Shown here: positions 1-64,000 of the stretch, piece by piece
How positions within the stretch are numbered: the stretch's first letter is position 1
How the letters are laid out: every line of letters begins with the position of its first letter
Origin: Fusobacterium gastrosuis
Lineage (GTDB): Bacteria; Fusobacteriota; Fusobacteriia; Fusobacteriales; Fusobacteriaceae
Direction: 5' to 3'
NCBI RefSeq assembly: GCF_900095285.1
Contig: NZ_LT607734.1
Location: 124,001-188,000, forward strand
Length of the DNA stretch: 64,000 nt
Program-made: the position numbers and the translations under genes
Notes under the pieces: generated by a model
The model's input: only the letters and a program-made list of their open reading frames with translations
Databases searched by the model: none
Told to the model about the DNA's origin: nothing

Positions 1-1230
1 GCTGGTTTAAAGTTTGTTCTCTTTCATCATTTCCTCCACCTTGTCCTGTTCCTCTTTTTCTACCAACAGCATCAATTTCATCTATAAAGACAATACAAGG
101 AGCATTTTTTCTAGCTTTATTAAATAAATCTCTGACTCTTGAAGCTCCAACCCCAACAAACATTTCAACAAATTCAGAACCAGACATACTAAAGAAAGGA
201 ACTTTTGCTTCTCCAGCGACCGCTTTTGCAAGTAAAGTTTTCCCCGTTCCAGGATTTCCTAAAAGTAAAACACCTTTTGGAATTTTTGCTCCAATTTTTT
301 TGAATTTTTCAGGTTCTTTTAAAAATTCTACAACTTCTTCAAGTTCATGTTTTGCTTCTTCTATACCAGCAACATCAGCGAATGTTACATTAGAAATGTT
401 TTCTCCATTTTCTTTAGTCTTAGATTTTCCCATATTGAATATTTGTGGTCCTCCACCACCTTTATTCATTCTATTTATCATGAAGAATAAAACTCCTATA
501 ATAAATAAAGTTGGAACCCAAGATATAAGTAGACTCAGTAGAATAGGTGCTTGTTCAGGTGCCAAAGATTTTATAATTACATTTTTTTCAGATATAAGTT
601 GTAGCAATTCTTTATCATAACCTAATCTATCAGTTATAAGTCTTGCTCTGTATCCGTTAGAAGAAATTTCTTGCTTACTGCCTGAAAATACATCTCTTAT
701 TGATGTCTTAGAAACTGCTGTTTGAGTTTTAGTTTCATCAGAAATTTCTTTTAATCCATAGACATATCCATCTCTTTCTTGGATTTCTTTTATTTCACCT
801 GCTTTTAAATTTTCAATAAACTTAGAATATGAAACTTCTTTAGTTTCAGCTTGCTTACTCTCACTCATTATAGTTGGAATATACATGATTAAACTTATTA
901 TAAAAACTAGCATTAAAAGTCCTTTTAAATTAAACTTTATCTTGAATGCTTTTCCTATAATCTTATTATCATCATTGTTTTCATTTCTTTTTTTATTTTC
1001 AAAATTTGAGTCTTTTTTTTCTTCTTTTTTTCATTATTTTCTGAATTTACTTCTTCTGAATTATCTTTTTTTTCAGGAATGTCATCATAATTATTTCTGT
1101 CAACTTCATTGTCTTTTTCTTCAGAAACAATGTCGTTATCTTTAGATTGATTAGAGTTTTTTGAATCGTCAGTAGAATTATTATGTATAGGCTGCTCTAA
1201 ATTTTCATCTTTTAAATCGTTATCGTTCAA
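1..1230 (-). CDS. ftsH: FtsH AAA+ zinc metalloprotease, N-terminal part (runs off the window; apparent -1 frameshift)
   Basis: Membrane-anchored ATP-dependent protease that degrades misfolded and short-lived proteins. The start is a TTG at 1230-1228 with AGGAGG nine bases upstream, overlapping the end of tilS. The first ~70 codons give a charged Asn/Asp/Glu/Lys tail ending in a Lys run. That frame stops at 955. The homologous sequence (a TM helix near 890-930, an extracytoplasmic domain, a second TM helix near 480-530, then the AAA domain) lies in the -1 frame. The switch must fall between the in-frame stop at 1033 and about 1012, where runs A7 (1031-1025) and A8 (1020-1013) sit on the coding strand. 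Walker A reads GNPGTGKT (Asn for the usual Pro), Walker B is FIDEID, and the second region of homology begins [13 protein letters not shown]. The zinc site lies beyond base 1. Identity is certain; whether the frameshift is real is not. Confidence 0.93.
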
Positions 1231-1234
1231 TTTT

Positions 1235-2578
1235 CTATACCTCCTTCACAGAAAATAGAATTTGCTGTGTGTGTTTTTTGTTGTTCAGAATATTGGCTTT
1301 TTTAAGACCTACTATCCATATTATTTGATCATCATATACCAAAATAGGGATTTCATCTCTTCTATCTTTTGAAATTTTCTCATTGATAAAAATCTCTTTA
1401 ATTTTTTTAGTTATAGTTCCCTTTGGACTAAATAAACTTATTTTATCTCCAGCGTACCTATATCTAAGTTTTAGTTCAGCATCAAGAGGAATATTTAAAA
1501 TGATATTAAATTTATCTAACTTATCTGTCTTTTCATCATAAATTTTTGAGCTTATATAAAAATTATTAAACTTTATATTTTCAAATACTTTAAAATTCAT
1601 CTCATTAATTTTATCAAACTCCTTTAAAGTATTATTTTCTATATAAATATTTTCATAATCTTTTACTAATCTAAAATCAGAATTCAAATCAATTTTTTTC
1701 ATTCCTTGCTTAGTTAAAATATTTTCAATTTCTTGTATTTTTGCCCGTGAAACAGAGATTTTATTTTTATTTAAAAAATCATTCAAAAGCTTTTTTATAT
1801 TAAAAGAAGATAATTTTAATAAAACATTTAGTTTTATTTTGTTGTCTTCGCTAATATAGTCTTTAAGAGAGAGTACATTTTGAAGATTATTTTCCCTAAT
1901 TTCTTCAATTAATGAAAAAATTTTATCTTTAAATTTACTATTGTATCTTTTTTCAATAAAGGGAATTAAATCAAGTCTAATACTGTTGCGAGTATAGTCA
2001 TTTTCAAAATTCGTTTTATCTATTTTATATTGAATTTTATTTTTATTCAAGTAATTTAGAATATCATCCTTATAAAATTCAGAAATTGGACGAATAATGT
2101 TTGATTTGTTTGCATTTATACCTTCTAGGCCTTGTAAAGAAGTTCCACGAATCAATTTAAAAAGAAATGTTTCGATTTGATCATCTTTATTATGAGCAGT
2201 TGCAATTTTATTTGCTCCTATTTCAGTATAAATATTTTTAAAAAAACTATATCTTTCATCTCTTCCAACTTCTTCAAAAGTTTTTCTACTAGTTTTAGCT
2301 AATTCAGTAATATTTATTCTTTTATGGAAAAATTGAATATTATTTCTATTTGCATATTCATATGAAAAAAGCTCATCTGCTTCAGCATCTTCACCACGCA
2401 ACATATGGTTTATATGCACTAAACAAAATTGAAAATTAATCATAGTTTGTAATTTTAGTAGCATTTCAGCCAAAAATACTGAATCTGGACCACCAGAAAA
2501 ACCTACAACTATAATATCATTTTCCTCAATGAGCTTGTATTTTTTATTAAATTCTAAAAAATTTTTAAATAAGTTCAT
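1235..2578 (-). CDS. tilS: tRNA(Ile)-lysidine synthase TilS
   Basis: Attaches lysine to C34 of the CAU-anticodon tRNA-Ile so that it reads AUA, which is essential in an A/T-rich genome. The 447-residue protein has the N-type ATP pyrophosphatase P-loop SGGPDS at residues 28-33, and the family's HINHMLRG and TAHNKDDQIET segments. A C-terminal TilS domain includes RYRYAGDKI. Length is normal for the family. The start is ATG with a weak AAAGG upstream. The stop lies five bases before the TTG of ftsH, so the ftsH Shine-Dalgarno is inside this gene. The tilS-ftsH order is widely conserved in Firmicutes-like genomes. Confidence 0.96.
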   Translation of the reverse strand: MNLFKNFLEFNKKYKLIEENDIIVVGFSGGPDSVFLAEMLLKLQTMINFQFCLVHINHMLRGEDAEADELFSYEYANRNNIQFFHKRINITELAKTSRKTFEEVGRDERYSFFKNIYTEIGANKIATAHNKDDQIETFLFKLIRGTSLQGLEGINANKSNIIRPISEFYKDDILNYLNKNKIQYKIDKTNFENDYTRNSIRLDLIPFIEKRYNSKFKDKIFSLIEEIRENNLQNVLSLKDYISEDNKIKLNVLLKLSSFNIKKLLNDFLNKNKISVSRAKIQEIENILTKQGMKKIDLNSDFRLVKDYENIYIENNTLKEFDKINEMNFKVFENIKFNNFYISSKIYDEKTDKLDKFNIILNIPLDAELKLRYRYAGDKISLFSPKGTITKKIKEIFINEKISKDRRDEIPILVYDDQIIWIVGLKKANILNNKKHTQQILFSVKEV

Positions 2579-2635
2579 AATATATTAACCTTTTCTATAT
2601 TTTTGTATTTTAGGAAAGTATAAATTGATATATTT

Positions 2636-3589
2636 TTATTTTTTTTCTTGAATTTGTTTATTTTGAAAATCTATATGTTCTCTGTATGTTTTACTGAAAA
2701 AATGTTCCCCACCACCTTTTGTAACAAAGAAAAGGTAATCAGTTTTTGCAGGATTATAGACTGCCTCTACTGAACTTACCGTTGGATTTGCGATAGGTGC
2801 TGGCGGAAGTCCTTTATACTTATATGTATTATATGGTGAATCAACTTCCAAATCTTTATAAAATATTCTTTTCTTTTCATAATTAAATACAAAGTTTACA
2901 GTAGAATCAGCAGCAAGATTCATATTTTTTTCAATTCTATTGTAGAAAACAGAAGCCATTATTGGCTTTTCATGTTCAACAGCAGCCTCCCTTTCAATAA
3001 TAGAAGCAAGAATTAATTTTTGATAAAAATCTTTTTTATCACTATATTTTTCTTCTGGAAATTTCTTTAAAAATTCTTTTAAAAAAGTTTCAATAATATA
3101 TTTTTCAGAAGATTTTTCTGGAATTAGATATGTTTCAGGATAAAAATAGCCCTCAAAATTTCCATTTGGAGTTGGATAAGGAAAGGTTGAAGAAATTTCT
3201 TTTAACACAAGATTCAAGTTTTCTCTATCTGCTCTATTTTCCAAAACTAATTTATCAAAGACATTTTTAACAGTGCTTCCTTCTATAATAGTAAATTTAA
3301 ACATTTTAGATTTACCACTTTCTAAAATATCAATTAACTCTCTAATATTATAGGAACCGTTAATTTCATAATATCCAGCTTTTATATTTCTACCCCCATT
3401 TTTATATTTTAAATAAAGTTTAAATAAAAAACTGTCAGCTTTAGGTAATATTGCTAAAGACTGTTTTAAGCTTTTTTTAGAATCAATTTCAAGTATTAAA
3501 TCATAGGTATCTTTTTTCTCAAATTGTATTCCTAAAAATATTAGAATAGAAATAACAAAGATAAACAAAAATAAAAATATTTTTTTCAT
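2636..3589 (-). CDS. mltG: Endolytic murein transglycosylase MltG (YceG family)
   Basis: Cleaves nascent peptidoglycan strands and is thought to set glycan chain length. The protein has 317 residues with one N-terminal membrane helix (about 3-21) and the rest periplasmic. The YceG core includes EGYFYPETY (146-154) and SIIEREAAVEHEKPIMASVFYNRI-type sequence. Glu199 in SIIERE aligns with the catalytic Glu218 of E. coli MltG. PPAPIANP near the C terminus is also typical. It lies between tilS and the helicase gene on the same strand, with gaps of about 57 and 29 bases, so co-transcription is likely. A fairly complete family member with no visible defect. Confidence 0.95.
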   Translation of the reverse strand: MKKIFLFLFIFVISILIFLGIQFEKKDTYDLILEIDSKKSLKQSLAILPKADSFLFKLYLKYKNGGRNIKAGYYEINGSYNIRELIDILESGKSKMFKFTIIEGSTVKNVFDKLVLENRADRENLNLVLKEISSTFPYPTPNGNFEGYFYPETYLIPEKSSEKYIIETFLKEFLKKFPEEKYSDKKDFYQKLILASIIEREAAVEHEKPIMASVFYNRIEKNMNLAADSTVNFVFNYEKKRIFYKDLEVDSPYNTYKYKGLPPAPIANPTVSSVEAVYNPAKTDYLFFVTKGGGEHFFSKTYREHIDFQNKQIQEKK

Positions 3590-3618
3590 ATTTAATTCCT
3601 TTATTTTGTGGTATTTTA

Positions 3619-5208
3619 CTATTTTTTATTTGATTTAGCTTTTTCTATAAGAGGTTTTTTCCCCTTTCTATCTTCAGAAAATGCTTCAATTATTAATTCA
3701 GCTTCTTTGAAAGGAACTGATACAAATGAGAAACTTTCATAAACTTCAGCATTTTTTATAGAACTTTGTTTAATTTTAGCTTTTTTTACAATTAAATCAA
3801 CAAGTTTTTTAGCTGTAATCTTTTCATTTCTACCCATAGCTATAAAAAGTCTAGTTTTCCCAGTTTCTTCTATCTTCACAGGTGAGATTTCATTGTAATT
3901 GCTTTCATCTAAAACATCACTATATGCAGATTTTAAAAGTGCAGCAACTATATTTTCAGCATTTTCCATTTTTAAAAGTTCAGCTGCCAATTTCTTAAAA
4001 TTATCATAATCATTGTCAATTAATATTTGGCTTATGTCATCAATAATTCTAAATTTCTTAGCCTGAATAACATCTTTTATATTAGGTAATTTTTCTTTCC
4101 TAATTTCTTTTTTTACAGCTTTTTGAATTTGAAGAAGCCTTCTGTATTCTTGAGGAGTTATAAAAGTTATAGCAGTTCCTTCTTTTCCAGCTCTACCAGT
4201 TCTTCCTATTCTATGTACATAACTTTCAACTTCTTGTGGAATTGCATAGTTAATAACATGGCTTAAATCATTTATATCTATTCCTCTTGCAGCAACATCA
4301 GTTGCAACTAAAATATTAATTTTTTTAGACTTAAATCTTTTTAAAGTAACTTCTCTATAATTTTGTCCTATATCTCCATGAAGACCTTCAGCATCATAAC
4401 CTCTGTCATTCAATCTTCCAACTATTTCATTTACATCAGTTTTAGTACGACAGAAAACAATACCATAAAATTCTTTTGTTAAATCAATAATTCTACATAG
4501 TGCTTCAAATTTATCTCTTTCGGCAACTTCAAAATATATTTGTTCTGTTAAATCAGTTGTTAATTCTCTTGTTTTTACTGCTAAAATTTCATATTCTTTC
4601 ATATGTTGTTTAGCAATTTTCATTATTTCTTCAGGCATAGTTGCTGAGAAGAATAACATTCTTTTATTCTCATTAGTATAAGAAAGAATTTTTTCAATAT
4701 CTTCAATAAATCCCATATTAAGCATTTCATCTGCTTCATCTAAAACAAAGTATTTTAAATCTTGTAATTTTAATAGTTTTCTTTCTATTAAGTCTATTAT
4801 TCTTCCCGGAGTTCCAACAACAATATCTACACCAGTTTTAATAAGCTTTCTTTGTATGTCTATTGATTGTCCACCATATACAGGTATAACTTTCATTTTT
4901 TTACTAGTAGCAAGACTATTCATTTCTTCTGCAACTTGAAGAGCTAATTCTCTAGTTGGTGTTAAAACGATAGCTTGTATTTGAGAACTTGCCTCATAAG
5001 TTTCTATTATAGGTAAAGCAAAAGCTGCAGTTTTCCCTGTTCCTGTTTGAGCCTGTCCTATAATATCTTTTTCACTATTTAAAAGGGCAGGTATTGTAAG
5101 TTTTTGAATAGGTGTAGGTGATTCATAACCTTTTTTTGATAAAACTTTTAATACTTTTTCACTTAAACCTAATTCTCTAAACTCTTTTAATTTTTCTAAT
5201 TGTTCCAT
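3619..5208 (-). CDS. DEAD-box ATP-dependent RNA helicase (CsdA/DeaD-like)
   Basis: RNA helicase probably acting in ribosome assembly or RNA decay. The 529 residues show the Q motif (SPTPIQ), Walker A AQTGTGKT, PTRELALQ, Walker B DEAD, motif III SAT, and motifs V-VI ATDVAARGID and HRIGRTGRAG. A C-terminal DbpA/CsdA-type RNA-binding domain (about 430-505, RLFIAMGRNEKITAKKLVDLI) marks it as a DeaD/CsdA/DbpA-type rather than a minimal helicase. The last ~20 residues are Lys-rich. ATG start with GGAAGTGA upstream. Which E. coli paralogue it corresponds to cannot be decided from the sequence alone. Confidence 0.95.
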   Translation of the reverse strand: MEQLEKLKEFRELGLSEKVLKVLSKKGYESPTPIQKLTIPALLNSEKDIIGQAQTGTGKTAAFALPIIETYEASSQIQAIVLTPTRELALQVAEEMNSLATSKKMKVIPVYGGQSIDIQRKLIKTGVDIVVGTPGRIIDLIERKLLKLQDLKYFVLDEADEMLNMGFIEDIEKILSYTNENKRMLFFSATMPEEIMKIAKQHMKEYEILAVKTRELTTDLTEQIYFEVAERDKFEALCRIIDLTKEFYGIVFCRTKTDVNEIVGRLNDRGYDAEGLHGDIGQNYREVTLKRFKSKKINILVATDVAARGIDINDLSHVINYAIPQEVESYVHRIGRTGRAGKEGTAITFITPQEYRRLLQIQKAVKKEIRKEKLPNIKDVIQAKKFRIIDDISQILIDNDYDNFKKLAAELLKMENAENIVAALLKSAYSDVLDESNYNEISPVKIEETGKTRLFIAMGRNEKITAKKLVDLIVKKAKIKQSSIKNAEVYESFSFVSVPFKEAELIIEAFSEDRKGKKPLIEKAKSNKK

Positions 5209-5278
5209 TATTCACTTCCTTATTTTTTATCATCTAGACATTATAACATATAATCTATGATATTCATAGAAAAATAAA

Positions 5279-5304
5279 AAATTCTTCAAATTTTTGAAGA
5301 ATTT
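5279..5304 (-). terminator. Intrinsic terminator of the MORN-repeat gene
   Basis: Twelve-base inverted repeat (5279-5290 with 5293-5304, AAATTCTTCAAA). Read on the minus strand it is followed by a T-rich run, and it abuts the TAA stop at 5306-5308. Confidence 0.8.
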
Positions 5305-5305
5305 T

Positions 5306-5785
5306 TTATTTAACTACGGTTCTTCCTGTTAACTTTCCAGTACGGTCAAAATATTCCCAAGTTCCAATAGGTTTCCCCATTTCATAATACCCAGACATTC
5401 TAAGATTTCCATTCTCATAGTAGCTATTATAGTAGCCATTTTCTTTACCATTAAAAAAAATAGTTTCCATAGACTTAGTTCCATTATTTTCATAGAGAAT
5501 ATATTTCCCATTTAACTTTCCATCTTCCCAATTAGTTATGGACTTTATATTTCCATTATTATAAAAAGTAATCCATTTCCCAACTGCTCTTCCATTCACA
5601 AAATAAGCCCGATCTCTTTTAAAAACAGCCTTTCCAGTATATAACTCATTTTCATCTATGTAATAGTGAGCTTCTTTTATTTTGAGATCATTTTTATTTA
5701 CTGTTTTGGTAGCTGCAAAAATATTCATCGTTAAAAATAAACTCATAGATATAAAAAGTAAAATCTTTTTCAAAATATACACCAC
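5306..5785 (-). CDS. Secreted MORN-repeat variant protein (YwqK-like)
   Basis: Small exported protein with about four or five repeats of the MORN_2/YwqK kind (Gly-Lys-hydrophobic, then Tyr-x-Asn-Gly), for example WKYF-like GKWITFYNNGNIKS and GYYNSYYENGNLRM. The open frame begins at GTG 5785. A TTG four codons later (5773) gives the more typical signal peptide MKKILLFISMSLFLTMNIFA and sits about six bases after GGTG, so the true start is probably 5773. Cleavage is likely after NIFA. These repeats form extended beta hairpins. Fusobacteria carry many such proteins and no defined function is known to me. It is often labelled YwqK antitoxin, but no toxin partner is visible here. Confidence 0.8.
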   Translation of the reverse strand: MVYILKKILLFISMSLFLTMNIFAATKTVNKNDLKIKEAHYYIDENELYTGKAVFKRDRAYFVNGRAVGKWITFYNNGNIKSITNWEDGKLNGKYILYENNGTKSMETIFFNGKENGYYNSYYENGNLRMSGYYEMGKPIGTWEYFDRTGKLTGRTVVK

Positions 5786-5882
5786 TTTCTTTTTTTATTA
5801 TAAAAAATTTTATCACAAAAGAAAAAATATTACAATTTAATAAGTTTGAACTATTGAAAATAAATATTTTAAATGATATCAT

Positions 5883-5888
5883 TATAAT
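5883..5888 (+). promoter_or_regulatory. Candidate -10 box for the aminopeptidase gene
   Basis: TATAAT 37 bases before the ATG at 5925. I see no convincing -35 at 16-18 bases. A start near 5895 would exclude the upstream TTG at 5892 as initiator. Confidence 0.45.
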
Positions 5889-5924
5889 TAATTGAGTTTT
5901 TATAAAAATTTGGGGGAGGAAATT

Positions 5925-7352
5925 ATGAGTTTTAAATGTGTTAAAAAATTTGAAAATAGTTATGACAGATATGTAGTTTTAGCAACATCAGACAAAATTA
6001 TATTACCTGAATATTTAACAAAAGAAAATAAAAAATTTGTAGAGGAAGTTATAAAGAAAAATGCTTTTACTGCAAAATCATCTGAAAAAATAGAAATTAC
6101 ATTTACACAAGATAAAAAAATTATCAATTTATCAATTGTAGGTTTAGGAGAATTAAAAAAATTAAATCCTAAAAATACAAGACAATATATATATGATGGC
6201 TTGAAAGATTATACAGGAAAAACTCTTTTAAGTTTTGCAAACAAAGAACTTGATAATATGGATATAGTTGCAGATGTAGTTGAACATATCAATTATAAAT
6301 TTGATAAATATTTATCAAAGAAAAAGGAAAAATTTTTAGAAGTTGAATATTTAACAGATAAAAAAGTTCCTAAAATAATTGAAGGTTATGAACTTGCAAA
6401 AATTTCTAATATAGTTAAAGATTTAATAAATGAACATTCAGAAGCATTACCACCTAAAGTTCTTGCTGAAAAAGCTGTTGAATTAGGAAAAGAGTTTGGA
6501 TTTGAAGTTGAAGTTTTAGATGAGAAAAAAGCAGCAAAATTAGGAATGAAATCTTATTTATCTGTAGCAAGAGCTGCTTTCCACAGACCATATGTAATAG
6601 TAATGAGATATGTAGGAAACAAACAAAGCAAATATATTCATGGTTTAGTAGGAAAAGGGTTAACTTATGATACAGGTGGACTTTCTCTAAAACCAAGTGA
6701 TTCTATGCTAGGAATGAAACAAGATATGGGTGGAGCAGCAACTATGATAGGAGCTATGTGTGCCCTAGCAAAAATGAAGGTTAAGAAAAATGTTACTTGT
6801 GTCGTTGCAGCATGTGAAAATTCAATAGGACCTAATGCATATAGACCTGGAGATGTTATTGATACAATGAACGGAAAGACTATTGAAGTTACAAATACAG
6901 ATGCTGAAGGAAGATTAACTTTAATAGATGCATTGACTTATATAATCAGAAAAGAAAAAGTAGATGAAATAGTTGATGCCGCAACTCTTACAGGAGCAAT
7001 TATGGTAGCACTTGGGGAAGATGTTACTGGAGTTTTCTCAAATGATAATGAAGCAGCTAAAAAATTGATAGAAGCAAGTGAAAATTGGTATGAATATTTC
7101 TGGCAAATGCCAATGTATGATATATATAAAAGATATTTTAAATCTGATATAGCTGATATGCAAAATACAGGTTCAAGAATGGGCGGTTCAGTAAATGCAG
7201 CGAAATTCTTAGAAGAATTTGTAGAAGGTAAGAAATGGATACACTTAGACATAGCGGGAACTGCTTTTGCAAATGGAGGAAATCCATATTACAATAGAAA
7301 AGGGGCAACTGGTCAAGTATTTAGAACAGTTTACTCTTATATTAAAGGATAG
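5925..7352 (+). CDS. Leucyl aminopeptidase, M17 family
   Basis: Cytosolic two-metal exopeptidase releasing N-terminal amino acids. The frame is open from TTG 5892, but ATG 5925 follows GGGGGAGG by five bases and is the evident start, giving 475 residues. The catalytic half carries GKGLTYDTGGLSLKP (metal Lys and Asp), KQDMGGAATM and the family signature NTDAEGRL, followed by DAATLTGAIM. The N-terminal half is the poorly conserved macro-like domain. It is a monocistronic unit: terminators bound it on the 3' side and the upstream gene is divergent. Peptide use is a main energy source for fusobacteria, which fits a free-standing aminopeptidase. Confidence 0.94.
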   Translation: MSFKCVKKFENSYDRYVVLATSDKIILPEYLTKENKKFVEEVIKKNAFTAKSSEKIEITFTQDKKIINLSIVGLGELKKLNPKNTRQYIYDGLKDYTGKTLLSFANKELDNMDIVADVVEHINYKFDKYLSKKKEKFLEVEYLTDKKVPKIIEGYELAKISNIVKDLINEHSEALPPKVLAEKAVELGKEFGFEVEVLDEKKAAKLGMKSYLSVARAAFHRPYVIVMRYVGNKQSKYIHGLVGKGLTYDTGGLSLKPSDSMLGMKQDMGGAATMIGAMCALAKMKVKKNVTCVVAACENSIGPNAYRPGDVIDTMNGKTIEVTNTDAEGRLTLIDALTYIIRKEKVDEIVDAATLTGAIMVALGEDVTGVFSNDNEAAKKLIEASENWYEYFWQMPMYDIYKRYFKSDIADMQNTGSRMGGSVNAAKFLEEFVEGKKWIHLDIAGTAFANGGNPYYNRKGATGQVFRTVYSYIKG

Positions 7353-7362
7353 AAATTCTTTT

Positions 7363-7395
7363 AAAGAGAATAGATAAATTCTATTCTCTTTTTTC
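7363..7395 (+). terminator. Intrinsic terminator of the aminopeptidase gene
   Basis: Perfect 12-bp stem (7363-7374 with 7380-7391, AAAGAGAATAGA) with a five-base loop, running into a T tract on the plus strand. Confidence 0.88.
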
Positions 7396-7451
7396 TTGTT
7401 ATAAAAAAATAAAAATGTTATGATGAAAATATAGAAATTTAAGGAGGATTT

Positions 7452-7826
7452 ATGAATAAAAAAGATTTTAAATATGTTTCAGACTGCAAGATATATGAAT
7501 ATGAGAATAAAATTTTAAGGGTTGAGATAGAAAGAGAAGATTTTTCAGATGATATAATTTTAAAGATTGGAAAAATAATAGAAACCTATCCACAAAAAAT
7601 AAAAGAAATCGCTAATTTCTGTAAAGAATCTGAATGTTTTAAAGAATGTTATCCTGAAGAAACAGAAGAAAGTATCATAAAAAAATTAAATAAACCTGTA
7701 ATTAGATTTTTTGGAGAAGAGGGAATTCTTACCTACTGTGAGCATGAATTTGATGAAGATCATATTCTTGATATAGATTTTGATGGAATTTTAGAAAAAT
7801 TTTCTTATATTGGTATCGATGGATAA
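7452..7826 (+). CDS. Small acidic protein of unknown function
   Basis: 124 residues, rich in Glu, Lys and Ile, with no signal peptide or membrane segment, so probably cytosolic. The start is secure: AAGGAGG stands five bases before the ATG. There are five Cys, three clustered in the middle (FCKESECFKECYPEE, about 56-70) and one in LTYCEHEFDEDH, so metal binding is possible but not shown. The C terminus, with its DIDFDGILEKFSYIGIDG ending, resembles small immunity- or DUF-type beta proteins in general pattern only. It lies 21 bases before the phosphatase gene on the same strand and is likely co-transcribed. I do not recognise a family. Confidence 0.75.
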   Translation: MNKKDFKYVSDCKIYEYENKILRVEIEREDFSDDIILKIGKIIETYPQKIKEIANFCKESECFKECYPEETEESIIKKLNKPVIRFFGEEGILTYCEHEFDEDHILDIDFDGILEKFSYIGIDG

Positions 7827-7846
7827 AAAATATAAAGGTGATATAA

Positions 7847-8293
7847 ATGATAAAAGTATTATTTGTATGTCATGGAAATATATGTAGAAGTACCATGGCA
7901 GAGTCTGTTTTCACGCATATGGTCAAAGAGAGAAAAATTGAAAATCAATTTGAAATTTTTTCAGCTGGGACAAGTAGGGAGGAAATTGGAAATCCAGTTC
8001 ACTATGGGACAGTAAATAAATTAAAAGAGTTAAGTATTCCAGTTGTTCCACATAGAGCAGTTCAAATGACTAAGGAAGATTTAGAATATTATGACTATAT
8101 TATCGCAATGGATGATAATAATATTAGAAATATAGAGAGAATTATAGGCGGAAAGAATGAAAAAGTAAAAAAATTATTATCTTTTACTAGTTCGATTGCT
8201 GATATTGCTGATCCGTGGTATACAGGGGATTTTGATAAAACTTATGAAGATATTAAAAAAGGTTTGAATGCTTTTTTAGAAAAAATTAATTAA
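7847..8293 (+). CDS. Low-molecular-weight protein-tyrosine phosphatase
   Basis: 148 residues with the active-site loop CHGNICRS (Cys9, Arg15; C-x5-R) at the N terminus and the general-acid loop DPWYTGDFDKTY near residue 124, both diagnostic of the LMW-PTP family. Such enzymes dephosphorylate bacterial tyrosine kinases of capsule or polysaccharide systems, or act on arginine phosphate. No kinase gene lies nearby, so the substrate is open. AGGTGATATAA precedes the ATG. Length is normal. Confidence 0.93.
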   Translation: MIKVLFVCHGNICRSTMAESVFTHMVKERKIENQFEIFSAGTSREEIGNPVHYGTVNKLKELSIPVVPHRAVQMTKEDLEYYDYIIAMDDNNIRNIERIIGGKNEKVKKLLSFTSSIADIADPWYTGDFDKTYEDIKKGLNAFLEKIN

Positions 8294-8333
8294 AGCGAAT
8301 AATGTAAAATACTTAAATTTCATATTTTTTCAC

Positions 8334-8364
8334 TTGACTCTACAATAATTATAGACTTTATTAT
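8334..8364 (+). promoter_or_regulatory. MerR-type promoter with a 19-bp spacer upstream of the MATE exporter
   Basis: TTGACT (8334-8339) and TATTAT (8359-8364) are separated by exactly 19 bp, the over-long spacer that MerR-family activators correct by DNA distortion. An imperfect dyad (TCTA 8339-8342 with TAGA 8352-8355, plus inner matches, centre 8347) sits inside the spacer. The downstream operon encodes a MerR-family regulator, so autoregulation is inferred. Confidence 0.75.
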
Positions 8365-8409
8365 ATATAAAATTCATAGCAATATTATATATAAGGAGTA
8401 TTAAAATTT

Positions 8410-9762
8410 ATGAAACAAAAAGATTTAATTTCAGGGAGTATTATAGGAAATATTTTAGACTTTTCATTACCATTTTTATTATCATATCTTTTACAAATGC
8501 TATATGGAATGGCAGATTTGTTTATTGTGGCACAGTACAATGGAGTTGATAGTACAACAGCTGTTTCGATAGGGAGTCTCATACTTAAAATGGTGACAGT
8601 TGTAATTATTGGTTTATCAATGGGATCAATGGTTATAATAGCTAAAGCAATTGGAGAAAGAAATGAAGAAAATTTTAAGACAGCAGTTGGAAATACATTT
8701 TCAATATTTTTTATATTTTCAATCTTGGTTACTATTATATTATTAATATTAATAAAACCAATAGTGAATATCATTTCAACTCCAACAGAAGCAATAGAAC
8801 AGACCATAACTTATTTATTTATAGGTTTTATTGGAATTCCATTTATAGTAGCATATAATATATTAAGTTCTATTTTTAGAGGAATGGGCGACACTAAGAG
8901 TCCTTTATTTTTTGTTACAATTGCTTGTGTTTTAAATATTATTTTGGACTATATATTTATAGGGTATTACAAAATAGGGGCTACAGGAGCGGCATTAGGA
9001 ACAGTTCTATCACAAATTGGAAGTGTTATAATCTCTATATATTTTATAAGAAAGAAAAAACTAATTAGAAGTTTTCAAATATCTGATTTAAAATTAAAAA
9101 AAGCTATGATAAAGGCTATATTAAAAATAGGAATCCCAATTGCATTTCAAGATGGATTTATTCAAGCTTCTTTTGTGATTATTACAATTTTTGCAAATCT
9201 TAGAGGTCTAAATGATGCAGCAGCAGTAGGAATAGTTGAAAAAATTATTTCTATTTTATTTATGGTTCCATCTACAATGCTTTCTACAGTATCCGCCTTA
9301 TCTGCTCAAAATATAGGAGCCGGAAAGCAAAAAAGAGCACAGGAAATTTTAAAAATATCAATTATTATAACAGTATCTATAAGTCTTATATTAGCTTTTC
9401 TTATGACTATATTTGCAGAAGATTCTATGAAATTATTTACAAATAATAGCAAGGTTATTTTAGCTGGAAGCCAATATATGAAAGCTTATGTTTGGGACAG
9501 TGTATTTGCAGGAGTACATTTTTGTATGAGTGGATATTTTTGTGCAATAAGTATGTCCAATATTTCATTTTTACATAATATTATATCTATTGTAGTTGCA
9601 AGGATTCCTATCGCCTATTGGGCATCAAGAAAATTTACAAATACTTTGTTTCCTATGGGATTAGCAGCTGTAATAGGATCAATAATTTCTATAATAATTT
9701 GTGTTGTAGCATATCAAATCTTAGAAAAGAGAGCTTATAAAAATTTTTTTAATCTTGCTTAA
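8410..9762 (+). CDS. MATE family multidrug/cation antiporter
   Basis: 450-residue inner-membrane exporter with about 12 hydrophobic helices in two homologous halves. N-terminal features such as GNILDFSLPFLLSYLLQMLYGMADLFIV and the mid-protein IFRGMGDTKSPLFF are typical of the DinF/NorM-like MATE group of Firmicutes and Fusobacteria (named here only in part). Exports drugs or cationic metabolites in exchange for Na+ or H+. The ATG follows AAGGAG at about 12 bases, rather far. The MerR gene starts nine bases after its stop, so the two form an operon. Substrate unknown. Confidence 0.93.
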   Translation: MKQKDLISGSIIGNILDFSLPFLLSYLLQMLYGMADLFIVAQYNGVDSTTAVSIGSLILKMVTVVIIGLSMGSMVIIAKAIGERNEENFKTAVGNTFSIFFIFSILVTIILLILIKPIVNIISTPTEAIEQTITYLFIGFIGIPFIVAYNILSSIFRGMGDTKSPLFFVTIACVLNIILDYIFIGYYKIGATGAALGTVLSQIGSVIISIYFIRKKKLIRSFQISDLKLKKAMIKAILKIGIPIAFQDGFIQASFVIITIFANLRGLNDAAAVGIVEKIISILFMVPSTMLSTVSALSAQNIGAGKQKRAQEILKISIIITVSISLILAFLMTIFAEDSMKLFTNNSKVILAGSQYMKAYVWDSVFAGVHFCMSGYFCAISMSNISFLHNIISIVVARIPIAYWASRKFTNTLFPMGLAAVIGSIISIIICVVAYQILEKRAYKNFFNLA

Positions 9763-9771
9763 GGAGATTTT

Positions 9772-10596
9772 ATGGAAAAAAATAATTTATTTCAAATAGG
9801 AACTATATCCAAAATGTTTAATATCAGTGTTGGAACTCTCAGACATTATGAAAAATTAAATTTAATAAAACCTGAATATATTGATACTGATTCAAACTAT
9901 CGTTATTATAGTAGTTACCAATTTGAAATACTCAATACCATACGCTATTTGAGAGCTTTGGATATGTCTTTAAATGATATAAAAGAATTTTTACAAAATA
10001 GAGATATCGAACTTATAGAAAAGAAATTATTAAGTCAAAAGGAACAGATAAAAGAAAAACAAAAAATTTTAGAAAGTATAGAGAAAAAAATAGATTATAG
10101 AATAAAACAAATTAGAGATGCAAAAAATTCTGAATTGGATGTAATTGATATCAAAGAATTTCCAAAAATGAAAATAACATGGATAAAAGATAATTTTAAT
10201 AATAGATCTGTTCATGATATAGAGGTAGCTATTAGAAAATTAGTAGATAATCAAAAAAATGAAATGATTTTTTTAGGCAAAATAGGTTTTGGTATTTCTA
10301 AGGAAAATTTACTTATAAAAAGTATTAAAACATATAATTGTATTTTTATGGTTTTAGATGAAGAAGATAAATATAGTGGTGACATAATAAATATAGAATC
10401 TCAAATTTGTGTGTCTATTCGATATAAAGGGAGTCATGAAGAGGCTGGAAAATATTATGAAAAATTACTAAATTATATTAATGAAAATAAAATGTCAATA
10501 ATAGGATTTTCAAAAGAAATTACTATGATAGATGAGGGTTTGACTTCTGATAGAGAGAAACATGTAACTGAAATAAGAATCCCAGTTAAACTATGA
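9772..10596 (+). CDS. MerR-family transcriptional regulator (BmrR/BltR-like)
   Basis: 274 residues: an N-terminal winged helix with the MerR signature (GTISKMFNISVGTLRHYEKLNLIKP, about 7-33; YRYYSSYQ), a dimerisation coiled coil (about 75-125), and a C-terminal effector domain of the GyrI/BmrR drug-binding type (about 135-274). The second gene of the MATE operon, it starts nine bases after the exporter with AAGGAG before the ATG. The 19-bp-spacer promoter ahead of the exporter is its probable target. An inducer binding the C-terminal domain would switch on the exporter and itself. This is inference from family behaviour. Confidence 0.9.
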   Translation: MEKNNLFQIGTISKMFNISVGTLRHYEKLNLIKPEYIDTDSNYRYYSSYQFEILNTIRYLRALDMSLNDIKEFLQNRDIELIEKKLLSQKEQIKEKQKILESIEKKIDYRIKQIRDAKNSELDVIDIKEFPKMKITWIKDNFNNRSVHDIEVAIRKLVDNQKNEMIFLGKIGFGISKENLLIKSIKTYNCIFMVLDEEDKYSGDIINIESQICVSIRYKGSHEEAGKYYEKLLNYINENKMSIIGFSKEITMIDEGLTSDREKHVTEIRIPVKL

Positions 10597-10626
10597 AAAA
10601 TAGAAAATATGTATATATGAACATAA

Positions 10627-10668
10627 AAAATAGTGCTATTGTAAATTCACAATAGCACTATTTTCTCT
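10627..10668. terminator. Bidirectional terminator between the MerR and peptide-binding protein genes
   Basis: Perfect 16-bp stem (10627-10642 with 10649-10664) with a six-base loop, flanked by A and T runs. It serves the convergent genes ending at 10596 (plus) and, less directly, 10747 (minus). Confidence 0.9.
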
Positions 10669-10746
10669 TTTCAAACTATACTTCTATTTTCTATAAGGAC
10701 TTTTATTATATCTATCTAATATTTTTTTATACTATTTAAAAAACTT

Positions 10747-12273
10747 TTATTGTTCTATTGACACTTCATATATTTCAAAAGAATGAGCTGTTCCTAATTT
10801 AAAACCTTTAACATTCTTTTGTGTTGCAACAGCTTGCATAGGATAAACCATCATATACATAGGAATATCTTTTCTTATTATCTCTTGAATTTCTTTATAA
10901 ATTTCATTTCTTTTTACAGGATCTAATTCTGTTTTCCCAGCCATTAATAATTCATCTACTTTTTGATTTGAATAGAAAGTTCTATTTCCAGCTGAACCCT
11001 GACTATTTGTACTTACCAATTGATAAACTCCATAGTCTGGATCTCTTGTTACTGTTGTCCAACCAAGTAAAAACATTTCATGATCTCCTCTTGCCGTTCC
11101 ATCTAAATAAGCTCCCCATTCAAGAATTTCTATTGTTACATCTATACCAACTTGCTTTAATTGATCTTGCAATATAACTGCAATATCTCTTCTTACCGGT
11201 TGATCACTTGTCCAAATTTTTGTTTTGAATCCATTTTCATATCCTGCTTCTTTTAGTAATTCTTTTGCTTTTTCAATATTTTGAGTAAATTTCTCAACAT
11301 CTACATGACCTGATATTTGTGTTCCGATTATAGAAGTTGCAGCTTCTGCAGAACCTAAATATACTGTATCTATAATAGCTTTTTGATCTATTGCATAAGA
11401 TATAGCTTCTCTAACTTTTGGATTATTAAATGGAGTTTTTTTCAAGTTGAATCCTAAATATTCAGTTCTTGCTTGAGGTGCTTCTATAAGAGTAAAATTT
11501 TTATCTCCTCTTATTTTATTTTTATCCATTATACTAACATCATAGATTATATCTAGTTCTCCTGTTTCCAATCCTATTGTTCTATTAGTTTCTTCTACAA
11601 TATTTCTAAATACAACATTTTTAACAGGAGCTTCTCCTCTCCAATAATCTGGGAATGCTTCTAAAGTTATTCTATCTCCACTTTCCCAAGAAACAAATTT
11701 ATAAGGTCCTGTTCCAACAGGATTTCTTCCAAAAGAATCTCCAGCTTCTTTAGTTAGTTTTTCACTCAATACAACTATATTGTCATGAGATAAATTATTT
11801 AAAATAGCTGCCATTGGTTTTTCTGTAGTAACTTTAACTGTATAATCATCAATAAGTTCAACTGAAGAAATTCCTTTCACTACCTCATGCATTATAGGAG
11901 ATGATAGAGCTCTTTCTAAAGAAAATTTTACATCTGATGCTTTCATTTCATCACCATTATGAAATTTTACACCCTTTTTTATATGAAAAATTATAGTATT
12001 CCCATCCGGTCTTTCCCAAGATTCTGCTAAACATGGTATAGGATTCGCATTTTTATCAAGTTTCATTAAAGGATCAAAAATTTGCATAGTAACTCTCGTA
12101 GAAGCACTATCATTTGATGAATATGGGTCTAATGTCTTTGCATCTGATCCCTGTGCAATAATTAAAGTATCTTTTTTTACTTCTCCAGTTTTGTTATCAG
12201 TTTTTCCTCCACAAGCTGTAAATATTAATAAACAAAAAATAAAAGTAATAAAAAATAAAATTCTTCTTTTCAT
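10747..12273 (-). CDS. Peptide ABC transporter substrate-binding lipoprotein (family 5, DppA/OppA-like)
   Basis: 508 residues. The N terminus is a lipoprotein signal (MKRRILFFITFIFCLLIFTAC) with cleavage before Cys21, so it is lipid-anchored. The SBP_bac_5 core includes TLIIAQGSDAKTLDPYSSNDSAS and TIIFHIKKGVKFHNGDEM, standard for dipeptide/oligopeptide-binding proteins, with the C-terminal PMYMMVYP. No permease or ATPase genes are adjacent: it is an orphan receptor that must share a transporter encoded elsewhere. AAGGAGG stands before the ATG. The 300-base leader is A/T-rich with no recognisable control element. Could equally bind glutathione, nickel-chelates or heme; the family does not settle the ligand. 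Confidence 0.93.
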   Translation of the reverse strand: MKRRILFFITFIFCLLIFTACGGKTDNKTGEVKKDTLIIAQGSDAKTLDPYSSNDSASTRVTMQIFDPLMKLDKNANPIPCLAESWERPDGNTIIFHIKKGVKFHNGDEMKASDVKFSLERALSSPIMHEVVKGISSVELIDDYTVKVTTEKPMAAILNNLSHDNIVVLSEKLTKEAGDSFGRNPVGTGPYKFVSWESGDRITLEAFPDYWRGEAPVKNVVFRNIVEETNRTIGLETGELDIIYDVSIMDKNKIRGDKNFTLIEAPQARTEYLGFNLKKTPFNNPKVREAISYAIDQKAIIDTVYLGSAEAATSIIGTQISGHVDVEKFTQNIEKAKELLKEAGYENGFKTKIWTSDQPVRRDIAVILQDQLKQVGIDVTIEILEWGAYLDGTARGDHEMFLLGWTTVTRDPDYGVYQLVSTNSQGSAGNRTFYSNQKVDELLMAGKTELDPVKRNEIYKEIQEIIRKDIPMYMMVYPMQAVATQKNVKGFKLGTAHSFEIYEVSIEQ

Positions 12274-12545
12274 ACTTCCTCCTTATAAATAAAAATAAAA
12301 TTTTTGTTATATTGTTTACAAACAAATTTTAAACTTGTATAAAACTACTTTAATCTATCAGTCTTTTGATAATTAATAGTTTATATATTTTTATTTTAAG
12401 TATATATTTTTAGTTTATAATACATTTTATATTATTTTTGTAGTAAATACAACTTTTTTTAAAAAAATATATATTTAATTAATTTAACTACAAATTTTTA
12501 TTAATTAAGTAGAAGAAAATTTTATAAAAGTAAACATTCATAAAT
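12274..12545. other. A/T-rich intergenic region, no gene found
   Basis: Upstream of the peptide-binding protein. Nearly pure A/T, with stop codons in all frames. It must hold the promoter of the lipoprotein gene, but no single -35/-10 pair stands out. Confidence 0.5.
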
Positions 12546-12546
12546 A

Positions 12547-12586
12547 AAAAATCCCTGCTGCTATTTTTATTGCAACTGGGATTTTT
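12547..12586 (-). terminator. Intrinsic terminator of the RND efflux operon
   Basis: AAAAATCCC (12547-12555) pairs with GGGATTTTT (12578-12586), with an inner TGC/GCA pairing. The minus-strand transcript ends in a U run, six bases after the last gene of the operon. Confidence 0.8.
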
Positions 12587-12591
12587 ATCTT

Positions 12592-12981
12592 TTATTTTAT
12601 AAATTTTTCTTTTAATTCTTCTAAAAGTACATCATCAACAGGGATATCCTCTTCATAGAAACTTTTTATTACTCTATCAAATGGAACTATCCATAAAGAC
12701 ATAACAATTCCCTTAGGCAAAGCCATTCTGAAAGTTTTTAGTTTTACAAGCAAATCATCTACTTTATTTTCTTTCATTGGTATAAAAAAGGCAGACGAAG
12801 AACCTGGCCAAGTTTTACTTTGCTTTTGTTTAACTTTTTCACTAACAGCTCTATTGACATTACTTTCCACAGCATAGTTATGAATGTTTATATACTCCAA
12901 AAATTCTTCTAATCTCCTAGCTTGAGAATCATTGATATGAATCATCAACATTTTATAGATTTTTTCATTTTCTAATTCCAT
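12592..12981 (-). CDS. Small PII-like protein linked to RND pumps (PG0541-like)
   Basis: 129 soluble residues, one base from the RND pump gene, as the last gene of the efflux operon. The fold pattern (short beta strands and helices, MLMIHIN..., FFIPMKENKVDDLLVKLKTFRM, GIVMSLWIVPFDRVI) resembles the ferredoxin/PII-like small proteins that accompany RND transporters in Bacteroidetes and Fusobacteria, the PG0541-type transporter-associated family. Assignment is from memory of that family and from position, not from a search. A role as a cytosolic regulator or sensor of the pump is plausible but unproven. It is not a pump subunit in the classical tripartite model. Confidence 0.65.
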   Translation of the reverse strand: MELENEKIYKMLMIHINDSQARRLEEFLEYINIHNYAVESNVNRAVSEKVKQKQSKTWPGSSSAFFIPMKENKVDDLLVKLKTFRMALPKGIVMSLWIVPFDRVIKSFYEEDIPVDDVLLEELKEKFIK

Positions 12982-12982
12982 A

Positions 12983-15900
12983 TTAATTCACTCCTTTTTT
13001 CTTTTTAGAGAATTTTTTTAAAGAACTTTTTAAGTATTTTAGCACATTTGTATTCATATCATCAACTAAAGTATAAAGTATAGGAATAACTATAAGTGTC
13101 AAAAGTGTTGAAAATGATAAACCAAATATAACTGTGAGAGCCATACCTCTATAAATTTCAGACCCCTCTCCTATACCTAAAGCCATCGGTATCATACCTA
13201 ATACTGTTGTAGCAGTTGTCATAAGTATAGGTCTTAATCTTGTTGTACAAGATTCTATAATAGCTTCTGATCTAGTAGAGCCTCTTTCTCGCAACATTTT
13301 TATAAAGTCAATAAGAACAATAGCATTATTAACAACAACTCCAGCAAGTAAGATAATACCTATCATAACCATTATATCTAGAGGTTGTCCGAATATTACT
13401 AAGCCCCAAATAACTCCAATAAGGGCTAGTGGAATTGAACCTATAACTATTATTGGTAAAATAAAGCTTTCAAATTGAGAAGCAAGTAAGGCATATATTA
13501 AGAATATTGAAATTCCTAATGCAAAACTCAATTGACTCATAGCTTTTATCATATTTTCTGTATCTCCTCCCCAACTATAACTGATTGAATTTGCAGGGTT
13601 GGCATTTTTAAATTCTTCAATAAATTTTTGTTGTATAGCTTGTTGACCTGCTCCAGCATCATTTCCAGATATAGTAACCGCATAGATTCTATTTTTCTTT
13701 TTTATTTCAGAAGATGCTTCAGCATTTTTTATAGTAGCTACATCGGATAATTTTATAAATTTATGATCTCCTATTTTTATATTAATTTGTTCAAGTGCAG
13801 CAATATTATTTCTTTTTTCCTTAGGTAATCTGATAAGAACATCAATTTCTTCGGTACCACTTTTTATGGTAACAGTGTTTCCTCTATCTCCACCTAATAC
13901 ATAGTAACTAAGAGTCTGTGCAATTGTAACAGGGTTAATACCATAAGACTTTACCTTTTCTCTATCTACTTCAATTCTAAGTTCTGAAGAACCAGATGTT
14001 AAAGTTGAAGTAAGCTCCATAATACCATTATATTTTTGCATCTTTTCTAAAATAATATTTCCAAGTGATTTTATCTCATCAAGATTAGTCCCCTCTATAA
14101 CAAATTCAACATCTCTGCTGGAAGTTCCGCTTTGAAAATCACTTGATAGACTGATTTTTGTGTCCAAGATATTTTTAGTCAGTGGTCTTATTTCATCCAT
14201 AACTTCAAAAACAGATTTTTTTCTATCACCTTTTTTACCAATATCAACATTTAATGTTATACTTCCAGATTGTACAATAGTAGAATAACTTACAGTATTT
14301 TCATGAGTAGCTACAAGCTTTTCCATTTCTCTGGCTATTCTATCAGCTTTTTCAATGTCCGTACCTTTTTGTAATTCAGCAGTTATTGAAAATTGACCTT
14401 GGTCCTGTTTAGGGAAAAATTCAAATTTTAAAAGTTTAGGTCCCACTATCATTGTAAAAATGAAAATACCAATAGCTATAAAAACTGTTTTTGCTCTATG
14501 AACAACTGACCAACCTATAATTGAAAGATAGATTTTTTTTACTTTTGAAAAAACTTTTCCATCTGTTGTAACCATAGATTGTGAATTTAAAAATTTGCTG
14601 GCAAGCATAGGAATTAAAGTAATTGCAACTATAAGAGCTGCTATATTTGAAAATATTATAGAATAAGCCATATCCCTAAATATTTCTCTTGATATTCCGG
14701 GTATAAATAATATTGGAATAAATACTACCATTGTAGTTAAAGATGAAGCTATAATAGACATAGTAACTTCGTTAGTTCCATTTTCAGCTGCTTCAAGAGT
14801 GGGAGCATTAAGTTCAGTTAAATGACGATATATATTATCTACAACAACAACAGAGTTATCTGTAAGCATTCCCACCCCTATTGATAATCCCATAAGGGAT
14901 ATTAAATTCAGTGTAGTTCCTGCCATAGATAAAAATGCAAATGTAAATATTACTGCAACCGGAAGAGATGCTGAAATAAGTAAAGTACTTCTAAAACTTT
15001 TTAAAAAGACAAGTAATATTATAGAAGCCAGTACTAAACCTTGAATAGCAGAACTAGAAACATTTGATATTGAATTATTGATATCTATTGAAGTATCTAA
15101 AACAATTCTCTTTTGTGTCCCAGCAGGCATCATTCCTTCTAAGTTATCAATTGTTTTAAAGACTGCATTGTTTAATTCAACTGTACTACCATCACTAGAT
15201 TTAGAAACCATTACAGTTATTGCATCCTCACCATTTAAGTAACCAATGGTTGATTTATCCTCATGAGTTAAAACAACATCAGCTACATCACTTAATCTCA
15301 AAGTATTCCCATTAGCTGTGATAACCATACTTTTAAAATCATCTATGGTATTCATTTCACCCATGAATCTTAAAATCATGTCTTTATTTCCATCTGAAAC
15401 TTTTCCAACTGGAATAGTAGGAGTTGAAGCTGAAATAAGAGAATAAAGTTCCATAGGAGTCATATTATAAGCAGCTAGTTTATCAGAATCAACTTGAACT
15501 TGTAATTGTTTAGTTGGGTTTCCAAAAATACTGACCTCACCTATTCCTTCTAGACTTTCAAGTTGAGGTTTTAAATACTGGTCTATAAAAGTAGCTAATG
15601 TAGATTTATTTGGAGAAGTAAATGCTATAATTGCAGTTAAATTTCCAGAAGCGACTTCCATTTTCCTAACTATTGGAGAATTCGCATCGTTAGGCAAACT
15701 ATTGGCAATTTTAGATATTTCTCTTTGGACTTCATTAACTTTTTCATTAGATTTTACTCCAAAGTTAAATTTAATAACTATGGTAGATGAACCATAAGTT
15801 GAAGTTGAACTTATAGTGTCAATTCCTTCAACATTGGGTAAAGCTTCTTCAATTTTTTTTGTAATTTGATTTTCTACATCTTCAGCAACAGCCCCTGTCC

Positions 15901-16051
15901 ATGTTGTAGAAACAGTAACAACTGGAACTTGCATATTAGGTAACATTTCTTTTTTCATACTAAACATGGCAAGAAGCCCAATGAAGATGACAGATATCAT
16001 TATCATAGTCGTAGCAACTGGTCTACGAATAGATATTCCTGCAAGTGTCAT
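12983..16051 (-). CDS. RND efflux pump inner-membrane transporter (HAE-1, AcrB/MexB-like)
   Basis: 1022-residue proton-driven exporter, full length for AcrB-type pumps, with a first helix at about 12-30 and two large periplasmic loops separating two six-helix bundles. TM4 reads GMLTDNSVVVVDN: the first proton-relay aspartate (AcrB Asp407) is present but the second (Asp408) is Asn, as in many HAE-1 pumps outside Proteobacteria. The C terminus is Lys-rich and cytosolic. The stop codon of the adaptor gene and this ATG overlap by one base (16051), showing tight translational coupling. The operon also supplies the outer-membrane channel. Substrate range unknown. Confidence 0.95.
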   Translation of the reverse strand: MTLAGISIRRPVATTMIMISVIFIGLLAMFSMKKEMLPNMQVPVVTVSTTWTGAVAEDVENQITKKIEEALPNVEGIDTISSTSTYGSSTIVIKFNFGVKSNEKVNEVQREISKIANSLPNDANSPIVRKMEVASGNLTAIIAFTSPNKSTLATFIDQYLKPQLESLEGIGEVSIFGNPTKQLQVQVDSDKLAAYNMTPMELYSLISASTPTIPVGKVSDGNKDMILRFMGEMNTIDDFKSMVITANGNTLRLSDVADVVLTHEDKSTIGYLNGEDAITVMVSKSSDGSTVELNNAVFKTIDNLEGMMPAGTQKRIVLDTSIDINNSISNVSSSAIQGLVLASIILLVFLKSFRSTLLISASLPVAVIFTFAFLSMAGTTLNLISLMGLSIGVGMLTDNSVVVVDNIYRHLTELNAPTLEAAENGTNEVTMSIIASSLTTMVVFIPILFIPGISREIFRDMAYSIIFSNIAALIVAITLIPMLASKFLNSQSMVTTDGKVFSKVKKIYLSIIGWSVVHRAKTVFIAIGIFIFTMIVGPKLLKFEFFPKQDQGQFSITAELQKGTDIEKADRIAREMEKLVATHENTVSYSTIVQSGSITLNVDIGKKGDRKKSVFEVMDEIRPLTKNILDTKISLSSDFQSGTSSRDVEFVIEGTNLDEIKSLGNIILEKMQKYNGIMELTSTLTSGSSELRIEVDREKVKSYGINPVTIAQTLSYYVLGGDRGNTVTIKSGTEEIDVLIRLPKEKRNNIAALEQINIKIGDHKFIKLSDVATIKNAEASSEIKKKNRIYAVTISGNDAGAGQQAIQQKFIEEFKNANPANSISYSWGGDTENMIKAMSQLSFALGISIFLIYALLASQFESFILPIIVIGSIPLALIGVIWGLVIFGQPLDIMVMIGIILLAGVVVNNAIVLIDFIKMLRERGSTRSEAIIESCTTRLRPILMTTATTVLGMIPMALGIGEGSEIYRGMALTVIFGLSFSTLLTLIVIPILYTLVDDMNTNVLKYLKSSLKKFSKKKKGVN

Positions 16052-17136
16052 TAATTATTCACCTCATTTTTTATTTCAACCTCATCATTATCTTGTAATC
16101 CGAAAAGTCCTTTTATAACTATTTTATCTCCTGCTTTTATATCAGTAGAATTGATTTCAGTATATGGAAGATTAGTTACTCCTGTTTTAACTTCAACTTG
16201 GTGAACTTTTTTATTAGTAGCATCGTATTTATAAATATAGTTTAGTAATTCTTTTACGAATATGGCTTCATCCTCTACAACTAAAACATTAACTTTTCCT
16301 ATATTTATAACAACATCACCATACATTCCATCTTTTATAGCCTTATCCGTGTTATCCAAAGAAAGTTTTATTTGGAAATTTTTTGTAGTAGAATCAGCAA
16401 CAGGATTTAATTCAGTAATAGTAGCATCATATTCTCTATTTAATGCAGCAACTCTAACTTTTAAAGTGTCACCTTTATTAACTTTAGATATAGCTTCAGC
16501 AGGGACTCCAACATAGGCTTCTATTTCACTATCATTTAAAACAGTAAATACTGTTTCTTGTGCAGCAACTTTATTCCCGACTTTCACAAATAGGTTGGCT
16601 ACAACTCCATCAGTATCAGCTCTTCTAGTTAATTTATCATAGTCATTTTTAGCACTTTGTAGACTTGCTTGAGCAACTTCTAGGCTTCCTCTTGCATTAA
16701 TAAAAGAACTTTCATATTGAGAAAATTCTAAAAAAGAAATAAGCTGTTTATTGAATAAAACTTTAAATTTTTCATAATTAGCTCTGGCAATATCAAATGC
16801 AGCTTTAGCTGATTGATAGTTGGCACTGGCTTGTAAATAAAGAGCTTTAGTTGTAGGGTCAGAAAACTCAACAACAAGCTCACCTTTTCTTACAAAATCA
16901 CCATTTGTTTTATATATTTTTTCAACAGTCCCACCTTTTTCAGTAGAATGATTTATTTTATCTTTAGGTTGTAGAGTTATGCTTGATTCGAATAACTTGG
17001 ACATTTCTTTTTCTTTTACTTCTCCAAGCTCAACAATTTTTACTATTTTCTTTTCTTCAACAACTTTTTCTTCTTTTTTACCACAAGCAATTATAAATAA
17101 ACTGGTAGCTAAGATAAGTCCTAAAATTCTTTTCAT
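16051..17136 (-). CDS. RND efflux periplasmic adaptor lipoprotein (membrane fusion protein)
   Basis: 361 residues. The signal MKRILGLILATSLFIIAC ends with a lipobox and Cys18, so the adaptor is lipid-anchored. HlyD/AcrA layout: a split barrel-sandwich (KIYKTNGDFVRKGELVVEFSDPT; DGVVANLFVKVGNKVAAQETVF), a coiled-coil hairpin (about 85-155) and a beta barrel with VGVPAEAISKVNKGDTLKV. It bridges the RND pump and the TolC-type channel. The gene follows tolC by 24 bases and overlaps the pump gene by one base. Confidence 0.94.
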   Translation of the reverse strand: MKRILGLILATSLFIIACGKKEEKVVEEKKIVKIVELGEVKEKEMSKLFESSITLQPKDKINHSTEKGGTVEKIYKTNGDFVRKGELVVEFSDPTTKALYLQASANYQSAKAAFDIARANYEKFKVLFNKQLISFLEFSQYESSFINARGSLEVAQASLQSAKNDYDKLTRRADTDGVVANLFVKVGNKVAAQETVFTVLNDSEIEAYVGVPAEAISKVNKGDTLKVRVAALNREYDATITELNPVADSTTKNFQIKLSLDNTDKAIKDGMYGDVVINIGKVNVLVVEDEAIFVKELLNYIYKYDATNKKVHQVEVKTGVTNLPYTEINSTDIKAGDKIVIKGLFGLQDNDEVEIKNEVNN

Positions 17137-17160
17137 GTTCTATTCTTCCCCTTTACAAAA

Positions 17161-18429
17161 TTAAATAATAAGTGATCTATATTTTTCAAATGCTAAATAA
17201 TAGTCCATAAGTGTCTTATTATAGTCAATGTTAGCATCTCTGTATGTATTTTCTGTGTTTAAATAATCAATAGTTGAAATTAGACCAGCATCATATCTCT
17301 CTTGATCCATTTCAAAATTTAGTCTAGCTACTTCAAGTGCTTTACTTTTAGAATCTCTCAGTTTTTCTAATCTTAACAGATCAAAATATGCACTTTTTAC
17401 TGAAATTTCAATATTTTCTTTTGTCGAAATTTCTTGTAATTTTTTTTGTTCTTCTTCGAGTTTAGCAATTTTATAATCATCTATATCTGAGCCAAATGAA
17501 AATACATTCCAAGAAACTTGTATTCCACCACGCCATTTTGCATCTCTATAAGAATTTTCAAATTTAGTTCTCTCCGTTGTACCATAAGTAGCAAAAGCTG
17601 ATACTTTAGGTAACATATCTCCAGCTGCTGCCATAGTTTTTGCCTCAGAAATTTTATACTGTTCTTCAGAAATTTTTGCAGCCAAACTTTCTGTTGTAGC
17701 TTGCTTTAAGTCCTCATCAATATTTATAGTAGAAGATAAATTAGATGGAACAGAGAAATTTACTACATTTATTATCTCAGATTTATCTAAACCAGTTTTA
17801 ATTCTTAATTGCTCTCTATAAGTATCTATTTGACTTTTTATGGCTATGATATTAGCATCAACTTCAAGTAATGAATATTCAGTTTTAGAGATATCAGTTT
17901 TTGTAATCAATTGAAGTTCTAATTGCACCTTTTGTTTATCATATCTTTTTTGAAGTATTGATTTAGAATTTTCAAGAGCCTGTAAATCTTTTTCAGCATT
18001 TAAAAGGTTAAAAAATACAGCTATTGTATCTATTCTCATTTGAATTTTTGAATTTAAAAAATTGTAGTTAGCTATATTCTCATAGGATTTTGCTCCTTGT
18101 ATACCAGCTAAAATTGTTCCGCCAGTAAACAATGGTTGAGAAATAGTAATACTCTGTGTATAACCACTTCTTGTTTTAGTCGAAGTATTGTTATCAATTG
18201 CAACAATCCTATCATAATTAGTTCGAGCGTACTGACCAGTGTAAGCTACAGTAGGCAAAGCTGCTTTAAAAGCTTTACTTAAATTTAGTTCAGAAATCTC
18301 TAAATCCTTTTCAGCGACTTGTATTGTTTTACTATTTGTAATAGCTAAATCAATTGCTTCTTCAAGAGTTAAATCACGAGCTAATAATGAACTGCTAAGC
18401 AGTAAAAAAAATGTAAGTAATTTTTTCAT
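17161..18429 (-). CDS. TolC-family outer-membrane efflux channel
   Basis: 422 residues, signal peptide MKKLLTFFLLLSSSLLA then mature RDLTLEEAIDLAI, the usual OEP start. Two internally similar halves are rich in long coiled-coil helices, as expected of the alpha-barrel tunnel; GYTQSITISQPLFTGG and GGIQVSWNVFSFG are the beta-barrel strand segments of each half. Its presence shows a diderm envelope. It is first of the three pump genes, 46 bases after the TetR gene, and likely on the same transcript. Confidence 0.94.
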   Translation of the reverse strand: MKKLLTFFLLLSSSLLARDLTLEEAIDLAITNSKTIQVAEKDLEISELNLSKAFKAALPTVAYTGQYARTNYDRIVAIDNNTSTKTRSGYTQSITISQPLFTGGTILAGIQGAKSYENIANYNFLNSKIQMRIDTIAVFFNLLNAEKDLQALENSKSILQKRYDKQKVQLELQLITKTDISKTEYSLLEVDANIIAIKSQIDTYREQLRIKTGLDKSEIINVVNFSVPSNLSSTINIDEDLKQATTESLAAKISEEQYKISEAKTMAAAGDMLPKVSAFATYGTTERTKFENSYRDAKWRGGIQVSWNVFSFGSDIDDYKIAKLEEEQKKLQEISTKENIEISVKSAYFDLLRLEKLRDSKSKALEVARLNFEMDQERYDAGLISTIDYLNTENTYRDANIDYNKTLMDYYLAFEKYRSLII

Positions 18430-18475
18430 ATTTTTGAGTTATTGTAATATAATTTCACAAAACTCATTCCTCCTT

Positions 18476-19105
18476 TTATTTTTTTAATATTTTTTTTATA
18501 CTTTTAATTACAAGTTCTCTGTTTTTCACCATTTCATCACTGTATAATAGAGTTTTTATTTCATCTAAATTTTTAATTCTGAAGAAATCTTCATTGATCT
18601 CTATTGTATCTCTAAAATGGAATTCTATTCTTATTCCTTCAATAATTCTTGCCACAGTCTTGATTTGATCTTCAGGAATAGAGGTATATCTTTTTAGATT
18701 AAACTCAATTGTATCGATATGTATGTCGCAAATTTTATATAATTTATACAAATTTTTATTTCCAACATTTTCAAAGTTTTTTAGTAAATTAGCAAGTACT
18801 AATTCAAATTCAAGTTCTTCATCGTTTAAATTAAGTCTATATTTTATATAGTTTTCAACAAATTCATCCATATTTTTAGATTTTTCAGTACATTCTTCCA
18901 TGATTCTTTTTAATAAATTTTTATATTCATCTAAGATAGTTAAAAGCATTTCATCTTTTGAAGAAAAATAAGTATAAAAGCTCCCTTTTGAAATATTACA
19001 CTGAGCTGTTAATGAGTTAATAGAAACTTTACTATATCCATCTTTTAAAATACTCTGTTTAAAGGTAGTTAAGATTAAATCCTTCTTATTACAATCACTT
19101 TTCAT
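18476..19105 (-). CDS. TetR-family repressor of the efflux operon
   Basis: 209 residues from the ATG at 19105, which has AAGGAG seven bases upstream. The open frame continues to 19150, but that extension would run through the operator. The N-terminal helix-turn-helix (ILTTFKQSILKDGYSKVSINSLTAQCNISKGSFYTYFSSKDEML) is a clear TetR_N domain. The C-terminal ligand domain is unlike named members. It is the first gene of a five-gene unit and lies directly downstream of two palindromes typical of TetR operators, so autorepression of the whole pump operon is the natural model. Confidence 0.92.
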   Translation of the reverse strand: MKSDCNKKDLILTTFKQSILKDGYSKVSINSLTAQCNISKGSFYTYFSSKDEMLLTILDEYKNLLKRIMEECTEKSKNMDEFVENYIKYRLNLNDEELEFELVLANLLKNFENVGNKNLYKLYKICDIHIDTIEFNLKRYTSIPEDQIKTVARIIEGIRIEFHFRDTIEINEDFFRIKNLDEIKTLLYSDEMVKNRELVIKSIKKILKK

Positions 19106-19128
19106 ATAAAGCTCCTTTATTATTAATA

Positions 19129-19160
19129 TGACCATTCGGTCAATGACCAACTGGTCATTG
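19129..19160 (-). promoter_or_regulatory. Two adjacent TetR-type operators
   Basis: Two palindromes side by side: TGACC-ATTC-GGTCA (19129-19142) and CAATGACC-AACT-GGTCATTG (19141-19160). Both have four-base centres and their dyad centres are 15 bp apart. They cover the transcription start and leader of the tetR-tolC operon. The spacing would suit two dimers bound side by side. Confidence 0.85.
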
Positions 19161-19164
19161 TGTT

Positions 19165-19193
19165 ATAATAATATATTTTATAAAATAAGTCAA
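19165..19193 (-). promoter_or_regulatory. Promoter of the tetR/RND operon
   Basis: On the minus strand TTGACT (19193-19188), 17 bp, TATTAT (19170-19165). The palindromic operators begin five bases downstream of the -10 box. Confidence 0.82.
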
Positions 19194-19203
19194 GTATAAA
19201 ATA

Positions 19204-19228
19204 AAAAAAAGCCAATTAAAAATTGGCT
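19204..19228 (-). terminator. Intrinsic terminator of the Old Yellow Enzyme gene
   Basis: AGCCAATT (19210-19217) and AATTGGCT (19221-19228) form an 8-bp stem followed on the minus strand by eight T. Confidence 0.85.
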
Positions 19229-19272
19229 AATTTCTAAAAATAAAAGTGTTATTATTAAAAATAAAAATTTAA

Positions 19273-20244
19273 TTACATTTCCCATCTAGGATTTTTTAAA
19301 AGTTCTCTTCCTATACCAATAAGATCAGAGACATTTGCCTTAAGTAAATCTTCGGCTTCTTTTAAAGTAGTTATACCTCCTGTTAAAATGACAAGGCTTG
19401 AAACTTCTTTTTTTATTGCCTTACTTGCATCCTGAAAATAACCTATATTAGAGCAGTCATTTCTTGTATATCTACACATACCGCCACTGATATCAAACAA
19501 ATCTATTCCTTCGGCTTCTAATAATTTAGCAGCCTCCACTCCATCAGAGATAGTATTTCCACCATTCATATAATCAGAAGCACCAAGGCGTAAAAAGATT
19601 GGATAGTCATTACCTACTACTGAACGAACTTCTCTTATTATTTCCATATGGATAAGGAGTCTATTTTTTAGATTGCCACCATAGTTATCATTTCTTTTAT
19701 TTGTAAGAGGGGAATAAAATTGATTTAAAAGATAGCCATGTGCTGAGTGAATTTCAATACCATCATAACCAGCTTTTTTAGCTCTTAATGCAGCTAATTT
19801 AAAATCATTAATTATATTTTTTATTTGCTCGTATGAAAGTTCTTCTATTTTGCCGTCATTTTTGATTCCTGGATGGTCTATAGGGCTTGGAGCTACTACA
19901 GCCATTCCTGTAATTTTTGTTGAAGTGGCACTTCCAGCGTGATTAAGTTGTAGAACAACTTTTACACCATTTTTATGAATAGAATTCACTAATTTTTTAT
20001 GCCCCTCAATACAAGTGTCATCTGCTATAGACATCTGTTTTTTATTTACTTTTCCTTGAAGAGAAACATAATTGTGTTCTATAATAATAAGGCTTATATT
20101 AGAATTTTTAGCTCGTTCTTCATAGTATTTACAAACATCATCTGTTATTATTCCAAAGTCGTCACATTTATATGTTGCTATTGGAGGCATAATAATTCTT
20201 CCACTTAATTCCATATTTTTAATTGTTATTTTATCTTTTGACAT
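19273..20244 (-). CDS. NADH:flavin oxidoreductase, Old Yellow Enzyme family
   Basis: FMN-dependent TIM-barrel enoate/xenobiotic reductase, 323 residues from the ATG at 20244 (AGGAGG six bases upstream; the open frame continues to 20301 but without a ribosome site). Markers: IIMPPIATYKCDDFG at the first barrel strand, VVLQLNHAGS, GYDGIEIHSAHGYLLNQFYSPLTNKRNDNYGG (the substrate/FMN loop) and the C-terminal DLIGIGRELLKNPRW phosphate site. No C-terminal FeS/FAD reductase extension as in dienoyl-CoA reductase, so it is the short single-domain form (YqjM-like). Single-gene unit with its own promoter and terminator. Substrate unknown. Confidence 0.92.
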   Translation of the reverse strand: MSKDKITIKNMELSGRIIMPPIATYKCDDFGIITDDVCKYYEERAKNSNISLIIIEHNYVSLQGKVNKKQMSIADDTCIEGHKKLVNSIHKNGVKVVLQLNHAGSATSTKITGMAVVAPSPIDHPGIKNDGKIEELSYEQIKNIINDFKLAALRAKKAGYDGIEIHSAHGYLLNQFYSPLTNKRNDNYGGNLKNRLLIHMEIIREVRSVVGNDYPIFLRLGASDYMNGGNTISDGVEAAKLLEAEGIDLFDISGGMCRYTRNDCSNIGYFQDASKAIKKEVSSLVILTGGITTLKEAEDLLKANVSDLIGIGRELLKNPRWEM

Positions 20245-20261
20245 AGTTCCTCCTATAAAAC

Positions 20262-20290
20262 TTAATTGTCTAATTATAACAAATATAGTT
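20262..20290 (-). promoter_or_regulatory. Promoter of the Old Yellow Enzyme gene
   Basis: Minus strand: TTGTTT, 17 bp, TATAAT preceded by TGT (extended -10), ending near 20270, about 20 bases before the ribosome site. Edges are approximate. Confidence 0.6.
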
Positions 20291-20307
20291 TTTAGAAACA
20301 AATAAAA

Positions 20308-20336
20308 AAAAGTATCAAGAAATTCTCGATACCTTT
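20308..20336 (-). terminator. Intrinsic terminator of the first acyl-activating gene
   Basis: On the minus strand a 9-bp stem (GTATCGAGA with TCTTGATAC, one G-T pair), three-base loop, then eight T. Ten bases after the stop at 20347. Confidence 0.82.
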
Positions 20337-20346
20337 AAAATTAAAT

Positions 20347-22812
20347 TTATAACTCATTTTTAATAGTTTGATATGATTTATCAACAATTTCATCATAAGT
20401 CATAGAAGATGTATTTTCTATTCGATCTAAGAATTTAATTTCAATTTTAGATGCTTTAGGAAATTTTTGCCCAGCTGGCCAACAATCATAGGCACCTTTT
20501 ATAACAAAAGGCTGTATGTCTACATCAAGTTCTTTAGCAAGAATCGCAAAAGTTTTCTTAAACTGATTTAATTTACCATCCCTTGTTCTTAATCCTTCTG
20601 GGAAAATGGCAACATTTTTTCCACTTTTTAAAATTTTTGCCATAGTTTGAATAACCTCTGCAATATCCTTATTTACATCTACTAAAACTACATTTGAAAG
20701 ATTCGCTAATGTTTTCATAATTGGACTTTTAAAATGATCAACTGTCGCCATAAAATAAGTATTTTTTAAAATACTATTACTAACAGCATAATTGAATAAA
20801 AATCCATCTATAAAACTTTGGTGATTTCCAATATAAATTGCTTTTTTTCCAGATAACTTATTTTTATTTTCAATTTTAGTTCTTATATAAAAATTTAAAA
20901 CAAAAAATGAAATTAGCTTCATAAAATAAGCAAAAATACTAGAACTAGGAATTTTAGCTTCAATATCTTTATTAACAATATCATTCCAATCTAAATTTCC
21001 TATTTTTTCAGAACTTTTATTATCTTTGACATAGCTAGCCAGCTCAAGTAAAGTTGGATTTTTTGAGATTAAATCTTCATCTTTTATACCAAAATTAAGC
21101 TCTAAGAAATGAAGAAATTCAACCATATCCAAAGAGTCCATCTTTAAGTCTATTTCTAGATGAGAGTCTTGGTATATTTCATCTCCTTTTATATTTACTA
21201 GATATTTTTTTATTTTGTCATATTCATCAAATGTTGGTTCAGGTTTTCTTTCTTTTTTTTCAATTTTTCCAGCTAATAAATCAGGAATCATAAATCTTTT
21301 AATTTTTCCTATTTTTGTCTTAGGAAAATCGTCATTTACAATCTTTACATCTAAAACTTTTTTATAATCTGCCACTTTTTGATTATAGATATCCACTACA
21401 TTCCATTTTAAAGTTTCATATACATTAGCAATTTTTTCTTCTTTTACTTTTATGAAATCTGGGTGGATTACAGCAGTTAAAGCTCCATTGAATTCAATAA
21501 CGACTAATTCTGTTATTAAGTTGGTCATAGACATAATTTTTTCTTCAATTTCTATTGGGTTTATATTTTTTCCATTTGAAAGAACTATCATATCCTTTTT
21601 TCTACCAGTAATATATAGGTGCTGACCTCTTAATTCTCCAAGATCTCCTGTATGAAGCCATCCATCTTTAATGATTTGGGCGGTAGCTTCAGAATTTTTA
21701 TAATATCCTTTCATCACATTTCTACCACGGACTAAAATTTCATTGTCTTCTGCTATTTTAACTTGCACATCTTTAATTACTCTTCCAGCACACCCCGGAA
21801 TAATATCATCCATAGGTGTAAAAGTTATCATAGGAGATGTTTCAGTCATTCCATACCCTTCACATATCTTTATACCTAAAGTATAAAAATCTGCAGCAAT
21901 CTGCTCATTTAATTTAGAACCACCCGAAACAAAAATTTTCACATTTCCGCCAAAACCATCACTGACCTTTTTAAATATTTTTTTACTGAAATTAATAGAA
22001 TTTATTTTTTCTGCCAATTTAAAAATAAATCTAGTAATCCATTTTGAATTGATGGTATCCATTATTTTTTTATGTATCATTTCCCATAATCTTGGGACAG
22101 CAATTATCATGCTAACTTTATATTTTTTCATTGTTTCAATTAAAGCTGCAGATGAAATTTCTTCTAAAAATACTATTGTAGAAGAATAGATAAGAGGCAG
22201 AATCCCTGTTCCTAATAGAGGTAATATATGATGCAATGGAAGTAGAGCAATAGTAATATCTTCTTCACTATACATTTTATGAACATCTAAAGCTTCTATA
22301 TTTGCAAGTAAATTGTCAAAGGTTATCATTACTCCCTTAGGTTTTCCAGTAGTTCCCGAAGTATATAAAATGAATGCCACATCATCTTTTTTAGGAGCTT
22401 CTATAAATAAATCTTCATCTTTTATAGTGTCTATATCAATTGAAGAAAAATCAATGTTATCCACTGTAACAATTTCTATATCTTTTTTTAAAATTTCTAA
22501 AGCTTCTTTTACTTTTTCATAGTGTAAATTTGAAGTCAAAATTTTAGTACTCTCAGAATTGTCTATATAATAAGAAAGTTCTTCGGCTGAACTGGAAGCA
22601 TCTATACAAACTGCAGTTGCTTTAGCATCCCAAATACTAAAAAATGAAATTAAATACTCTGGTCGATTCTCCATAAAAATCATAATATTTGAATTTTCTT
22701 TTAAATTTATAAATTTTGTCATTTTTTTTATGTTTAAAATTAATTCTTTATAAGTTATAGGTTGGTCTTTATAATATATAGCTACTTTCTTTTTATCTAC
22801 TAATATTTTCAA
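20347..22812 (-). CDS. Three-domain acyl-activating enzyme / ACP / 1-acylglycerophosphate acyltransferase (Aas-like), copy 1
   Basis: 821 residues in one chain. Residues 1-500 form an AMP-dependent acyl synthetase (FILYTSGTTGKPKGV, GYGMTETSP, GWLHTGDLGE). About 535-610 is an acyl-carrier-like domain with the phosphopantetheine serine in KMDSLDMVEF. From about 640 on there is a PlsC acyltransferase (NHQSFID, FPEGLRTRDG), preceded by a hydrophobic helix. Role inferred: activate a free fatty acid, hold it on its own carrier domain and pass it to a lysophospholipid or related acceptor at the membrane. The start is TTG at 22812, eight bases after GGAGG. A paralogue with the same architecture lies immediately upstream. 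Confidence 0.85.
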   Translation of the reverse strand: MKILVDKKKVAIYYKDQPITYKELILNIKKMTKFINLKENSNIMIFMENRPEYLISFFSIWDAKATAVCIDASSSAEELSYYIDNSESTKILTSNLHYEKVKEALEILKKDIEIVTVDNIDFSSIDIDTIKDEDLFIEAPKKDDVAFILYTSGTTGKPKGVMITFDNLLANIEALDVHKMYSEEDITIALLPLHHILPLLGTGILPLIYSSTIVFLEEISSAALIETMKKYKVSMIIAVPRLWEMIHKKIMDTINSKWITRFIFKLAEKINSINFSKKIFKKVSDGFGGNVKIFVSGGSKLNEQIAADFYTLGIKICEGYGMTETSPMITFTPMDDIIPGCAGRVIKDVQVKIAEDNEILVRGRNVMKGYYKNSEATAQIIKDGWLHTGDLGELRGQHLYITGRKKDMIVLSNGKNINPIEIEEKIMSMTNLITELVVIEFNGALTAVIHPDFIKVKEEKIANVYETLKWNVVDIYNQKVADYKKVLDVKIVNDDFPKTKIGKIKRFMIPDLLAGKIEKKERKPEPTFDEYDKIKKYLVNIKGDEIYQDSHLEIDLKMDSLDMVEFLHFLELNFGIKDEDLISKNPTLLELASYVKDNKSSEKIGNLDWNDIVNKDIEAKIPSSSIFAYFMKLISFFVLNFYIRTKIENKNKLSGKKAIYIGNHQSFIDGFLFNYAVSNSILKNTYFMATVDHFKSPIMKTLANLSNVVLVDVNKDIAEVIQTMAKILKSGKNVAIFPEGLRTRDGKLNQFKKTFAILAKELDVDIQPFVIKGAYDCWPAGQKFPKASKIEIKFLDRIENTSSMTYDEIVDKSYQTIKNEL

Positions 22813-22931
22813 ATAAAATTCCTCCTTATTAAAAAATATAACAAGTGTTATTTCAAAGAATTATAACATATAATTATAATATGTGAAAGAAAATTATTTA
22901 ATTATGGATAATAAAAAATATTTTCATAAAT

Positions 22932-22960
22932 TTGACATAGTATAGACTCTAGTATATAAT
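22932..22960 (+). promoter_or_regulatory. Orphan consensus promoter pointing antisense into the second acyl-activating gene
   Basis: TTGACA (22932-22937), 17 bp, TATAAT (22955-22960) on the plus strand, followed by AAAAGGAG at 22976-22983. No plus-strand gene follows: transcription would enter the 3' end of the minus-strand gene at 22989. Confidence 0.65.
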
Positions 22961-22988
22961 AATGTGAATTTTTTTAAAAGGAGTATTT

Positions 22989-25493
22989 TTATTGCATTTT
23001 TATTTCATTAATTTTCTTTGCAATTTTATCTTTTGTAGTATTTACAATTTCTTCAACTGATAAATTTTCAGGTTCTATTTTATCTAAAAATTCCACACTT
23101 AATTTCCCTTTTTTTGGCAAAGTTTGTCCAATGGGCCATGATTCATAAGCACCATTTATAACAAAAGGATAAATAGGGACATTTAATTCTTTTGCTAAAA
23201 TCGCAAAAGTTTTTTTGAATTCTAGAAGTTCACCATCTCTGGTTCTTGCTCCTTCAGGAAAAATCATAAGTTTTTTATTATTTTTTAAAACTTTTGATGC
23301 AGCCTGTAATGTGGCTTTAAGATTTTTATTCACATCTACTAAAATGATATTTCCATTATCAGCTTGTATCTTTTTTAATTTACTTTTAAAATGAAGTGCA
23401 GTTGCTATATAAAAGTTATTTTCCAACTCTTTATTACTGAATGCTTGATTTACTATAAATGCGTCATGGAAACTTTGATGGTTTCCTACAATTATCCCCG
23501 CACCTTCATGAATATTTTCTTTTCCTTTAATAGAAAGTTTAAAAAATATTTTGTATACAGGTTTTAAAATAAAATTAAAAATTTTTGAAAATATAGCACT
23601 ATTAGGCAATTTTACATTATCAGAATCTTCAAATATTTTTTTAAGATTTGCATTATCTTTTGTAAATGAAGTTTCAGATTTTGAAATAACCAAATTTAAT
23701 AGAGATTCAATTGTTTTATGTTCAATAAAATCTTCTTCTGTAAGATTCACAGAAAATTTAGAGTTCATAAAATTCATAAGTTCAACCATATCAAGGGAAT
23801 CGAAGCCTAAATCTAACTCAATATGAGAATCAGGAGCTATTTTTACTTGATATGTTTCATCTATATATTTAGCTACAATATCAAATTCATTTTTTATATT
23901 TTTAGGAATAACCATATCTTTTTTTGCTTCTTCTTTAGGCTTTTCAACTTTATTATCTAATAAGTCTTTGAGCATGAATCTTCTGATTTTACCCATTCTT
24001 GTTTTTGGAAGTTCACTTTTTACAATTTTTATATCATGAATTTTTTTGTAGTTAGGAGCAGTTATATTGTATTTATCAATAACTTCCCATTTAATAGCTT
24101 CAGAAATATTTACAATTTTATTTTTTTCAATTAATTCAAAATCAGGATAAATAATAGCAACAAGTTGAGCATTATGCTCCGTAACAGCGATTTCTTTTAT
24201 TAAATTAGTTCCTCTTGCGATTGCACCTTCAACATCAGCTGGATTAATATTTTTTCCATTTGGTAAAACAATCATTTCTTTTTTTCTACCGATTATAACA
24301 AGATGGTTATCTGACATTTTTCCCAGATCTCCTGTGTGAAACCATCCACCTTCATCAAAAGCTTCTTTTGTCGCTTTTTCATTATTATAATAACCTTTCA
24401 TGACATTTTTACCTTTTACTAAAATTTCATCATCGGAACCAAATTTTACCTCAACATCAGGAATAACCTCTCCAACAGTATCAGCTCTTTCTCTACCAGG
24501 TACATTGAATGAAATAATTGGAGCAGTTTCTGTCATACCATATCCTTGTATTAAATGGAAACCTAAGGTTAGGAAATCTTCAATTACATCGGCTTCAAGT
24601 TTTGCACCTCCAGATGCCATAACTCTTATATTCCCACCGAATTCTCTATGAACTTTTGAAAAAATAGCTTTTCTTATAGACATAGATTTTATATTTTTGG
24701 CAACTTTAAAGAAAAATCTACCTAAAGCACTTTTATTTAGTTCAGTCATGATAGCCTTATTTAACATTTCCCAAACTCTAGGTACTCCAACAATAACACT
24801 TATTTTATGTTCTTTTAGAGTCTTCTTTAAGCTAGCAGATGAAATTTCTCCAAGTATTACAATAGGTACACCAAAATATATTGGCATAATTAAAGTAAAA
24901 CTTAAAGGTAAAATATGGTGATAAGGAAGTATTGCAAGTATAGTATCATTATCAGTTACCAAGTTTACATTTTTTACTCCATTTATGTTTGCCATAATAT
25001 TTTCAAAAGTAAGCATAACACCTTTTGGGTTTCCAGTTGTTCCTGAAGTATAAAGTATTACCGCCACAGCATCTAAATTATCCACATCAACTGTTTCAGT
25101 CTCTGGAATATAATTATCAGGAACTCTAATACCATCTACATCAATTAACTTTATATTATGTCCTGTAAGTTCTTTGGCTTTTTCGGCAGTTTCTCTTGTT
25201 TTATTTGATACAAAAATATATTCAGGTTTTGAATCATTAAAAACATAAGCAAGTTGTTCAGCAGTATAGCCAGCATCCAAATTTATAGAGGTTGATTTTT
25301 TCTCCCAAATAGAAAAAAGAACAAATATAGTTTCAGGTCTATTTTCTAACATTACAGCTATTCTTGTATTTTCCTTTACTTCAAGATTACTTGCGAAGAA
25401 CTTTACATATTTTATAACATCACTGTAAGTGTATCTTTTTTCATTATAAATAACAGCAACTTTTTGTCTGTCATATAAAAATCTTATTGACAT
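22989..25493 (-). CDS. Three-domain acyl-activating enzyme / ACP / 1-acylglycerophosphate acyltransferase (Aas-like), copy 2
   Basis: 834 residues, same order as its neighbour: adenylation domain (VILYTSGTTGNPKGV, GYGMTETAP, GWFHTGDLGK), carrier domain with Ser in LGFDSLDMVEL (about 575), and PlsC domain (NHQSFHDAF, FPEGARTRDG). The two proteins are clearly related along their whole length but far from identical, so the duplication is old. The ATG follows AGGAGG, which overlaps the stop of the 49-residue ORF, so this gene is probably the last of the operon that begins with the aroB fusion. Differences between copies in the adenylation pocket suggest different acyl chains, which is inference. 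Confidence 0.85.
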   Translation of the reverse strand: MSIRFLYDRQKVAVIYNEKRYTYSDVIKYVKFFASNLEVKENTRIAVMLENRPETIFVLFSIWEKKSTSINLDAGYTAEQLAYVFNDSKPEYIFVSNKTRETAEKAKELTGHNIKLIDVDGIRVPDNYIPETETVDVDNLDAVAVILYTSGTTGNPKGVMLTFENIMANINGVKNVNLVTDNDTILAILPYHHILPLSFTLIMPIYFGVPIVILGEISSASLKKTLKEHKISVIVGVPRVWEMLNKAIMTELNKSALGRFFFKVAKNIKSMSIRKAIFSKVHREFGGNIRVMASGGAKLEADVIEDFLTLGFHLIQGYGMTETAPIISFNVPGRERADTVGEVIPDVEVKFGSDDEILVKGKNVMKGYYNNEKATKEAFDEGGWFHTGDLGKMSDNHLVIIGRKKEMIVLPNGKNINPADVEGAIARGTNLIKEIAVTEHNAQLVAIIYPDFELIEKNKIVNISEAIKWEVIDKYNITAPNYKKIHDIKIVKSELPKTRMGKIRRFMLKDLLDNKVEKPKEEAKKDMVIPKNIKNEFDIVAKYIDETYQVKIAPDSHIELDLGFDSLDMVELMNFMNSKFSVNLTEEDFIEHKTIESLLNLVISKSETSFTKDNANLKKIFEDSDNVKLPNSAIFSKIFNFILKPVYKIFFKLSIKGKENIHEGAGIIVGNHQSFHDAFIVNQAFSNKELENNFYIATALHFKSKLKKIQADNGNIILVDVNKNLKATLQAASKVLKNNKKLMIFPEGARTRDGELLEFKKTFAILAKELNVPIYPFVINGAYESWPIGQTLPKKGKLSVEFLDKIEPENLSVEEIVNTTKDKIAKKINEIKMQ

Positions 25494-25501
25494 ATGTCCT
25501 C

Positions 25502-25651
25502 CTAGATTAAATTATCTATCATTTCTTCAAGTTCATTTTTTTCTTCATTTGATAAATCATATCCAGCTTTTAATTTCTTTAGTATCTGACTATCACGAGC
25601 TGTCATACTTCTTTCTAGTATTTTTATGATGAGCTTTAGATAAAAATTCAT
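25502..25651 (-). CDS. Small 49-residue protein of unknown function
   Basis: Short open frame between the response regulator and the second acyl-activating gene. ATG at 25651, overlapping the regulator's stop region; AGGTG precedes it by about five bases. A basic, amphipathic N-terminal half (MNFYLKLIIKILERSMTARD) is followed by an acidic helix (SNEEKNELEEMIDNLI). Its stop overlaps the Shine-Dalgarno of the next gene, as in a coupled operon. No family recognised. The spacing and codon use favour a real gene, but it is short enough to be chance. Confidence 0.55.
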   Translation of the reverse strand: MNFYLKLIIKILERSMTARDSQILKKLKAGYDLSNEEKNELEEMIDNLI

Positions 25652-25659
25652 AAAATCAC

Positions 25660-26334
25660 CTATTCCTTTAGAATATAACCATAACCACGAACAGATTGAA
25701 GAATCTTTCCCTGATTATCACCAATTTTACTTCTAATTTTGTTTATATATACATCTACAATATTTGTATTATTTTTTGAATCAATACCCCAAATTTTTTC
25801 CCTGATATGTTCTCTATTTAAGGCAAGATTTTTATTTCTTACAAGTAATTCAATCAAAGCAAATTCTTTTTGTGTTAGCTCTATAACAAAATTATCTTTA
25901 AAAAGAGTTCTATCTAACATATTTATTTTAAAATTATGAAAACTCAAATTGATTTCTTTTATGATATCAGTATATTGAATTCTACGAGATAACGCCTTTA
26001 TTCTATACAAAAGTTCAGAACAGTCAACTGAATCCAGAACAAAATCATCCAATCCACTTTTAAATAATTCTATCTTTAAATCAGTGCTATTATTTGCTGA
26101 AACGCATATAAGGCCAGTCTTATTATTATGATTTCTAACTTTTTCACAAAAGAATTTAGCTTCAATATTCTTTACATTATTGTCAATGATGATAATTTCA
26201 TAACAGCCATAATAGTATTTTTCTAAAGCTTCAACAAAGTTATTTGCAAGCTCTACTGTAAAATTTTCTACTTTGAGGGCATCTTTTAAAGAATCAATAA
26301 AATTTTTATTTTCATGTACAAGTAATATATTCAT
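25660..26334 (-). CDS. Atypical OmpR-type response regulator (orphan)
   Basis: 224 residues from the ATG at 26334 (ATGATG, GGAG upstream); the frame is open to 26388 but overlaps ttcA. N-terminal receiver fold followed by a complete winged helix (LTQKEFALIELLVRNKNLALNREHIREKIWG, VRGYGYILKE). The receiver lacks the usual acidic pair after strand 1 (LLVHENK instead of LLVEDE) and has no Lys at the usual place (FVLDSVD instead of YLTKPF), while a candidate acceptor Asp remains (IIIIDNN). No histidine kinase gene is nearby. Such receivers often work without phosphorylation; DNA target unknown. Confidence 0.88.
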   Translation of the reverse strand: MNILLVHENKNFIDSLKDALKVENFTVELANNFVEALEKYYYGCYEIIIIDNNVKNIEAKFFCEKVRNHNNKTGLICVSANNSTDLKIELFKSGLDDFVLDSVDCSELLYRIKALSRRIQYTDIIKEINLSFHNFKINMLDRTLFKDNFVIELTQKEFALIELLVRNKNLALNREHIREKIWGIDSKNNTNIVDVYINKIRSKIGDNQGKILQSVRGYGYILKE

Positions 26335-26347
26335 CATAAAACTCCAC

Positions 26348-27193
26348 TTATAATTTTTCTTTGTTTCCTCTCGTATAGCCAAGAACAAAGTCTAAATTTA
26401 TATTTTTCATTGCATTAAATATACTTTGTTTAATATTAGGATTTGTCATTTCCAATTCTCTTAATAAATTTTTTATTTCTTTTCTTTTAGAATCAACTTT
26501 ACCAGCCTCTATTGGACAGCCACAACTCATAGGATGTATATCATTGTAAGTCATAAAGTTTATAATATCTTTTTCTCTTACATAGGCAAGAGGTCTTATT
26601 AAGCTTAACCTACCAGTTGTCGAAGGAGCCTTAGGTATCATTGTTTTAACTGTTCCTGCATAGAACATATTTATTATAGTTGTTTCTACTATATCATCAA
26701 AATGATGACCTAGTGCTAATTTATTGAAACCAAGTTCTTCTACTTTTTTATAAAGAACTCCTCTTCTCATTTTTGCACATAGAAAACAGGGACTGTCAGG
26801 TGACTCTTCAAAAGCAATTTTCCATACATCTGCATCAAACATTTCACAGTCAATTCCCATTTCAACAAGATTTTCTTTAAACTTATCTACATCAAGAGCT
26901 TCAAAACCAGGATTCATTGAAATAAATTTTACTTCAAAATTTTTACTTCTGTCTTTCTTTAATTCTTGAAAAAGTTTGCAAAGAAGTAAACTGTCTTTCC
27001 CACCTGATACGCCTACTGCTATCTTATCACCATCTTGAACCAAATCAAAATCTTTGATAGCTTTTATAAATTTGGTCCAAATTTTCTTTCTATATTTTGT
27101 CCTTAAATTTTCTTCTATCTTTTCTTTTTTTGTCTGTTGTATTTCTTCAACTAATAAATTGTAATCATTAGTGTTGTTTTGTAGTTCCATCAT
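26348..27193 (-). CDS. ttcA: tRNA 2-thiocytidine synthetase TtcA-like protein
   Basis: ATP-dependent enzyme that thiolates cytidine 32 of certain tRNAs. About 281 residues; I place the start at the ATG of 27193, six bases after GGAG, rather than at 27205, where that GGAG would lie inside the coding sequence. It has the PP-loop SGGKDS, the paired cysteines CFLCAKMRRG, the GHHFDDIVETT motif and a third Cys region SCGCPIEAG, all as in TtcA with its iron-sulfur cluster. A rhodanese-domain gene lies two genes upstream in the same apparent operon and could supply sulfur, which is inference. Confidence 0.9.
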   Translation of the reverse strand: MMELQNNTNDYNLLVEEIQQTKKEKIEENLRTKYRKKIWTKFIKAIKDFDLVQDGDKIAVGVSGGKDSLLLCKLFQELKKDRSKNFEVKFISMNPGFEALDVDKFKENLVEMGIDCEMFDADVWKIAFEESPDSPCFLCAKMRRGVLYKKVEELGFNKLALGHHFDDIVETTIINMFYAGTVKTMIPKAPSTTGRLSLIRPLAYVREKDIINFMTYNDIHPMSCGCPIEAGKVDSKRKEIKNLLRELEMTNPNIKQSIFNAMKNINLDFVLGYTRGNKEKL

Positions 27194-27212
27194 ATAAATC
27201 TCCATCTTTTTA

Positions 27213-27988
27213 TTATAAGAATTTTCTTTCCAAATAATCAGCTACGCCGTTTTCATCATTAGTAAAATAAGTTATATTTTTAAATCCCTTTGTACTCATA
27301 TAACTATCTTTCATTGCAACAGGATAGCCAACAAATTGTAACATTTTATAGTCATTTCCACTATCACCAAAGGCCATAATATCTTTCTTATCTATATCAA
27401 GTGCTTGTGCGATTGTTTCAACTCCTAATTTTTTACTACAATCTTTCATATTAAGGTCTAAACAGTCTTCAGAAGATATAACAATTTCAAGTTCATTTTT
27501 AAAATATTTTATCATTAGATCTCTTATTTCAAAGAGTCTTTTTTCATTATCTTCTATTATTAAAACTTTTTCAAGCTCTGGAATAGTATCAGAGTTTTCT
27601 ATGAAAATAAATTATGTTCTTTTCTTATTTCATCATATACTTCACCAAAAGTTGGAAGATATACATCAATTCCATTAAAAGCTTTGTAACTAATTTTTTC
27701 TTTATGTAAAATATCTATTATTTTTTTACTTAAATTTATTGGAATAAAGTGCCTTTTTAAGATACTACCATCCTTATTATAAATATTGGCACCATTATTA
27801 CAAATTAAATACATATCAATACCTATAAATTCTCGAATTAGATTGGCAGAATGGAAGCTTCTTCCAGTTGCTATTGCTACTTCAAAGCCTTGGGCTTTAA
27901 TTTTTTTTAAAGTTTCTTTTGATTTTTCAGTTACTTTACTTTCGTTATTAAGTAAAGTTCCGTCCAAATCAGAGATTATCAATTTCAT
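27213..27988 (-). pseudogene. HAD-IIB (Cof-type) sugar-phosphate phosphatase, frameshifted
   Basis: Two adjoining frames make one Cof-like HAD hydrolase of about 258 residues. The first (27988-27599) holds motif I ISDLDGTLLNNE, motif II ATGR and the cap start. The second continues in the -1 frame with FIENSDTIPELEKVL and reaches motif IV GDSGNDYKML. The switch must lie in a short stretch around 27596-27612 with T3 and T4 runs on the coding strand; one added base restores a single frame. A short C-terminal start at 27515 exists but would lack the catalytic Asp. Either a recent inactivation or an assembly error. It lies between the rhodanese gene and ttcA with near-zero gaps. Confidence 0.85.
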
Positions 27989-27997
27989 TTTGTACTC

Positions 27998-28852
27998 CTA
28001 TTCAAAGTTATAATTCGTTAAAATACTATTTTCTAAATTACCTTTATTTTTTCTAAATTCATTGAAAGAAAGTTCTATAAAACCTCCGTTAACATTGTAA
28101 ATTTTATCCAATCCTAAACTATTTAAAAATCCCACAGCATCTAAACTTCTATGTCCACTTCTACAATATACATAAATATTTCTATCCTTAGGCAGAGAAT
28201 TAAGTTCCGCAACAAGATTATGCAATGGAATATTTACAGCTCCTTTTATATGACCAGCACTATATTCATAATCTTCTCTGACATCTAAAAAGAATTCATT
28301 ATTTTTTATTAAATTCTCAATTTCTTCAACTTGTATTTCATTCACTTCAATCAATTTTGATTTCTTATTAATTGCCATAAGAGCAGCAATGTTTAAAATA
28401 TCTGGATTAGTATCATCTGATGGATAAATTTTTGCTTCAGCTAAGTCTTTAATACCCATATTATTATCCATTAATAATTTTACACATTCCAATCTTCTTT
28501 CTATATTTTTTTCATTAGCTATTTGAAAACCTAAAATTTTACCACTTTCTGTATTGAATAAAAGTTTGACAAAAGCTATTCGATAAGATGGATTAGGTCC
28601 ATTGTAGTCATTGGATAAATACTTTAAAGTAGAAAAATTTTCTCCTTTTTCTTTAAGTTCTCTAGATGTATATCCAATGCTTCCAAGTTTGTAACTGTGA
28701 AGATTAAAAATATGAATTTCATTATCAATTTTTTCTCTTTTTTCAATATATAAATCTTTTTCAATTTCCAAAGAATTATTTATTTTTTTATCTTTATAAA
28801 TGATATTTATAAAATCTTCATCAAAATATGTGGCTATATTTATATTATTCAT
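27998..28852 (-). CDS. Rhodanese protein with a CoA-disulfide-reductase dimerisation domain, lacking the FAD domain
   Basis: 284 residues. Residues about 50-160 match the pyridine-nucleotide disulfide reductase dimerisation domain (SIGYTSRELKEKG, GKILGFQI, DLAEAKIYPSDDTNPDILNIAA), as in CoA-disulfide reductases. Residues about 178-270 are a rhodanese domain with the sulfur-carrying Cys in CRSGHRS. The FAD/NAD(P)-binding two-thirds that normally precede this pair are absent, and the upstream gene is unrelated. So it looks like the C-terminal part of a CoADR-Rhd enzyme kept as a stand-alone sulfur carrier. It overlaps the preceding gene by eight bases (coupled). Could feed TtcA or another thiolation enzyme. 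Confidence 0.82.
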   Translation of the reverse strand: MNNINIATYFDEDFINIIYKDKKINNSLEIEKDLYIEKREKIDNEIHIFNLHSYKLGSIGYTSRELKEKGENFSTLKYLSNDYNGPNPSYRIAFVKLLFNTESGKILGFQIANEKNIERRLECVKLLMDNNMGIKDLAEAKIYPSDDTNPDILNIAALMAINKKSKLIEVNEIQVEEIENLIKNNEFFLDVREDYEYSAGHIKGAVNIPLHNLVAELNSLPKDRNIYVYCRSGHRSLDAVGFLNSLGLDKIYNVNGGFIELSFNEFRKNKGNLENSILTNYNFE

Positions 28853-30842
28853 TTAATCCTCCTAAGATGGCTCCCATTAAATTATCAAATTCAGATACTT
28901 GAAAAGTATTTTTATTAAAATATTTAAGTATATTTAATAAAATAATACTACCCCCAATTATAACATCTCTTCTTTTAGAATCCAAACCTTTTATATCCAA
29001 ATTAAGAGGAATCTTTTTTAAATATAAGTTAAGATTATTTTCTATATCACTTTCACTAAGCATATAAAGATGTATCTTATTGCTGTCATATTCTTCCATT
29101 TCTTCTTTTACACTTACTTGAGTAGTAGCTGTACCAGCAACGCCAATTAGATTAAAATCGTAATTTAAAAATTTATTTAATTTTTTTAATTCAGTTTGAA
29201 GCCATTCAGTAGCTAGTTTTCTATTATTTTCAGAAAAATCTAAATTGCCATCTTCATTTAAGAAAAATTTTTCAGTAATTCTAACAGAACCAATATTAAG
29301 ACTTATACTTTCTTTAATACCTTTAAAATCTCCTAGAGTAAATTCAGTAGAACCTCCACCTATATCAAAAACTAAAATATTTTTATCAAATGTGATAGCA
29401 GAGCATACTCCTTTAAAATTAATATATGCTTCTTTCTCACCGGGAATACAGTTAATTTTTATACCTGTTTCATCCCAAACTTTTTTTATGAAATAATCTT
29501 TATTAATTGAATCTCTTGTTGCCGATGTAGCAAAGCAATTTATATCTTCAGGCAAAATAGAAAAATCTTTTAAAACTTTAGAATATTTTTTTAATGCTAT
29601 TAAAGTTCTCTCTATTGCAGTTTCTTTTAAGAATTTATTTTTATTTACATCTTCACCCAGTTTTACAATATCTAAATCTTTATGGATAATTCTTTTTAAA
29701 ATCATACTATTATTTTCTTTTTTTACTTCAGCAATTAATAAACGACAAGAATTTGTTCCTATATCTATACTAGCTCTTAATTTATTTTTAGAATATTTTT
29801 TCATTACTTGTAATATCTCTTCTTCTTCAAGTTCAATTTTTGATAAAAATTTATCCTCTGATATACCTATGGATATAATTTTCCCAAAGGAATTTTTTTT
29901 ATCATTTTTCATGAGATTAAAAATTTTATCCTCAGGGATATAAGTTGGTTCAGCGTCTATATTAAAAAGTGCAAATAAAGATTTAGTCTTTTCTAGGAAG
30001 TCTTGATTAATATTTCCTCTCAAATGAGAAATTTCAAAATCAAAAATAATTCCTTTTGCTACTGCCTCTCCATGAGAAATCCCTTCATAATTATAAAAAT
30101 TTTCAAGTGCATGAGCATAAGTGTGCCCCAAATTTAAAAACATTCTTTCAAATTTTTCTAAGGGATCTATGTCAACATAGCTCTTTTTTATTGAAATAGA
30201 TTGTTCAACAATGTTTAATAAAACTTCAGTATTCATAGTTTTTATTTTCTCAACATTATCAATAATATATTTAGTGTAGATTTCATTATTTATTAAAAAT
30301 AGATGTTTAATGAGTTCTCCCATGCCTGATTTGAATTCTCTTTCAGGTAAAGTTTTCAAAAATTCAACATCGATGATAACTTTGTATGGTTGCTTAAAAG
30401 AGCCTATCATGTTTTTACATTTTGGATGATTGATTGCAACTTTTCCACCAACACTTGCATCTACTTGGGCTAGTAATGAAGTTGGGACTTGAATAAATTC
30501 TATTCCACGCATATAAGTTGTAGCAATATACCCTCCCATGTCGCATATAACCCCTCCACCTAGGGAAATAACAAGAGATTTTCGAGAAAAATTATTTTCC
30601 AGCATAAAATCATAGGCAGGTAAAATATTTTCAATAGTTTTATATTTTTCTCCATCTTTTATAGCAAAATAGAAAATTTTATCTTTCTCATTTAAAGCAG
30701 TTCTAATTTTTTCAAAATAAATATTTGCTATTGTTTCATTAGAGAAAATTAGAATTTTATCAAACTTTTCTGTAAAGTTATTTAAAAGTGAAATAATGTT
30801 AGCTCCAATATAAATATCCTCACCTATTTTTTTTATTTCCAT
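28845..30842 (-). CDS. Fusion of 3-dehydroquinate synthase (AroB) and Ppx/GppA phosphatase
   Basis: One uninterrupted frame of 665 residues from ATG 30842 (GGAG six bases upstream; open to 30872 without a ribosome site). Residues about 1-345 are a complete AroB: DGEKYKT, SLGGGVICDMGGYIA, PTSLLAQVDASVGGKVAIN, and the zinc ligands in GELIKH, NLGHTYAHALE and SHGEAVAKG. Residues about 360-665 are a complete Ppx/GppA domain: ASIDIGTNSCRLLIAE, ATSATRDS, FDIGGGSTEF, GVAGTATT. The first half makes 3-dehydroquinate for aromatic amino acids; the second should hydrolyse polyphosphate or pppGpp. Catalytic residues of both halves are present. First gene of the apparent operon leading to the rhodanese, HAD, ttcA and regulator genes. 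Confidence 0.92.
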   Translation of the reverse strand: MEIKKIGEDIYIGANIISLLNNFTEKFDKILIFSNETIANIYFEKIRTALNEKDKIFYFAIKDGEKYKTIENILPAYDFMLENNFSRKSLVISLGGGVICDMGGYIATTYMRGIEFIQVPTSLLAQVDASVGGKVAINHPKCKNMIGSFKQPYKVIIDVEFLKTLPEREFKSGMGELIKHLFLINNEIYTKYIIDNVEKIKTMNTEVLLNIVEQSISIKKSYVDIDPLEKFERMFLNLGHTYAHALENFYNYEGISHGEAVAKGIIFDFEISHLRGNINQDFLEKTKSLFALFNIDAEPTYIPEDKIFNLMKNDKKNSFGKIISIGISEDKFLSKIELEEEEILQVMKKYSKNKLRASIDIGTNSCRLLIAEVKKENNSMILKRIIHKDLDIVKLGEDVNKNKFLKETAIERTLIALKKYSKVLKDFSILPEDINCFATSATRDSINKDYFIKKVWDETGIKINCIPGEKEAYINFKGVCSAITFDKNILVFDIGGGSTEFTLGDFKGIKESISLNIGSVRITEKFFLNEDGNLDFSENNRKLATEWLQTELKKLNKFLNYDFNLIGVAGTATTQVSVKEEMEEYDSNKIHLYMLSESDIENNLNLYLKKIPLNLDIKGLDSKRRDVIIGGSIILLNILKYFNKNTFQVSEFDNLMGAILGGLNE

Positions 30843-30921
30843 AAGAACTCCTATATATCTTTTATTTTTCAAAATAAATATAATAACTTAAATATTATAA
30901 CATATTAAAATAAAAAAACTA

Positions 30922-31091
30922 CTGCCGTTAGGCTTGAGGGCTTCGCCCTCAAAACCCCAATAAAAAAATTTTTATTCTTTTAGACTTAAAGACTTTTGTT
31001 CTTTTAATTTAAAATAAAAAAGAAAATATATATATTCTTAAAATAAATTACTTCTGCCGTTATACTTGAGGACTTCGCCTTCAAAACCCCA
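30922..31091. repeat. Two copies of a GC-richer hairpin repeat
   Basis: Copies at about 30922-30959 and 31054-31091 share CTGCCGTTA, then a stem around TTCG (TTGAGGGC-TTCG-CCCTCAA in the first copy; the second is a weaker version) and CAAAACCCCAATAA. They stand out from the A/T-rich surroundings. The CTGCCG...GGCTTGAGGGCTT part matches the repeats near 40340, 48470 and 63610. Confidence 0.75.
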
Positions 31092-31118
31092 ATAATAAAT
31101 ATTTTATTCTTTAAAAAA

Positions 31119-31149
31119 AAATATTGCTGAGAAAGACTTCTCAGCAATA
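31119..31149 (-). terminator. Terminator of the hcp operon
   Basis: TTGCTGAGAA (31124-31133) and TTCTCAGCAA (31138-31147) form a perfect stem with a four-base loop. The minus-strand transcript then runs into nine U. Confidence 0.88.
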
Positions 31150-31162
31150 AAATTTTCTTATA

Positions 31163-31405
31163 TTACTTATTTTTTCCAACTGGTAATATATTTTCAACAT
31201 CAAAAGCATGGCATGGTGTAACTGCATATACCATAGAACAATGTGGACATTCATATTCAAATGTTGTCATTGTTATTTCTTTGCCACATTCTTTACAATT
31301 AAATGTAGCTGGAAAGGGCATCATTTGATCATAAAATCCCATCATTCTTATTTTTGCTTGAACTTGTTTACCATCTTCAAATTTTCCTGAACATCCATCA
31401 TGCAT
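31163..31405 (-). CDS. Small zinc-ribbon protein downstream of hcp
   Basis: 80 residues from ATG 31405, six bases after AGGTG (a GTG at 31414 is the alternative). Two CxxC pairs (NCKECGK and ECPHCSM) form a rubredoxin/zinc-ribbon-like knuckle, with extra Cys at the N terminus (DGCSG) and in TPCHAFD. It lies 18 bases after hcp on the same strand and shares its terminator, so it is probably an accessory of the hydroxylamine reductase, for example as a metal or electron carrier. That role is inferred from position only. Confidence 0.78.
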   Translation of the reverse strand: MHDGCSGKFEDGKQVQAKIRMMGFYDQMMPFPATFNCKECGKEITMTTFEYECPHCSMVYAVTPCHAFDVENILPVGKNK

Positions 31406-31423
31406 ATAAAACACCTCTTATAA

Positions 31424-33106
31424 TTAAATTAATCCAAATTTCTTAAGATCTTCTTCAACAGTAGTCATTCCAGCTATACCAAAGTTTTCAACTAAAACTT
31501 TTGCTACATTTGGAGATAAGAAAGCTGGTAAAGTTGGTCCAAGATGGATATTTTTTACTCCTAAATACAATAGTGCAAGTAAAACTATAACAGCTTTTTG
31601 TTCGTACCATGCAACATTAAATGCGATAGGTAATTCATTTATATCATTAAGACCAAATACTTCTTTTAATTTTAATGCAACAACTGCCCAAGAGTAAGAA
31701 TCATTACATTGTCCAGCATCAAGAACTCTAGGGATACCATTTATATCTCCTAAATTCAATTTATTGTATCTAAATTTAGCACAACCAGAAGTTAAAATTA
31801 TTGTATCTTTTGGTAATTTTTCAGCAAAATCTGTATAATAATCTCTCTTTGCCATTCTACCATCACAACCACTCATTACAACAAATTTTCTTATAGCACC
31901 AGATTTAATATTTTCAACAATAGTTTCAGCAAGACTTAACACTTGATTATGAGCAAAACCTCCAACAATTTCTCCTGTTTCAATTTCATTAGGTGCTTGA
32001 CATTTTTTCGCAAGCTCAATCACTTCTGAGAAGTCCTTTGTTCCATCTTTGTTTAATTTAATTCTTTTCCATCCTGGGAATCCAGCAGCGTTTGTTGTAA
32101 ATACTCTATTGGCATAAGTCGCATTTTTTAGAGGTGGAACTATACAGTTAGTTGTGAATACAATAGGACCGTTGAAATTTGTAAAATCTTTTCTTTGATC
32201 CCACCAAGCATTTCCATAATTTCCATAGAAATGAGAATATTTTTTTAATTCTGGATAGAAGTGTCCAGGTAACATTTCAGAGTGTGTATAAATATCTACA
32301 CCACTATCTTTTGATTGTTCTAGTAATTGCTTCAAATCCCATAAGTCATGCCCACTTATTAAGATTCCTGGTCTAGTTCCTGCACCAATTTTAATTTTAG
32401 TAATTTCTGGATTCCCAAAAGTTTCAGTGTTAGCTTTATCTAATAGAGCCATCACCTTAACTCCATGTTCTCCAACTTCTAAAACATGTCCTATTAATTG
32501 TTCAACAGATAGAGTATTATCAACACTAGCAAGTAAAGATTTTTCTACAAAAGCAAATAAGTCATCTTGAGTTTGACCTAAGTTCATAGCATGTTCAGCA
32601 TAAGCTGCCATACCTTTTAGACCATACATAGCAAGTTCTCTTAGAGATCTTACATCGTCGTTTTCTGTTCTCAAAACTCCAACAATTTCATGTTTGTGAG
32701 CATAATTAATAATATCTTCAGTAGAGTTAAAATTCCAAGTTACTAATTCTTTTCCAAATCTTTCAGCGAAGCTTCTATCTTCATTTGAAACTAAAGTTTT
32801 TAGCTCCTCTCTTAAATTTAATCCAGCTTTAATCTCTTCTATTATTGCATCGTCATCAAAGTTAGCGTTAGTAATAGTTATAAATAAAGAGTTTACTAAA
32901 TATCTGTTTACTTTATTTTCTAAAATTTCCTTTGCTTCATTTTTTGCTCTTAAGATAGAACTATAAACTGCAACTCCTTTAGCAGTATGAATAAGTAAAT
33001 CTTGTAAATCAGAAGTATCAGCTTTTTTTCCACATACTCCAACTGTTGTACATCCAGTACCTTGAGCTGTTTCTTGACATTGATAACAAAACATATTATT
33101 TGACAT
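31424..33106 (-). CDS. hcp: Hydroxylamine reductase / hybrid cluster protein
   Basis: 560 residues. The N terminus [21 protein letters not shown] gives the four Cys of the cubane cluster. The rest carries the hybrid-cluster ligands expected for Hcp ([47 protein letters not shown]). It reduces hydroxylamine and, in later work on this family, NO, and protects anaerobes against nitrosative stress. AGGAGGATTTT before the ATG. An upstream GTAAC-N4-GTTAC dyad is positioned for activation by a CRP/FNR-type regulator. Confidence 0.96.
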
Positions 33107-33170
33107 AAAATCCTCCTATAAAATATAAAGTTTAATTTCTGTTAAAATAAATTAGTAATAATTTATTATT

Positions 33171-33212
33171 ATTTTAAAATAAATTTTTTATAAAATCAGT
33201 AACAAATGTTAC
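33171..33212 (-). promoter_or_regulatory. Candidate HcpR/FNR-type activator site and -10 box for hcp
   Basis: Perfect dyad GTAAC-AAAT-GTTAC (33199-33212). A TAAAAT box on the minus strand (33176-33171) places the dyad centre close to -41, the classical activator position. The half-sites resemble those I recall for HcpR-type regulators; no such gene is in the window. Confidence 0.6.
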
Positions 33213-33234
33213 AAAAAAAATAAAAAAATAATTA

Positions 33235-33263
33235 TTGACTTTTTAAAATAATAGTGGTATATA
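33235..33263 (+). promoter_or_regulatory. Promoter of clpB
   Basis: TTGACT (33235-33240), 17 bp, TATATA (33258-33263), about 107 bases before the clpB ATG. Confidence 0.75.
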
Positions 33264-33278
33264 TTAACTATAAAATTA

Positions 33279-33305
33279 TTAGCCACTTAGTATAAAGAGT
33301 GCTAA
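33279..33305 (+). promoter_or_regulatory. Imperfect CIRCE-like heat-shock operator of clpB
   Basis: The right arm GAGTGCTAA (33297-33305) is a perfect CIRCE half-site. Nine bases before it the left arm TTAGCCACT (33279-33287) matches TTAGC and then is shifted by one inserted C. It lies 16 bases downstream of the -10 box, where the HrcA repressor binds in other clpB/groE leaders. Confidence 0.7.
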
Positions 33306-33370
33306 AAATTATTAAAAAATAATTTTTATGAGCCATTAAGAATATTATTAAGTGAAAGAGGAGGGATACT

Positions 33371-35953
33371 ATGAATCCGAATAAATTTACAGAAAGTACA
33401 ATTACTGCAATAAACTTAGGTATAGATATAAGTAAAAATAATATGCAACAAACTTTAAAAGCTGAATGTTTAGCTCTTGCAATGTTAGAACAAACAGATG
33501 GATTAATTCCAAGAATTATTGAAAAAATGAATCTAAACTTAAAAAATATAAAAGAAAGTTTAAATACTGAAATTAAAAAATTTCCTAAAGTTGAAACAAG
33601 AAGCATAAATAATAATGAAAATATAAATTTAGACCAAAAAACTTATAATATTTTACAAAATGCAGAAAATATTATGAATAGCTTGGAAGATAGCTATTTA
33701 AGTGTGGAACATATATTTTGGTCTATGATAGAAAATTTGGAAATTTTAAGAAAAAATGGAGTAAATTTGAAAGAGTACAAGGAGGTACTAATGAATATAA
33801 GAGGAAATAAAAAAGTAGATAGTCAAAATCCGGAAGCGACTTATGAAGTCTTGGAAAAATATGCAAAAGATTTAGTTGCTTTGGCAAGAGAAGGAAAAAT
33901 TGATCCAATTATAGGTAGGGATTCTGAAATAAGAAGAGCTATACAAATAATTTCAAGAAGAACGAAGAATGACCCAATTTTAATTGGAGAACCAGGTGTA
34001 GGAAAAACTGCAATAGTTGAAGGACTGGCACAAAGAATACTAAATGGTGATGTCCCTGAAAGTTTAAAAAATAAAAAGATATTCTCACTTGATATGGGAG
34101 CTCTTGTTGCAGGAGCAAAATATAAAGGTGAATTTGAAGAAAGAATGAAGGGAGTTTTAAAAGAAGTCGGAGAATCTAATGGAGAAATTATACTTTTTAT
34201 AGATGAAATTCATACAATAGTTGGAGCAGGAAAAGGAGAAGGTTCACTTGATGCAGGAAATATGTTAAAGCCAATGTTAGCAAGAGGAGAATTAAGAGTA
34301 ATTGGAGCAACAACTATTGATGAATATAGAAAATATATTGAAAAAGATCCAGCATTGGAAAGAAGATTCCAAACAATTTTAGTAAATGAACCGAATATTG
34401 ATGATACAATATCTATTTTAAGAGGGCTTAAAGAAAAATTTGAAACATATCATGGGGTTAGAATAGCAGATGCTGCAATAGTCGAAGCGGCAATTTTAAG
34501 CCAAAGATATATATCTGATAGAAAACTTCCAGATAAGGCGATAGATTTGATAGATGAAGCTGCAGCTATGATAAGAACCGAGATAGATTCAATGCCAGAA
34601 GAACTTGATAAGTTAACAAGAAAAGTATTACAAGTTGAGATAGAAATAAAAGCTCTACAAAAAGAAACTGATGATTCTTCAAAAGAAAGATTAGCAAGGC
34701 TTGAAAAGGAATTAGCAGAATTAAATGAAGAAAAGAAAATTTTAACATCTAAATGGGATTTAGAAAAAGAAGATATAGCAAAAATAAAAAATATTAAAAA
34801 AGAAATAGAAAATGTAAAGCTTGAAATGGAAAAAGCTGAAAGAGAATATGATTTAACAAAGTTATCTGAATTAAAATATGGAAAACTTGCAAATTTACAA
34901 AAGCAGTTAGCTGAACAACAAAATAAGGTAGATGAAAATGGAAAAGAAAATTCTCTTTTAAAGCAAGAAGTAACTGCTGACGAAATAGCTGATATAGTTT
35001 CAAGATGGACAGGAATACCAGTTTCAAAATTGACAGAAACAAAAAAAGAAAAAATGTTAAAACTTGAAGATAACATGAAAGAAAGAGTAAAGGGACAGGA
35101 TGAAGCAGTTAAAGCAGTAGCTGACACTATGCTTAGATCAATAGCAGGTTTGAAGGATAAAGGAAGACCTATGGGCTCATTTATTTTCTTAGGACCAACT
35201 GGAGTTGGAAAAACTTATTTGGCTAAGACACTAGCTTTCAACATGTTTGATAGTGAAGATAATGTTGTAAGAATAGATATGAGTGAATATATGGATAAAT
35301 TTTCTACAACAAGACTTATAGGAGCACCTCCTGGATATGTTGGATATGAAGAAGGAGGACAATTAACTGAAGCAATAAGAACTAAACCTTATTCAGTGAT
35401 ATTATTTGATGAAATAGAAAAAGCACATCCGGATGTATTTAATATCTTACTCCAAGTATTGGATGATGGAAGACTTACCGATGGGCAAGGAAGAGTTGTT
35501 GACTTTAAAAATACTTTAATTATAATGACATCAAATATTGGAAGTCATTTAATATTGGAAGACCCAGAACTGCAAGAAAATACGAAAGAAAAAGTTTTAA
35601 ATGAATTAAAATCAAGATTCAAACCAGAATTTTTAAATAGGGTAGATGATATTATAACATTTAAAGCTTTAGGTTTAGATTCTATAAAAGAAATAGTTAA
35701 ATTAAGTTTGAAAAGTTTAGAAGATAAATTAAAAGAAAAATCAATAAGCTTAAATTTTTCAGACAAAGTTATAGAATATCTAGCAGAAAATGCTTATGAT
35801 CCACAATATGGAGCAAGACCACTTAGAAGATTCATACAAAAAGAAATTGAAACAAGTTTGGCAAAGAAAATTTTGGCAAATGAGATAAAAGAAAAATCAA
35901 CAGTATCTGTAGATTTAGAAAACAATCAAATAGTATATAAAGAAATGTTATAA
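33371..35953 (+). CDS. clpB: ClpB disaggregase (Hsp104 family AAA+ chaperone)
   Basis: 860 residues: an N domain (1-145), NBD1 with Walker A GEPGVGKT and FIDEIHT, a long coiled-coil middle domain (about 395-525), and NBD2 with [33 protein letters not shown] and [23 protein letters not shown], ending in the D2-small domain ([15 protein letters not shown]). The middle domain and lack of ClpP-binding IGF loop identify ClpB rather than ClpA or ClpC. It works with DnaK to dissolve aggregates. GAGGAGGG precedes the ATG. The upstream CIRCE-like site predicts HrcA control. Single-gene unit with a strong terminator. Confidence 0.96.
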
Positions 35954-35964
35954 AAAGTATTAAA

Positions 35965-36004
35965 AAAACTCCATTTAGTATACTTTACTAAGTGGAGTTT
36001 TATA
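35965..36004. terminator. Terminator between clpB and rseC
   Basis: Perfect 16-bp stem (35965-35980 with 35986-36001) with a five-base loop. The plus strand continues with T; the A run on the other side lets it serve rseC also. Confidence 0.9.
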
Positions 36005-36081
36005 TTATATATATCGTTTTTTAATACTCTAATAATTAAAGAGCAGTAAAATTAGTAATTTTATAGATAAAAAATTATATT

Positions 36082-36534
36082 TTAAAAAAAATCTTCACAA
36101 GTTTCATCATTACAAACAACATTTGGATCGTATTTTTCAACAGAAACAATTTTGATTTCTTCATCTATATTCTTTTTTGCAAAAAACTTGTCATAAATAA
36201 ATAAAAATAAAAATGCAATGACAAGACCACCAAAGCTTCCTAATATACTTTTACCCTCAGAAAAACCAAATTTAGCCATAATAATATAGCCAAGTATCAT
36301 AAAAATTGGAGGCATTACATAAGCTATTGTTGCTGCTTTGATTACATCTTTTTCCGATATTTCAAGTGTAACCAAATCTCCTAAATTCACAGCTCTATCA
36401 ATTTTAAATTCAAAATCTTTACCATATTTACTAGCTTCACTACATTGACTACAATGAGAACAAGAAGAACTTTTATATAATTTTATACTTACTTTATTAC
36501 CATTAATTTTTGTAACTATTCCTTTGTTTTCCAT
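36082..36534 (-). CDS. rseC: RseC/MucC family membrane protein
   Basis: 150 residues: an N-terminal domain with a Cys cluster (SCSHCSQCSEASKYG, about 24-38), two membrane helices (about 66-87 and 96-113), and a C-terminal tail with further Cys (NVVCNDETCEDFF). This is the RseC/MucC layout; family members belong to the SoxR-reducing (Rsx/Rnf-linked) system or modulate sigma-E signalling. In fusobacteria the partner is more likely the Rnf electron-transport complex, which is encoded elsewhere. Convergent with clpB. The tail cysteines are an unusual addition that could bind a metal. Confidence 0.85.
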   Translation of the reverse strand: MENKGIVTKINGNKVSIKLYKSSSCSHCSQCSEASKYGKDFEFKIDRAVNLGDLVTLEISEKDVIKAATIAYVMPPIFMILGYIIMAKFGFSEGKSILGSFGGLVIAFLFLFIYDKFFAKKNIDEEIKIVSVEKYDPNVVCNDETCEDFF

Positions 36535-36629
36535 TTTTAAGAACCCCTTTACATAAGTCTTGAATTTATTATAGCAAATTATAAAAAAAAGTATATAATA
36601 AATGAAATTAGTAAGATAGGGTGATTATA

Positions 36630-36944
36630 ATGAAAAGGTTTCAAAATGCGACACTTGAGTACAATGCAGAAAAAAAAGAATTAGTTTTTCGTGACGCAAA
36701 AACTAATGGAATATTCTTTGCCATAGAATTTTTTGAAAGTATGCAGATGAAGAGAGTTTTTTCATTGTACCCATTGAGTGTTGAAATAAAAAATAATATG
36801 TTAGAACTTAAATTTTCAGTTCAAAGCCAAAATCAAGATCAGAATGTACTAACTATGCTTATAGAACTTTCACAGCTTTCAACTGATAAGAAAACGGTAA
36901 TAGATGTTTCAAATGAAAATTTTGATGATATAGTTTTTTCATAA
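36630..36944 (+). CDS. Conserved small protein of unknown function
   Basis: 104 residues from ATG 36630, with AGGGTGA in front (a GTG three codons earlier is in frame). Soluble, no Cys, predicted mostly beta in the first half (ATLEYNAEKKELVFRDAKTNGIFFAIEFFES) with a helix at about 75-88. No family recognised. Monocistronic, with a strong terminator shared with the convergent recJ gene. Codon use matches the neighbours. Confidence 0.7.
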   Translation: MKRFQNATLEYNAEKKELVFRDAKTNGIFFAIEFFESMQMKRVFSLYPLSVEIKNNMLELKFSVQSQNQDQNVLTMLIELSQLSTDKKTVIDVSNENFDDIVFS

Positions 36945-36950
36945 AATATT

Positions 36951-36996
36951 AACTGCACCACTAATCTTAGATAAAGATAAGAGGTGCAGTTTTTTA
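36951..36996. terminator. Bidirectional terminator between the unknown gene and recJ
   Basis: AACTGCACC (36951-36959) pairs with GGTGCAGTT (36983-36991), with a further imperfect inner stem (ATCTTA/AAGATAAG). T run on the plus side. Confidence 0.85.
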
Positions 36997-37036
36997 GTGT
37001 ATAAATATTATTTAATATTACGAAATATAAGTTAAA

Positions 37037-39541
37037 TTAAAAATGAATTTTAATATCTTCAGTTGCTAAAATTTCTATATTTTTATTACACTCATCAATT
37101 AATATTTTTTTTTCGTAGTTATTCAAAAAGTAATGATAACATTTTTTTTCATTTACTATATCAGAATATGAAAGAAATTTAATATTTTTTGGGATTTCAT
37201 AGTTGTCTAAAATTTTTATAAAATTTTCCAAATTAATATTTTTATCATTAATAACTAAAATATTGTCTGTTTTTAAATTTTTAATTTCATCTAAATTTTC
37301 AAAGTTATAAAAAATATAAAAATCAGCTTCTTTTAAATCTAAATTTATACTCATTTTCAGTTTTTTTTGTAAAGCATAAAGTGAAATTGTGCTTATGATT
37401 GTATTTATACCACGCCCTTTTTCCATAATAACTAAAGTTTTAGATTTATTTTTAAAAAAGGAAGATAAAACTTTTTTCTGAATAGAATTATAGTTAAAAT
37501 CTCCAAGCAAATGTTTTTTTATATCCATAAAAAGTTGAGCTTCTTTTATAGCATAGGAATTCAAATCTTTATCTTTTGAAATTTCCAAATAGAGATTTAT
37601 ATTTTCTGTCTTTAAAATTTTTTCTTTTAATTTCACAGAAAAGTTGTAGGAAAAGTTCTTGTGTAAATCTGTTAAAAATTTAGCTAAATTCTCATCTAAA
37701 CTAGCAACAAGTGTTCTGTCTTTTATTAGATCAATGCCATTGTATTCATTAAATTTCAAGCTCAAGTTAGAATCTAAATCATTTCTTCTGGTATAGGCAA
37801 CAGTTTCTATTGGAAATTTTATATCTTTTCCATTTTTTTCAATTTCATCTAAAAACTCTAAATTCTCTTGAGAATTTTTTATATCTTCTATTTGCAGTTT
37901 ATACATATATCTGTCTTTAAAAGTTTCTAATTTCAATTTAAAAGCTACATCAATATTTTTTGAGTTTACAATTAAATCATAATAATCACCGCCATTAAAA
38001 AATATACAGTTTTTAAAGGTGTAACCATTTTTATGTAAATCGAATATTATATGTTCTGTACTGTTTCTTGTGAAACGAAGATTAGAATAAATACAATTCT
38101 TAAAAGCAAAAACTGGAGTATGATTTTTAGAACCAAAAGGTTCTAAAACTTCAAGTTGCTTTAAAAAGTCATAGCTCACTTTGTATGGTTCTAAAATTTC
38201 AGTGATTTGAATTTTTTTATTAAAAATATTATTTTCAAAATTTTCAGCTATAAATTTATCAACTCTATCATAAAATTCGTCAATTTTATCTATGGCAATA
38301 GTAAATCCGGCAGCTCCAGAGTGCCCCCCATATTTGATTAAAATATCTGAAACGGAGTTTAGGCAGTCTACAATATTTATTCCATCTATACTTCTACATG
38401 ATGCGGTTGCAATTCCTTCAGTTTCTTTAATCTCCATAATAATAGTCGGACTATAGTATTTATCCAAAATTTTTGATGCAACAATTCCAATTACTCCGTG
38501 ATGAAAAGATTTATTAGCAACTAAAATTAAATTTCTGTTATATAGTTCTTTCTGCTCGACTTCACTTACAGATTTTTCAAAAATTTTCTTTTGAATTTCT
38601 TTCCTCTCATCATTATTTTGTAAAAGCTCCTCTATCATTTGTAGACATTTAAAGGCATCTTCTTCTAAAAATAATTTAACTGCATTTTTAGCATCTTCCA
38701 ATCTACCAGCTGCATTAAAAATAGGAGCGATGATATAACCTATATCATAAGCTGAATATATTCTATCTTGATAATCCTCAGGATAAATTTTTCTAAGTAA
38801 TTGTTTTAAGCCTATCCACTTAGTGTTGTTAAGAGTTTTTAAACCTCTTTTTACAAATTTTCTATTATCTGAAATAAGTGGAACAATGTCTGCAACTGTA
38901 CCTATTGCAACAATATCTAAATATTTATCTAGAGCTGATACATTATTTTTTTTATTAAAAATAGCTAAGGCAAGCATAAATGCAGTTCCGACACCAGCTA
39001 AATATTTAAATTCGTATTTATTTTCATTCCTCTTAGGGTTTATTACTGCAAGAGCTCTAGGTAAAATTCCTGTGATTTCATGGTGATCAGTTATTATAAA
39101 ATCTAAATTAAGTTCATTAGCTAAGTCTATTTCTTCAATTGAATTAATACCACAATCAACGCTTATTACTAATTTTGCACCATCTTCCTTTAAAAATTTG
39201 ATAGCCTCTTTATTTAAGCCATAACCATCATCTCGCAACGGAATATAATAATCTACATTTGCACCAAGTTCTGAAAATGCTAAATAGAGAAGAGAAACAG
39301 AAGTGATACCGTCTACATCGTAGTCCCCATAGATATAAATTTTTTCTTGTTCTTCTATTGCTTTCAGAACTCTTTGAACAGCTTTATCCATATCTTGAAA
39401 ATCTAAAGGATTAAAATTGAAATTTTCGTCTAAACTTAAATTTCTATCTTTTAAAATACTTTCAATGATTGAGTCATATTTAGAGTTTTTATCTATGTAA
39501 AAATTATTACTATAATTCTTTACCCAAGTTGTTTTTTTCAT
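37037..39541 (-). CDS. recJ: Single-stranded-DNA-specific exonuclease RecJ
   Basis: 834 residues. The N-terminal DHH phosphoesterase core has YGDYDVDGITS (motif I), VDCGINS, ITDHHEI (motif III) and a DIVAIGTVADIVPL segment. The DHHA1 part carries GGHSGAAGFTI, followed by an OB domain (LEPFGSKNHTPVFAF). The C-terminal ~280 residues are an extension like that of Bacillus RecJ and longer than in E. coli; it retains little recognisable motif. It is a 5'-3' exonuclease in recombination and mismatch repair. ATG 39541 with GGAGAAAAA upstream. Confidence 0.95.
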   Translation of the reverse strand: MKKTTWVKNYSNNFYIDKNSKYDSIIESILKDRNLSLDENFNFNPLDFQDMDKAVQRVLKAIEEQEKIYIYGDYDVDGITSVSLLYLAFSELGANVDYYIPLRDDGYGLNKEAIKFLKEDGAKLVISVDCGINSIEEIDLANELNLDFIITDHHEITGILPRALAVINPKRNENKYEFKYLAGVGTAFMLALAIFNKKNNVSALDKYLDIVAIGTVADIVPLISDNRKFVKRGLKTLNNTKWIGLKQLLRKIYPEDYQDRIYSAYDIGYIIAPIFNAAGRLEDAKNAVKLFLEEDAFKCLQMIEELLQNNDERKEIQKKIFEKSVSEVEQKELYNRNLILVANKSFHHGVIGIVASKILDKYYSPTIIMEIKETEGIATASCRSIDGINIVDCLNSVSDILIKYGGHSGAAGFTIAIDKIDEFYDRVDKFIAENFENNIFNKKIQITEILEPYKVSYDFLKQLEVLEPFGSKNHTPVFAFKNCIYSNLRFTRNSTEHIIFDLHKNGYTFKNCIFFNGGDYYDLIVNSKNIDVAFKLKLETFKDRYMYKLQIEDIKNSQENLEFLDEIEKNGKDIKFPIETVAYTRRNDLDSNLSLKFNEYNGIDLIKDRTLVASLDENLAKFLTDLHKNFSYNFSVKLKEKILKTENINLYLEISKDKDLNSYAIKEAQLFMDIKKHLLGDFNYNSIQKKVLSSFFKNKSKTLVIMEKGRGINTIISTISLYALQKKLKMSINLDLKEADFYIFYNFENLDEIKNLKTDNILVINDKNINLENFIKILDNYEIPKNIKFLSYSDIVNEKKCYHYFLNNYEKKILIDECNKNIEILATEDIKIHF

Positions 39542-39727
39542 TTTTTCTCCAATCTATTAAAATAAAAAAATTTATTTATATTATAACATACAGTAAGTGA
39601 TGAAAATTTGACATTTTTTTATTTATTTTAAATATATTTTTATATTGCTTTTTAATATTTATTATATTATAATAAATTAGGAATTAATGGAAAAATGATG
39701 GTTAAAATTAAAAAGAGAGGTGAGGAA

Positions 39728-39964
39728 ATGATAGCCTTAACATTAAATTTTAAAGATGATGAAATTGAAATAATTAATAAATATATGAAAGCAAATAAAA
39801 TAAATCTGGCAGACTTGCCAAGTATTTTCACCAGTTTTTTAATAACTGAAAAATATAATAACGAAACTATTAGAGCTATGGAAGAAGCTGAAAGAATAGC
39901 AAAAGACCCAAATATAAAATCATATTCAAATACTAAAGACCTTTTTAAAGACTTGGAGATTTAA
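39728..39964 (+). CDS. RelB/DUF6290-type antitoxin
   Basis: 78 residues from ATG 39728, directly after GAGAGGTGAGG (the frame is open to 39695). The N-terminal ribbon-helix-helix-like segment (IALTLNFKDDEIEIINKYMKANKINLADL) should bind DNA, and the acidic C-terminal half (AMEEAERIAKDPNIKSYSNTKDLFKDLEI) wraps the toxin in this family. Three bases separate it from the YafQ-type toxin gene. It would repress its own operon together with the toxin. Confidence 0.85.
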   Translation: MIALTLNFKDDEIEIINKYMKANKINLADLPSIFTSFLITEKYNNETIRAMEEAERIAKDPNIKSYSNTKDLFKDLEI

Positions 39965-39967
39965 GAA

Positions 39968-40246
39968 ATGTATGAAATAAAATATACAAGTCAATTTAAA
40001 AAAGATTTAAAGAAAATAAAAAAAGGAAACTATGACATTGAAAAGTTAAAAATAGTTATCGAATTATTAGCAAGTGGAAAATTATTACCCATAGAGTATA
40101 AGGATCATAAATTAATTGGAAATTATAAGGGACATCGTGAATGTCATATAATGCCTGATTGGCTGTTGATTTATTATATTAGTGATAATATTTTAGTTCT
40201 AACACTTTCAAGAACTGGAACACACTCAGAATTATTTAGCAAATAA
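39968..40246 (+). CDS. RelE-superfamily mRNA interferase toxin, YafQ type
   Basis: 92 residues. The family's conserved ending is present: YKDHKLIGNYKGHRECHIMPDWLLIYYISDNILVLTLSRTGTHSELF, with the catalytic-type His/Asp/His of YafQ (HKLIG, RECHIMPDW, THSEL). Ribosome-dependent cleavage of mRNA is the known action of YafQ. Cotranscribed with the antitoxin (three-base gap). Intact, so probably active. This pair is the only clear accessory module in the window. Confidence 0.92.
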   Translation: MYEIKYTSQFKKDLKKIKKGNYDIEKLKIVIELLASGKLLPIEYKDHKLIGNYKGHRECHIMPDWLLIYYISDNILVLTLSRTGTHSELFSK

Positions 40247-40260
40247 TAAATTTTATAAAT

Positions 40261-40292
40261 AGGTACCTAAAATAAAAAATAGGTACTTTTTT
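40261..40292 (+). terminator. Terminator of the toxin-antitoxin operon
   Basis: GTACCT (40263-40268) with AGGTAC (40281-40286), then six T. Confidence 0.7.
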
Positions 40293-40339
40293 ATTTCAAG
40301 TCTTACGGTTGAAAATTATTTATATAATTTTATATAAAT

Positions 40340-40385
40340 AAACAGATTTCTTCAACTAACTTTTACTACTGCGGTGGCTTGAGGA
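40340..40385 (-). repeat. Partial copy of the dispersed hairpin repeat
   Basis: The segment TTCAACTAACTTTTACTACTGC then GGTGGCTTGAGGA matches the copies at 48462 and 63606, but the left stem arm is lost. It lies 3' of the minus-strand transporter gene. Confidence 0.65.
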
Positions 40386-40449
40386 TTTATTATGTCATCT
40401 TCAAAAATTGATTTTGTAAAAATGAAAACTTTTGTTAGATAAATATAAA

Positions 40450-40480
40450 AAGTCTTTGTTAAATAAGAAACAAAGACCTT
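40450..40480 (-). terminator. Terminator of the queuosine-salvage operon
   Basis: GTCTTTGTT (40452-40460) pairs with AACAAAGAC (40469-40477). The minus-strand transcript ends in five T. Confidence 0.82.
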
Positions 40481-40507
40481 TATTTATAGATTTATTATAT
40501 TAATTTT

Positions 40508-41212
40508 TTAATTTTTGTCAGGAATCAGCTTATGTCTAAATAAATATTCAGCTAAATATATAAAAGGAGTATCACAAATTGCCACAATAGATTTTATTAC
40601 ATAAGTTGAAATAAAAATTTGTATAAGAACTTCTAAAGGATAAACTCCATAGAAGGCTATAATCGTAAAAATAAAATTATCTAAAAGTTGACTTATTAAA
40701 GTACTTCCATTATTTCTAAGCCATAAATATTTTACACTAGGGAACTTGTTTCTAATAACTTCATAAAGCCACACATCATGAAATTGAGAGATTAAATATG
40801 CAACAACAGAAGCAAAAGCTAACCTTGGCATCAAAGAAAATATTGCTTTAACTCCATTAAACATCTCTAACCCTTCAGGAACATCAAGAGGAGTAAAAGA
40901 AATTGCAACTTGCATAATAGCCGTCATAGAAAATAATGAAAAGAATCCAATTTTTACAGCTGTACTCGCATCCTCTCTTCCATAATTTTCACTTAAAATA
41001 TCAGTTACCAAAAAACCACCTGCGTATAAAATATTTCCCAATGTTGCATCCATACCAAAAAGTCTAACAAGCATTACTACTTGAACATTTGCAAGTATTG
41101 TTGAAATTGGAACCCAAGCATAAAGTCCAGTTTTCCCAAATTTCTTATAGGAAAAAGTTATACACGAAAAGTTAATCATTAACATTAAAAACCATAAAAA
41201 TATATTTCTCAT
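40508..41212 (-). CDS. Queuosine-precursor transporter (YhhQ/QPTR, DUF165 family)
   Basis: 234-residue inner-membrane protein with about six helices. Family markers: NILYAGGFLVTDILSENYGREDA (the conserved Asp-x-x-x-Glu stretch), SQFHDVWLYEVI and LRNNGSTLISQLLDNFIFTIIAF. Family members import preQ0, preQ1 or queuine. Its ATG overlaps the stop of the radical SAM frame by four bases (ATGA-type coupling). The operon is headed by a preQ1-I riboswitch, which supports this substrate class independently of homology. Confidence 0.93.
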   Translation of the reverse strand: MRNIFLWFLMLMINFSCITFSYKKFGKTGLYAWVPISTILANVQVVMLVRLFGMDATLGNILYAGGFLVTDILSENYGREDASTAVKIGFFSLFSMTAIMQVAISFTPLDVPEGLEMFNGVKAIFSLMPRLAFASVVAYLISQFHDVWLYEVIRNKFPSVKYLWLRNNGSTLISQLLDNFIFTIIAFYGVYPLEVLIQIFISTYVIKSIVAICDTPFIYLAEYLFRHKLIPDKN

Positions 41213-41921
41213 TGTTCAAACACTCCTAAGTCTTTATTATCAATTAAAATTTCTATTCTTTCATCATTGAAAAGATATTTCATATCACTTACAAACCATC
41301 TCACAAGTTCATCATCTCTTTCAACCTTTGTACCATTATTTACAAAAACATTTATCGTAATGGCTTTAAAATATTTTAAACCCATTTGAATATCATTTTT
41401 TATCATTTCTTTGGTTTGTCCCTTGGTTGCAATTAAAAGACAAACTGAATAAAGTTTCTCTGATAAAATTTTAAGATTTTTTGAATTAAGTACAAAATTT
41501 TTATTATATACATTAACTCTAAAATCATTGTCGAAAGTTTCTACACCCATTCTAAATCTGATCTCTATTTTTTTATCTTTATTAAAAAAGAAATTATTTC
41601 ATCAAGACGATTGATATAAGTGTAATAAGCTTCAAAGTATAAGATTTCAATATTTTTTTCATAGACAATTTCTCTAATTTTTTCTAAAGTTTTTTGTGGA
41701 ATTTCAAATACGGATCCAGAATTTATAACTTCTAAAATTTTAAATTCACCCGTAATTTCTTTTAAAACTTCTAAATTAATAGAATTAATCTCATTTTCAT
41801 CTATGGAATTATCTTCAATATAATTACAAAAACTGCATTTCCCATAAATACAAGGAAAAGATTTCAAAAGTACAATTTCTCTTGCAAATTTTCCATAAAC
41901 CTTACTGTATCGTATACCCAT
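41209..41921 (-). pseudogene. Radical SAM protein (candidate queuine lyase-like), frameshifted
   Basis: The first frame (41921-41565, 118 residues) starts at ATG with AGGAGG upstream and carries AREIVLLKSFPCIYGKCSFCNYIEDNS, whose C-x5-C-x2-C is a radical SAM cluster site of unusual spacing. The continuation (41550-41209) is in the -1 frame: KKIEIRFRMGVETFDNDFRVNVYN follows without a gap if one A is added to the A7 run just before the first stop. Together about 237 residues. The operon partner is a queuosine-precursor transporter and the leader is a preQ1 riboswitch. The known radical SAM queuine lyase QueL is therefore the best functional guess. Whether the gene is dead or the base missing from the assembly cannot be told here. 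Confidence 0.75.
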
Positions 41922-42035
41922 ATTCCTCCTTTTTTCATAAAATGTTAGAGTTCTATGCTAGTTCTCGAAACCTAAAACCCAATCATTATTTTATTGATTG
42001 ATAATTAAAATTAAATTTATACTTTCCTATATATC

Positions 42036-42064
42036 AAAAAAGCTAGCTAAAAAGTTAGCTAGCT
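42036..42064 (-). terminator. Riboswitch-controlled terminator in the leader
   Basis: A perfect 10-bp stem (42041-42050 with 42055-42064, TTAGCTAGCT) with a four-base loop and five T on the minus strand. It sits between the preQ1 aptamer and the radical SAM gene. Its GCTAGC is also in the aptamer, so the two can pair in an alternative fold. Confidence 0.9.
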
Positions 42065-42111
42065 GAATATGAAATCTATTAGAAACAAAATTTTTATATA
42101 AATTAAAAAAA

Positions 42112-42146
42112 TCTAGTTTTTTAAAGATGGTTCGGCTAGCACATCT
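42112..42146 (-). promoter_or_regulatory. preQ1-I riboswitch aptamer
   Basis: On the minus strand: P1 AGATG/CATCT (5 bp), loop 1 TGCTAG followed by CCGAAC, then the A-rich tail TTAAAAAACTAG, whose CTAG pairs with CTAG of loop 1 to form the H-type pseudoknot. This follows the B. subtilis queC aptamer base by base in layout. A terminator hairpin follows at 42064-42036, so binding of preQ1 would end transcription before the radical SAM/transporter genes. Confidence 0.93.
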
Positions 42147-42167
42147 ATATTTTTATTTTACTAAATA

Positions 42168-42196
42168 AGAATACACTGTAAAAATAAAATTGTCAA
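42168..42196 (-). promoter_or_regulatory. Promoter of the queuosine-salvage operon
   Basis: Minus strand TTGACA (42196-42191), 17 bp, TATTCT (42173-42168). Transcription would start near 42160, about 15 bases before the aptamer. Confidence 0.85.
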
Positions 42197-42219
42197 TATA
42201 AAAAAAGCTATGATATAAT
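42190..42219 (+). promoter_or_regulatory. Promoter of rodA, overlapping the divergent one
   Basis: Plus strand TTGTCA (42190-42195), 18 bp, TATAAT (42214-42219) with extended -10 TGA. Its -35 overlaps that of the divergent operon, so the two promoters may exclude each other. Confidence 0.75.
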
Positions 42220-42253
42220 ATATCTTTAAAAGTATATAAAAAAAGAGGTTCAT

Positions 42254-43465
42254 ATGGATACAAATTTATATAAAAAAATGAATGATTTAACAAAAGTGAA
42301 AAATAGAGAAGAGGAGATTATTAGAATAAGAAAAAGAACACAAAACATAATAATAATTTGTGTTATATTGGTTTTGATAGGACTTGCTAATTTTTATAGT
42401 GCTATTTTGCGTTTTGATACAAAAATAGTTTTCAATAAAATGATAAAACATATCGCAATTTTGTCTTTAGCCTGTATTTCCTTTTATATCACATCTACAA
42501 TTAACTTTAATATCTTCAAAAATAAAAAAATGAGGTTTTTATTTTTAACTCTGGGGATAGTTTTATTTTTAATTGTAGCCTTCTTCCCTGCCCCAACAAT
42601 TTTTCCTACAATTAATGGTGGGAAAGGTTGGATAAGAATAAAGGGATTTAGCTTGCAGATTACGGAACTTTTTAAAATTCCATATATTATAATGATTGCT
42701 AGTTTATTTGCTCGAGGAAAAGATGACGGGACAAAGATTTCTCCAATGAAAAATACTATGAGTGTATTTTTATATCTGGGAATTTTCATATTTTTACTTT
42801 TATGCCTTAAAGATTTGGGGACTGGAATACACTATGTTATGATTACATTCTTTCTAATTTTTATGTCAGATTTAAAAGATAAAATAATATGGCCGATTAT
42901 TTCAATTGGAGTGAGTTCGTTGACAATTTTTTCATTTTTATTTTACAAGTTTGGAGAAAGTTTTGGAGGATATAAACATCACAGATTGAAAATATTTATA
43001 GATGGACTTTTAGAAAATAAGTATGATAGATTTGAAGCTTATCAAATATATCAATCTCTTGTTGGCTTTGGAACAGGAGGATTATTTGGAAAAGGGTATG
43101 GAAACGGAGTACAAAAATATAGTTATATACCAGAGGTTGAAACCGACTTTGCAATTTCTACCTTTGGGGAAGAAATGGGACTTGTGGGTATGTTTTTGAT
43201 ACTTGTAACATTTTTAATATTGTTTATTTTGATAATGAATGTTGCAGAAAATACTAAAACTTATTTTGGAAAATATTTAGTAGCTTCTGTCGGTGGATAT
43301 TTTATAACTCAAGTTATTATAAATATAGGAGTTGCGATAGGATTGATACCTGTTTTGGGAATTCCATTACCTTTTATAAGTTCAGGAGGATCTTCACTTC
43401 TGGCTTTGTCCGTTGCAATGGGCTTAGTAGTAAGTGTAAATAACTCCAAATTAAAAGAAATATAA
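42254..43465 (+). CDS. rodA: Rod-shape/cell-division glycosyltransferase RodA (SEDS family)
   Basis: 403-residue membrane protein with about ten helices and a cytosolic N-terminal tail (1-30). SEDS markers: NGGKGWIRIKGFSLQITELFKIPYII, where RodA usually has Gln-Pro-Ser-Glu, and the large loop SLVGFGTGGLFGKGYGNGVQKYSYIPEVETDFAISTFGEEMG with the catalytic Asp (TDFA). IPLPFISSGGSS closes the protein. It polymerises lipid II with a class B PBP to elongate the wall. AGAGG before the ATG, single-gene unit. Could be FtsW, but length and the N-terminal features favour RodA. Confidence 0.9.
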   Translation: MDTNLYKKMNDLTKVKNREEEIIRIRKRTQNIIIICVILVLIGLANFYSAILRFDTKIVFNKMIKHIAILSLACISFYITSTINFNIFKNKKMRFLFLTLGIVLFLIVAFFPAPTIFPTINGGKGWIRIKGFSLQITELFKIPYIIMIASLFARGKDDGTKISPMKNTMSVFLYLGIFIFLLLCLKDLGTGIHYVMITFFLIFMSDLKDKIIWPIISIGVSSLTIFSFLFYKFGESFGGYKHHRLKIFIDGLLENKYDRFEAYQIYQSLVGFGTGGLFGKGYGNGVQKYSYIPEVETDFAISTFGEEMGLVGMFLILVTFLILFILIMNVAENTKTYFGKYLVASVGGYFITQVIINIGVAIGLIPVLGIPLPFISSGGSSLLALSVAMGLVVSVNNSKLKEI

Positions 43466-43475
43466 TTAGCATTTT

Positions 43476-43504
43476 TTGACATTGTTTGTCATCAGTGTTA
43501 TAAT
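43476..43504 (+). promoter_or_regulatory. Promoter of the DUF896-asnS-rnmV operon
   Basis: TTGACA (43476-43481), 17 bp, TATAAT (43499-43504). A short inverted repeat TGACA-ttgtt-TGTCA covers the -35 box and could be an operator. Confidence 0.8.
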
Positions 43505-43553
43505 TCTTAGATAAAAATAAAATAAGGAGGAAGAGAAAAACTCTAAAATTTTT

Positions 43554-43739
43554 ATGGAAATGAAAGATATAATTGAAAAAGTAAATTACTATTCAAGGCT
43601 TAGTAAAACAAGAGAGCTTAGTAGCGAAGAGAAAATAGATAGAGAATATTATAGAAAACTTTATCTTGAACAATTCAAAAATCAGGTCAGAGGACATTTA
43701 GAAAATATAGAAATAGTAGATGAAAATAAGATAAACTAG
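43554..43739 (+). CDS. DUF896 (YnzC-like) small protein
   Basis: 61 residues, two or three helices: MKDIIEKVNYYSRLSKTRELSSEEKIDREYYRKLYLEQFKNQVRGHLENIEIVD. The LSxEE..R..YRK.YL..F..Q.R.HL pattern is the DUF896 signature. Function unknown; Bacillus homologues are SOS- or sporulation-linked but not essential. AGGAGG lies about 24 bases before the ATG, with a small AGAG/CTCT hairpin between them that could bring it closer. Nine bases before asnS. Confidence 0.9.
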   Translation: MEMKDIIEKVNYYSRLSKTRELSSEEKIDREYYRKLYLEQFKNQVRGHLENIEIVDENKIN

Positions 43740-43748
43740 GAGGATGAA

Positions 43749-45134
43749 ATGCTAAAAGTAAGAGATATTTTTAGAGATGGTCAAAAATATGTAAACAAAG
43801 AGGTAGAACTTTTTGGTTGGGTAAGAAAAATTAGAGATCAGAAAAAATTTGGTTTCATTGAATTAAATGATGGTTCTTTTTTTAAGGGCGTACAAGTTGT
43901 ATTTGAAGAAAATTTAAAAAATTTTGATGAAGTTTCAAGACTTTCAATAGCTTCAACTATAAAAGTAAAAGGGATATTAGTAGAATCTCAAGGTGCAGGG
44001 CAAGCTCTTGAAGTTAAAGCAACTGGTATTGAAATTTTTCAAAAAGCAGATTTAGATTATCCTTTACAAAATAAAAGACATACATTTGAATACTTAAGAA
44101 CGATAGCTCATTTAAGACCAAGAACAAATGCATTTTCGGCAGTATTTAGAGTGAGATCTGTGCTTGCATATGCTATACATAAATTTTTCCAAGAACAAAA
44201 CTTTGTATATGTTCACACTCCAATAATTACTGGCTCAGATGCTGAAGGTGCTGGAGAAATGTTCAGAGTAACAACTCTTGATATGAATAAATTGCCTAAA
44301 AAAGAAGATGGAACAGTTGATTCGAGTAAAGATTTCTTTGGAAAAGAAACTAATTTGACAGTTAGTGGACAACTGAATGGTGAAACTTACTGTGCTGCTT
44401 TTAGAGATATTTATACATTTGGACCAACATTTAGAGCTGAATATTCTAATACAGCAAGACATGCTTCTGAATTTTGGATGATAGAACCTGAAGTTGCATT
44501 CACAGACCTTAATGGAAATATGGAGCTTGCAGAAGCTATGATTAAATATATTATAAAATATGTAATGGATAATTGTCCTGAAGAAATGGAATTTTTTAAT
44601 GCTTTTGTTGAAAAAGGTTTATTTGAAAAATTGAATAATGTTTTGGAAAGTGATTTTGGAAGAGTAACTTATACAGAAGCAATAGATATTTTAGAAAAAT
44701 CAGGTAGAAAATTTGAATTTCCTGTTAAATGGGGAATAGATTTACAAAGTGAACACGAAAGATACTTAGCAGAAGAATATTTTAAAAAGCCAGTGTTTGT
44801 AACTGATTATCCAAAAGATATTAAAGCTTTCTATATGAAACTTAATGAAGATGGAAAAACAGTTAGAGCAATGGATTTGCTAGCACCTGGAATTGGAGAA
44901 ATCATAGGAGGTTCTCAAAGAGAAGATAATTATGATTTATTAGTAAAAAGAATGGATGACTTGGGTCTAGATAAAGAAGCGTATTCATTCTATTTAGATT
45001 TAAGAAGATTTGGTAGCTTCCCACATTCTGGATATGGTTTAGGTTTTGAAAGAATGATGATGTATATAACAGGTATGCAAAATATAAGAGATGTAATACC
45101 TTTCCCTAGAACTCCAAATAATGCACAATTCTAA
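43749..45134 (+). CDS. asnS: Asparaginyl-tRNA synthetase
   Basis: Class II synthetase of 461 residues: an N-terminal OB anticodon domain (about 15-110, [25 protein letters not shown]), motif 2 around [21 protein letters not shown] and motif 3 [21 protein letters not shown]. The insertion and lack of the AspRS-type region mark it as AsnRS. AGGAGGATGAA before the ATG. Middle gene of a three-gene operon. Its presence means direct charging of tRNA-Asn. Confidence 0.96.
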
Positions 45135-45151
45135 TGAGGAAAATTTAAAAT

Positions 45152-45712
45152 ATGAAAAAGAGAATAAAAGAAATTATAGTTGTAGAAGGAAAAGATGATA
45201 TTTCTGCTGTAAAAGCTGCAGTTGATGCAGAGGTTTTTCAAGTCAATGGTCATGCAGTCAGAAAAAATCAAAGTATTGAAAAGCTGAAGACAGCTTATGA
45301 AAATAAAGGACTTATTATATTAACTGATGCTGATTATGCTGGTGAAGAAATTAGAAAATATTTGAATAAACATTTTCCTAATGCGAAGAATGCTTATGTG
45401 CCGAGAAAAAATAGTACTAAAAATGAAGATATAGGTGTAGAGAATGCAAAAGTTGAAGACATTATTCTAGCCTTAGAAAAAGCTAGATGTAACTTTGAAG
45501 TGAAGGAAAATAATATATTTACAAATGATATATTATTTGAATATGGACTCATTGCAAAAGAAAACTCCTTTGAACTTCGTGAGAAGTTAGGAAATGAATT
45601 GGGTATAGGATATTCAAATGGAAAGCAGTTGCTTTCTAAGTTAAATAAATATAATATAAGTTTTGAAGAATTTGAAATGGCATATAATAAAATAAAAAAT
45701 ATCACAGATTAA
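45152..45712 (+). CDS. rnmV: Ribonuclease M5
   Basis: Toprim nuclease that matures 5S rRNA. 186 residues with the Toprim motifs IVVEGKDD (Glu) and ILTDADYAGEEIR (DxD) and the C-terminal M5 domain (ENSFELREKLGNELGIGYSNGKQLLSKLNKYNISFEEF). Typical length for Firmicutes/Fusobacteria. It follows asnS by 17 bases, and its stop lies inside the terminator stem. Confidence 0.93.
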   Translation: MKKRIKEIIVVEGKDDISAVKAAVDAEVFQVNGHAVRKNQSIEKLKTAYENKGLIILTDADYAGEEIRKYLNKHFPNAKNAYVPRKNSTKNEDIGVENAKVEDIILALEKARCNFEVKENNIFTNDILFEYGLIAKENSFELREKLGNELGIGYSNGKQLLSKLNKYNISFEEFEMAYNKIKNITD

Positions 45713-45726
45713 TCTGTGATATTTTT
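45695..45726. terminator. Bidirectional terminator of rnmV and the metal ATPase gene
   Basis: Perfect 16-bp inverted repeat (45695-45710 with 45711-45726) with flanking A and T runs. It is shared by the two convergent genes. Confidence 0.9.
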
Positions 45727-45727
45727 A

Positions 45728-47572
45728 TTATTTTTCAATTTTTAATGCTCTGAAAGAATTTAAAACAGCAAGTATCGTAACTCCTACATCTGCAAATACA
45801 GCTTCCCACATACTAGCTATACCTAATGCAGAAAGGGCAAGAGCTATAACTTTTATAACAAAGGCAAAAGTCATATTTTGAATTGCAATTTTTATTGTTT
45901 TTCTTGCAATTTTAATAGAACTTACAATCTTTTGAAGTTCATCTGTCATTATAACAACATCTGCAGCCTCTATTGCAGAATCAGACCCAATAGCTCCCAT
46001 TGCAATGCCTACATCTGCTCTTGCAAGCACAGGAGCATCATTTATTCCATCTCCAACAAAGGCAATTTTTTTCTTTGGATTAATTTTAGTATTTAAAATC
46101 TGTTCAAATTTATAAACTTTATCGGCTGGTAGCAAATTAGTATAAACTTCATCTAAGCCAAGTTCATTAGCAACCTTTTTTCCAATTTTTTCATTATCAC
46201 CAGTAAGCATAACTGTTTTTGTAATACCTAAATTTTTTAAATTTTCTATATCTTTTTTTGCTGTTGCTTTTACTTCATCAGCAATAACAATATAGCCACT
46301 GAATTTATCATTTATAGAAACATATAAAGTAGTCCCGCTTTCATTTATGTTTAATTCTTTGGGAACATCTACAAGTTTTTCATTTCCAATTACAATTCTA
46401 CTGTTCTTAACAATTGCTTCTATACCCTTCCCCGGAATCTCTTTAATTTCTTGAATATCATTTTTATTAACTTCTTTTTTATAACATTTTAAAATAGATT
46501 TTGAAATAGGATGATTAGAAGAAGATTCAGCTAAAGCTACTAATTCTAAAAATTTATTTTTATCTAAAGAGCTATCATATAACTCTATTTTTTGTACATT
46601 GAATACACCTTTTGTTAAAGTTCCAGTTTTATCAAAAATAATAGTATCTATATCAGCTAAAGCTTCAAGATAATTTCCACCTTTCACCAAAATTCCAGAA
46701 CTTGAAGCAGCTCCTATTCCACCGAAAAAACTCATTGGAACTGATATAACAAAGGCACAAGGACAAGATACAACTAAAAAGGCTAAGGCTCTTAGTATCC
46801 ATTCTTTCCAATTTGAAGAATCAAAAGTTAAAGGAGGAAGAGTTGCAAGTAAAAAAGCCAAAATTACAACAATAGGTGTATAAATTTTTGAAAATTTAGT
46901 TATCAATCTTTCTGATTTTGATTTTCTTCCAGCAGCATTTTCAACTAAATCAAGAATTTTATTAACTGTTGAATCAAAGTATTCTTTAGTAACTTTAGCT
47001 TGAATAAGTCCACTAGTATTAACAGAACCACTTAAAATAGACATTCCTTCTTCAACTTCAAATGGTAGAGATTCTCCAGTTAAAGAAGACATATCTAAAG
47101 TAGAGCAACCTTTTGTTATAACTGCATCTAAAGGAACTCTTTCGCCTGGACGAATCTCAATAATCTCTCCTAATTTTACTTCATCAGGTTCAATAGTTTC
47201 TATTTTATCATTTCTTATGACATTGGCATACTTAGGTTTTATATCCATTAAATCAGCAATTGATTTCCTTGATTTAGATACTGCATAACTTTGAAATAGT
47301 TCCCCTACCTCATAAAATAACATAACAGCAACGGCTTCCGGATATTCACCTATAATAACAGCTCCTAAAGTTGCTATTGTCATTAAAAAATTTTCATCAA
47401 AAATTTCTTTTCTTTTTATGTTTCTAAAAGCTTTTAAAAGTACAGATTTTCCAACAGTTATATATGCGGCAATCAATAAAATAATTTCAATATAAGTATT
47501 ATATTTTTTGGCAAGCATTCCAAATGCAAAAAGAATAAAAGCAATCAGAATATTTTTTTCTCTTTTTCCCAT
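45728..47572 (-). CDS. Heavy-metal P1B-type ATPase (Zn/Cd/Pb exporter type)
   Basis: 614 residues and eight membrane helices expected. TM6 carries SCPCAFVISVP (CPC), phosphorylation is at DKTGTLTKG, then GNEKLV-type nucleotide site, TGDN and VGDGINDAPVLARADVGIAMG, followed by the C-terminal helix pair. CPC with the following AADVVIM and the ArsR partner suggests zinc/cadmium/lead rather than copper. It lacks the usual N-terminal metal-binding domain, which is instead the separate 73-residue protein just upstream. Operon order: regulator, metallochaperone, ATPase. Confidence 0.93.
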   Translation of the reverse strand: MGKREKNILIAFILFAFGMLAKKYNTYIEIILLIAAYITVGKSVLLKAFRNIKRKEIFDENFLMTIATLGAVIIGEYPEAVAVMLFYEVGELFQSYAVSKSRKSIADLMDIKPKYANVIRNDKIETIEPDEVKLGEIIEIRPGERVPLDAVITKGCSTLDMSSLTGESLPFEVEEGMSILSGSVNTSGLIQAKVTKEYFDSTVNKILDLVENAAGRKSKSERLITKFSKIYTPIVVILAFLLATLPPLTFDSSNWKEWILRALAFLVVSCPCAFVISVPMSFFGGIGAASSSGILVKGGNYLEALADIDTIIFDKTGTLTKGVFNVQKIELYDSSLDKNKFLELVALAESSSNHPISKSILKCYKKEVNKNDIQEIKEIPGKGIEAIVKNSRIVIGNEKLVDVPKELNINESGTTLYVSINDKFSGYIVIADEVKATAKKDIENLKNLGITKTVMLTGDNEKIGKKVANELGLDEVYTNLLPADKVYKFEQILNTKINPKKKIAFVGDGINDAPVLARADVGIAMGAIGSDSAIEAADVVIMTDELQKIVSSIKIARKTIKIAIQNMTFAFVIKVIALALSALGIASMWEAVFADVGVTILAVLNSFRALKIEK

Positions 47573-47589
47573 TAAAATTCTCCTAACTA

Positions 47590-47811
47590 TTATGCTTTTA
47601 CGACATTTACATCAGGTTCAAATTCATTTACAATCTTTTTAGCTTCGGTAAATACAGCATCAAATTTATCATCATCAGCTTCCAATGTCATTTTAGCTGT
47701 CATAAAATTTACAACAACTGATTTCAAACCATCTATTTTTTTTATTTTTTCTTCAATTTTTCCTGCACAGTGTGCACAATCTAATCCTTCTAATTTATAA
47801 ACTTTTTTCAT
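47590..47811 (-). CDS. Stand-alone HMA-domain metal-binding protein
   Basis: 73 residues with the ferredoxin-like HMA fold and the metal site LDCAHC (DCxxC, with Asp before the first Cys as in Zn/Cd-type domains rather than the Met of copper ones). GLKSVVVNFMTAKMTLEADD fits the second half. Seventeen bases before the ATPase gene; likely hands the metal to it or replaces its missing N-terminal domain. Confidence 0.9.
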   Translation of the reverse strand: MKKVYKLEGLDCAHCAGKIEEKIKKIDGLKSVVVNFMTAKMTLEADDDKFDAVFTEAKKIVNEFEPDVNVVKA

Positions 47812-47853
47812 AATTTTACCTCCATATATTTTTATATTTTTATTGTTAATATA

Positions 47854-48213
47854 TTATTTTTCTTCTTTTATGTGAATTAAACCTTGTTCAAAAATTTCTT
47901 TTACATGATTGTCTGCAAGAGAATAAAAAACTTCTTTCCCTGATTTACGAAATTTGACTAAATTAGCATCTCTTAGGGAACGAAGTTGATGTGAAATTGC
48001 TGATTTTGTCATATTTAAAACATTTGCAAGATCACAAACACACATTTCACTCTCATCCAACGCCCATAAAATTTTTATTCTTGTTCCATCTCCAATAACT
48101 TTAAAAAAATCTGATAAATCCCCTAAAATTTCTTCAGTGGGCATTTTGGATTTCACTTTTTCTATGATATCTTCATGAACTATATCACAGTCACATATAT
48201 TTGAATTTTTCAT
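47854..48213 (-). CDS. ArsR/SmtB-family metal-responsive repressor (CadC-like)
   Basis: 119 residues with a winged helix (FKVIGDGTRIKILWALDESEMCVCDLANVLNMTKSAISHQLRSLRDANLVKFRKSGKEVFYSL). Metal ligands: the N-terminal SNICDCDIVHED cysteines and CVCDL in the recognition region (alpha-3 site of CadC), plus C-terminal His residues (NHVKEI..GLIHIKE, alpha-5-like). First gene of the operon. A long palindrome upstream overlaps its promoter. Confidence 0.93.
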   Translation of the reverse strand: MKNSNICDCDIVHEDIIEKVKSKMPTEEILGDLSDFFKVIGDGTRIKILWALDESEMCVCDLANVLNMTKSAISHQLRSLRDANLVKFRKSGKEVFYSLADNHVKEIFEQGLIHIKEEK

Positions 48214-48227
48214 AAATCCTCCTTTAA

Positions 48228-48270
48228 AAAAGTTGGCTGCATCAACTAACTTTTACTGTACAGTGTCATC
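48228..48270 (-). repeat. Degenerate copy of the dispersed hairpin repeat in the arsR leader
   Basis: The core TCAACTAACTTTTACTG is shared with the other copies. On the minus strand AGTTG and CAACT form a short stem followed by six T immediately before the arsR ribosome site, so it might act as a weak leader terminator. Confidence 0.5.
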
Positions 48271-48321
48271 TATCTACTTCATTAAAATATATTAAATTTA
48301 TAATTTTTTACGCAAAAATAA

Positions 48322-48377
48322 ATGAGTAGTTATTCAACTGTTAACTTATTATAGTTGAATAGTTACTCATATGTCAA
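48322..48377 (-). promoter_or_regulatory. Promoter and ArsR-type operator of the metal-efflux operon
   Basis: Minus-strand promoter TTGACA (48377-48372), 18 bp, TATAAT (48353-48348). Two 18-base arms, 48322-48339 and 48353-48370, are inverted repeats with 16 of 18 positions matching, around a 13-base centre; the arms contain TATTCAAC/GTTGAATA, similar to SmtB/CadC sites. One arm covers the promoter spacer, the other the start region. Confidence 0.88.
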
Positions 48378-48457
48378 GAAATATTTTTTGTTTATTTACT
48401 TTTTTATTAATGATGTGCTATTTAGCTATCAAATATCATCGAATAATATTCAATAAA

Positions 48458-48515
48458 AAAAGCCGACTGTGTCAACTAACTTTTGCTGCCACAGTGGCTC
48501 GAAATCCTTAGAATT
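48458..48515 (-). repeat. Dispersed hairpin repeat at the 3' end of tsaB, terminator-like
   Basis: AGCCGACTGTG ... CACAGTGGCT with the shared core TCAACTAACTTTTGCTG between the arms. On the minus strand it is followed by seven T and lies just after the tsaB stop. Its stem differs from the 63605 copy by paired changes. Confidence 0.78.
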
Positions 48516-48545
48516 TAACCTAATAACTATAATAAAAAAGTTTTA

Positions 48546-49199
48546 TTATAGTTCTTGCTTCTCAGCACGAGATTTTGAAATATATTCAGGTTCTAGAGTA
48601 TATAGATTAGCTTCTTCTTTATTGATAGCAAGCTCACACATTATAGATGCTCTAGGAAATGAATGATAGTGAGGAAGTATATATACTTTTTCTTTCAAGT
48701 TATCTTTTAATAAGTTTTTGTAAGCAACAGCTCCATCTCCTATAAAAAGATAATTTTTATTTTTATCTAATTTATTCAAAAGTTCAATTAAATAATCATC
48801 CTTAGATTCATTGTTATACATATAGTAAACTCTCTCTTTTCTAGCGTCAATAAGAGGAACAACTTCGCCATTAAAGTTAAAACCATTTGATATGGCTTTT
48901 AAAAGCTCTAATTCATTTATTGCTATAAGAGGTTTATTAAGAGCTATAGCTAAGCCTTTAGCAATTCCCAAAGCTATTCTAACTCCTGTAAATGAACCTG
49001 GCCCAATGGCAACAGCAATTTTGTCTATATTAGAAATATTGTATTCAGAAATTTTAAAAAGGTTATCTATTATAGGCATAACTATATTTGAATGATTTTT
49101 TTTAACTGAAAGGCTAGTTTCAGCAACAATCCCAATTTCACTATCAAAAATACAACAAGAACATATTTTTGTTGATGTATCAATTCCTAAAATTAACAT
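48546..49199 (-). CDS. tsaB: tRNA threonylcarbamoyladenosine biosynthesis protein TsaB
   Basis: 217 residues with the ASKHA-type N terminus ILGIDTSTKICSCCI and AIGPGSFTGVRIALGIAKGLA, the TsaB signature. It forms the TsaB-TsaD-TsaE complex that makes t6A37 in ANN-decoding tRNAs. Its ATG overlaps the end of tsaE by 20 bases. It ends just before the terminator-like repeat at 48515-48458. Confidence 0.95.
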   Translation of the reverse strand: MLILGIDTSTKICSCCIFDSEIGIVAETSLSVKKNHSNIVMPIIDNLFKISEYNISNIDKIAVAIGPGSFTGVRIALGIAKGLAIALNKPLIAINELELLKAISNGFNFNGEVVPLIDARKERVYYMYNNESKDDYLIELLNKLDKNKNYLFIGDGAVAYKNLLKDNLKEKVYILPHYHSFPRASIMCELAINKEEANLYTLEPEYISKSRAEKQEL

Positions 49200-49653
49200 A
49201 ATCTAAAAGTTCAGCCTCCTTAGTTTTATTTCCAATATATTCAATCTCAACATTTCTTTCATCTTCCAATCCAGAATTTGAATATTCAAAAACTATCTTT
49301 ATATATTCTTTTGGTAATTCTTCTTCTATAATATTTGCCCATTCAATTATAGAAACTCCACCATTATTTATATAATCTTCATAACCAATTTCATAAATTT
49401 CTTCAGCTTGACAAAGTCTATATACATCAAAATGATAAAGAGGCAATCGCCCACTCAGATATTCAAGTACATAGTTAAATGTAGGACTTTTTAAGTTTTC
49501 TTTTACTCCAAATGCTTTTGAAAAAGTTTTAGTAAATGTTGTTTTCCCAGTACCTAAATCTCCTATTAGAGCTATAACGGTATTTTCACTGACAAAGTTT
49601 GCAAGTTTTTTAGCAAGTTCATCTATTTCATAAAATTTTAAAATTTTCTTCAT
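49180..49653 (-). CDS. tsaE: tRNA threonylcarbamoyladenosine biosynthesis ATPase TsaE
   Basis: 157 residues with Walker A GDLGTGKTTF and the family's SPTFNYVLEY and HFDVYRL motifs. It resets the TsaBD complex by ATP hydrolysis. One base separates it from the adenylyltransferase gene upstream and it overlaps tsaB downstream, so translation is tightly coupled. Confidence 0.95.
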   Translation of the reverse strand: MKKILKFYEIDELAKKLANFVSENTVIALIGDLGTGKTTFTKTFSKAFGVKENLKSPTFNYVLEYLSGRLPLYHFDVYRLCQAEEIYEIGYEDYINNGGVSIIEWANIIEEELPKEYIKIVFEYSNSGLEDERNVEIEYIGNKTKEAELLDYVNFRN

Positions 49654-50118
49654 TTAATCACCCATAATTTTGTTTACTATATTTGTTGTTGATTTACCTT
49701 CAACAAAATTTAAAATTACAACTTTTCCACCATAGGCTTCTACAATTTTTGTTTCAGGAAGATCATCTTTTTTGTAATCTCCACCTTTCACATGTATAGA
49801 AGGTCTTAAATAAGCTATTAGATCTTCTGGTGTATCTTCATCAAAAATTACAGTATAATCGACTGATTTTAGAGCTGAAAGCATACAAGCTCTATCGTTT
49901 TCATTATTGATAGGTCTTGTTGGACCTTTTAATCTTCTTGTAGATTCATCAGAATTTACACCAACTATCAAAATATCCCCTTGTCTTTTTGCATTTTCTA
50001 AATAAGAAACATGTCCAACATGTAAAATATCAAAGCAACCATTTGTGAATACCACTTTTTTACCTTGTTCTTTAGCTAAATTAACAATATACCTTGCTAA
50101 ATCTTTACCTATATTCAT
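49654..50118 (-). CDS. rfaE2: D-glycero-beta-D-manno-heptose 1-phosphate adenylyltransferase
   Basis: 154-residue nucleotidyltransferase: VVFTNGCFDILHVGHVSYLENAK (HxGH) and IVGVNSDESTRRLKGPTRPINNENDRA are the HldE C-terminal/RfaE2 signatures, followed by VKGGDYKKDDLPETKIVEAYGG. Supplies ADP-heptose for the lipopolysaccharide core. The kinase half is not attached here and must be encoded elsewhere. Shares an operon with tsaE-tsaB, a link of convenience rather than function. Confidence 0.94.
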   Translation of the reverse strand: MNIGKDLARYIVNLAKEQGKKVVFTNGCFDILHVGHVSYLENAKRQGDILIVGVNSDESTRRLKGPTRPINNENDRACMLSALKSVDYTVIFDEDTPEDLIAYLRPSIHVKGGDYKKDDLPETKIVEAYGGKVVILNFVEGKSTTNIVNKIMGD

Positions 50119-50145
50119 AATTTTCTACCTTACCTTTTTCTTTTT

Positions 50146-51678
50146 TTATTGTTTATTAATTATCCATTTTCCAGCTTTAGTGGAACCTACTCTTTTTATA
50201 AGTCCATGAGTTTTTAAATTTTTTATATGATAACGTACCCCATCAGCTGTTATATTACCAATTTCTTTTGAAATTTGTGAAGCTGTTATATTTGGGTTTT
50301 TCTCCATAAGAATAATAATTTGCTCAAGAATACTATATTTTTCTTTAGTAGTTTCTTTAGTAGTTTCTTTAGTAGTATTCGTGTGGACATTTTTTAAAAA
50401 CTCTGTATTTATATACATTATCGCATTTGTATAATTGTCTTCTTCATTATCAGGATAAAATCTAAGTTCAGGAGAATTATTTTTTAAAAGTGCATCTTTG
50501 GCTCTTCTTATACCTGAACCATAAGATTCAATTAAATTAAGCGAAAAAAACATGTCCTTTATTTCTTTATTTAAGTATTGCCTTCTATCAAAATTTCTAC
50601 TTTTATTTAAGGATTCTATAGTTACAGGTGGAAGAGGTCTATTATGATTTATAAAAGAAATTTTATCTTTATAAATATAAATGCCAACATATTCAGGAGT
50701 ATCATATTCTTTATGTAAAATTGCATTTGTAGCAAGTTCCTCAAATGCAGTAAAAGGATAGTTATATACGATTTTATGTTCCATTTTATTGTTTTCTCTC
50801 ATAGTATATGAAAGCATAACATTATCTTCAAAATATTTAATTACTTGCTTAACCTGTAGCCAAATAGGACCCTCAAATTTCTTTGACTCCATTTTATCTG
50901 TACCATCAATTTCTCTTATTATTTCAACATGAGCATTTGGAATAAATTTATTAGGAGTCTCAGAGAACATAAGTACGGCAAAGTTTTTAGCTCTGTAACC
51001 ACCATATTCACTTTCTGTTATAAGTCCCATACTTTTTGCCATGTCAAGTTTAGACATTTCTCTAATATCTTTTTTTGCTCCTGTGAGTAATAAATATTCT
51101 TTCATATACTCATAACTTAAGTCATCAATAGTAGCCGTGGTATTAAGATTAGAACTAAATGAGAAATTTGAAAATTTTTTCAAAAGTTCAAACTCTTCAA
51201 TAGGATTTGGAAGTTTGGAATCTCTACCAACACGAATGTATCTTCCAGATTTTAATTTCAAAGTCTTTTCTGCTTTTTCACTTGTTTGAAAAGGACCATT
51301 AAAGTTACCTTCGATAGCAAGGACAAGGTAATATTCATCATCAATTTTATCTGAAATAATATGATAATTAATATTAGGATGAATATTTGAAAGAAGAGAT
51401 TTCAACTCATTTTCAATTCCTTCAATTTTAGATTCCCTTATTCCTATGATAGGTCTTTTAGGAATAGCTTTTTCTCCTGTATCTTTATCGTTAACTTCTT
51501 CTACCCCTATAAATAATAAACAAATTTCATCATTCATATAATTATTGGCAAAGGCACAAGCAGTTTTTAGAATTTGATCTTTAAAATTTATAGACTTCTT
51601 ATATTCTATATAAGTGTTCTCTATGTTTCTATTTTCAAGAATATTATGAATCATTCTTTTTATATCTAAAAGCTGCAT
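50146..51678 (-). CDS. Schlafen/AlbA_2-domain ATP-binding transcriptional regulator
   Basis: 510 residues. An N-terminal AlbA_2 domain (IEYKKSINFKDQILKTACAFANNYMNDEICLLFIGVEE) is followed by the HATPase-like part with PFTAFEELATNAILHKEYDTPEYVGIYIY and GSGIRRAKDAL, and a C-terminal winged helix (NPNITASQISKEIGNITADGVRYHIKNLKTHGLIKRVG). Common and widespread in bacteria but poorly understood; some family members are RNA- or DNA-linked. Between the second and third parts is a three-fold TTKE repeat encoded by a 12-bp unit. The ATG follows AGGAGG by five bases. Not clearly part of the downstream rfaE2-tsaE-tsaB operon (27-base gap). Confidence 0.85.
   Translation of the reverse strand: MQLLDIKRMIHNILENRNIENTYIEYKKSINFKDQILKTACAFANNYMNDEICLLFIGVEEVNDKDTGEKAIPKRPIIGIRESKIEGIENELKSLLSNIHPNINYHIISDKIDDEYYLVLAIEGNFNGPFQTSEKAEKTLKLKSGRYIRVGRDSKLPNPIEEFELLKKFSNFSFSSNLNTTATIDDLSYEYMKEYLLLTGAKKDIREMSKLDMAKSMGLITESEYGGYRAKNFAVLMFSETPNKFIPNAHVEIIREIDGTDKMESKKFEGPIWLQVKQVIKYFEDNVMLSYTMRENNKMEHKIVYNYPFTAFEELATNAILHKEYDTPEYVGIYIYKDKISFINHNRPLPPVTIESLNKSRNFDRRQYLNKEIKDMFFSLNLIESYGSGIRRAKDALLKNNSPELRFYPDNEEDNYTNAIMYINTEFLKNVHTNTTKETTKETTKEKYSILEQIIILMEKNPNITASQISKEIGNITADGVRYHIKNLKTHGLIKRVGSTKAGKWIINKQ
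50341..50383. repeat. Three-fold 12-bp tandem repeat inside the Schlafen-like gene
   Basis: TTTCTTTAGTAG is repeated in frame about three times, encoding TKETTKETTKE. A length change by one unit would keep the frame. Confidence 0.75.
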
Positions 51679-51706
51679 AGGTCCTCCTTATTAAAGTAAA
51701 ATTCAT

Positions 51707-52303
51707 TTATATCTTCTTTTTTAAATTATTTACAAAATCAAAGATTATTTCAGCTGTCATACCCCAAATAGCTTCATTTTCATACATATAAATATATACT
51801 TTTCTATTTGGGAAATGCCAATCTTCTTTATATCTGTCAGTGAAATTATATTTGTTCACATCAAATAAAGGCTTATTATATACCCTTATTTCCTCAATAA
51901 CTGGTTCTGTTGACATAAAGAAATCAATAGGCACAATAAGTAATTTTTCAACTTCATCTCTATTGTATAATATATCTGAAATTTTTTCTACTTTCAAATG
52001 ACAGACAAATGTTTCTAACAAAACCCCCATAACGAAAAAAAAGCTTCCATAAAATTTAGGGTCAATTATCTTATCAGCAGTAATACCCAACTCTTCCACT
52101 GTTTCTCTTATAGCTGTATCCAAAAAAGTTTTATCATTTTTATCTCTTTTTCCACCTGGAAAAGAAATTTCACCCGCTTGTCTTATTCCTTCAGCTCTTT
52201 TCTCTAAAACAATATATTCTTTTCCATCTTCCTCACATTTTAAAATGCAAATCATGACAGCAGATTCTAAAACTTTATTTTTAAATATTTTTCTATTTTC
52301 CAT
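51707..52303 (-). CDS. Nudix hydrolase, CoA-diphosphatase type (NudL-like)
   Basis: 198 residues with the Nudix box GGKRDKNDKTFLDTAIRETVEELGI (G-x5-E-x7-REUxEExGU). The preceding RQAGEISFPGG is the extra signature of CoA pyrophosphatases. The C-terminal helix (WGMTAEIIFDFVNNL) is also typical. It splits CoA or acyl-CoA into 3',5'-ADP and 4'-phosphopantetheine derivatives. ATG with GGTGAATTA upstream. Confidence 0.9.
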   Translation of the reverse strand: MENRKIFKNKVLESAVMICILKCEEDGKEYIVLEKRAEGIRQAGEISFPGGKRDKNDKTFLDTAIRETVEELGITADKIIDPKFYGSFFFVMGVLLETFVCHLKVEKISDILYNRDEVEKLLIVPIDFFMSTEPVIEEIRVYNKPLFDVNKYNFTDRYKEDWHFPNRKVYIYMYENEAIWGMTAEIIFDFVNNLKKKI

Positions 52304-52732
52304 TAATTCACCTATAATTAAAATTATTTAGTCCTTGCTGGAGCATACCAGCTTCGCCCAAGACCCAAAACAAAAATAATCTTTTTTGCGACATTATATG
52401 TCGGTCTATAGATTAACTTTTTTTAATTTTTTATACTTCTCAATTTTCTCTGCGATTTTTTGCTAAAAAAATCTAACTACTTAAAAATTTTCCTATTTTC
52501 TTTCCTGCCCCTTTAAAATTCTCCTTAAAAAATTTATTATAAACTTAGGGAAAACTCTTGTGTCTGAGCGTAGCGAGTTTAAGAGTTTCCCTTTGCGAAT
52601 TAGAATTTTTTTGGGATTAGAGAATTTTTGGGGCAACAGATTTTTTGCTACTTTTTCATCGTTTGGAAAAAGTAAGGTAGGATCTTATTAAAAGAAAAGC
52701 TGTTGTAAATCTCCAACAGCTCTCAGATTTTA
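52304..52732. other. Intergenic region with several hairpins, no gene found
   Basis: Contains a palindrome CGACAT-tat-ATGTCG (near 52388-52404), GAGCGTAGCGAG inside an AACTCTT/AAGAGTT stem (near 52553-52590) and CTACTTTTTC/GAAAAAGTA (near 52648-52676). A copy-like segment GCTTCGCCCAAGACCC (52352-52367) resembles the tail of the 30.9-kb repeats. Stops in all frames. Possibly decayed intergenic repeats. Confidence 0.55.
52694..52722 (-). terminator. Terminator of upp
   Basis: GCTGTTG (52699-52705) with CAACAGC (52714-52720). On the minus strand it is followed by TTTTCTTTT. Confidence 0.75.
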
Positions 52733-53356
52733 TTATTTTGTACCAAATATTCTATCTCCACAATCTCCAAGACCTGGGTAGATATATCCATTTTCATTTA
52801 AGCCTTGATCAATTTTTGCAGTATATATAGGAACATGAGGATGTTTATTTAGAAGTTTTGCTATTCCTTCAGGAGCCGCAACTAGACACATAAATATTAT
52901 ATCTTCAACACCTTGTTCTTTTAAATAATCAATAGCATATATAGCAGATCCACCAGTTGCAAGCATCGGATCAACAAGAATTACTTTTCTTGATTGAATA
53001 TCAGTAGGAAGTTTACAATAATAGTAAACAGGCTCTAAAGTTTCCTCATTTCTATATACTCCTATATGCCCTACTTTAGCAGTAGGAACAAGATCTAATA
53101 TCCCATCTACCATTCCAAGTCCAGCTCTAAGTATAGGTACAATAGCTAATTTATCTTGTAGAGTGTATGCTTGAGTTTTCATAAGAGGTGTTGTTACTTC
53201 AATAGTATCAAGCTTTAAATTTTTTGTAGCCTCATAAGTCATAAGTTTAGCAATTTCATTAAGATTTTCTCTAAATGATTTAGTATCAGTATCAACAGAT
53301 CTTAGCATAGTCATTTTATGCTCAATAAGTGGATGGTTAATTTCTATAACAGCCAT
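52733..53356 (-). CDS. upp: Uracil phosphoribosyltransferase
   Basis: 207 residues with the uracil/PRPP motifs [27 protein letters not shown], the PRPP loop [19 protein letters not shown], and the C-terminal uracil site [26 protein letters not shown], all complete. Salvages uracil to UMP. AGGAGGAATATT before the ATG. Single-gene unit. Confidence 0.97.
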
Positions 53357-53426
53357 AATATTCCTCCTTAAAAAATTAATAATATAATAATATCTAAATA
53401 AAAATTAACTTTGTTAAAACCAGAAA

Positions 53427-53456
53427 AAAAGCAGGACTGTTCAATCCTGCTTTTTA
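53427..53456. terminator. Terminator of rpmE
   Basis: AAAAAGCAGGA (53427-53437) with TCCTGCTTTTT (53446-53456), eight-base loop. Minus-strand T run. Confidence 0.88.
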
Positions 53457-53464
53457 CTTTTTTA

Positions 53465-53710
53465 CTATTTTTTACCCAAATTGAACTTTTTATTGAACTT
53501 ATCAACTCTACCAGCTGTATCAACGAATCTTTGTTCACCTGTATAAAATGGGTGAGATGCAGAACTTACTGCTACTTTGATTACTGGATATTCTTGCCCT
53601 TCATAAGTTGTAGTTTCTTTAGGTAATTTTGTTGATCTAGTCAAGAATTTATTTCCTGCCATATCTTCAAATACAACTACATTGAATTCAGGATGTATTC
53701 CTTTTTTCAT
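53465..53710 (-). CDS. rpmE2: Ribosomal protein L31, type B (zinc-free)
   Basis: 81 residues, [29 protein letters not shown] then [28 protein letters not shown]. It has the L31 core but none of the four Cys of the zinc form, so it is the type B paralogue that is often zinc-starvation-regulated. No Zur-like box is obvious at its promoter. AAGGTGAAAAA before the ATG. Confidence 0.95.
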
Positions 53711-53747
53711 TTTTTCACCTTCCTAAAATTTTCTGATATCACGGATA

Positions 53748-53776
53748 ATTTTAGCATATTTATTAAAATATTGCAA
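53748..53776 (-). promoter_or_regulatory. Promoter of rpmE2
   Basis: Minus strand TTGCAA (53776-53771), 17 bp, TAAAAT (53753-53748) with an extended -10 TGC. Confidence 0.7.
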
Positions 53777-53813
53777 GATAAAAATTATCAACTTTAGTCA
53801 ACTTTTAATTTAT

Positions 53814-56800
53814 TTATTTTAAGTTAAATTTCCATGAAGCCCCAATACCTGCCATTGCATCTGCACCACCACTTGAATCAGGAGCAACAGAAACTTTAGC
53901 TTGTACTCTGATATTTTCTGTTGGTGCTCCTTGGATACCAACTGCAACAGCTTGGTTTCCTCTATAAGTTCCGATAGCAGCTCCTACAACAGCTTGATTT
54001 ATTCCCATTTCTTGGAATTCAAGAGTAGACATAGCTGCAGAATTTGCAAGACCACTGTTAATTCTTCCATCTAACTTATCAATTCTCTTAGAGTTATTAT
54101 TGATAGCAGCCGCATGATTATTGATAACATCACCTATATCTTGTTTAACTTGATGTAATTGAGAACCATTTACAGCATCTCTTGAAGTTTCAGAAACTTC
54201 TCCATCAGCAATACCAGTTAATTTCTTACCGCCTATATCTAAAGCTCCATCTTTTGAAACATTTATTGTAACTTTTTGATCGTTACCATCTTTATCTTTT
54301 CCACCAACAAGAGTTATTGAAGAAATACCAGCTAAATCTTTAGCAAGTTTTATTTCTAGTTTTCCATTTTCTCCATTTTGAGAAGAAACAACTCCAATAT
54401 TTGCTCCATCAGATAACTTAGTATTATCAGCTTGACCACCAACTATGTTAACTTGTTTGTTAAGTTTAACAGCAGCTTTATCACCAATATCTCCCATAAA
54501 GTTTAGACCATCATTTAATGTTGCAACTTCTTCAGTAGATTTTGTTCCATCAGGATTTTTAGTTTCATAAACTATACGCGTCTTAGATTCTCCATCTTTT
54601 CCATTATTTCCATCAAGTCCTTTTGAACCATCTTTTACAGATATATTTGCACTAGCACCATCTTTTCCATCTGCACCTTTAGGACCTGTTAGACCTATTG
54701 TTCCATCTTTTCCGTTGATGACAACTGATGAACCATCTTTTCCATTTACTCCTATAGTTCCATCAACACCGTCTTTTCCATCGACACCTTTTTCACCAAC
54801 AGTTATATTGTTAGCTTTTAAGTCTTTGTCTAACATAATTTCAAGGTTACCATCTTTATCTATTTTAGTTTTGATGTTTTCTGATGAATATTGTTCATCT
54901 GCTTTAGTTCCGCTACCTTTTATTGTTAATTTTTCTCCAAGATTTTTATGTACTTCTCCAGAATTTCCAGCAAAATTCAATCCTTTTTCAGTTAATTCAT
55001 TTACTGTATTATTTTTAATATCTGTTATTTTGTTAGTTAACCCATCTTCAACATGTTTTAATTGATCTTCAGTTGCTGCTCTTCCACTTATTGGTTGAGT
55101 TTCTCCAACTTTCCATTCTTTGTTAGTTAAACCAGTGATTGTACCATCAGTTCCATTTATTTCAACTTTATCAAATTTTGCATTACCATTAGAAATAGTT
55201 GTTTTATCTCCAACTAATATAGTTCCTGTTTCTCCATCTACTGTGATTTGTTTATCAGTAGCATTTCCTAGAGTTACTTTATCTGATAATTTAATATCAA
55301 AATGTTTTCCACCAGCATCATTTGTAGTTTCTGTTAATATTAAATTAGTATTAGCCTTTCCATCTGCAAGTCCTTTATTTCCTCCATCTACTGATACAGT
55401 TGTATGTTTAGCTGCTTCTGTTTTTACAGAGTATAATTGAGAACCATTTATTGCATCTTTTGAAGTAGAAGAAACCTCTCCTGGTGCAACATTAGTGATT
55501 TTATTTCCACCATTATTAAGACCATTATTAGTTAAAGATACAGTTTTAGCACCATCAGTATTATTATTAATTGTAATCCCACTATTATTAATTACAGTGT
55601 TTCCTGTTGTTATTGTTCCATCATTACCAAGATTAATATTTTTAGCAAGTTTAACTTCTAGTTTACCATCTTTTTCAATCACTCCAATGTTTTTGTCAGT
55701 TAACTTGTCTTTATCTGCTCCACCGATAATTTCTAAAGTTTGATTTAATTTTTTAGAAATAACTGTGTCAGTATCACCTTTGAATTTTAATCCATCATTT
55801 AATGTCGCAACTTCTTCAGTATTTTTTGTACCATCTGGATTTATAGTTTCATAAACTATACGAGTTTTAGATTCTCCATCTTTTCCATTATTTCCATCAA
55901 GCCCTTTTGAACCATCTTTTACTGAAATCGTAGCAGAAGCATCTTTTCCATCTGCACCTTTAGGTCCTGTTAGTCCTATTGAACCATCTTTTCCATTGAT
56001 AACAACAGTTTCTTTACCATTACCATCAGTTACAACAATTTTACCATCTTTACCTTTTTCACCAACAGTAACTTTATTTATATCACTAATTTCTTTATTT
56101 AAAGAATATGTATAAGTTTGCTTTCCATTTTCTATTGTTTGTTTTACTGTTAAATTTTTACCAGCAGCAAAAACAACTTCATCTCCTGGTTTAACCAATG
56201 TTTTAGTTGCAGTTCCATCTAATGTTCCTCCATTAGCAGCTGCATTTGCATTCCATCCAGTATTTCCTAATGTTTTTATTAATGTTTCAGTTGTAACTAA
56301 GCCATCTTTACCATTAGTTCCAGGTTTACCATCAGTACCTTGTGTAATTTCACCTATAGTTACATCATATTTAACAACACCATTATCTGCAATTCTTGCA
56401 GTAGTATAGTTACCATTTGTGAAATCTAAACCTTGGTCTAACATTATTTTTTTTGAAGTTTCTATAGTTGTTCCTCCATTTGATTTATATGTCAATGGTG
56501 TGCTTGTGGCTGCATTTTCTCCATTATAAGTTACAGTAAATGTTTTCTTACCAGTTGTATTTTCTGTTGCTGAACTTACTGAAATAGGATTAGTTCCTAC
56601 TACATCAATTACTTCTTTCGCTGCATCTTGAACTGCTTTTTTTGATACTCCTACTTTATATGTTTCCCCTGCCTCTCCTGCTGGTTTTTTTGAGGCAGTA
56701 TTTATTGTCGCTATATTATCTGTTACAGTTTCATCTAAAACAACTTTTTCAACAGATTTAGCTGCAATATTTTTAACATCCCCTATATTAGCTACATTAG

Positions 56801-59800
56801 TATCAGTATCTCCACCACTTGCTACATTAGTAATTACATTATTTCCCATATTGATAGTTGAACTCGGTGATACTGTAAAGTTCTTAACTGTAGTAGTTCC
56901 TCCCACTGTTAAGTCCCCAGTTGTTGTCACACTTGTAAATGTTGGTGTCATAGATGTTGCTATAGTGAAATCTTTTCCATTTTGAGTTATTTCAATATTT
57001 GAACCATTCATAAATTTAACTGTATCTCCATTATTTACATCTGTAGCTGCTGTATTATTAGCTTGTACCTTAAATGAAGACATTTTAGAATTAATGTCAT
57101 TCTTAACTTTATCTGCTAGTCCTATTTCTAGTTTATCATTACTTGCATTAACTGTTATCTCATCTGTTTTACCATTTACAGCCAATGTTTCTCCAAGCTT
57201 TTTAGCTGCTGTTGTTGTTCCATTATCTCCTGTGAAAATAATTCCTTTGTTATCAACCTTATCTTTAGCATCTACTCCTTTTTGGATATCAGTTTTTGTA
57301 GTATCACTTAAATCTAATTTATAATCTGTTACATCTGTATTTCCAACAGCTGTTTCTTCTCCTTTTGTCATCTTCAATGCATCACTTACACTTACGCTTG
57401 CAGATTTATCCACTGCATTTACTACAAATGGGTCTGCTGTTGTTCCTGTTCCTGTAACTGTTGTATTTTTACCATCTTTCATTGCTGTTTTTGGTAATGC
57501 ATCTGTATTTACTTGTAATTTTTTGTCCACAACTTTAATAGTAGTGTCATCTACATTTACATCATAAGTAATTCCACCATTAGACACTTTCGCTGTTGTC
57601 GCATTTCCATCAACAAAATTAACAGAATCTCCAAATTTAACTTTTGCAACTTCTGTTGTATCGTTTACATTCGCTGTCCAGTATCCGGCATTAACAGCAT
57701 TAGCAACATCTTGAGTAGTAGCTATACCATTTGAAGTTCCAGCATTTATTTTTCCATCTGTTGTTGTATCAAAAGAACCTTTCTTTATATCCACAGTAAA
57801 TGTTTTCTTACCAGTTGTATTATCTGTTGCTGAACTTACTGAAATAGGATTAGTTCCTACTACATCAATTACTTCTTTCGCTGCATCTTGAACTGCTTTT
57901 TTTGATACTCCTACTTTATATGTTTCTCCTGCAGTTCCTGCTGCAGTTCCTGATAAAGTTGATACTGTTGCTATATTGTCTATTACAGTTTCATCTTTTA
58001 TCACTTTTTCAACAGATTTAGCTGCAATATTTTTAACATCCCCTATATTAGCTACATTAGTATCAGTATCTCCACCACTTGCTACATTAGTAATTACATT
58101 ATTTCCCATATTGATAGTTGAACTCGGTGATACTGTAAAGTTCTTAACTGTAGTAGTTCCTCCCACTGTTAAGTCCCCAGTTGTTGTCACACTTGTAAAT
58201 GTTGGTGTCATAGATGTTGCTATAGTGAAATCTTTTCCATTTTGAGTTATTTCAATATTTGAACCATTCATAAATTTAACTGTATCTCCATTATTTACAT
58301 CTGTAGCTGCTGTATTATTAGCTTGTACCTTAAATGAAGACATTTTAGAATTAATGTCATTCTTAACTTTATCTGCTAGTCCTATTTCTAGTTTATCATT
58401 ACTTGCATTAACTGTTATCTCATCTGTTTTACCATTTACAGCCAATGTTTCTCCAAGCTTTTTAGCTGCTGTTGTTGTTCCATTATCTCCTGTGAAAATA
58501 ATTCCTTTGTTATCAACCTTATCTTTAGCATCTACTCCTTTTTGGATATCAGTTTTTGTAGTATCACTTAAATCTAATTTATAATCTGTTACATCTGTAT
58601 TTCCAACAGCTGTTTCTTCTCCTTTTGTCATCTTCAATGCATCACTTACACTTACGCTTGCAGATTTATCCACTGCATTTACTACAAATGGGTCTGCTGT
58701 TGTTCCTGTTCCTGTAACTGTTGTATTTTTACCATCTTTCATTGCTGTTTTTGGTAATGCATCTGTATTTACTTGTAATTTTTTGTCCACAACTTTAATA
58801 GTAGTGTCATCTACATTTACATCATAAGTAATTCCACCATTAGACACTTTCGCTGTTGTCGCATTTCCATCAACAAAATTAACAGAATCTCCAAATTTAA
58901 CTTTTGCAACTTCTGTTGTATCGTTTACATTCGCTGTCCAATATCCTTCATTAACTGCTTTTGCCACATCACTTACAGTTGCTACTCCATCTGTTGTTGG
59001 ATTTTCTTTTACTTTTCCACCATCTGCTTCAAAAGTACCTTTTGTAACTCCAACTTTATAGTTTATTATATTGTTACCATCAGCTGTTCCATCGCCTGTT
59101 ACAGTAACTAATGTATCTCCATCAGCTTTTTCAACCGTTGTCTTGTAAGCATCTATTGTATATTTTCTGCTTCCATCTGCATTTGTCGCTTCATTTACAG
59201 AAGATATATTTTTTCCAGCTACTACTTCAGTCTTTGCAGCTATAATAGCATCATGAATAGTATTTTTATTAGTATCACCAATATTTGTCATAGTGAATTT
59301 TCCAGTGTCATCCCCTACCGTTTTAGTGTAATCTGCATTTCCACCTAATTTTCCTTTTAGAGATTCTGCCACATTTCCTACAACTTTATTAGTCATATAT
59401 AATTGTGAACCATTTATTGCATCTGTTGAAGTAGAAGAAATTTCTCCAGCTGCTACATTCATTATTCTTCTTTCAAGCCTTGCTGAACCTACTGTAACTG
59501 CTCCTGCAGCTGTTGCTCCAGCAAATCCACCATAAGTAATTTCATTTACAGTTGCTTTGTTTACTGTTCCAGTATCTCCAGCTGTTGTTGTTGTTCCTAC
59601 TGTTCCTTCTTTGTCTAAGTTTTTAGTTCCAATAGTTGCACCTTCAGCTATTGTACTATCATCTCCTAAGTATACCGAATTTGCTACTGTAGCAAATACT
59701 GATTTATCTGCTTTCACTCCAATTCCACTACCTAAAACATAAGTATTTGAAGTATTTATATAGTTATTATTTCCTATTGCTTTTGAATTTTCAACAGTTG

Positions 59801-61763
59801 CTGTGTCAGTCAACCCACTAGCAGTTTGTAATTTCCCATTTGTATCATAAGTTGCAGTTGCACCTATTTGGTTGTTATTTCCTAATACAGATACATTTGT
59901 TGATGTAGATCCCACTGCATTGTCATTTCCAAATGTATATGAACCTGCCCCTGATACTATTGATGGATCACCAAATGCTCCTGAATTAGCTCCACTTACA
60001 ATATTTCCTGTCCCAATAGATATTGAATTTTCTCCTGTTGCTGTTGCTCCATTACCTATTGCTATTGTATTTGGTTTTGAATTATTTAATTCTGCTATTT
60101 CATCATCTAACGCTTTTCTAGCAGTATCTACTGCTGCTTTAGCAGCTCTTGCTTCTGATGAATCAGCACCTTTTGATCCTACTGCACCCATATATGCTGC
60201 TTCTTTTTGAAATAAATCGTTCCATAAATCATTTACTGCTTTTGCTCCACCTTCAGCTCCTGCACTTGCATTTGTTCCTATTGCTATTCCATTTTGACCT
60301 GCTGCAATACTTTGATATCCCAAAGATAATGTATTTTTTGATACAGCTACAGCTTGACGAGCAAATGCTCCTGAATATTCTCCGAAAGCAGTAGTTATAT
60401 GTCCAACTGCTGCTGAAGATGTCCCTTCTGCTAAAGATTTATATCCTTGTGCAATAGCAGCTCCACCAGTTGCTTTAGAACGATTTCCTACTGCTATTGA
60501 AGCAATCCCACTTGCATTTGCTAAACGACCTAAAGCTGTTGTATGATTTGCTCCTGCATTTGCATTTACTCCTAAAGCAACAGCTTCACTTCCTACTGCT
60601 GTTGCAGATGAACCTACTGCAACAGAATGATCAGCTAAAACATTTGCTGAATATCCTACTGCTGTCCCATTTGCTGCTGCAACTTTTGATTTTGCTCCAA
60701 TTGATGTAGACAGACTATGATTAAATTCTTCTCCTGCTATTGCTTCAAATCCTAAGGCTGTATTGTATTGCCCCATTGATTTACTATCTGCCCCTATTGC
60801 AATGGCTTTTAATGGAATCTCAAAAACATTAGTTGATTTTTCTGTTAAGGTAACTTTTGCATTTCTACCAATAGCTATTGTATCTTCTGACTCTGCCTTT
60901 GCTTGTTTTCCTATTGCTATTGCATTATTTCCACTTGGTGGATTTGATATCCCTGCTTTATAATATCCTGCTGAAGCTTCATTTCCTATTGCTACCGTAC
61001 CTTCGCTTATTGCTTTAGCTGTGAACCCCGTAGCTACTGAATTAATCCCACTTGCAACAGCTCTAGCTCCAGTTGCTGTAGCTTTTTCTACTGCTTTAGC
61101 TTGAGAACCTAGAGCAGTTCCATCTCTTCCAGTAACATTTGCTTTATAACCTAAGGCTGTCCCTTCATCACCTGTAACACTCGTTTCATAACCTATTGCC
61201 GAACTTCCCCAACTATTAGCAATTGCTTTTCCTCCTAAAGCATTTGAATAATCACCTTTGGCTTTGGCTTGAACTCCAGTTGCAGTAGACCATTGAGCTG
61301 AAACTTGAGAATCTTGCCCATTGGCCATTGAAGCATATCCCATTGCTTTAGCATTCTGTCCTACTGCAGTTGAATATATTACAGCTTCAGCAGAATTTCC
61401 TATTGCAGTTGCTTGTTGACCTTTTGTAGTAGCTGAAGCACCTACTGCAGTAGAATTACTCCCAGGGCTATTACCATCAGCACTATATAAAGCTTTTGCA
61501 TCATCTCCTATGGCAACACTATTTGAGTGAGTAGTAGAAGAGCCTTTTCCTATTGCCATTTGGTTCCCTATTATCACGCTAGGAGTTCCATCAGCAATTG
61601 TTCCATAACTTGGTGTATAAGTAGCCGCTTCCAATGTACTTACACTCATAAATAACCCTGCAATCCCACATATTAGATATTTTACTGTTGTTTCAGCATT
61701 TATACTAATACGCCTTTTTAAAAACCTTTTTAATTCCCTTTCAAAATCTGATAACTTATTCAT
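53814..61763 (-). CDS. Large trimeric autotransporter adhesin (YadA/Hia type, type Vc)
   Basis: 2649 residues. An extended N terminus (MNKLSDFERELKRFLKRRIS) precedes the signal helix ending VSTLEA. The head (about 60-640) is built of YadA-like repeats of the AxAIGxxAxA kind. Necks with DAINGSQL occur near 774, 2101 and 2529. The stalk contains two copies of a 420-residue unit (part of it identical, about 941-1253 and 1361-1673) and collagen-like Gly-x-y stretches (near 1818, 1930 and 2340). The last ~90 residues are the YadA anchor (FQEMGINQAVVGAAIGTYRGN ... GIGASWKFNLK), which forms the 12-strand barrel as a trimer. Surface adhesin; binding partner unknown. CbpF of F. nucleatum is a smaller relative by type. 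The leader is about 250 bases. Confidence 0.93.
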   Translation of the reverse strand: MNKLSDFERELKRFLKRRISINAETTVKYLICGIAGLFMSVSTLEAATYTPSYGTIADGTPSVIIGNQMAIGKGSSTTHSNSVAIGDDAKALYSADGNSPGSNSTAVGASATTKGQQATAIGNSAEAVIYSTAVGQNAKAMGYASMANGQDSQVSAQWSTATGVQAKAKGDYSNALGGKAIANSWGSSAIGYETSVTGDEGTALGYKANVTGRDGTALGSQAKAVEKATATGARAVASGINSVATGFTAKAISEGTVAIGNEASAGYYKAGISNPPSGNNAIAIGKQAKAESEDTIAIGRNAKVTLTEKSTNVFEIPLKAIAIGADSKSMGQYNTALGFEAIAGEEFNHSLSTSIGAKSKVAAANGTAVGYSANVLADHSVAVGSSATAVGSEAVALGVNANAGANHTTALGRLANASGIASIAVGNRSKATGGAAIAQGYKSLAEGTSSAAVGHITTAFGEYSGAFARQAVAVSKNTLSLGYQSIAAGQNGIAIGTNASAGAEGGAKAVNDLWNDLFQKEAAYMGAVGSKGADSSEARAAKAAVDTARKALDDEIAELNNSKPNTIAIGNGATATGENSISIGTGNIVSGANSGAFGDPSIVSGAGSYTFGNDNAVGSTSTNVSVLGNNNQIGATATYDTNGKLQTASGLTDTATVENSKAIGNNNYINTSNTYVLGSGIGVKADKSVFATVANSVYLGDDSTIAEGATIGTKNLDKEGTVGTTTTAGDTGTVNKATVNEITYGGFAGATAAGAVTVGSARLERRIMNVAAGEISSTSTDAINGSQLYMTNKVVGNVAESLKGKLGGNADYTKTVGDDTGKFTMTNIGDTNKNTIHDAIIAAKTEVVAGKNISSVNEATNADGSRKYTIDAYKTTVEKADGDTLVTVTGDGTADGNNIINYKVGVTKGTFEADGGKVKENPTTDGVATVSDVAKAVNEGYWTANVNDTTEVAKVKFGDSVNFVDGNATTAKVSNGGITYDVNVDDTTIKVVDKKLQVNTDALPKTAMKDGKNTTVTGTGTTADPFVVNAVDKSASVSVSDALKMTKGEETAVGNTDVTDYKLDLSDTTKTDIQKGVDAKDKVDNKGIIFTGDNGTTTAAKKLGETLAVNGKTDEITVNASNDKLEIGLADKVKNDINSKMSSFKVQANNTAATDVNNGDTVKFMNGSNIEITQNGKDFTIATSMTPTFTSVTTTGDLTVGGTTTVKNFTVSPSSTINMGNNVITNVASGGDTDTNVANIGDVKNIAAKSVEKVIKDETVIDNIATVSTLSGTAAGTAGETYKVGVSKKAVQDAAKEVIDVVGTNPISVSSATDNTTGKKTFTVDIKKGSFDTTTDGKINAGTSNGIATTQDVANAVNAGYWTANVNDTTEVAKVKFGDSVNFVDGNATTAKVSNGGITYDVNVDDTTIKVVDKKLQVNTDALPKTAMKDGKNTTVTGTGTTADPFVVNAVDKSASVSVSDALKMTKGEETAVGNTDVTDYKLDLSDTTKTDIQKGVDAKDKVDNKGIIFTGDNGTTTAAKKLGETLAVNGKTDEITVNASNDKLEIGLADKVKNDINSKMSSFKVQANNTAATDVNNGDTVKFMNGSNIEITQNGKDFTIATSMTPTFTSVTTTGDLTVGGTTTVKNFTVSPSSTINMGNNVITNVASGGDTDTNVANIGDVKNIAAKSVEKVVLDETVTDNIATINTASKKPAGEAGETYKVGVSKKAVQDAAKEVIDVVGTNPISVSSATENTTGKKTFTVTYNGENAATSTPLTYKSNGGTTIETSKKIMLDQGLDFTNGNYTTARIADNGVVKYDVTIGEITQGTDGKPGTNGKDGLVTTETLIKTLGNTGWNANAAANGGTLDGTATKTLVKPGDEVVFAAGKNLTVKQTIENGKQTYTYSLNKEISDINKVTVGEKGKDGKIVVTDGNGKETVVINGKDGSIGLTGPKGADGKDASATISVKDGSKGLDGNNGKDGESKTRIVYETINPDGTKNTEEVATLNDGLKFKGDTDTVISKKLNQTLEIIGGADKDKLTDKNIGVIEKDGKLEVKLAKNINLGNDGTITTGNTVINNSGITINNNTDGAKTVSLTNNGLNNGGNKITNVAPGEVSSTSKDAINGSQLYSVKTEAAKHTTVSVDGGNKGLADGKANTNLILTETTNDAGGKHFDIKLSDKVTLGNATDKQITVDGETGTILVGDKTTISNGNAKFDKVEINGTDGTITGLTNKEWKVGETQPISGRAATEDQLKHVEDGLTNKITDIKNNTVNELTEKGLNFAGNSGEVHKNLGEKLTIKGSGTKADEQYSSENIKTKIDKDGNLEIMLDKDLKANNITVGEKGVDGKDGVDGTIGVNGKDGSSVVINGKDGTIGLTGPKGADGKDGASANISVKDGSKGLDGNNGKDGESKTRIVYETKNPDGTKSTEEVATLNDGLNFMGDIGDKAAVKLNKQVNIVGGQADNTKLSDGANIGVVSSQNGENGKLEIKLAKDLAGISSITLVGGKDKDGNDQKVTINVSKDGALDIGGKKLTGIADGEVSETSRDAVNGSQLHQVKQDIGDVINNHAAAINNNSKRIDKLDGRINSGLANSAAMSTLEFQEMGINQAVVGAAIGTYRGNQAVAVGIQGAPTENIRVQAKVSVAPDSSGGADAMAGIGASWKFNLK
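56743..57680. repeat. 938-bp direct repeat, copy A, inside the adhesin gene
   Basis: Identical base for base to 58003-58940, including synonymous positions. The full unit with diverged edges is 1260 bp (420 codons, in frame). Confidence 0.95.
58003..58940. repeat. 938-bp direct repeat, copy B, inside the adhesin gene
   Basis: Second copy, offset exactly 1260 bp. It begins in ACTTTTTC and ends at TGTCCA, where copy A continues with G and copy B with A. Confidence 0.95.
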
Positions 61764-62016
61764 ATATTCCCCCTTAAATAAATTTTCAAAATGCTATATT
61801 TTAAATATTTTTAATTGATTTTAATTGTTTTTTTAACACTACTTAACTTCTATTGAAATAAAATCTTAATTAATTTATAAATTTTTAAGTGGAATTATAA
61901 TAAGAATGAATTATTAAATTTCATAGAAAGACATCTAAGTTTTTTACTTTTAATTTGTTAATAAATAAAAAAAATGTTAAAAAAAAAAAATAAACTATAA
62001 AAAATAGTCGACTTAT

Positions 62017-62045
62017 AATATATACTTAATAATATTTTTTGTCAA
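62017..62045 (-). promoter_or_regulatory. Promoter of the adhesin gene
   Basis: Minus strand TTGACA (62045-62040), 17 bp, TATATT (62022-62017). A start near 62010 gives a leader of about 245 bases. Confidence 0.7.
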
Positions 62046-62323
62046 TAAGGCCTTGATTTTAAAAAAAATTTTAAAAACAAAACATAGATTTCCGTATAAA
62101 GAACAAAAAATATACAAATTTAGTAATATTACATAAATATATATATATAGAAAAATTTATTTATTTTAGTGAAATACTATAAAAATGGGCATAACTTTTA
62201 AAATTAAACTAAATTAAAAAAGTCATATATAAATTTAAAAAAATATTTATTTTCAAAGAAAAAAATGATTAAAAAAAAATAGATAACATGCGTATTTTCA
62301 TAGGTTTAAGACTAAAAATCAGT

Positions 62324-62371
62324 TATTATATAAATTATATATATATATATATATATATAATTTATATAATA
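62324..62371. repeat. 48-bp perfect A/T palindrome with a TA run
   Basis: The arms begin TATTATATAAATTAT and meet in an alternating TA run. It could extrude as a cruciform. Confidence 0.85.
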
Positions 62372-62438
62372 TATGTTTAGATGTTACTTTGTTATTTGAT
62401 AAAATATCCACATTTTAATGAAAATAGTATTTGAAATA

Positions 62439-62472
62439 AAAAAAGTACCCATTTTTATTTAGGGTACATTTT
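62439..62472 (-). terminator. Terminator of lrgAB
   Basis: AAAGTACCC with GGGTAC, loop about 10 bases. On the minus strand the stem ends in TTTTTTT. Confidence 0.8.
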
Positions 62473-62496
62473 ATTTTTATAGGCTGCTTCTGCTTT

Positions 62497-63189
62497 TTAA
62501 ACTAGAAATTTTAAAATTGGTGCCCAAATAAGAGTTAAAATACCTGCAAAAACAATTGATAAAGCACTCATAGAACCTTCTACTTCTCCCATTTCCATAG
62601 CTTTAGATGTCCCAACAGCATGACTTGCCACTCCTATTCCTATTCCTTTTGCAACAGAATGCTTAATTCTAAAAATTTTACATATAAATGGTGCAGAAAC
62701 ATTTCCTGTTATTCCTGTTAAAATGATTCCAAGCACAGTTAGAGAGGGAATTCCTCCCAATATTGAACTAACTTCTATACCAATAGGGGTGGTTATGGAC
62801 TTTGGCATAAAAGAATAAAGTAGAGTTTTATCTACATCTAATAATTTTCCTAACAGAATGACTGAAATAATTCCTATAAATGAGCCCATAATTGCACCAG
62901 TCATAACGGGAATAAAATATTTTTTAAATAGATTCCATTGTTTATAAAGGGGTAGGGCAAGTGCAACAGTTGCAGGTCCTAAGAAGAAATTTATTATGCT
63001 TGCACCTTTAAAATAGCTATCTGTTGAAATATCAAAAGTTTTTAAAATTGCAATAACTATCAATGTTCCTATTAAAAGTGGATTAAAAATCGGAGATTGA
63101 GTTTTCTTAAAAATGAATTTTCCAATTTCAAAAGCAATAAAACTTATTACTATTCCAAAGAATAAATCATTAACAATCATTTCTTTCAT
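62497..63189 (-). CDS. lrgB: LrgB/CidB family membrane protein
   Basis: 230 residues with seven or so hydrophobic helices. Family markers: FLGPATVALALPLYKQ, PKSITTPIGIEVSSILGGIPSLT and GIGIGVASHAVGTSKAMEMGEVEGSMSALSI. In staphylococci LrgAB opposes holin-like CidAB in control of autolysis; in others LrgB-like proteins move pyruvate or glycolate. Starts one base after lrgA ends. Confidence 0.95.
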   Translation of the reverse strand: MKEMIVNDLFFGIVISFIAFEIGKFIFKKTQSPIFNPLLIGTLIVIAILKTFDISTDSYFKGASIINFFLGPATVALALPLYKQWNLFKKYFIPVMTGAIMGSFIGIISVILLGKLLDVDKTLLYSFMPKSITTPIGIEVSSILGGIPSLTVLGIILTGITGNVSAPFICKIFRIKHSVAKGIGIGVASHAVGTSKAMEMGEVEGSMSALSIVFAGILTLIWAPILKFLV

Positions 63190-63561
63190 CTAATTCTCAT
63201 CTCCTTTATCGGATTTTCTCTTTTCAGTAAGCTCTATCATAAACTGAACTATCTTACCAGTTGTTCCCATAGTTATTAATGTTGTCAAAATTATTAGTAT
63301 GATAACTTTTATAAATTGTCCATCTAAAAAATGAATGTTATCCAATATTCTAACAGCTGGAGGCATAAATAAAATTGTCATATTTAATATAAGCACAGCC
63401 ACAGCATTTTCAACTTTTTCAACTTTCAAAACTTTAGTGTAAAGTAGTATAAAAAATAGAACCATTCCTATAATTGTTCCGGGCACAGGTAATTTAAAAA
63501 CTTTTGAAATTATTATACCTATATAATTTATTATAAATAAAATTATAAATTCGTTAAGCAT
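63190..63561 (-). CDS. lrgA: LrgA/CidA family holin-like membrane protein
   Basis: 123 residues, four membrane helices. KLPVPGTIIGMVLFFILLY is the family signature (LPxPGxxxGM), and ILNMTILFMPPAVRILD follows. Partner of lrgB with no gap. The charged C-terminal tail is cytosolic. AAGGAGTAAAAG before the ATG. Confidence 0.94.
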   Translation of the reverse strand: MLNEFIILFIINYIGIIISKVFKLPVPGTIIGMVLFFILLYTKVLKVEKVENAVAVLILNMTILFMPPAVRILDNIHFLDGQFIKVIILIILTTLITMGTTGKIVQFMIELTEKRKSDKGDEN

Positions 63562-63604
63562 CTTTTACTCCTTAATAACATTCCAATAAGTGAAACAATT
63601 AATA

Positions 63605-63658
63605 AAAAGAGCCGACTTCGTCAGCTAACTCTTGCTGCCGAAGTGGCTCGAGGGCTTT
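63605..63658 (-). repeat. Dispersed hairpin repeat at the 3' end of lysS, terminator-like
   Basis: GAGCCGACTTCG ... CGAAGTGGCTC with the core GTCAGCTAACTCTTGCTGC. The minus-strand stem is followed by TTTTTATT, so it can end the lysS transcript. The tail CGAGGGCTTTAG matches the 30.9-kb copies. Confidence 0.8.
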
Positions 63659-63691
63659 AGTTTTACTTCTTTTTTAAAAAAATAGAATATA

Positions 63692-64000
<309 letters not shown>

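What the first reader, a model, noticed from the sequence alone, without database searches (positions are those of the whole stretch)
40508..42196. preQ1-I riboswitch operon for queuine salvage with a radical SAM gene
The minus strand shows, in order: a consensus promoter, a preQ1-I aptamer (P1 AGATG/CATCT, TGCTAG loop, A-rich tail with CTAG), an intrinsic terminator whose GCTAGC can also pair with the aptamer's GCTAGC, a frameshifted radical SAM gene and a YhhQ/QPTR-type transporter. The riboswitch ties the radical SAM gene to queuosine. In C. difficile a radical SAM queuine lyase (QueL) works in salvage with such a transporter, so this may be the fusobacterial equivalent, possibly a distinct clade. 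No de novo Q genes are seen in the window.
Basis: partly seen in the sequence, partly recalled or inferred. Interest (0 to 1): 0.75.

Follow-up and report, generated by a model that had tools for sequence, protein, structure and literature searches.

The report
preQ1 riboswitch operon for queuine salvage
A Fusobacterium-family genome carries an RNA switch for a precursor of the tRNA base queuosine in front of genes for recycling queuine; the layout is a variant of one known from Clostridioides difficile, and here the recycling-enzyme gene appears broken.

Summary
The radical SAM gene is QueL by sequence: its intact genus orthologue matches the solved queuine lyase 6P78 at E 3.1e-60. The next gene is a queuosine-precursor transporter, QPTR. 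Rfam misses the leader element in the window, but a model built from other fusobacterial genera finds it as the only strong match (34.9 bits, next 10.8). In 61 genomes of the family all 41 strong matches of the full model precede Q genes. A terminator follows, whose 5' arm can pair with the aptamer loop. The genome has TGT, QueA and QueH but no QueC-grade, QueF, QueT or nucleoside-hydrolase match: it depends on salvage. A preQ1-I switch before queK-qrtT-queL in C. difficile is in print; here QPTR replaces the ECF transporter and queK is absent. Fusobacterial QueL forms its own clade. The window's queL has one frameshift (46 of 46 relatives intact): recent decay or assembly error. Published RNA-seq shows a neighbouring 'queuosine precursor transporter' and 'radical SAM' gene of F. 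nucleatum falling about 20-fold beside Porphyromonas gingivalis, as such a switch could predict.

The parts
42168..42196 (-). promoter-like site TTGACA-17-TATTCT
   Evidence: 10 of 12 matches; number of sites not above shuffles; like site in G016 seen by eye
42111..42146 (-). preQ1-I aptamer, AC before the 3' strand of P1 (type II signature): P1 42142-42146 with 42125-42129; possible P2 CTAG 42136-42139 with CTAG 42113-42116
   Evidence: 47.6 bits; 34.9 bits with the genus left out
42058..42067 (-). strand that can pair with the aptamer loop (antiterminator), overlapping the 5' arm of the terminator
   Evidence: nine pairs, one mismatch; nine perfect pairs in G016
42036..42064 (-). intrinsic terminator (stem 42064-42041) with T run
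41925..41930 (-). Shine-Dalgarno AGGAGG before queL
   Evidence: read
41565..41921 (-). queL, first part (118 aa), holds the C-x4-C-x2-C motif
41209..41550 (-). queL, second part (113 aa), after one frameshift
40508..41212 (-). QPTR (YhhQ/COG1738-type) queuosine precursor transporter, start overlapping the end of queL

Best explanation
A preQ1-I riboswitch that works by transcription attenuation controls a two-gene salvage operon, queL-QPTR. QPTR brings in queuine and/or preQ1 (inferred). QueL, a radical SAM lyase, turns queuine into preQ1 (inferred from homology). TGT puts preQ1 into tRNA and QueA and QueH complete queuosine (genes found). With little preQ1, the aptamer loop pairs with the terminator's 5' arm and transcription goes on; with preQ1 bound, the loop is held in the pseudoknot, the terminator forms and the operon is shut (supported by sequence; binding not shown). 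In this genome queL is split by one frameshift, either recent decay or an assembly error; if real, this strain can only use preQ1 itself.
For: QueL: 6P78 'Queuine lyase' E 3.1e-60 for the intact orthologue, same C-x4-C-x2-C. QPTR. Riboswitch: genus-left-out model 34.9 bits; full model, 41 matches of 38.8 bits or more in 61 genomes, next 28.9, all 41 before Q genes by position; Rfam's own model over its cut-off at the same place in relatives; P1 paired in 16 of 16 distinct rows with two compensatory pairs; 29 non-fusobacterial queL loci of the 80 fetched have an upstream match of 25 bits or more. Switch: terminators in the window and in all 11 relatives' leaders printed; loop/arm helix. Pathway: TGT with GGLAVG, QueA, QueH present; no QueC-grade, QueF, QueT or IU_nuc_hydro match. 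Expression: both annotated genes fall about 20-fold together in F. nucleatum beside P. gingivalis (PMC9848294).
Against: No Rfam hit in the window. 14 of 47 genomes with queL have no strong riboswitch match at the queL operon. In the window the loop/arm helix has a mismatch and, once the terminator is complete, is weaker than it (-16.3 against -20.5 kcal/mol). I did not model the switch of G015, whose terminator differs. 15 of 61 genomes have both QueL and a QueC-grade match, so salvage is not always the only route. This queL copy is broken. Rows used to build the full model are among its 41 matches. The RNA-seq genes are matched by annotation and adjacency only.
Confidence: 0.88

Rival explanations
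1. The operon is in real decay here: queL is a true pseudogene and only the riboswitch and QPTR work, giving uptake of preQ1 alone.
For: One frameshift in a single-contig genome; 46 of 46 relatives with a match are unbroken; G049 and G050 have QPTR but neither QueL nor a QueC-grade match, so such a state may exist in the family.
Against: Only one break; dN/dS against G016 about 0.09 and 0.14 for the two parts and 0.09 for QPTR (dS above 1, so rough); break lies between homopolymer runs, a usual place for sequencing error.
Confidence: 0.45
2. The frameshift is an assembly or sequencing error and the operon is fully working.
For: Same facts: single break beside homopolymer runs, low dN/dS in both parts, TGT, QueA and QueH unbroken.
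Against: Neighbouring long genes of the window have open frames, for example 2649 aa at 53814-61763, so the assembly is not obviously error-rich.
Confidence: 0.5
3. The leader element is a chance motif and the operon is not under a preQ1 switch.
For: No Rfam hit in the window; the bare motif turns up in 10 of 60 random windows.
Against:: conserved in place, structure and tail across genera and outside the family.
Confidence: 0.02
4. The F. nucleatum co-culture response reflects a general nutrient shift, not Q-precursor supply acting on the riboswitch.
For: Purine, pyrimidine, riboflavin and biotin genes fell too (PMC9848294).
Against: The two genes are third and fourth in the sorted table of falls, and a dedicated preQ1 switch is known in F. 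nucleatum (PMC3280964, passages).
Confidence: 0.5

Closest known systems
C. difficile preQ1-I riboswitch before queK-qrtT-queL (PMC11477304, passages read; primary paper Yuan 2019 not held)
   Same: preQ1-I switch, QueL, a transporter, salvage-only organism
   Different: QPTR in place of the ECF-type QrtT, no queK in the operon, gene order queL-QPTR, separate QueL clade
F. nucleatum preQ1-I riboswitch studied as RNA (passages in PMC3963873, PMC8162808, PMC3280964)
   Same: family, class, transcriptional control
   Different: those passages do not name the genes it controls; sequence of the window's element differs in the loop from most relatives
Queuine lyase of PDB 6P78 (organism, Clostridium spiroforme, recalled, not from a call)
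   Same: sequence over residues 4-228 of the orthologue, C-x4-C-x2-C motif
   Different: 50% identity to the orthologue, other side of the QueL tree; fusobacterial activity untested
QPTR/YhhQ/COG1738 transporters under preQ1 riboswitches (PMC5372724, passages)
   Same: transporter family, control by preQ1 riboswitches
   Different: paired with queL; substrate here unknown

Membership tests
preQ1-I riboswitch | P1 stem, loop and A-rich tail of an H-type pseudoknot | tested here: met
   possible P2 CTAG/CTAG read
preQ1-I riboswitch | match to Rfam RF00522 | tested here: not met
   window not reported; relatives at the same place reported, 5 of 61 genomes over the cut-off, four of these before queL
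preQ1-I riboswitch | AC before the 3' strand of P1 (type II) | tested here: met
   criterion from PMC11625349 section 4
preQ1-I riboswitch | binds preQ1 and changes expression | not testable with these tools
   needs RNA
QueL | full-length sequence match to characterised queuine lyase | tested here: met
   for the intact G016 orthologue, E 3.1e-60; window parts 82% and 75% identical to it
QueL | C-x4-C-x2-C cluster motif | tested here: met
QueL | one open reading frame | tested here: not met
   split in the window
QueL | makes preQ1 from queuine | not testable with these tools
   needs assay
QPTR/YhhQ | match over the curated cut-off | tested here: met
   TIGR00697 216.3 bits, cut-off 50.95; PF02592 166.3 bits, cut-off 27.2
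C. difficile-type operon | queK present | tested here: not met
   no PF01156 match in the genome
C. difficile-type operon | ECF-type substrate protein in the operon | tested here: not met
   operon holds QPTR; no QueT in the genome; PF12822, to which a QrtT-like example belongs, was not searched genome-wide

The most novel reading that the evidence does not exclude
The fusobacterial queL-QPTR riboswitch reads out queuosine precursors released by neighbouring bacteria: P. gingivalis, or medium that it conditions, supplies preQ1 or queuine across a membrane and shuts the operon, making it a direct reporter of the Q-precursor exchange proposed for host-associated communities.
Probability: 0.35. 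Interest if true: 0.65.

Novelty: new variant of a known kind. Interest (0 to 1): 0.42.

Why it matters
By gene content it places many Fusobacteriaceae among organisms that can recycle queuine, with a transporter type other than the ECF one of C. difficile. It offers a regulatory reason for a strong, uninterpreted response in published F. nucleatum co-culture data, and so makes exchange of Q precursors between plaque bacteria testable. Within one family the switch occurs with the type I signature (20 elements) and with AC (20 elements) on nearly the same P1 and tail, a natural comparison of two-ligand and one-ligand sensing.

Tried and rejected
Rfam on the window was negative and was replaced by models from relatives. 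Pfam and NCBIfam gave no family above its cut-off for queL, so identification rests on 6P78. A strict perfect-P1 scan found the element only in the three genus members and chance-like hits elsewhere; covariance models did better. An unrelated radical SAM enzyme was rejected. A de novo pathway in this genome was rejected on QueC and QueF; QueD and QueE were not searched genome-wide. A queuine-inserting TGT was rejected on the GGLAVG pocket (criterion in a passage of PMC10723273). Structure prediction was not run, since sequence was decisive.

Rows dropped: the QueL tree took one ORF of 200 aa or more per locus, 71 rows from the 78 loci of the cluster, plus 7 family rows and 6P78. One search was given 42 elements: 20 TC, 20 AC, one TT (G045, weak), one unparsed (G006, weak); G023's element was not given.

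Literature: Rieder 2010 and Yuan 2019 are not held. The searches listed no paper whose title or shown abstract describes a fusobacterial queL operon; I read passages of only some of the listed papers, and Yuan 2019 may mention it.

Full report
What is there. On the minus strand of 40508-42196 lie a promoter-like site, a 36-nt aptamer-like element (42146-42111), an intrinsic terminator (42064-42041 and T run), a Shine-Dalgarno sequence, a radical SAM gene split by one frameshift (41921-41565 and 41550-41209) and a transporter gene (41212-40508) whose start overlaps the end of the radical SAM gene.

The radical SAM gene is QueL. The window lies in a 1.82-Mb single-contig genome. In its family 47 of 61 genomes have the gene, this one included, and the other 46 are unbroken over the full length. 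The intact orthologue of the same genus (G016) matches PDB 6P78, 'Queuine lyase', at E 3.1e-60, with the same C-x4-C-x2-C motif. Pfam and NCBIfam have no model that recognises it over a cut-off. In the genome collection 362 stretches encode relatives, of which the best 80 were kept. A tree of 79 rows puts 27 fusobacterial and 4 pseudomonad rows on one side and 48 rows (Bacillota, 6P78 and two rows without a phylum label) on the other, support 100/99, midpoint root for drawing only. So 'distinct clade' is borne out.

The transporter is QPTR: TIGR00697 216.3 bits, PF02592 166.3 bits. In the 80 loci QPTR lies near queL in 21, an ECF substrate protein in 37, a QueT protein in 11 and a QueK-like hydrolase in 29 (one example of each tested with Pfam, the ECF one at 30.0 bits just under its cut-off of 30.7). 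By record title the QPTR loci are 15 fusobacterial, 5 pseudomonad and 1 Bacillota; six fusobacterial loci show no transporter of these kinds beside queL.

The riboswitch. Rfam does not report preQ1 in the window, but RF00522 calls elements before queL, QPTR or other Q genes in other genera, 5 of 61 genomes over the cut-off: four before queL-QPTR, and G046 before queF-queC. They share P1 and the A-rich CTAG tail with the window. P1 pairs in 16 of 16 distinct rows; two of its five pairs have changes on both sides, three never vary. A model built without the window's genus scores the window element 34.9 bits, E 1.8e-7, next place 10.8, and the genus members 34.3 to 34.9. The model with all 16 rows gives 41 matches of 38.8 bits or more in 61 genomes, one per genome, next 28.9. 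By position 33 of the 41 precede queL operons (26 directly before queL, 7 as switch-QPTR-queL), 6 precede a QPTR away from queL, one precedes queF-queC (G046) and one a queK-like gene with QPTR (G048; queK-like by resemblance of a 156-aa frame, not searched). Rows that built the model are among these. In the 80 fetched loci, 42 have a match of 25 bits or more upstream of queL, 29 of them not fusobacterial. Of 47 queL genomes in the family, 14 have no strong match at the queL operon.

How it works. All 11 relatives' leaders that I printed have a stem and T run after the element. In G016 nine bases of the aptamer loop pair perfectly with a strand overlapping the terminator's 5' arm, and this is the best fold; in the window the like helix has nine pairs and one mismatch and is the best fold until the terminator's 3' arm is made (-16.3 kcal/mol), after which the terminator fold is better (-20.5). 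This is the layout of a transcriptional off-switch. G015 has another terminator, whose switch I did not model. Ligand binding is inferred.

Metabolic setting. The genome has unbroken TGT, QueA and QueH and the TGT pocket GGLAVG, the E. coli-like form. Its best QueC match is 43.9 bits in a 360-aa frame, whereas 25 of 61 genomes have matches of 195 to 289 bits. QueF, QueT and IU_nuc_hydro give no match. So preQ1 must come from outside or from queuine through QueL. In the family 32 of 61 genomes have QueL without a QueC-grade match, 15 have both, 10 only QueC, 4 neither: the routes are partly complementary, not exclusive.

The break. One frameshift lies near codon 115 between short homopolymer runs. 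dN/dS against G016 is about 0.09 and 0.14 for the two parts and 0.09 for QPTR (dS above 1, so rough). The gene was kept until recently; decay just begun and assembly error fit about equally.

What is known. A preQ1-I riboswitch before queK-qrtT-queL in C. difficile is in print (PMC11477304, passages). The F. nucleatum preQ1-I riboswitch has been studied as RNA (passages). Fusobacterium is named as a Q-precursor consumer in plaque (PMC11130926, passage). I did not find the fusobacterial riboswitch-queL-QPTR operon described in the searches; Yuan 2019 could not be read, so it may be there.

An unplanned link. In PMC9848294 (part 1 of 2 of section 12, abstract and passages seen) F. nucleatum TDC 100, grown across a 0.4-um membrane from P. 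gingivalis, lowered a 'queuosine precursor transporter' (CS401_RS07440, log2 -4.47) and a 'radical SAM protein' with the next locus tag (CS401_RS07445, -4.34), the third and fourth rows of the sorted table of falls; the paper counts 87 lowered genes. The word riboswitch does not occur in its text and queuosine occurs once, in the table. If these are queL-QPTR, as annotation and neighbouring tags suggest (no sequence compared), precursor supplied by P. gingivalis acting on this switch would explain it. A general nutrient shift is the rival, since purine, pyrimidine, riboflavin and biotin genes fell too. Whether that P. gingivalis strain makes preQ1 was not checked.

Type swap. Of 42 family elements parsed, 20 carry TC before P1's 3' strand (genera g2, g3, g11, g13, g14) and 20 carry AC (g1, g4, g5, the window's genus included), on nearly the same P1 and tail; two weak ones fit neither. 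In PMC11625349 (section 4 read) UC marks type I, which binds two preQ1, and AC marks types II and III, which bind one; 12 of the 20 AC elements also have UU after P1's 5' strand, a feature given there for types I and III.

Noticed in passing
window 39695-40246 (+): Likely type II toxin-antitoxin pair: YafQ-family toxin (PF15738 E 6.7e-37) after an 89-aa frame with no Pfam match at 0.001.
   Followed up: partly
window 53814-61763 (-): 2649-aa frame with YadA head, stalk and anchor domains: a giant trimeric autotransporter adhesin.
   Followed up: partly
L102, L104, L110, L123, L143: QPTR-queL pairs in MAG records labelled Neisseriales, Burkholderiales and Gammaproteobacteria; four of the five sit beside Leptotrichiaceae in the QueL tree, the fifth was not in it; transfer or mis-binned contigs.
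   Followed up: partly
L166 (G046:C67) and L059 (G048:C56): The same element stands before queF-queC in G046 and before a queK-like frame with QPTR in G048: one switch, different Q genes.
   Followed up: partly
42 family elements: TC (type I signature) and AC (type II/III signature) forms divide by genus within one family on nearly the same P1 and tail.
   Followed up: partly
G026:C1:1138246-1138739: QPTR beside queL in G026 falls into two pieces with a stop, another sign of wear in this operon.
   Followed up: no
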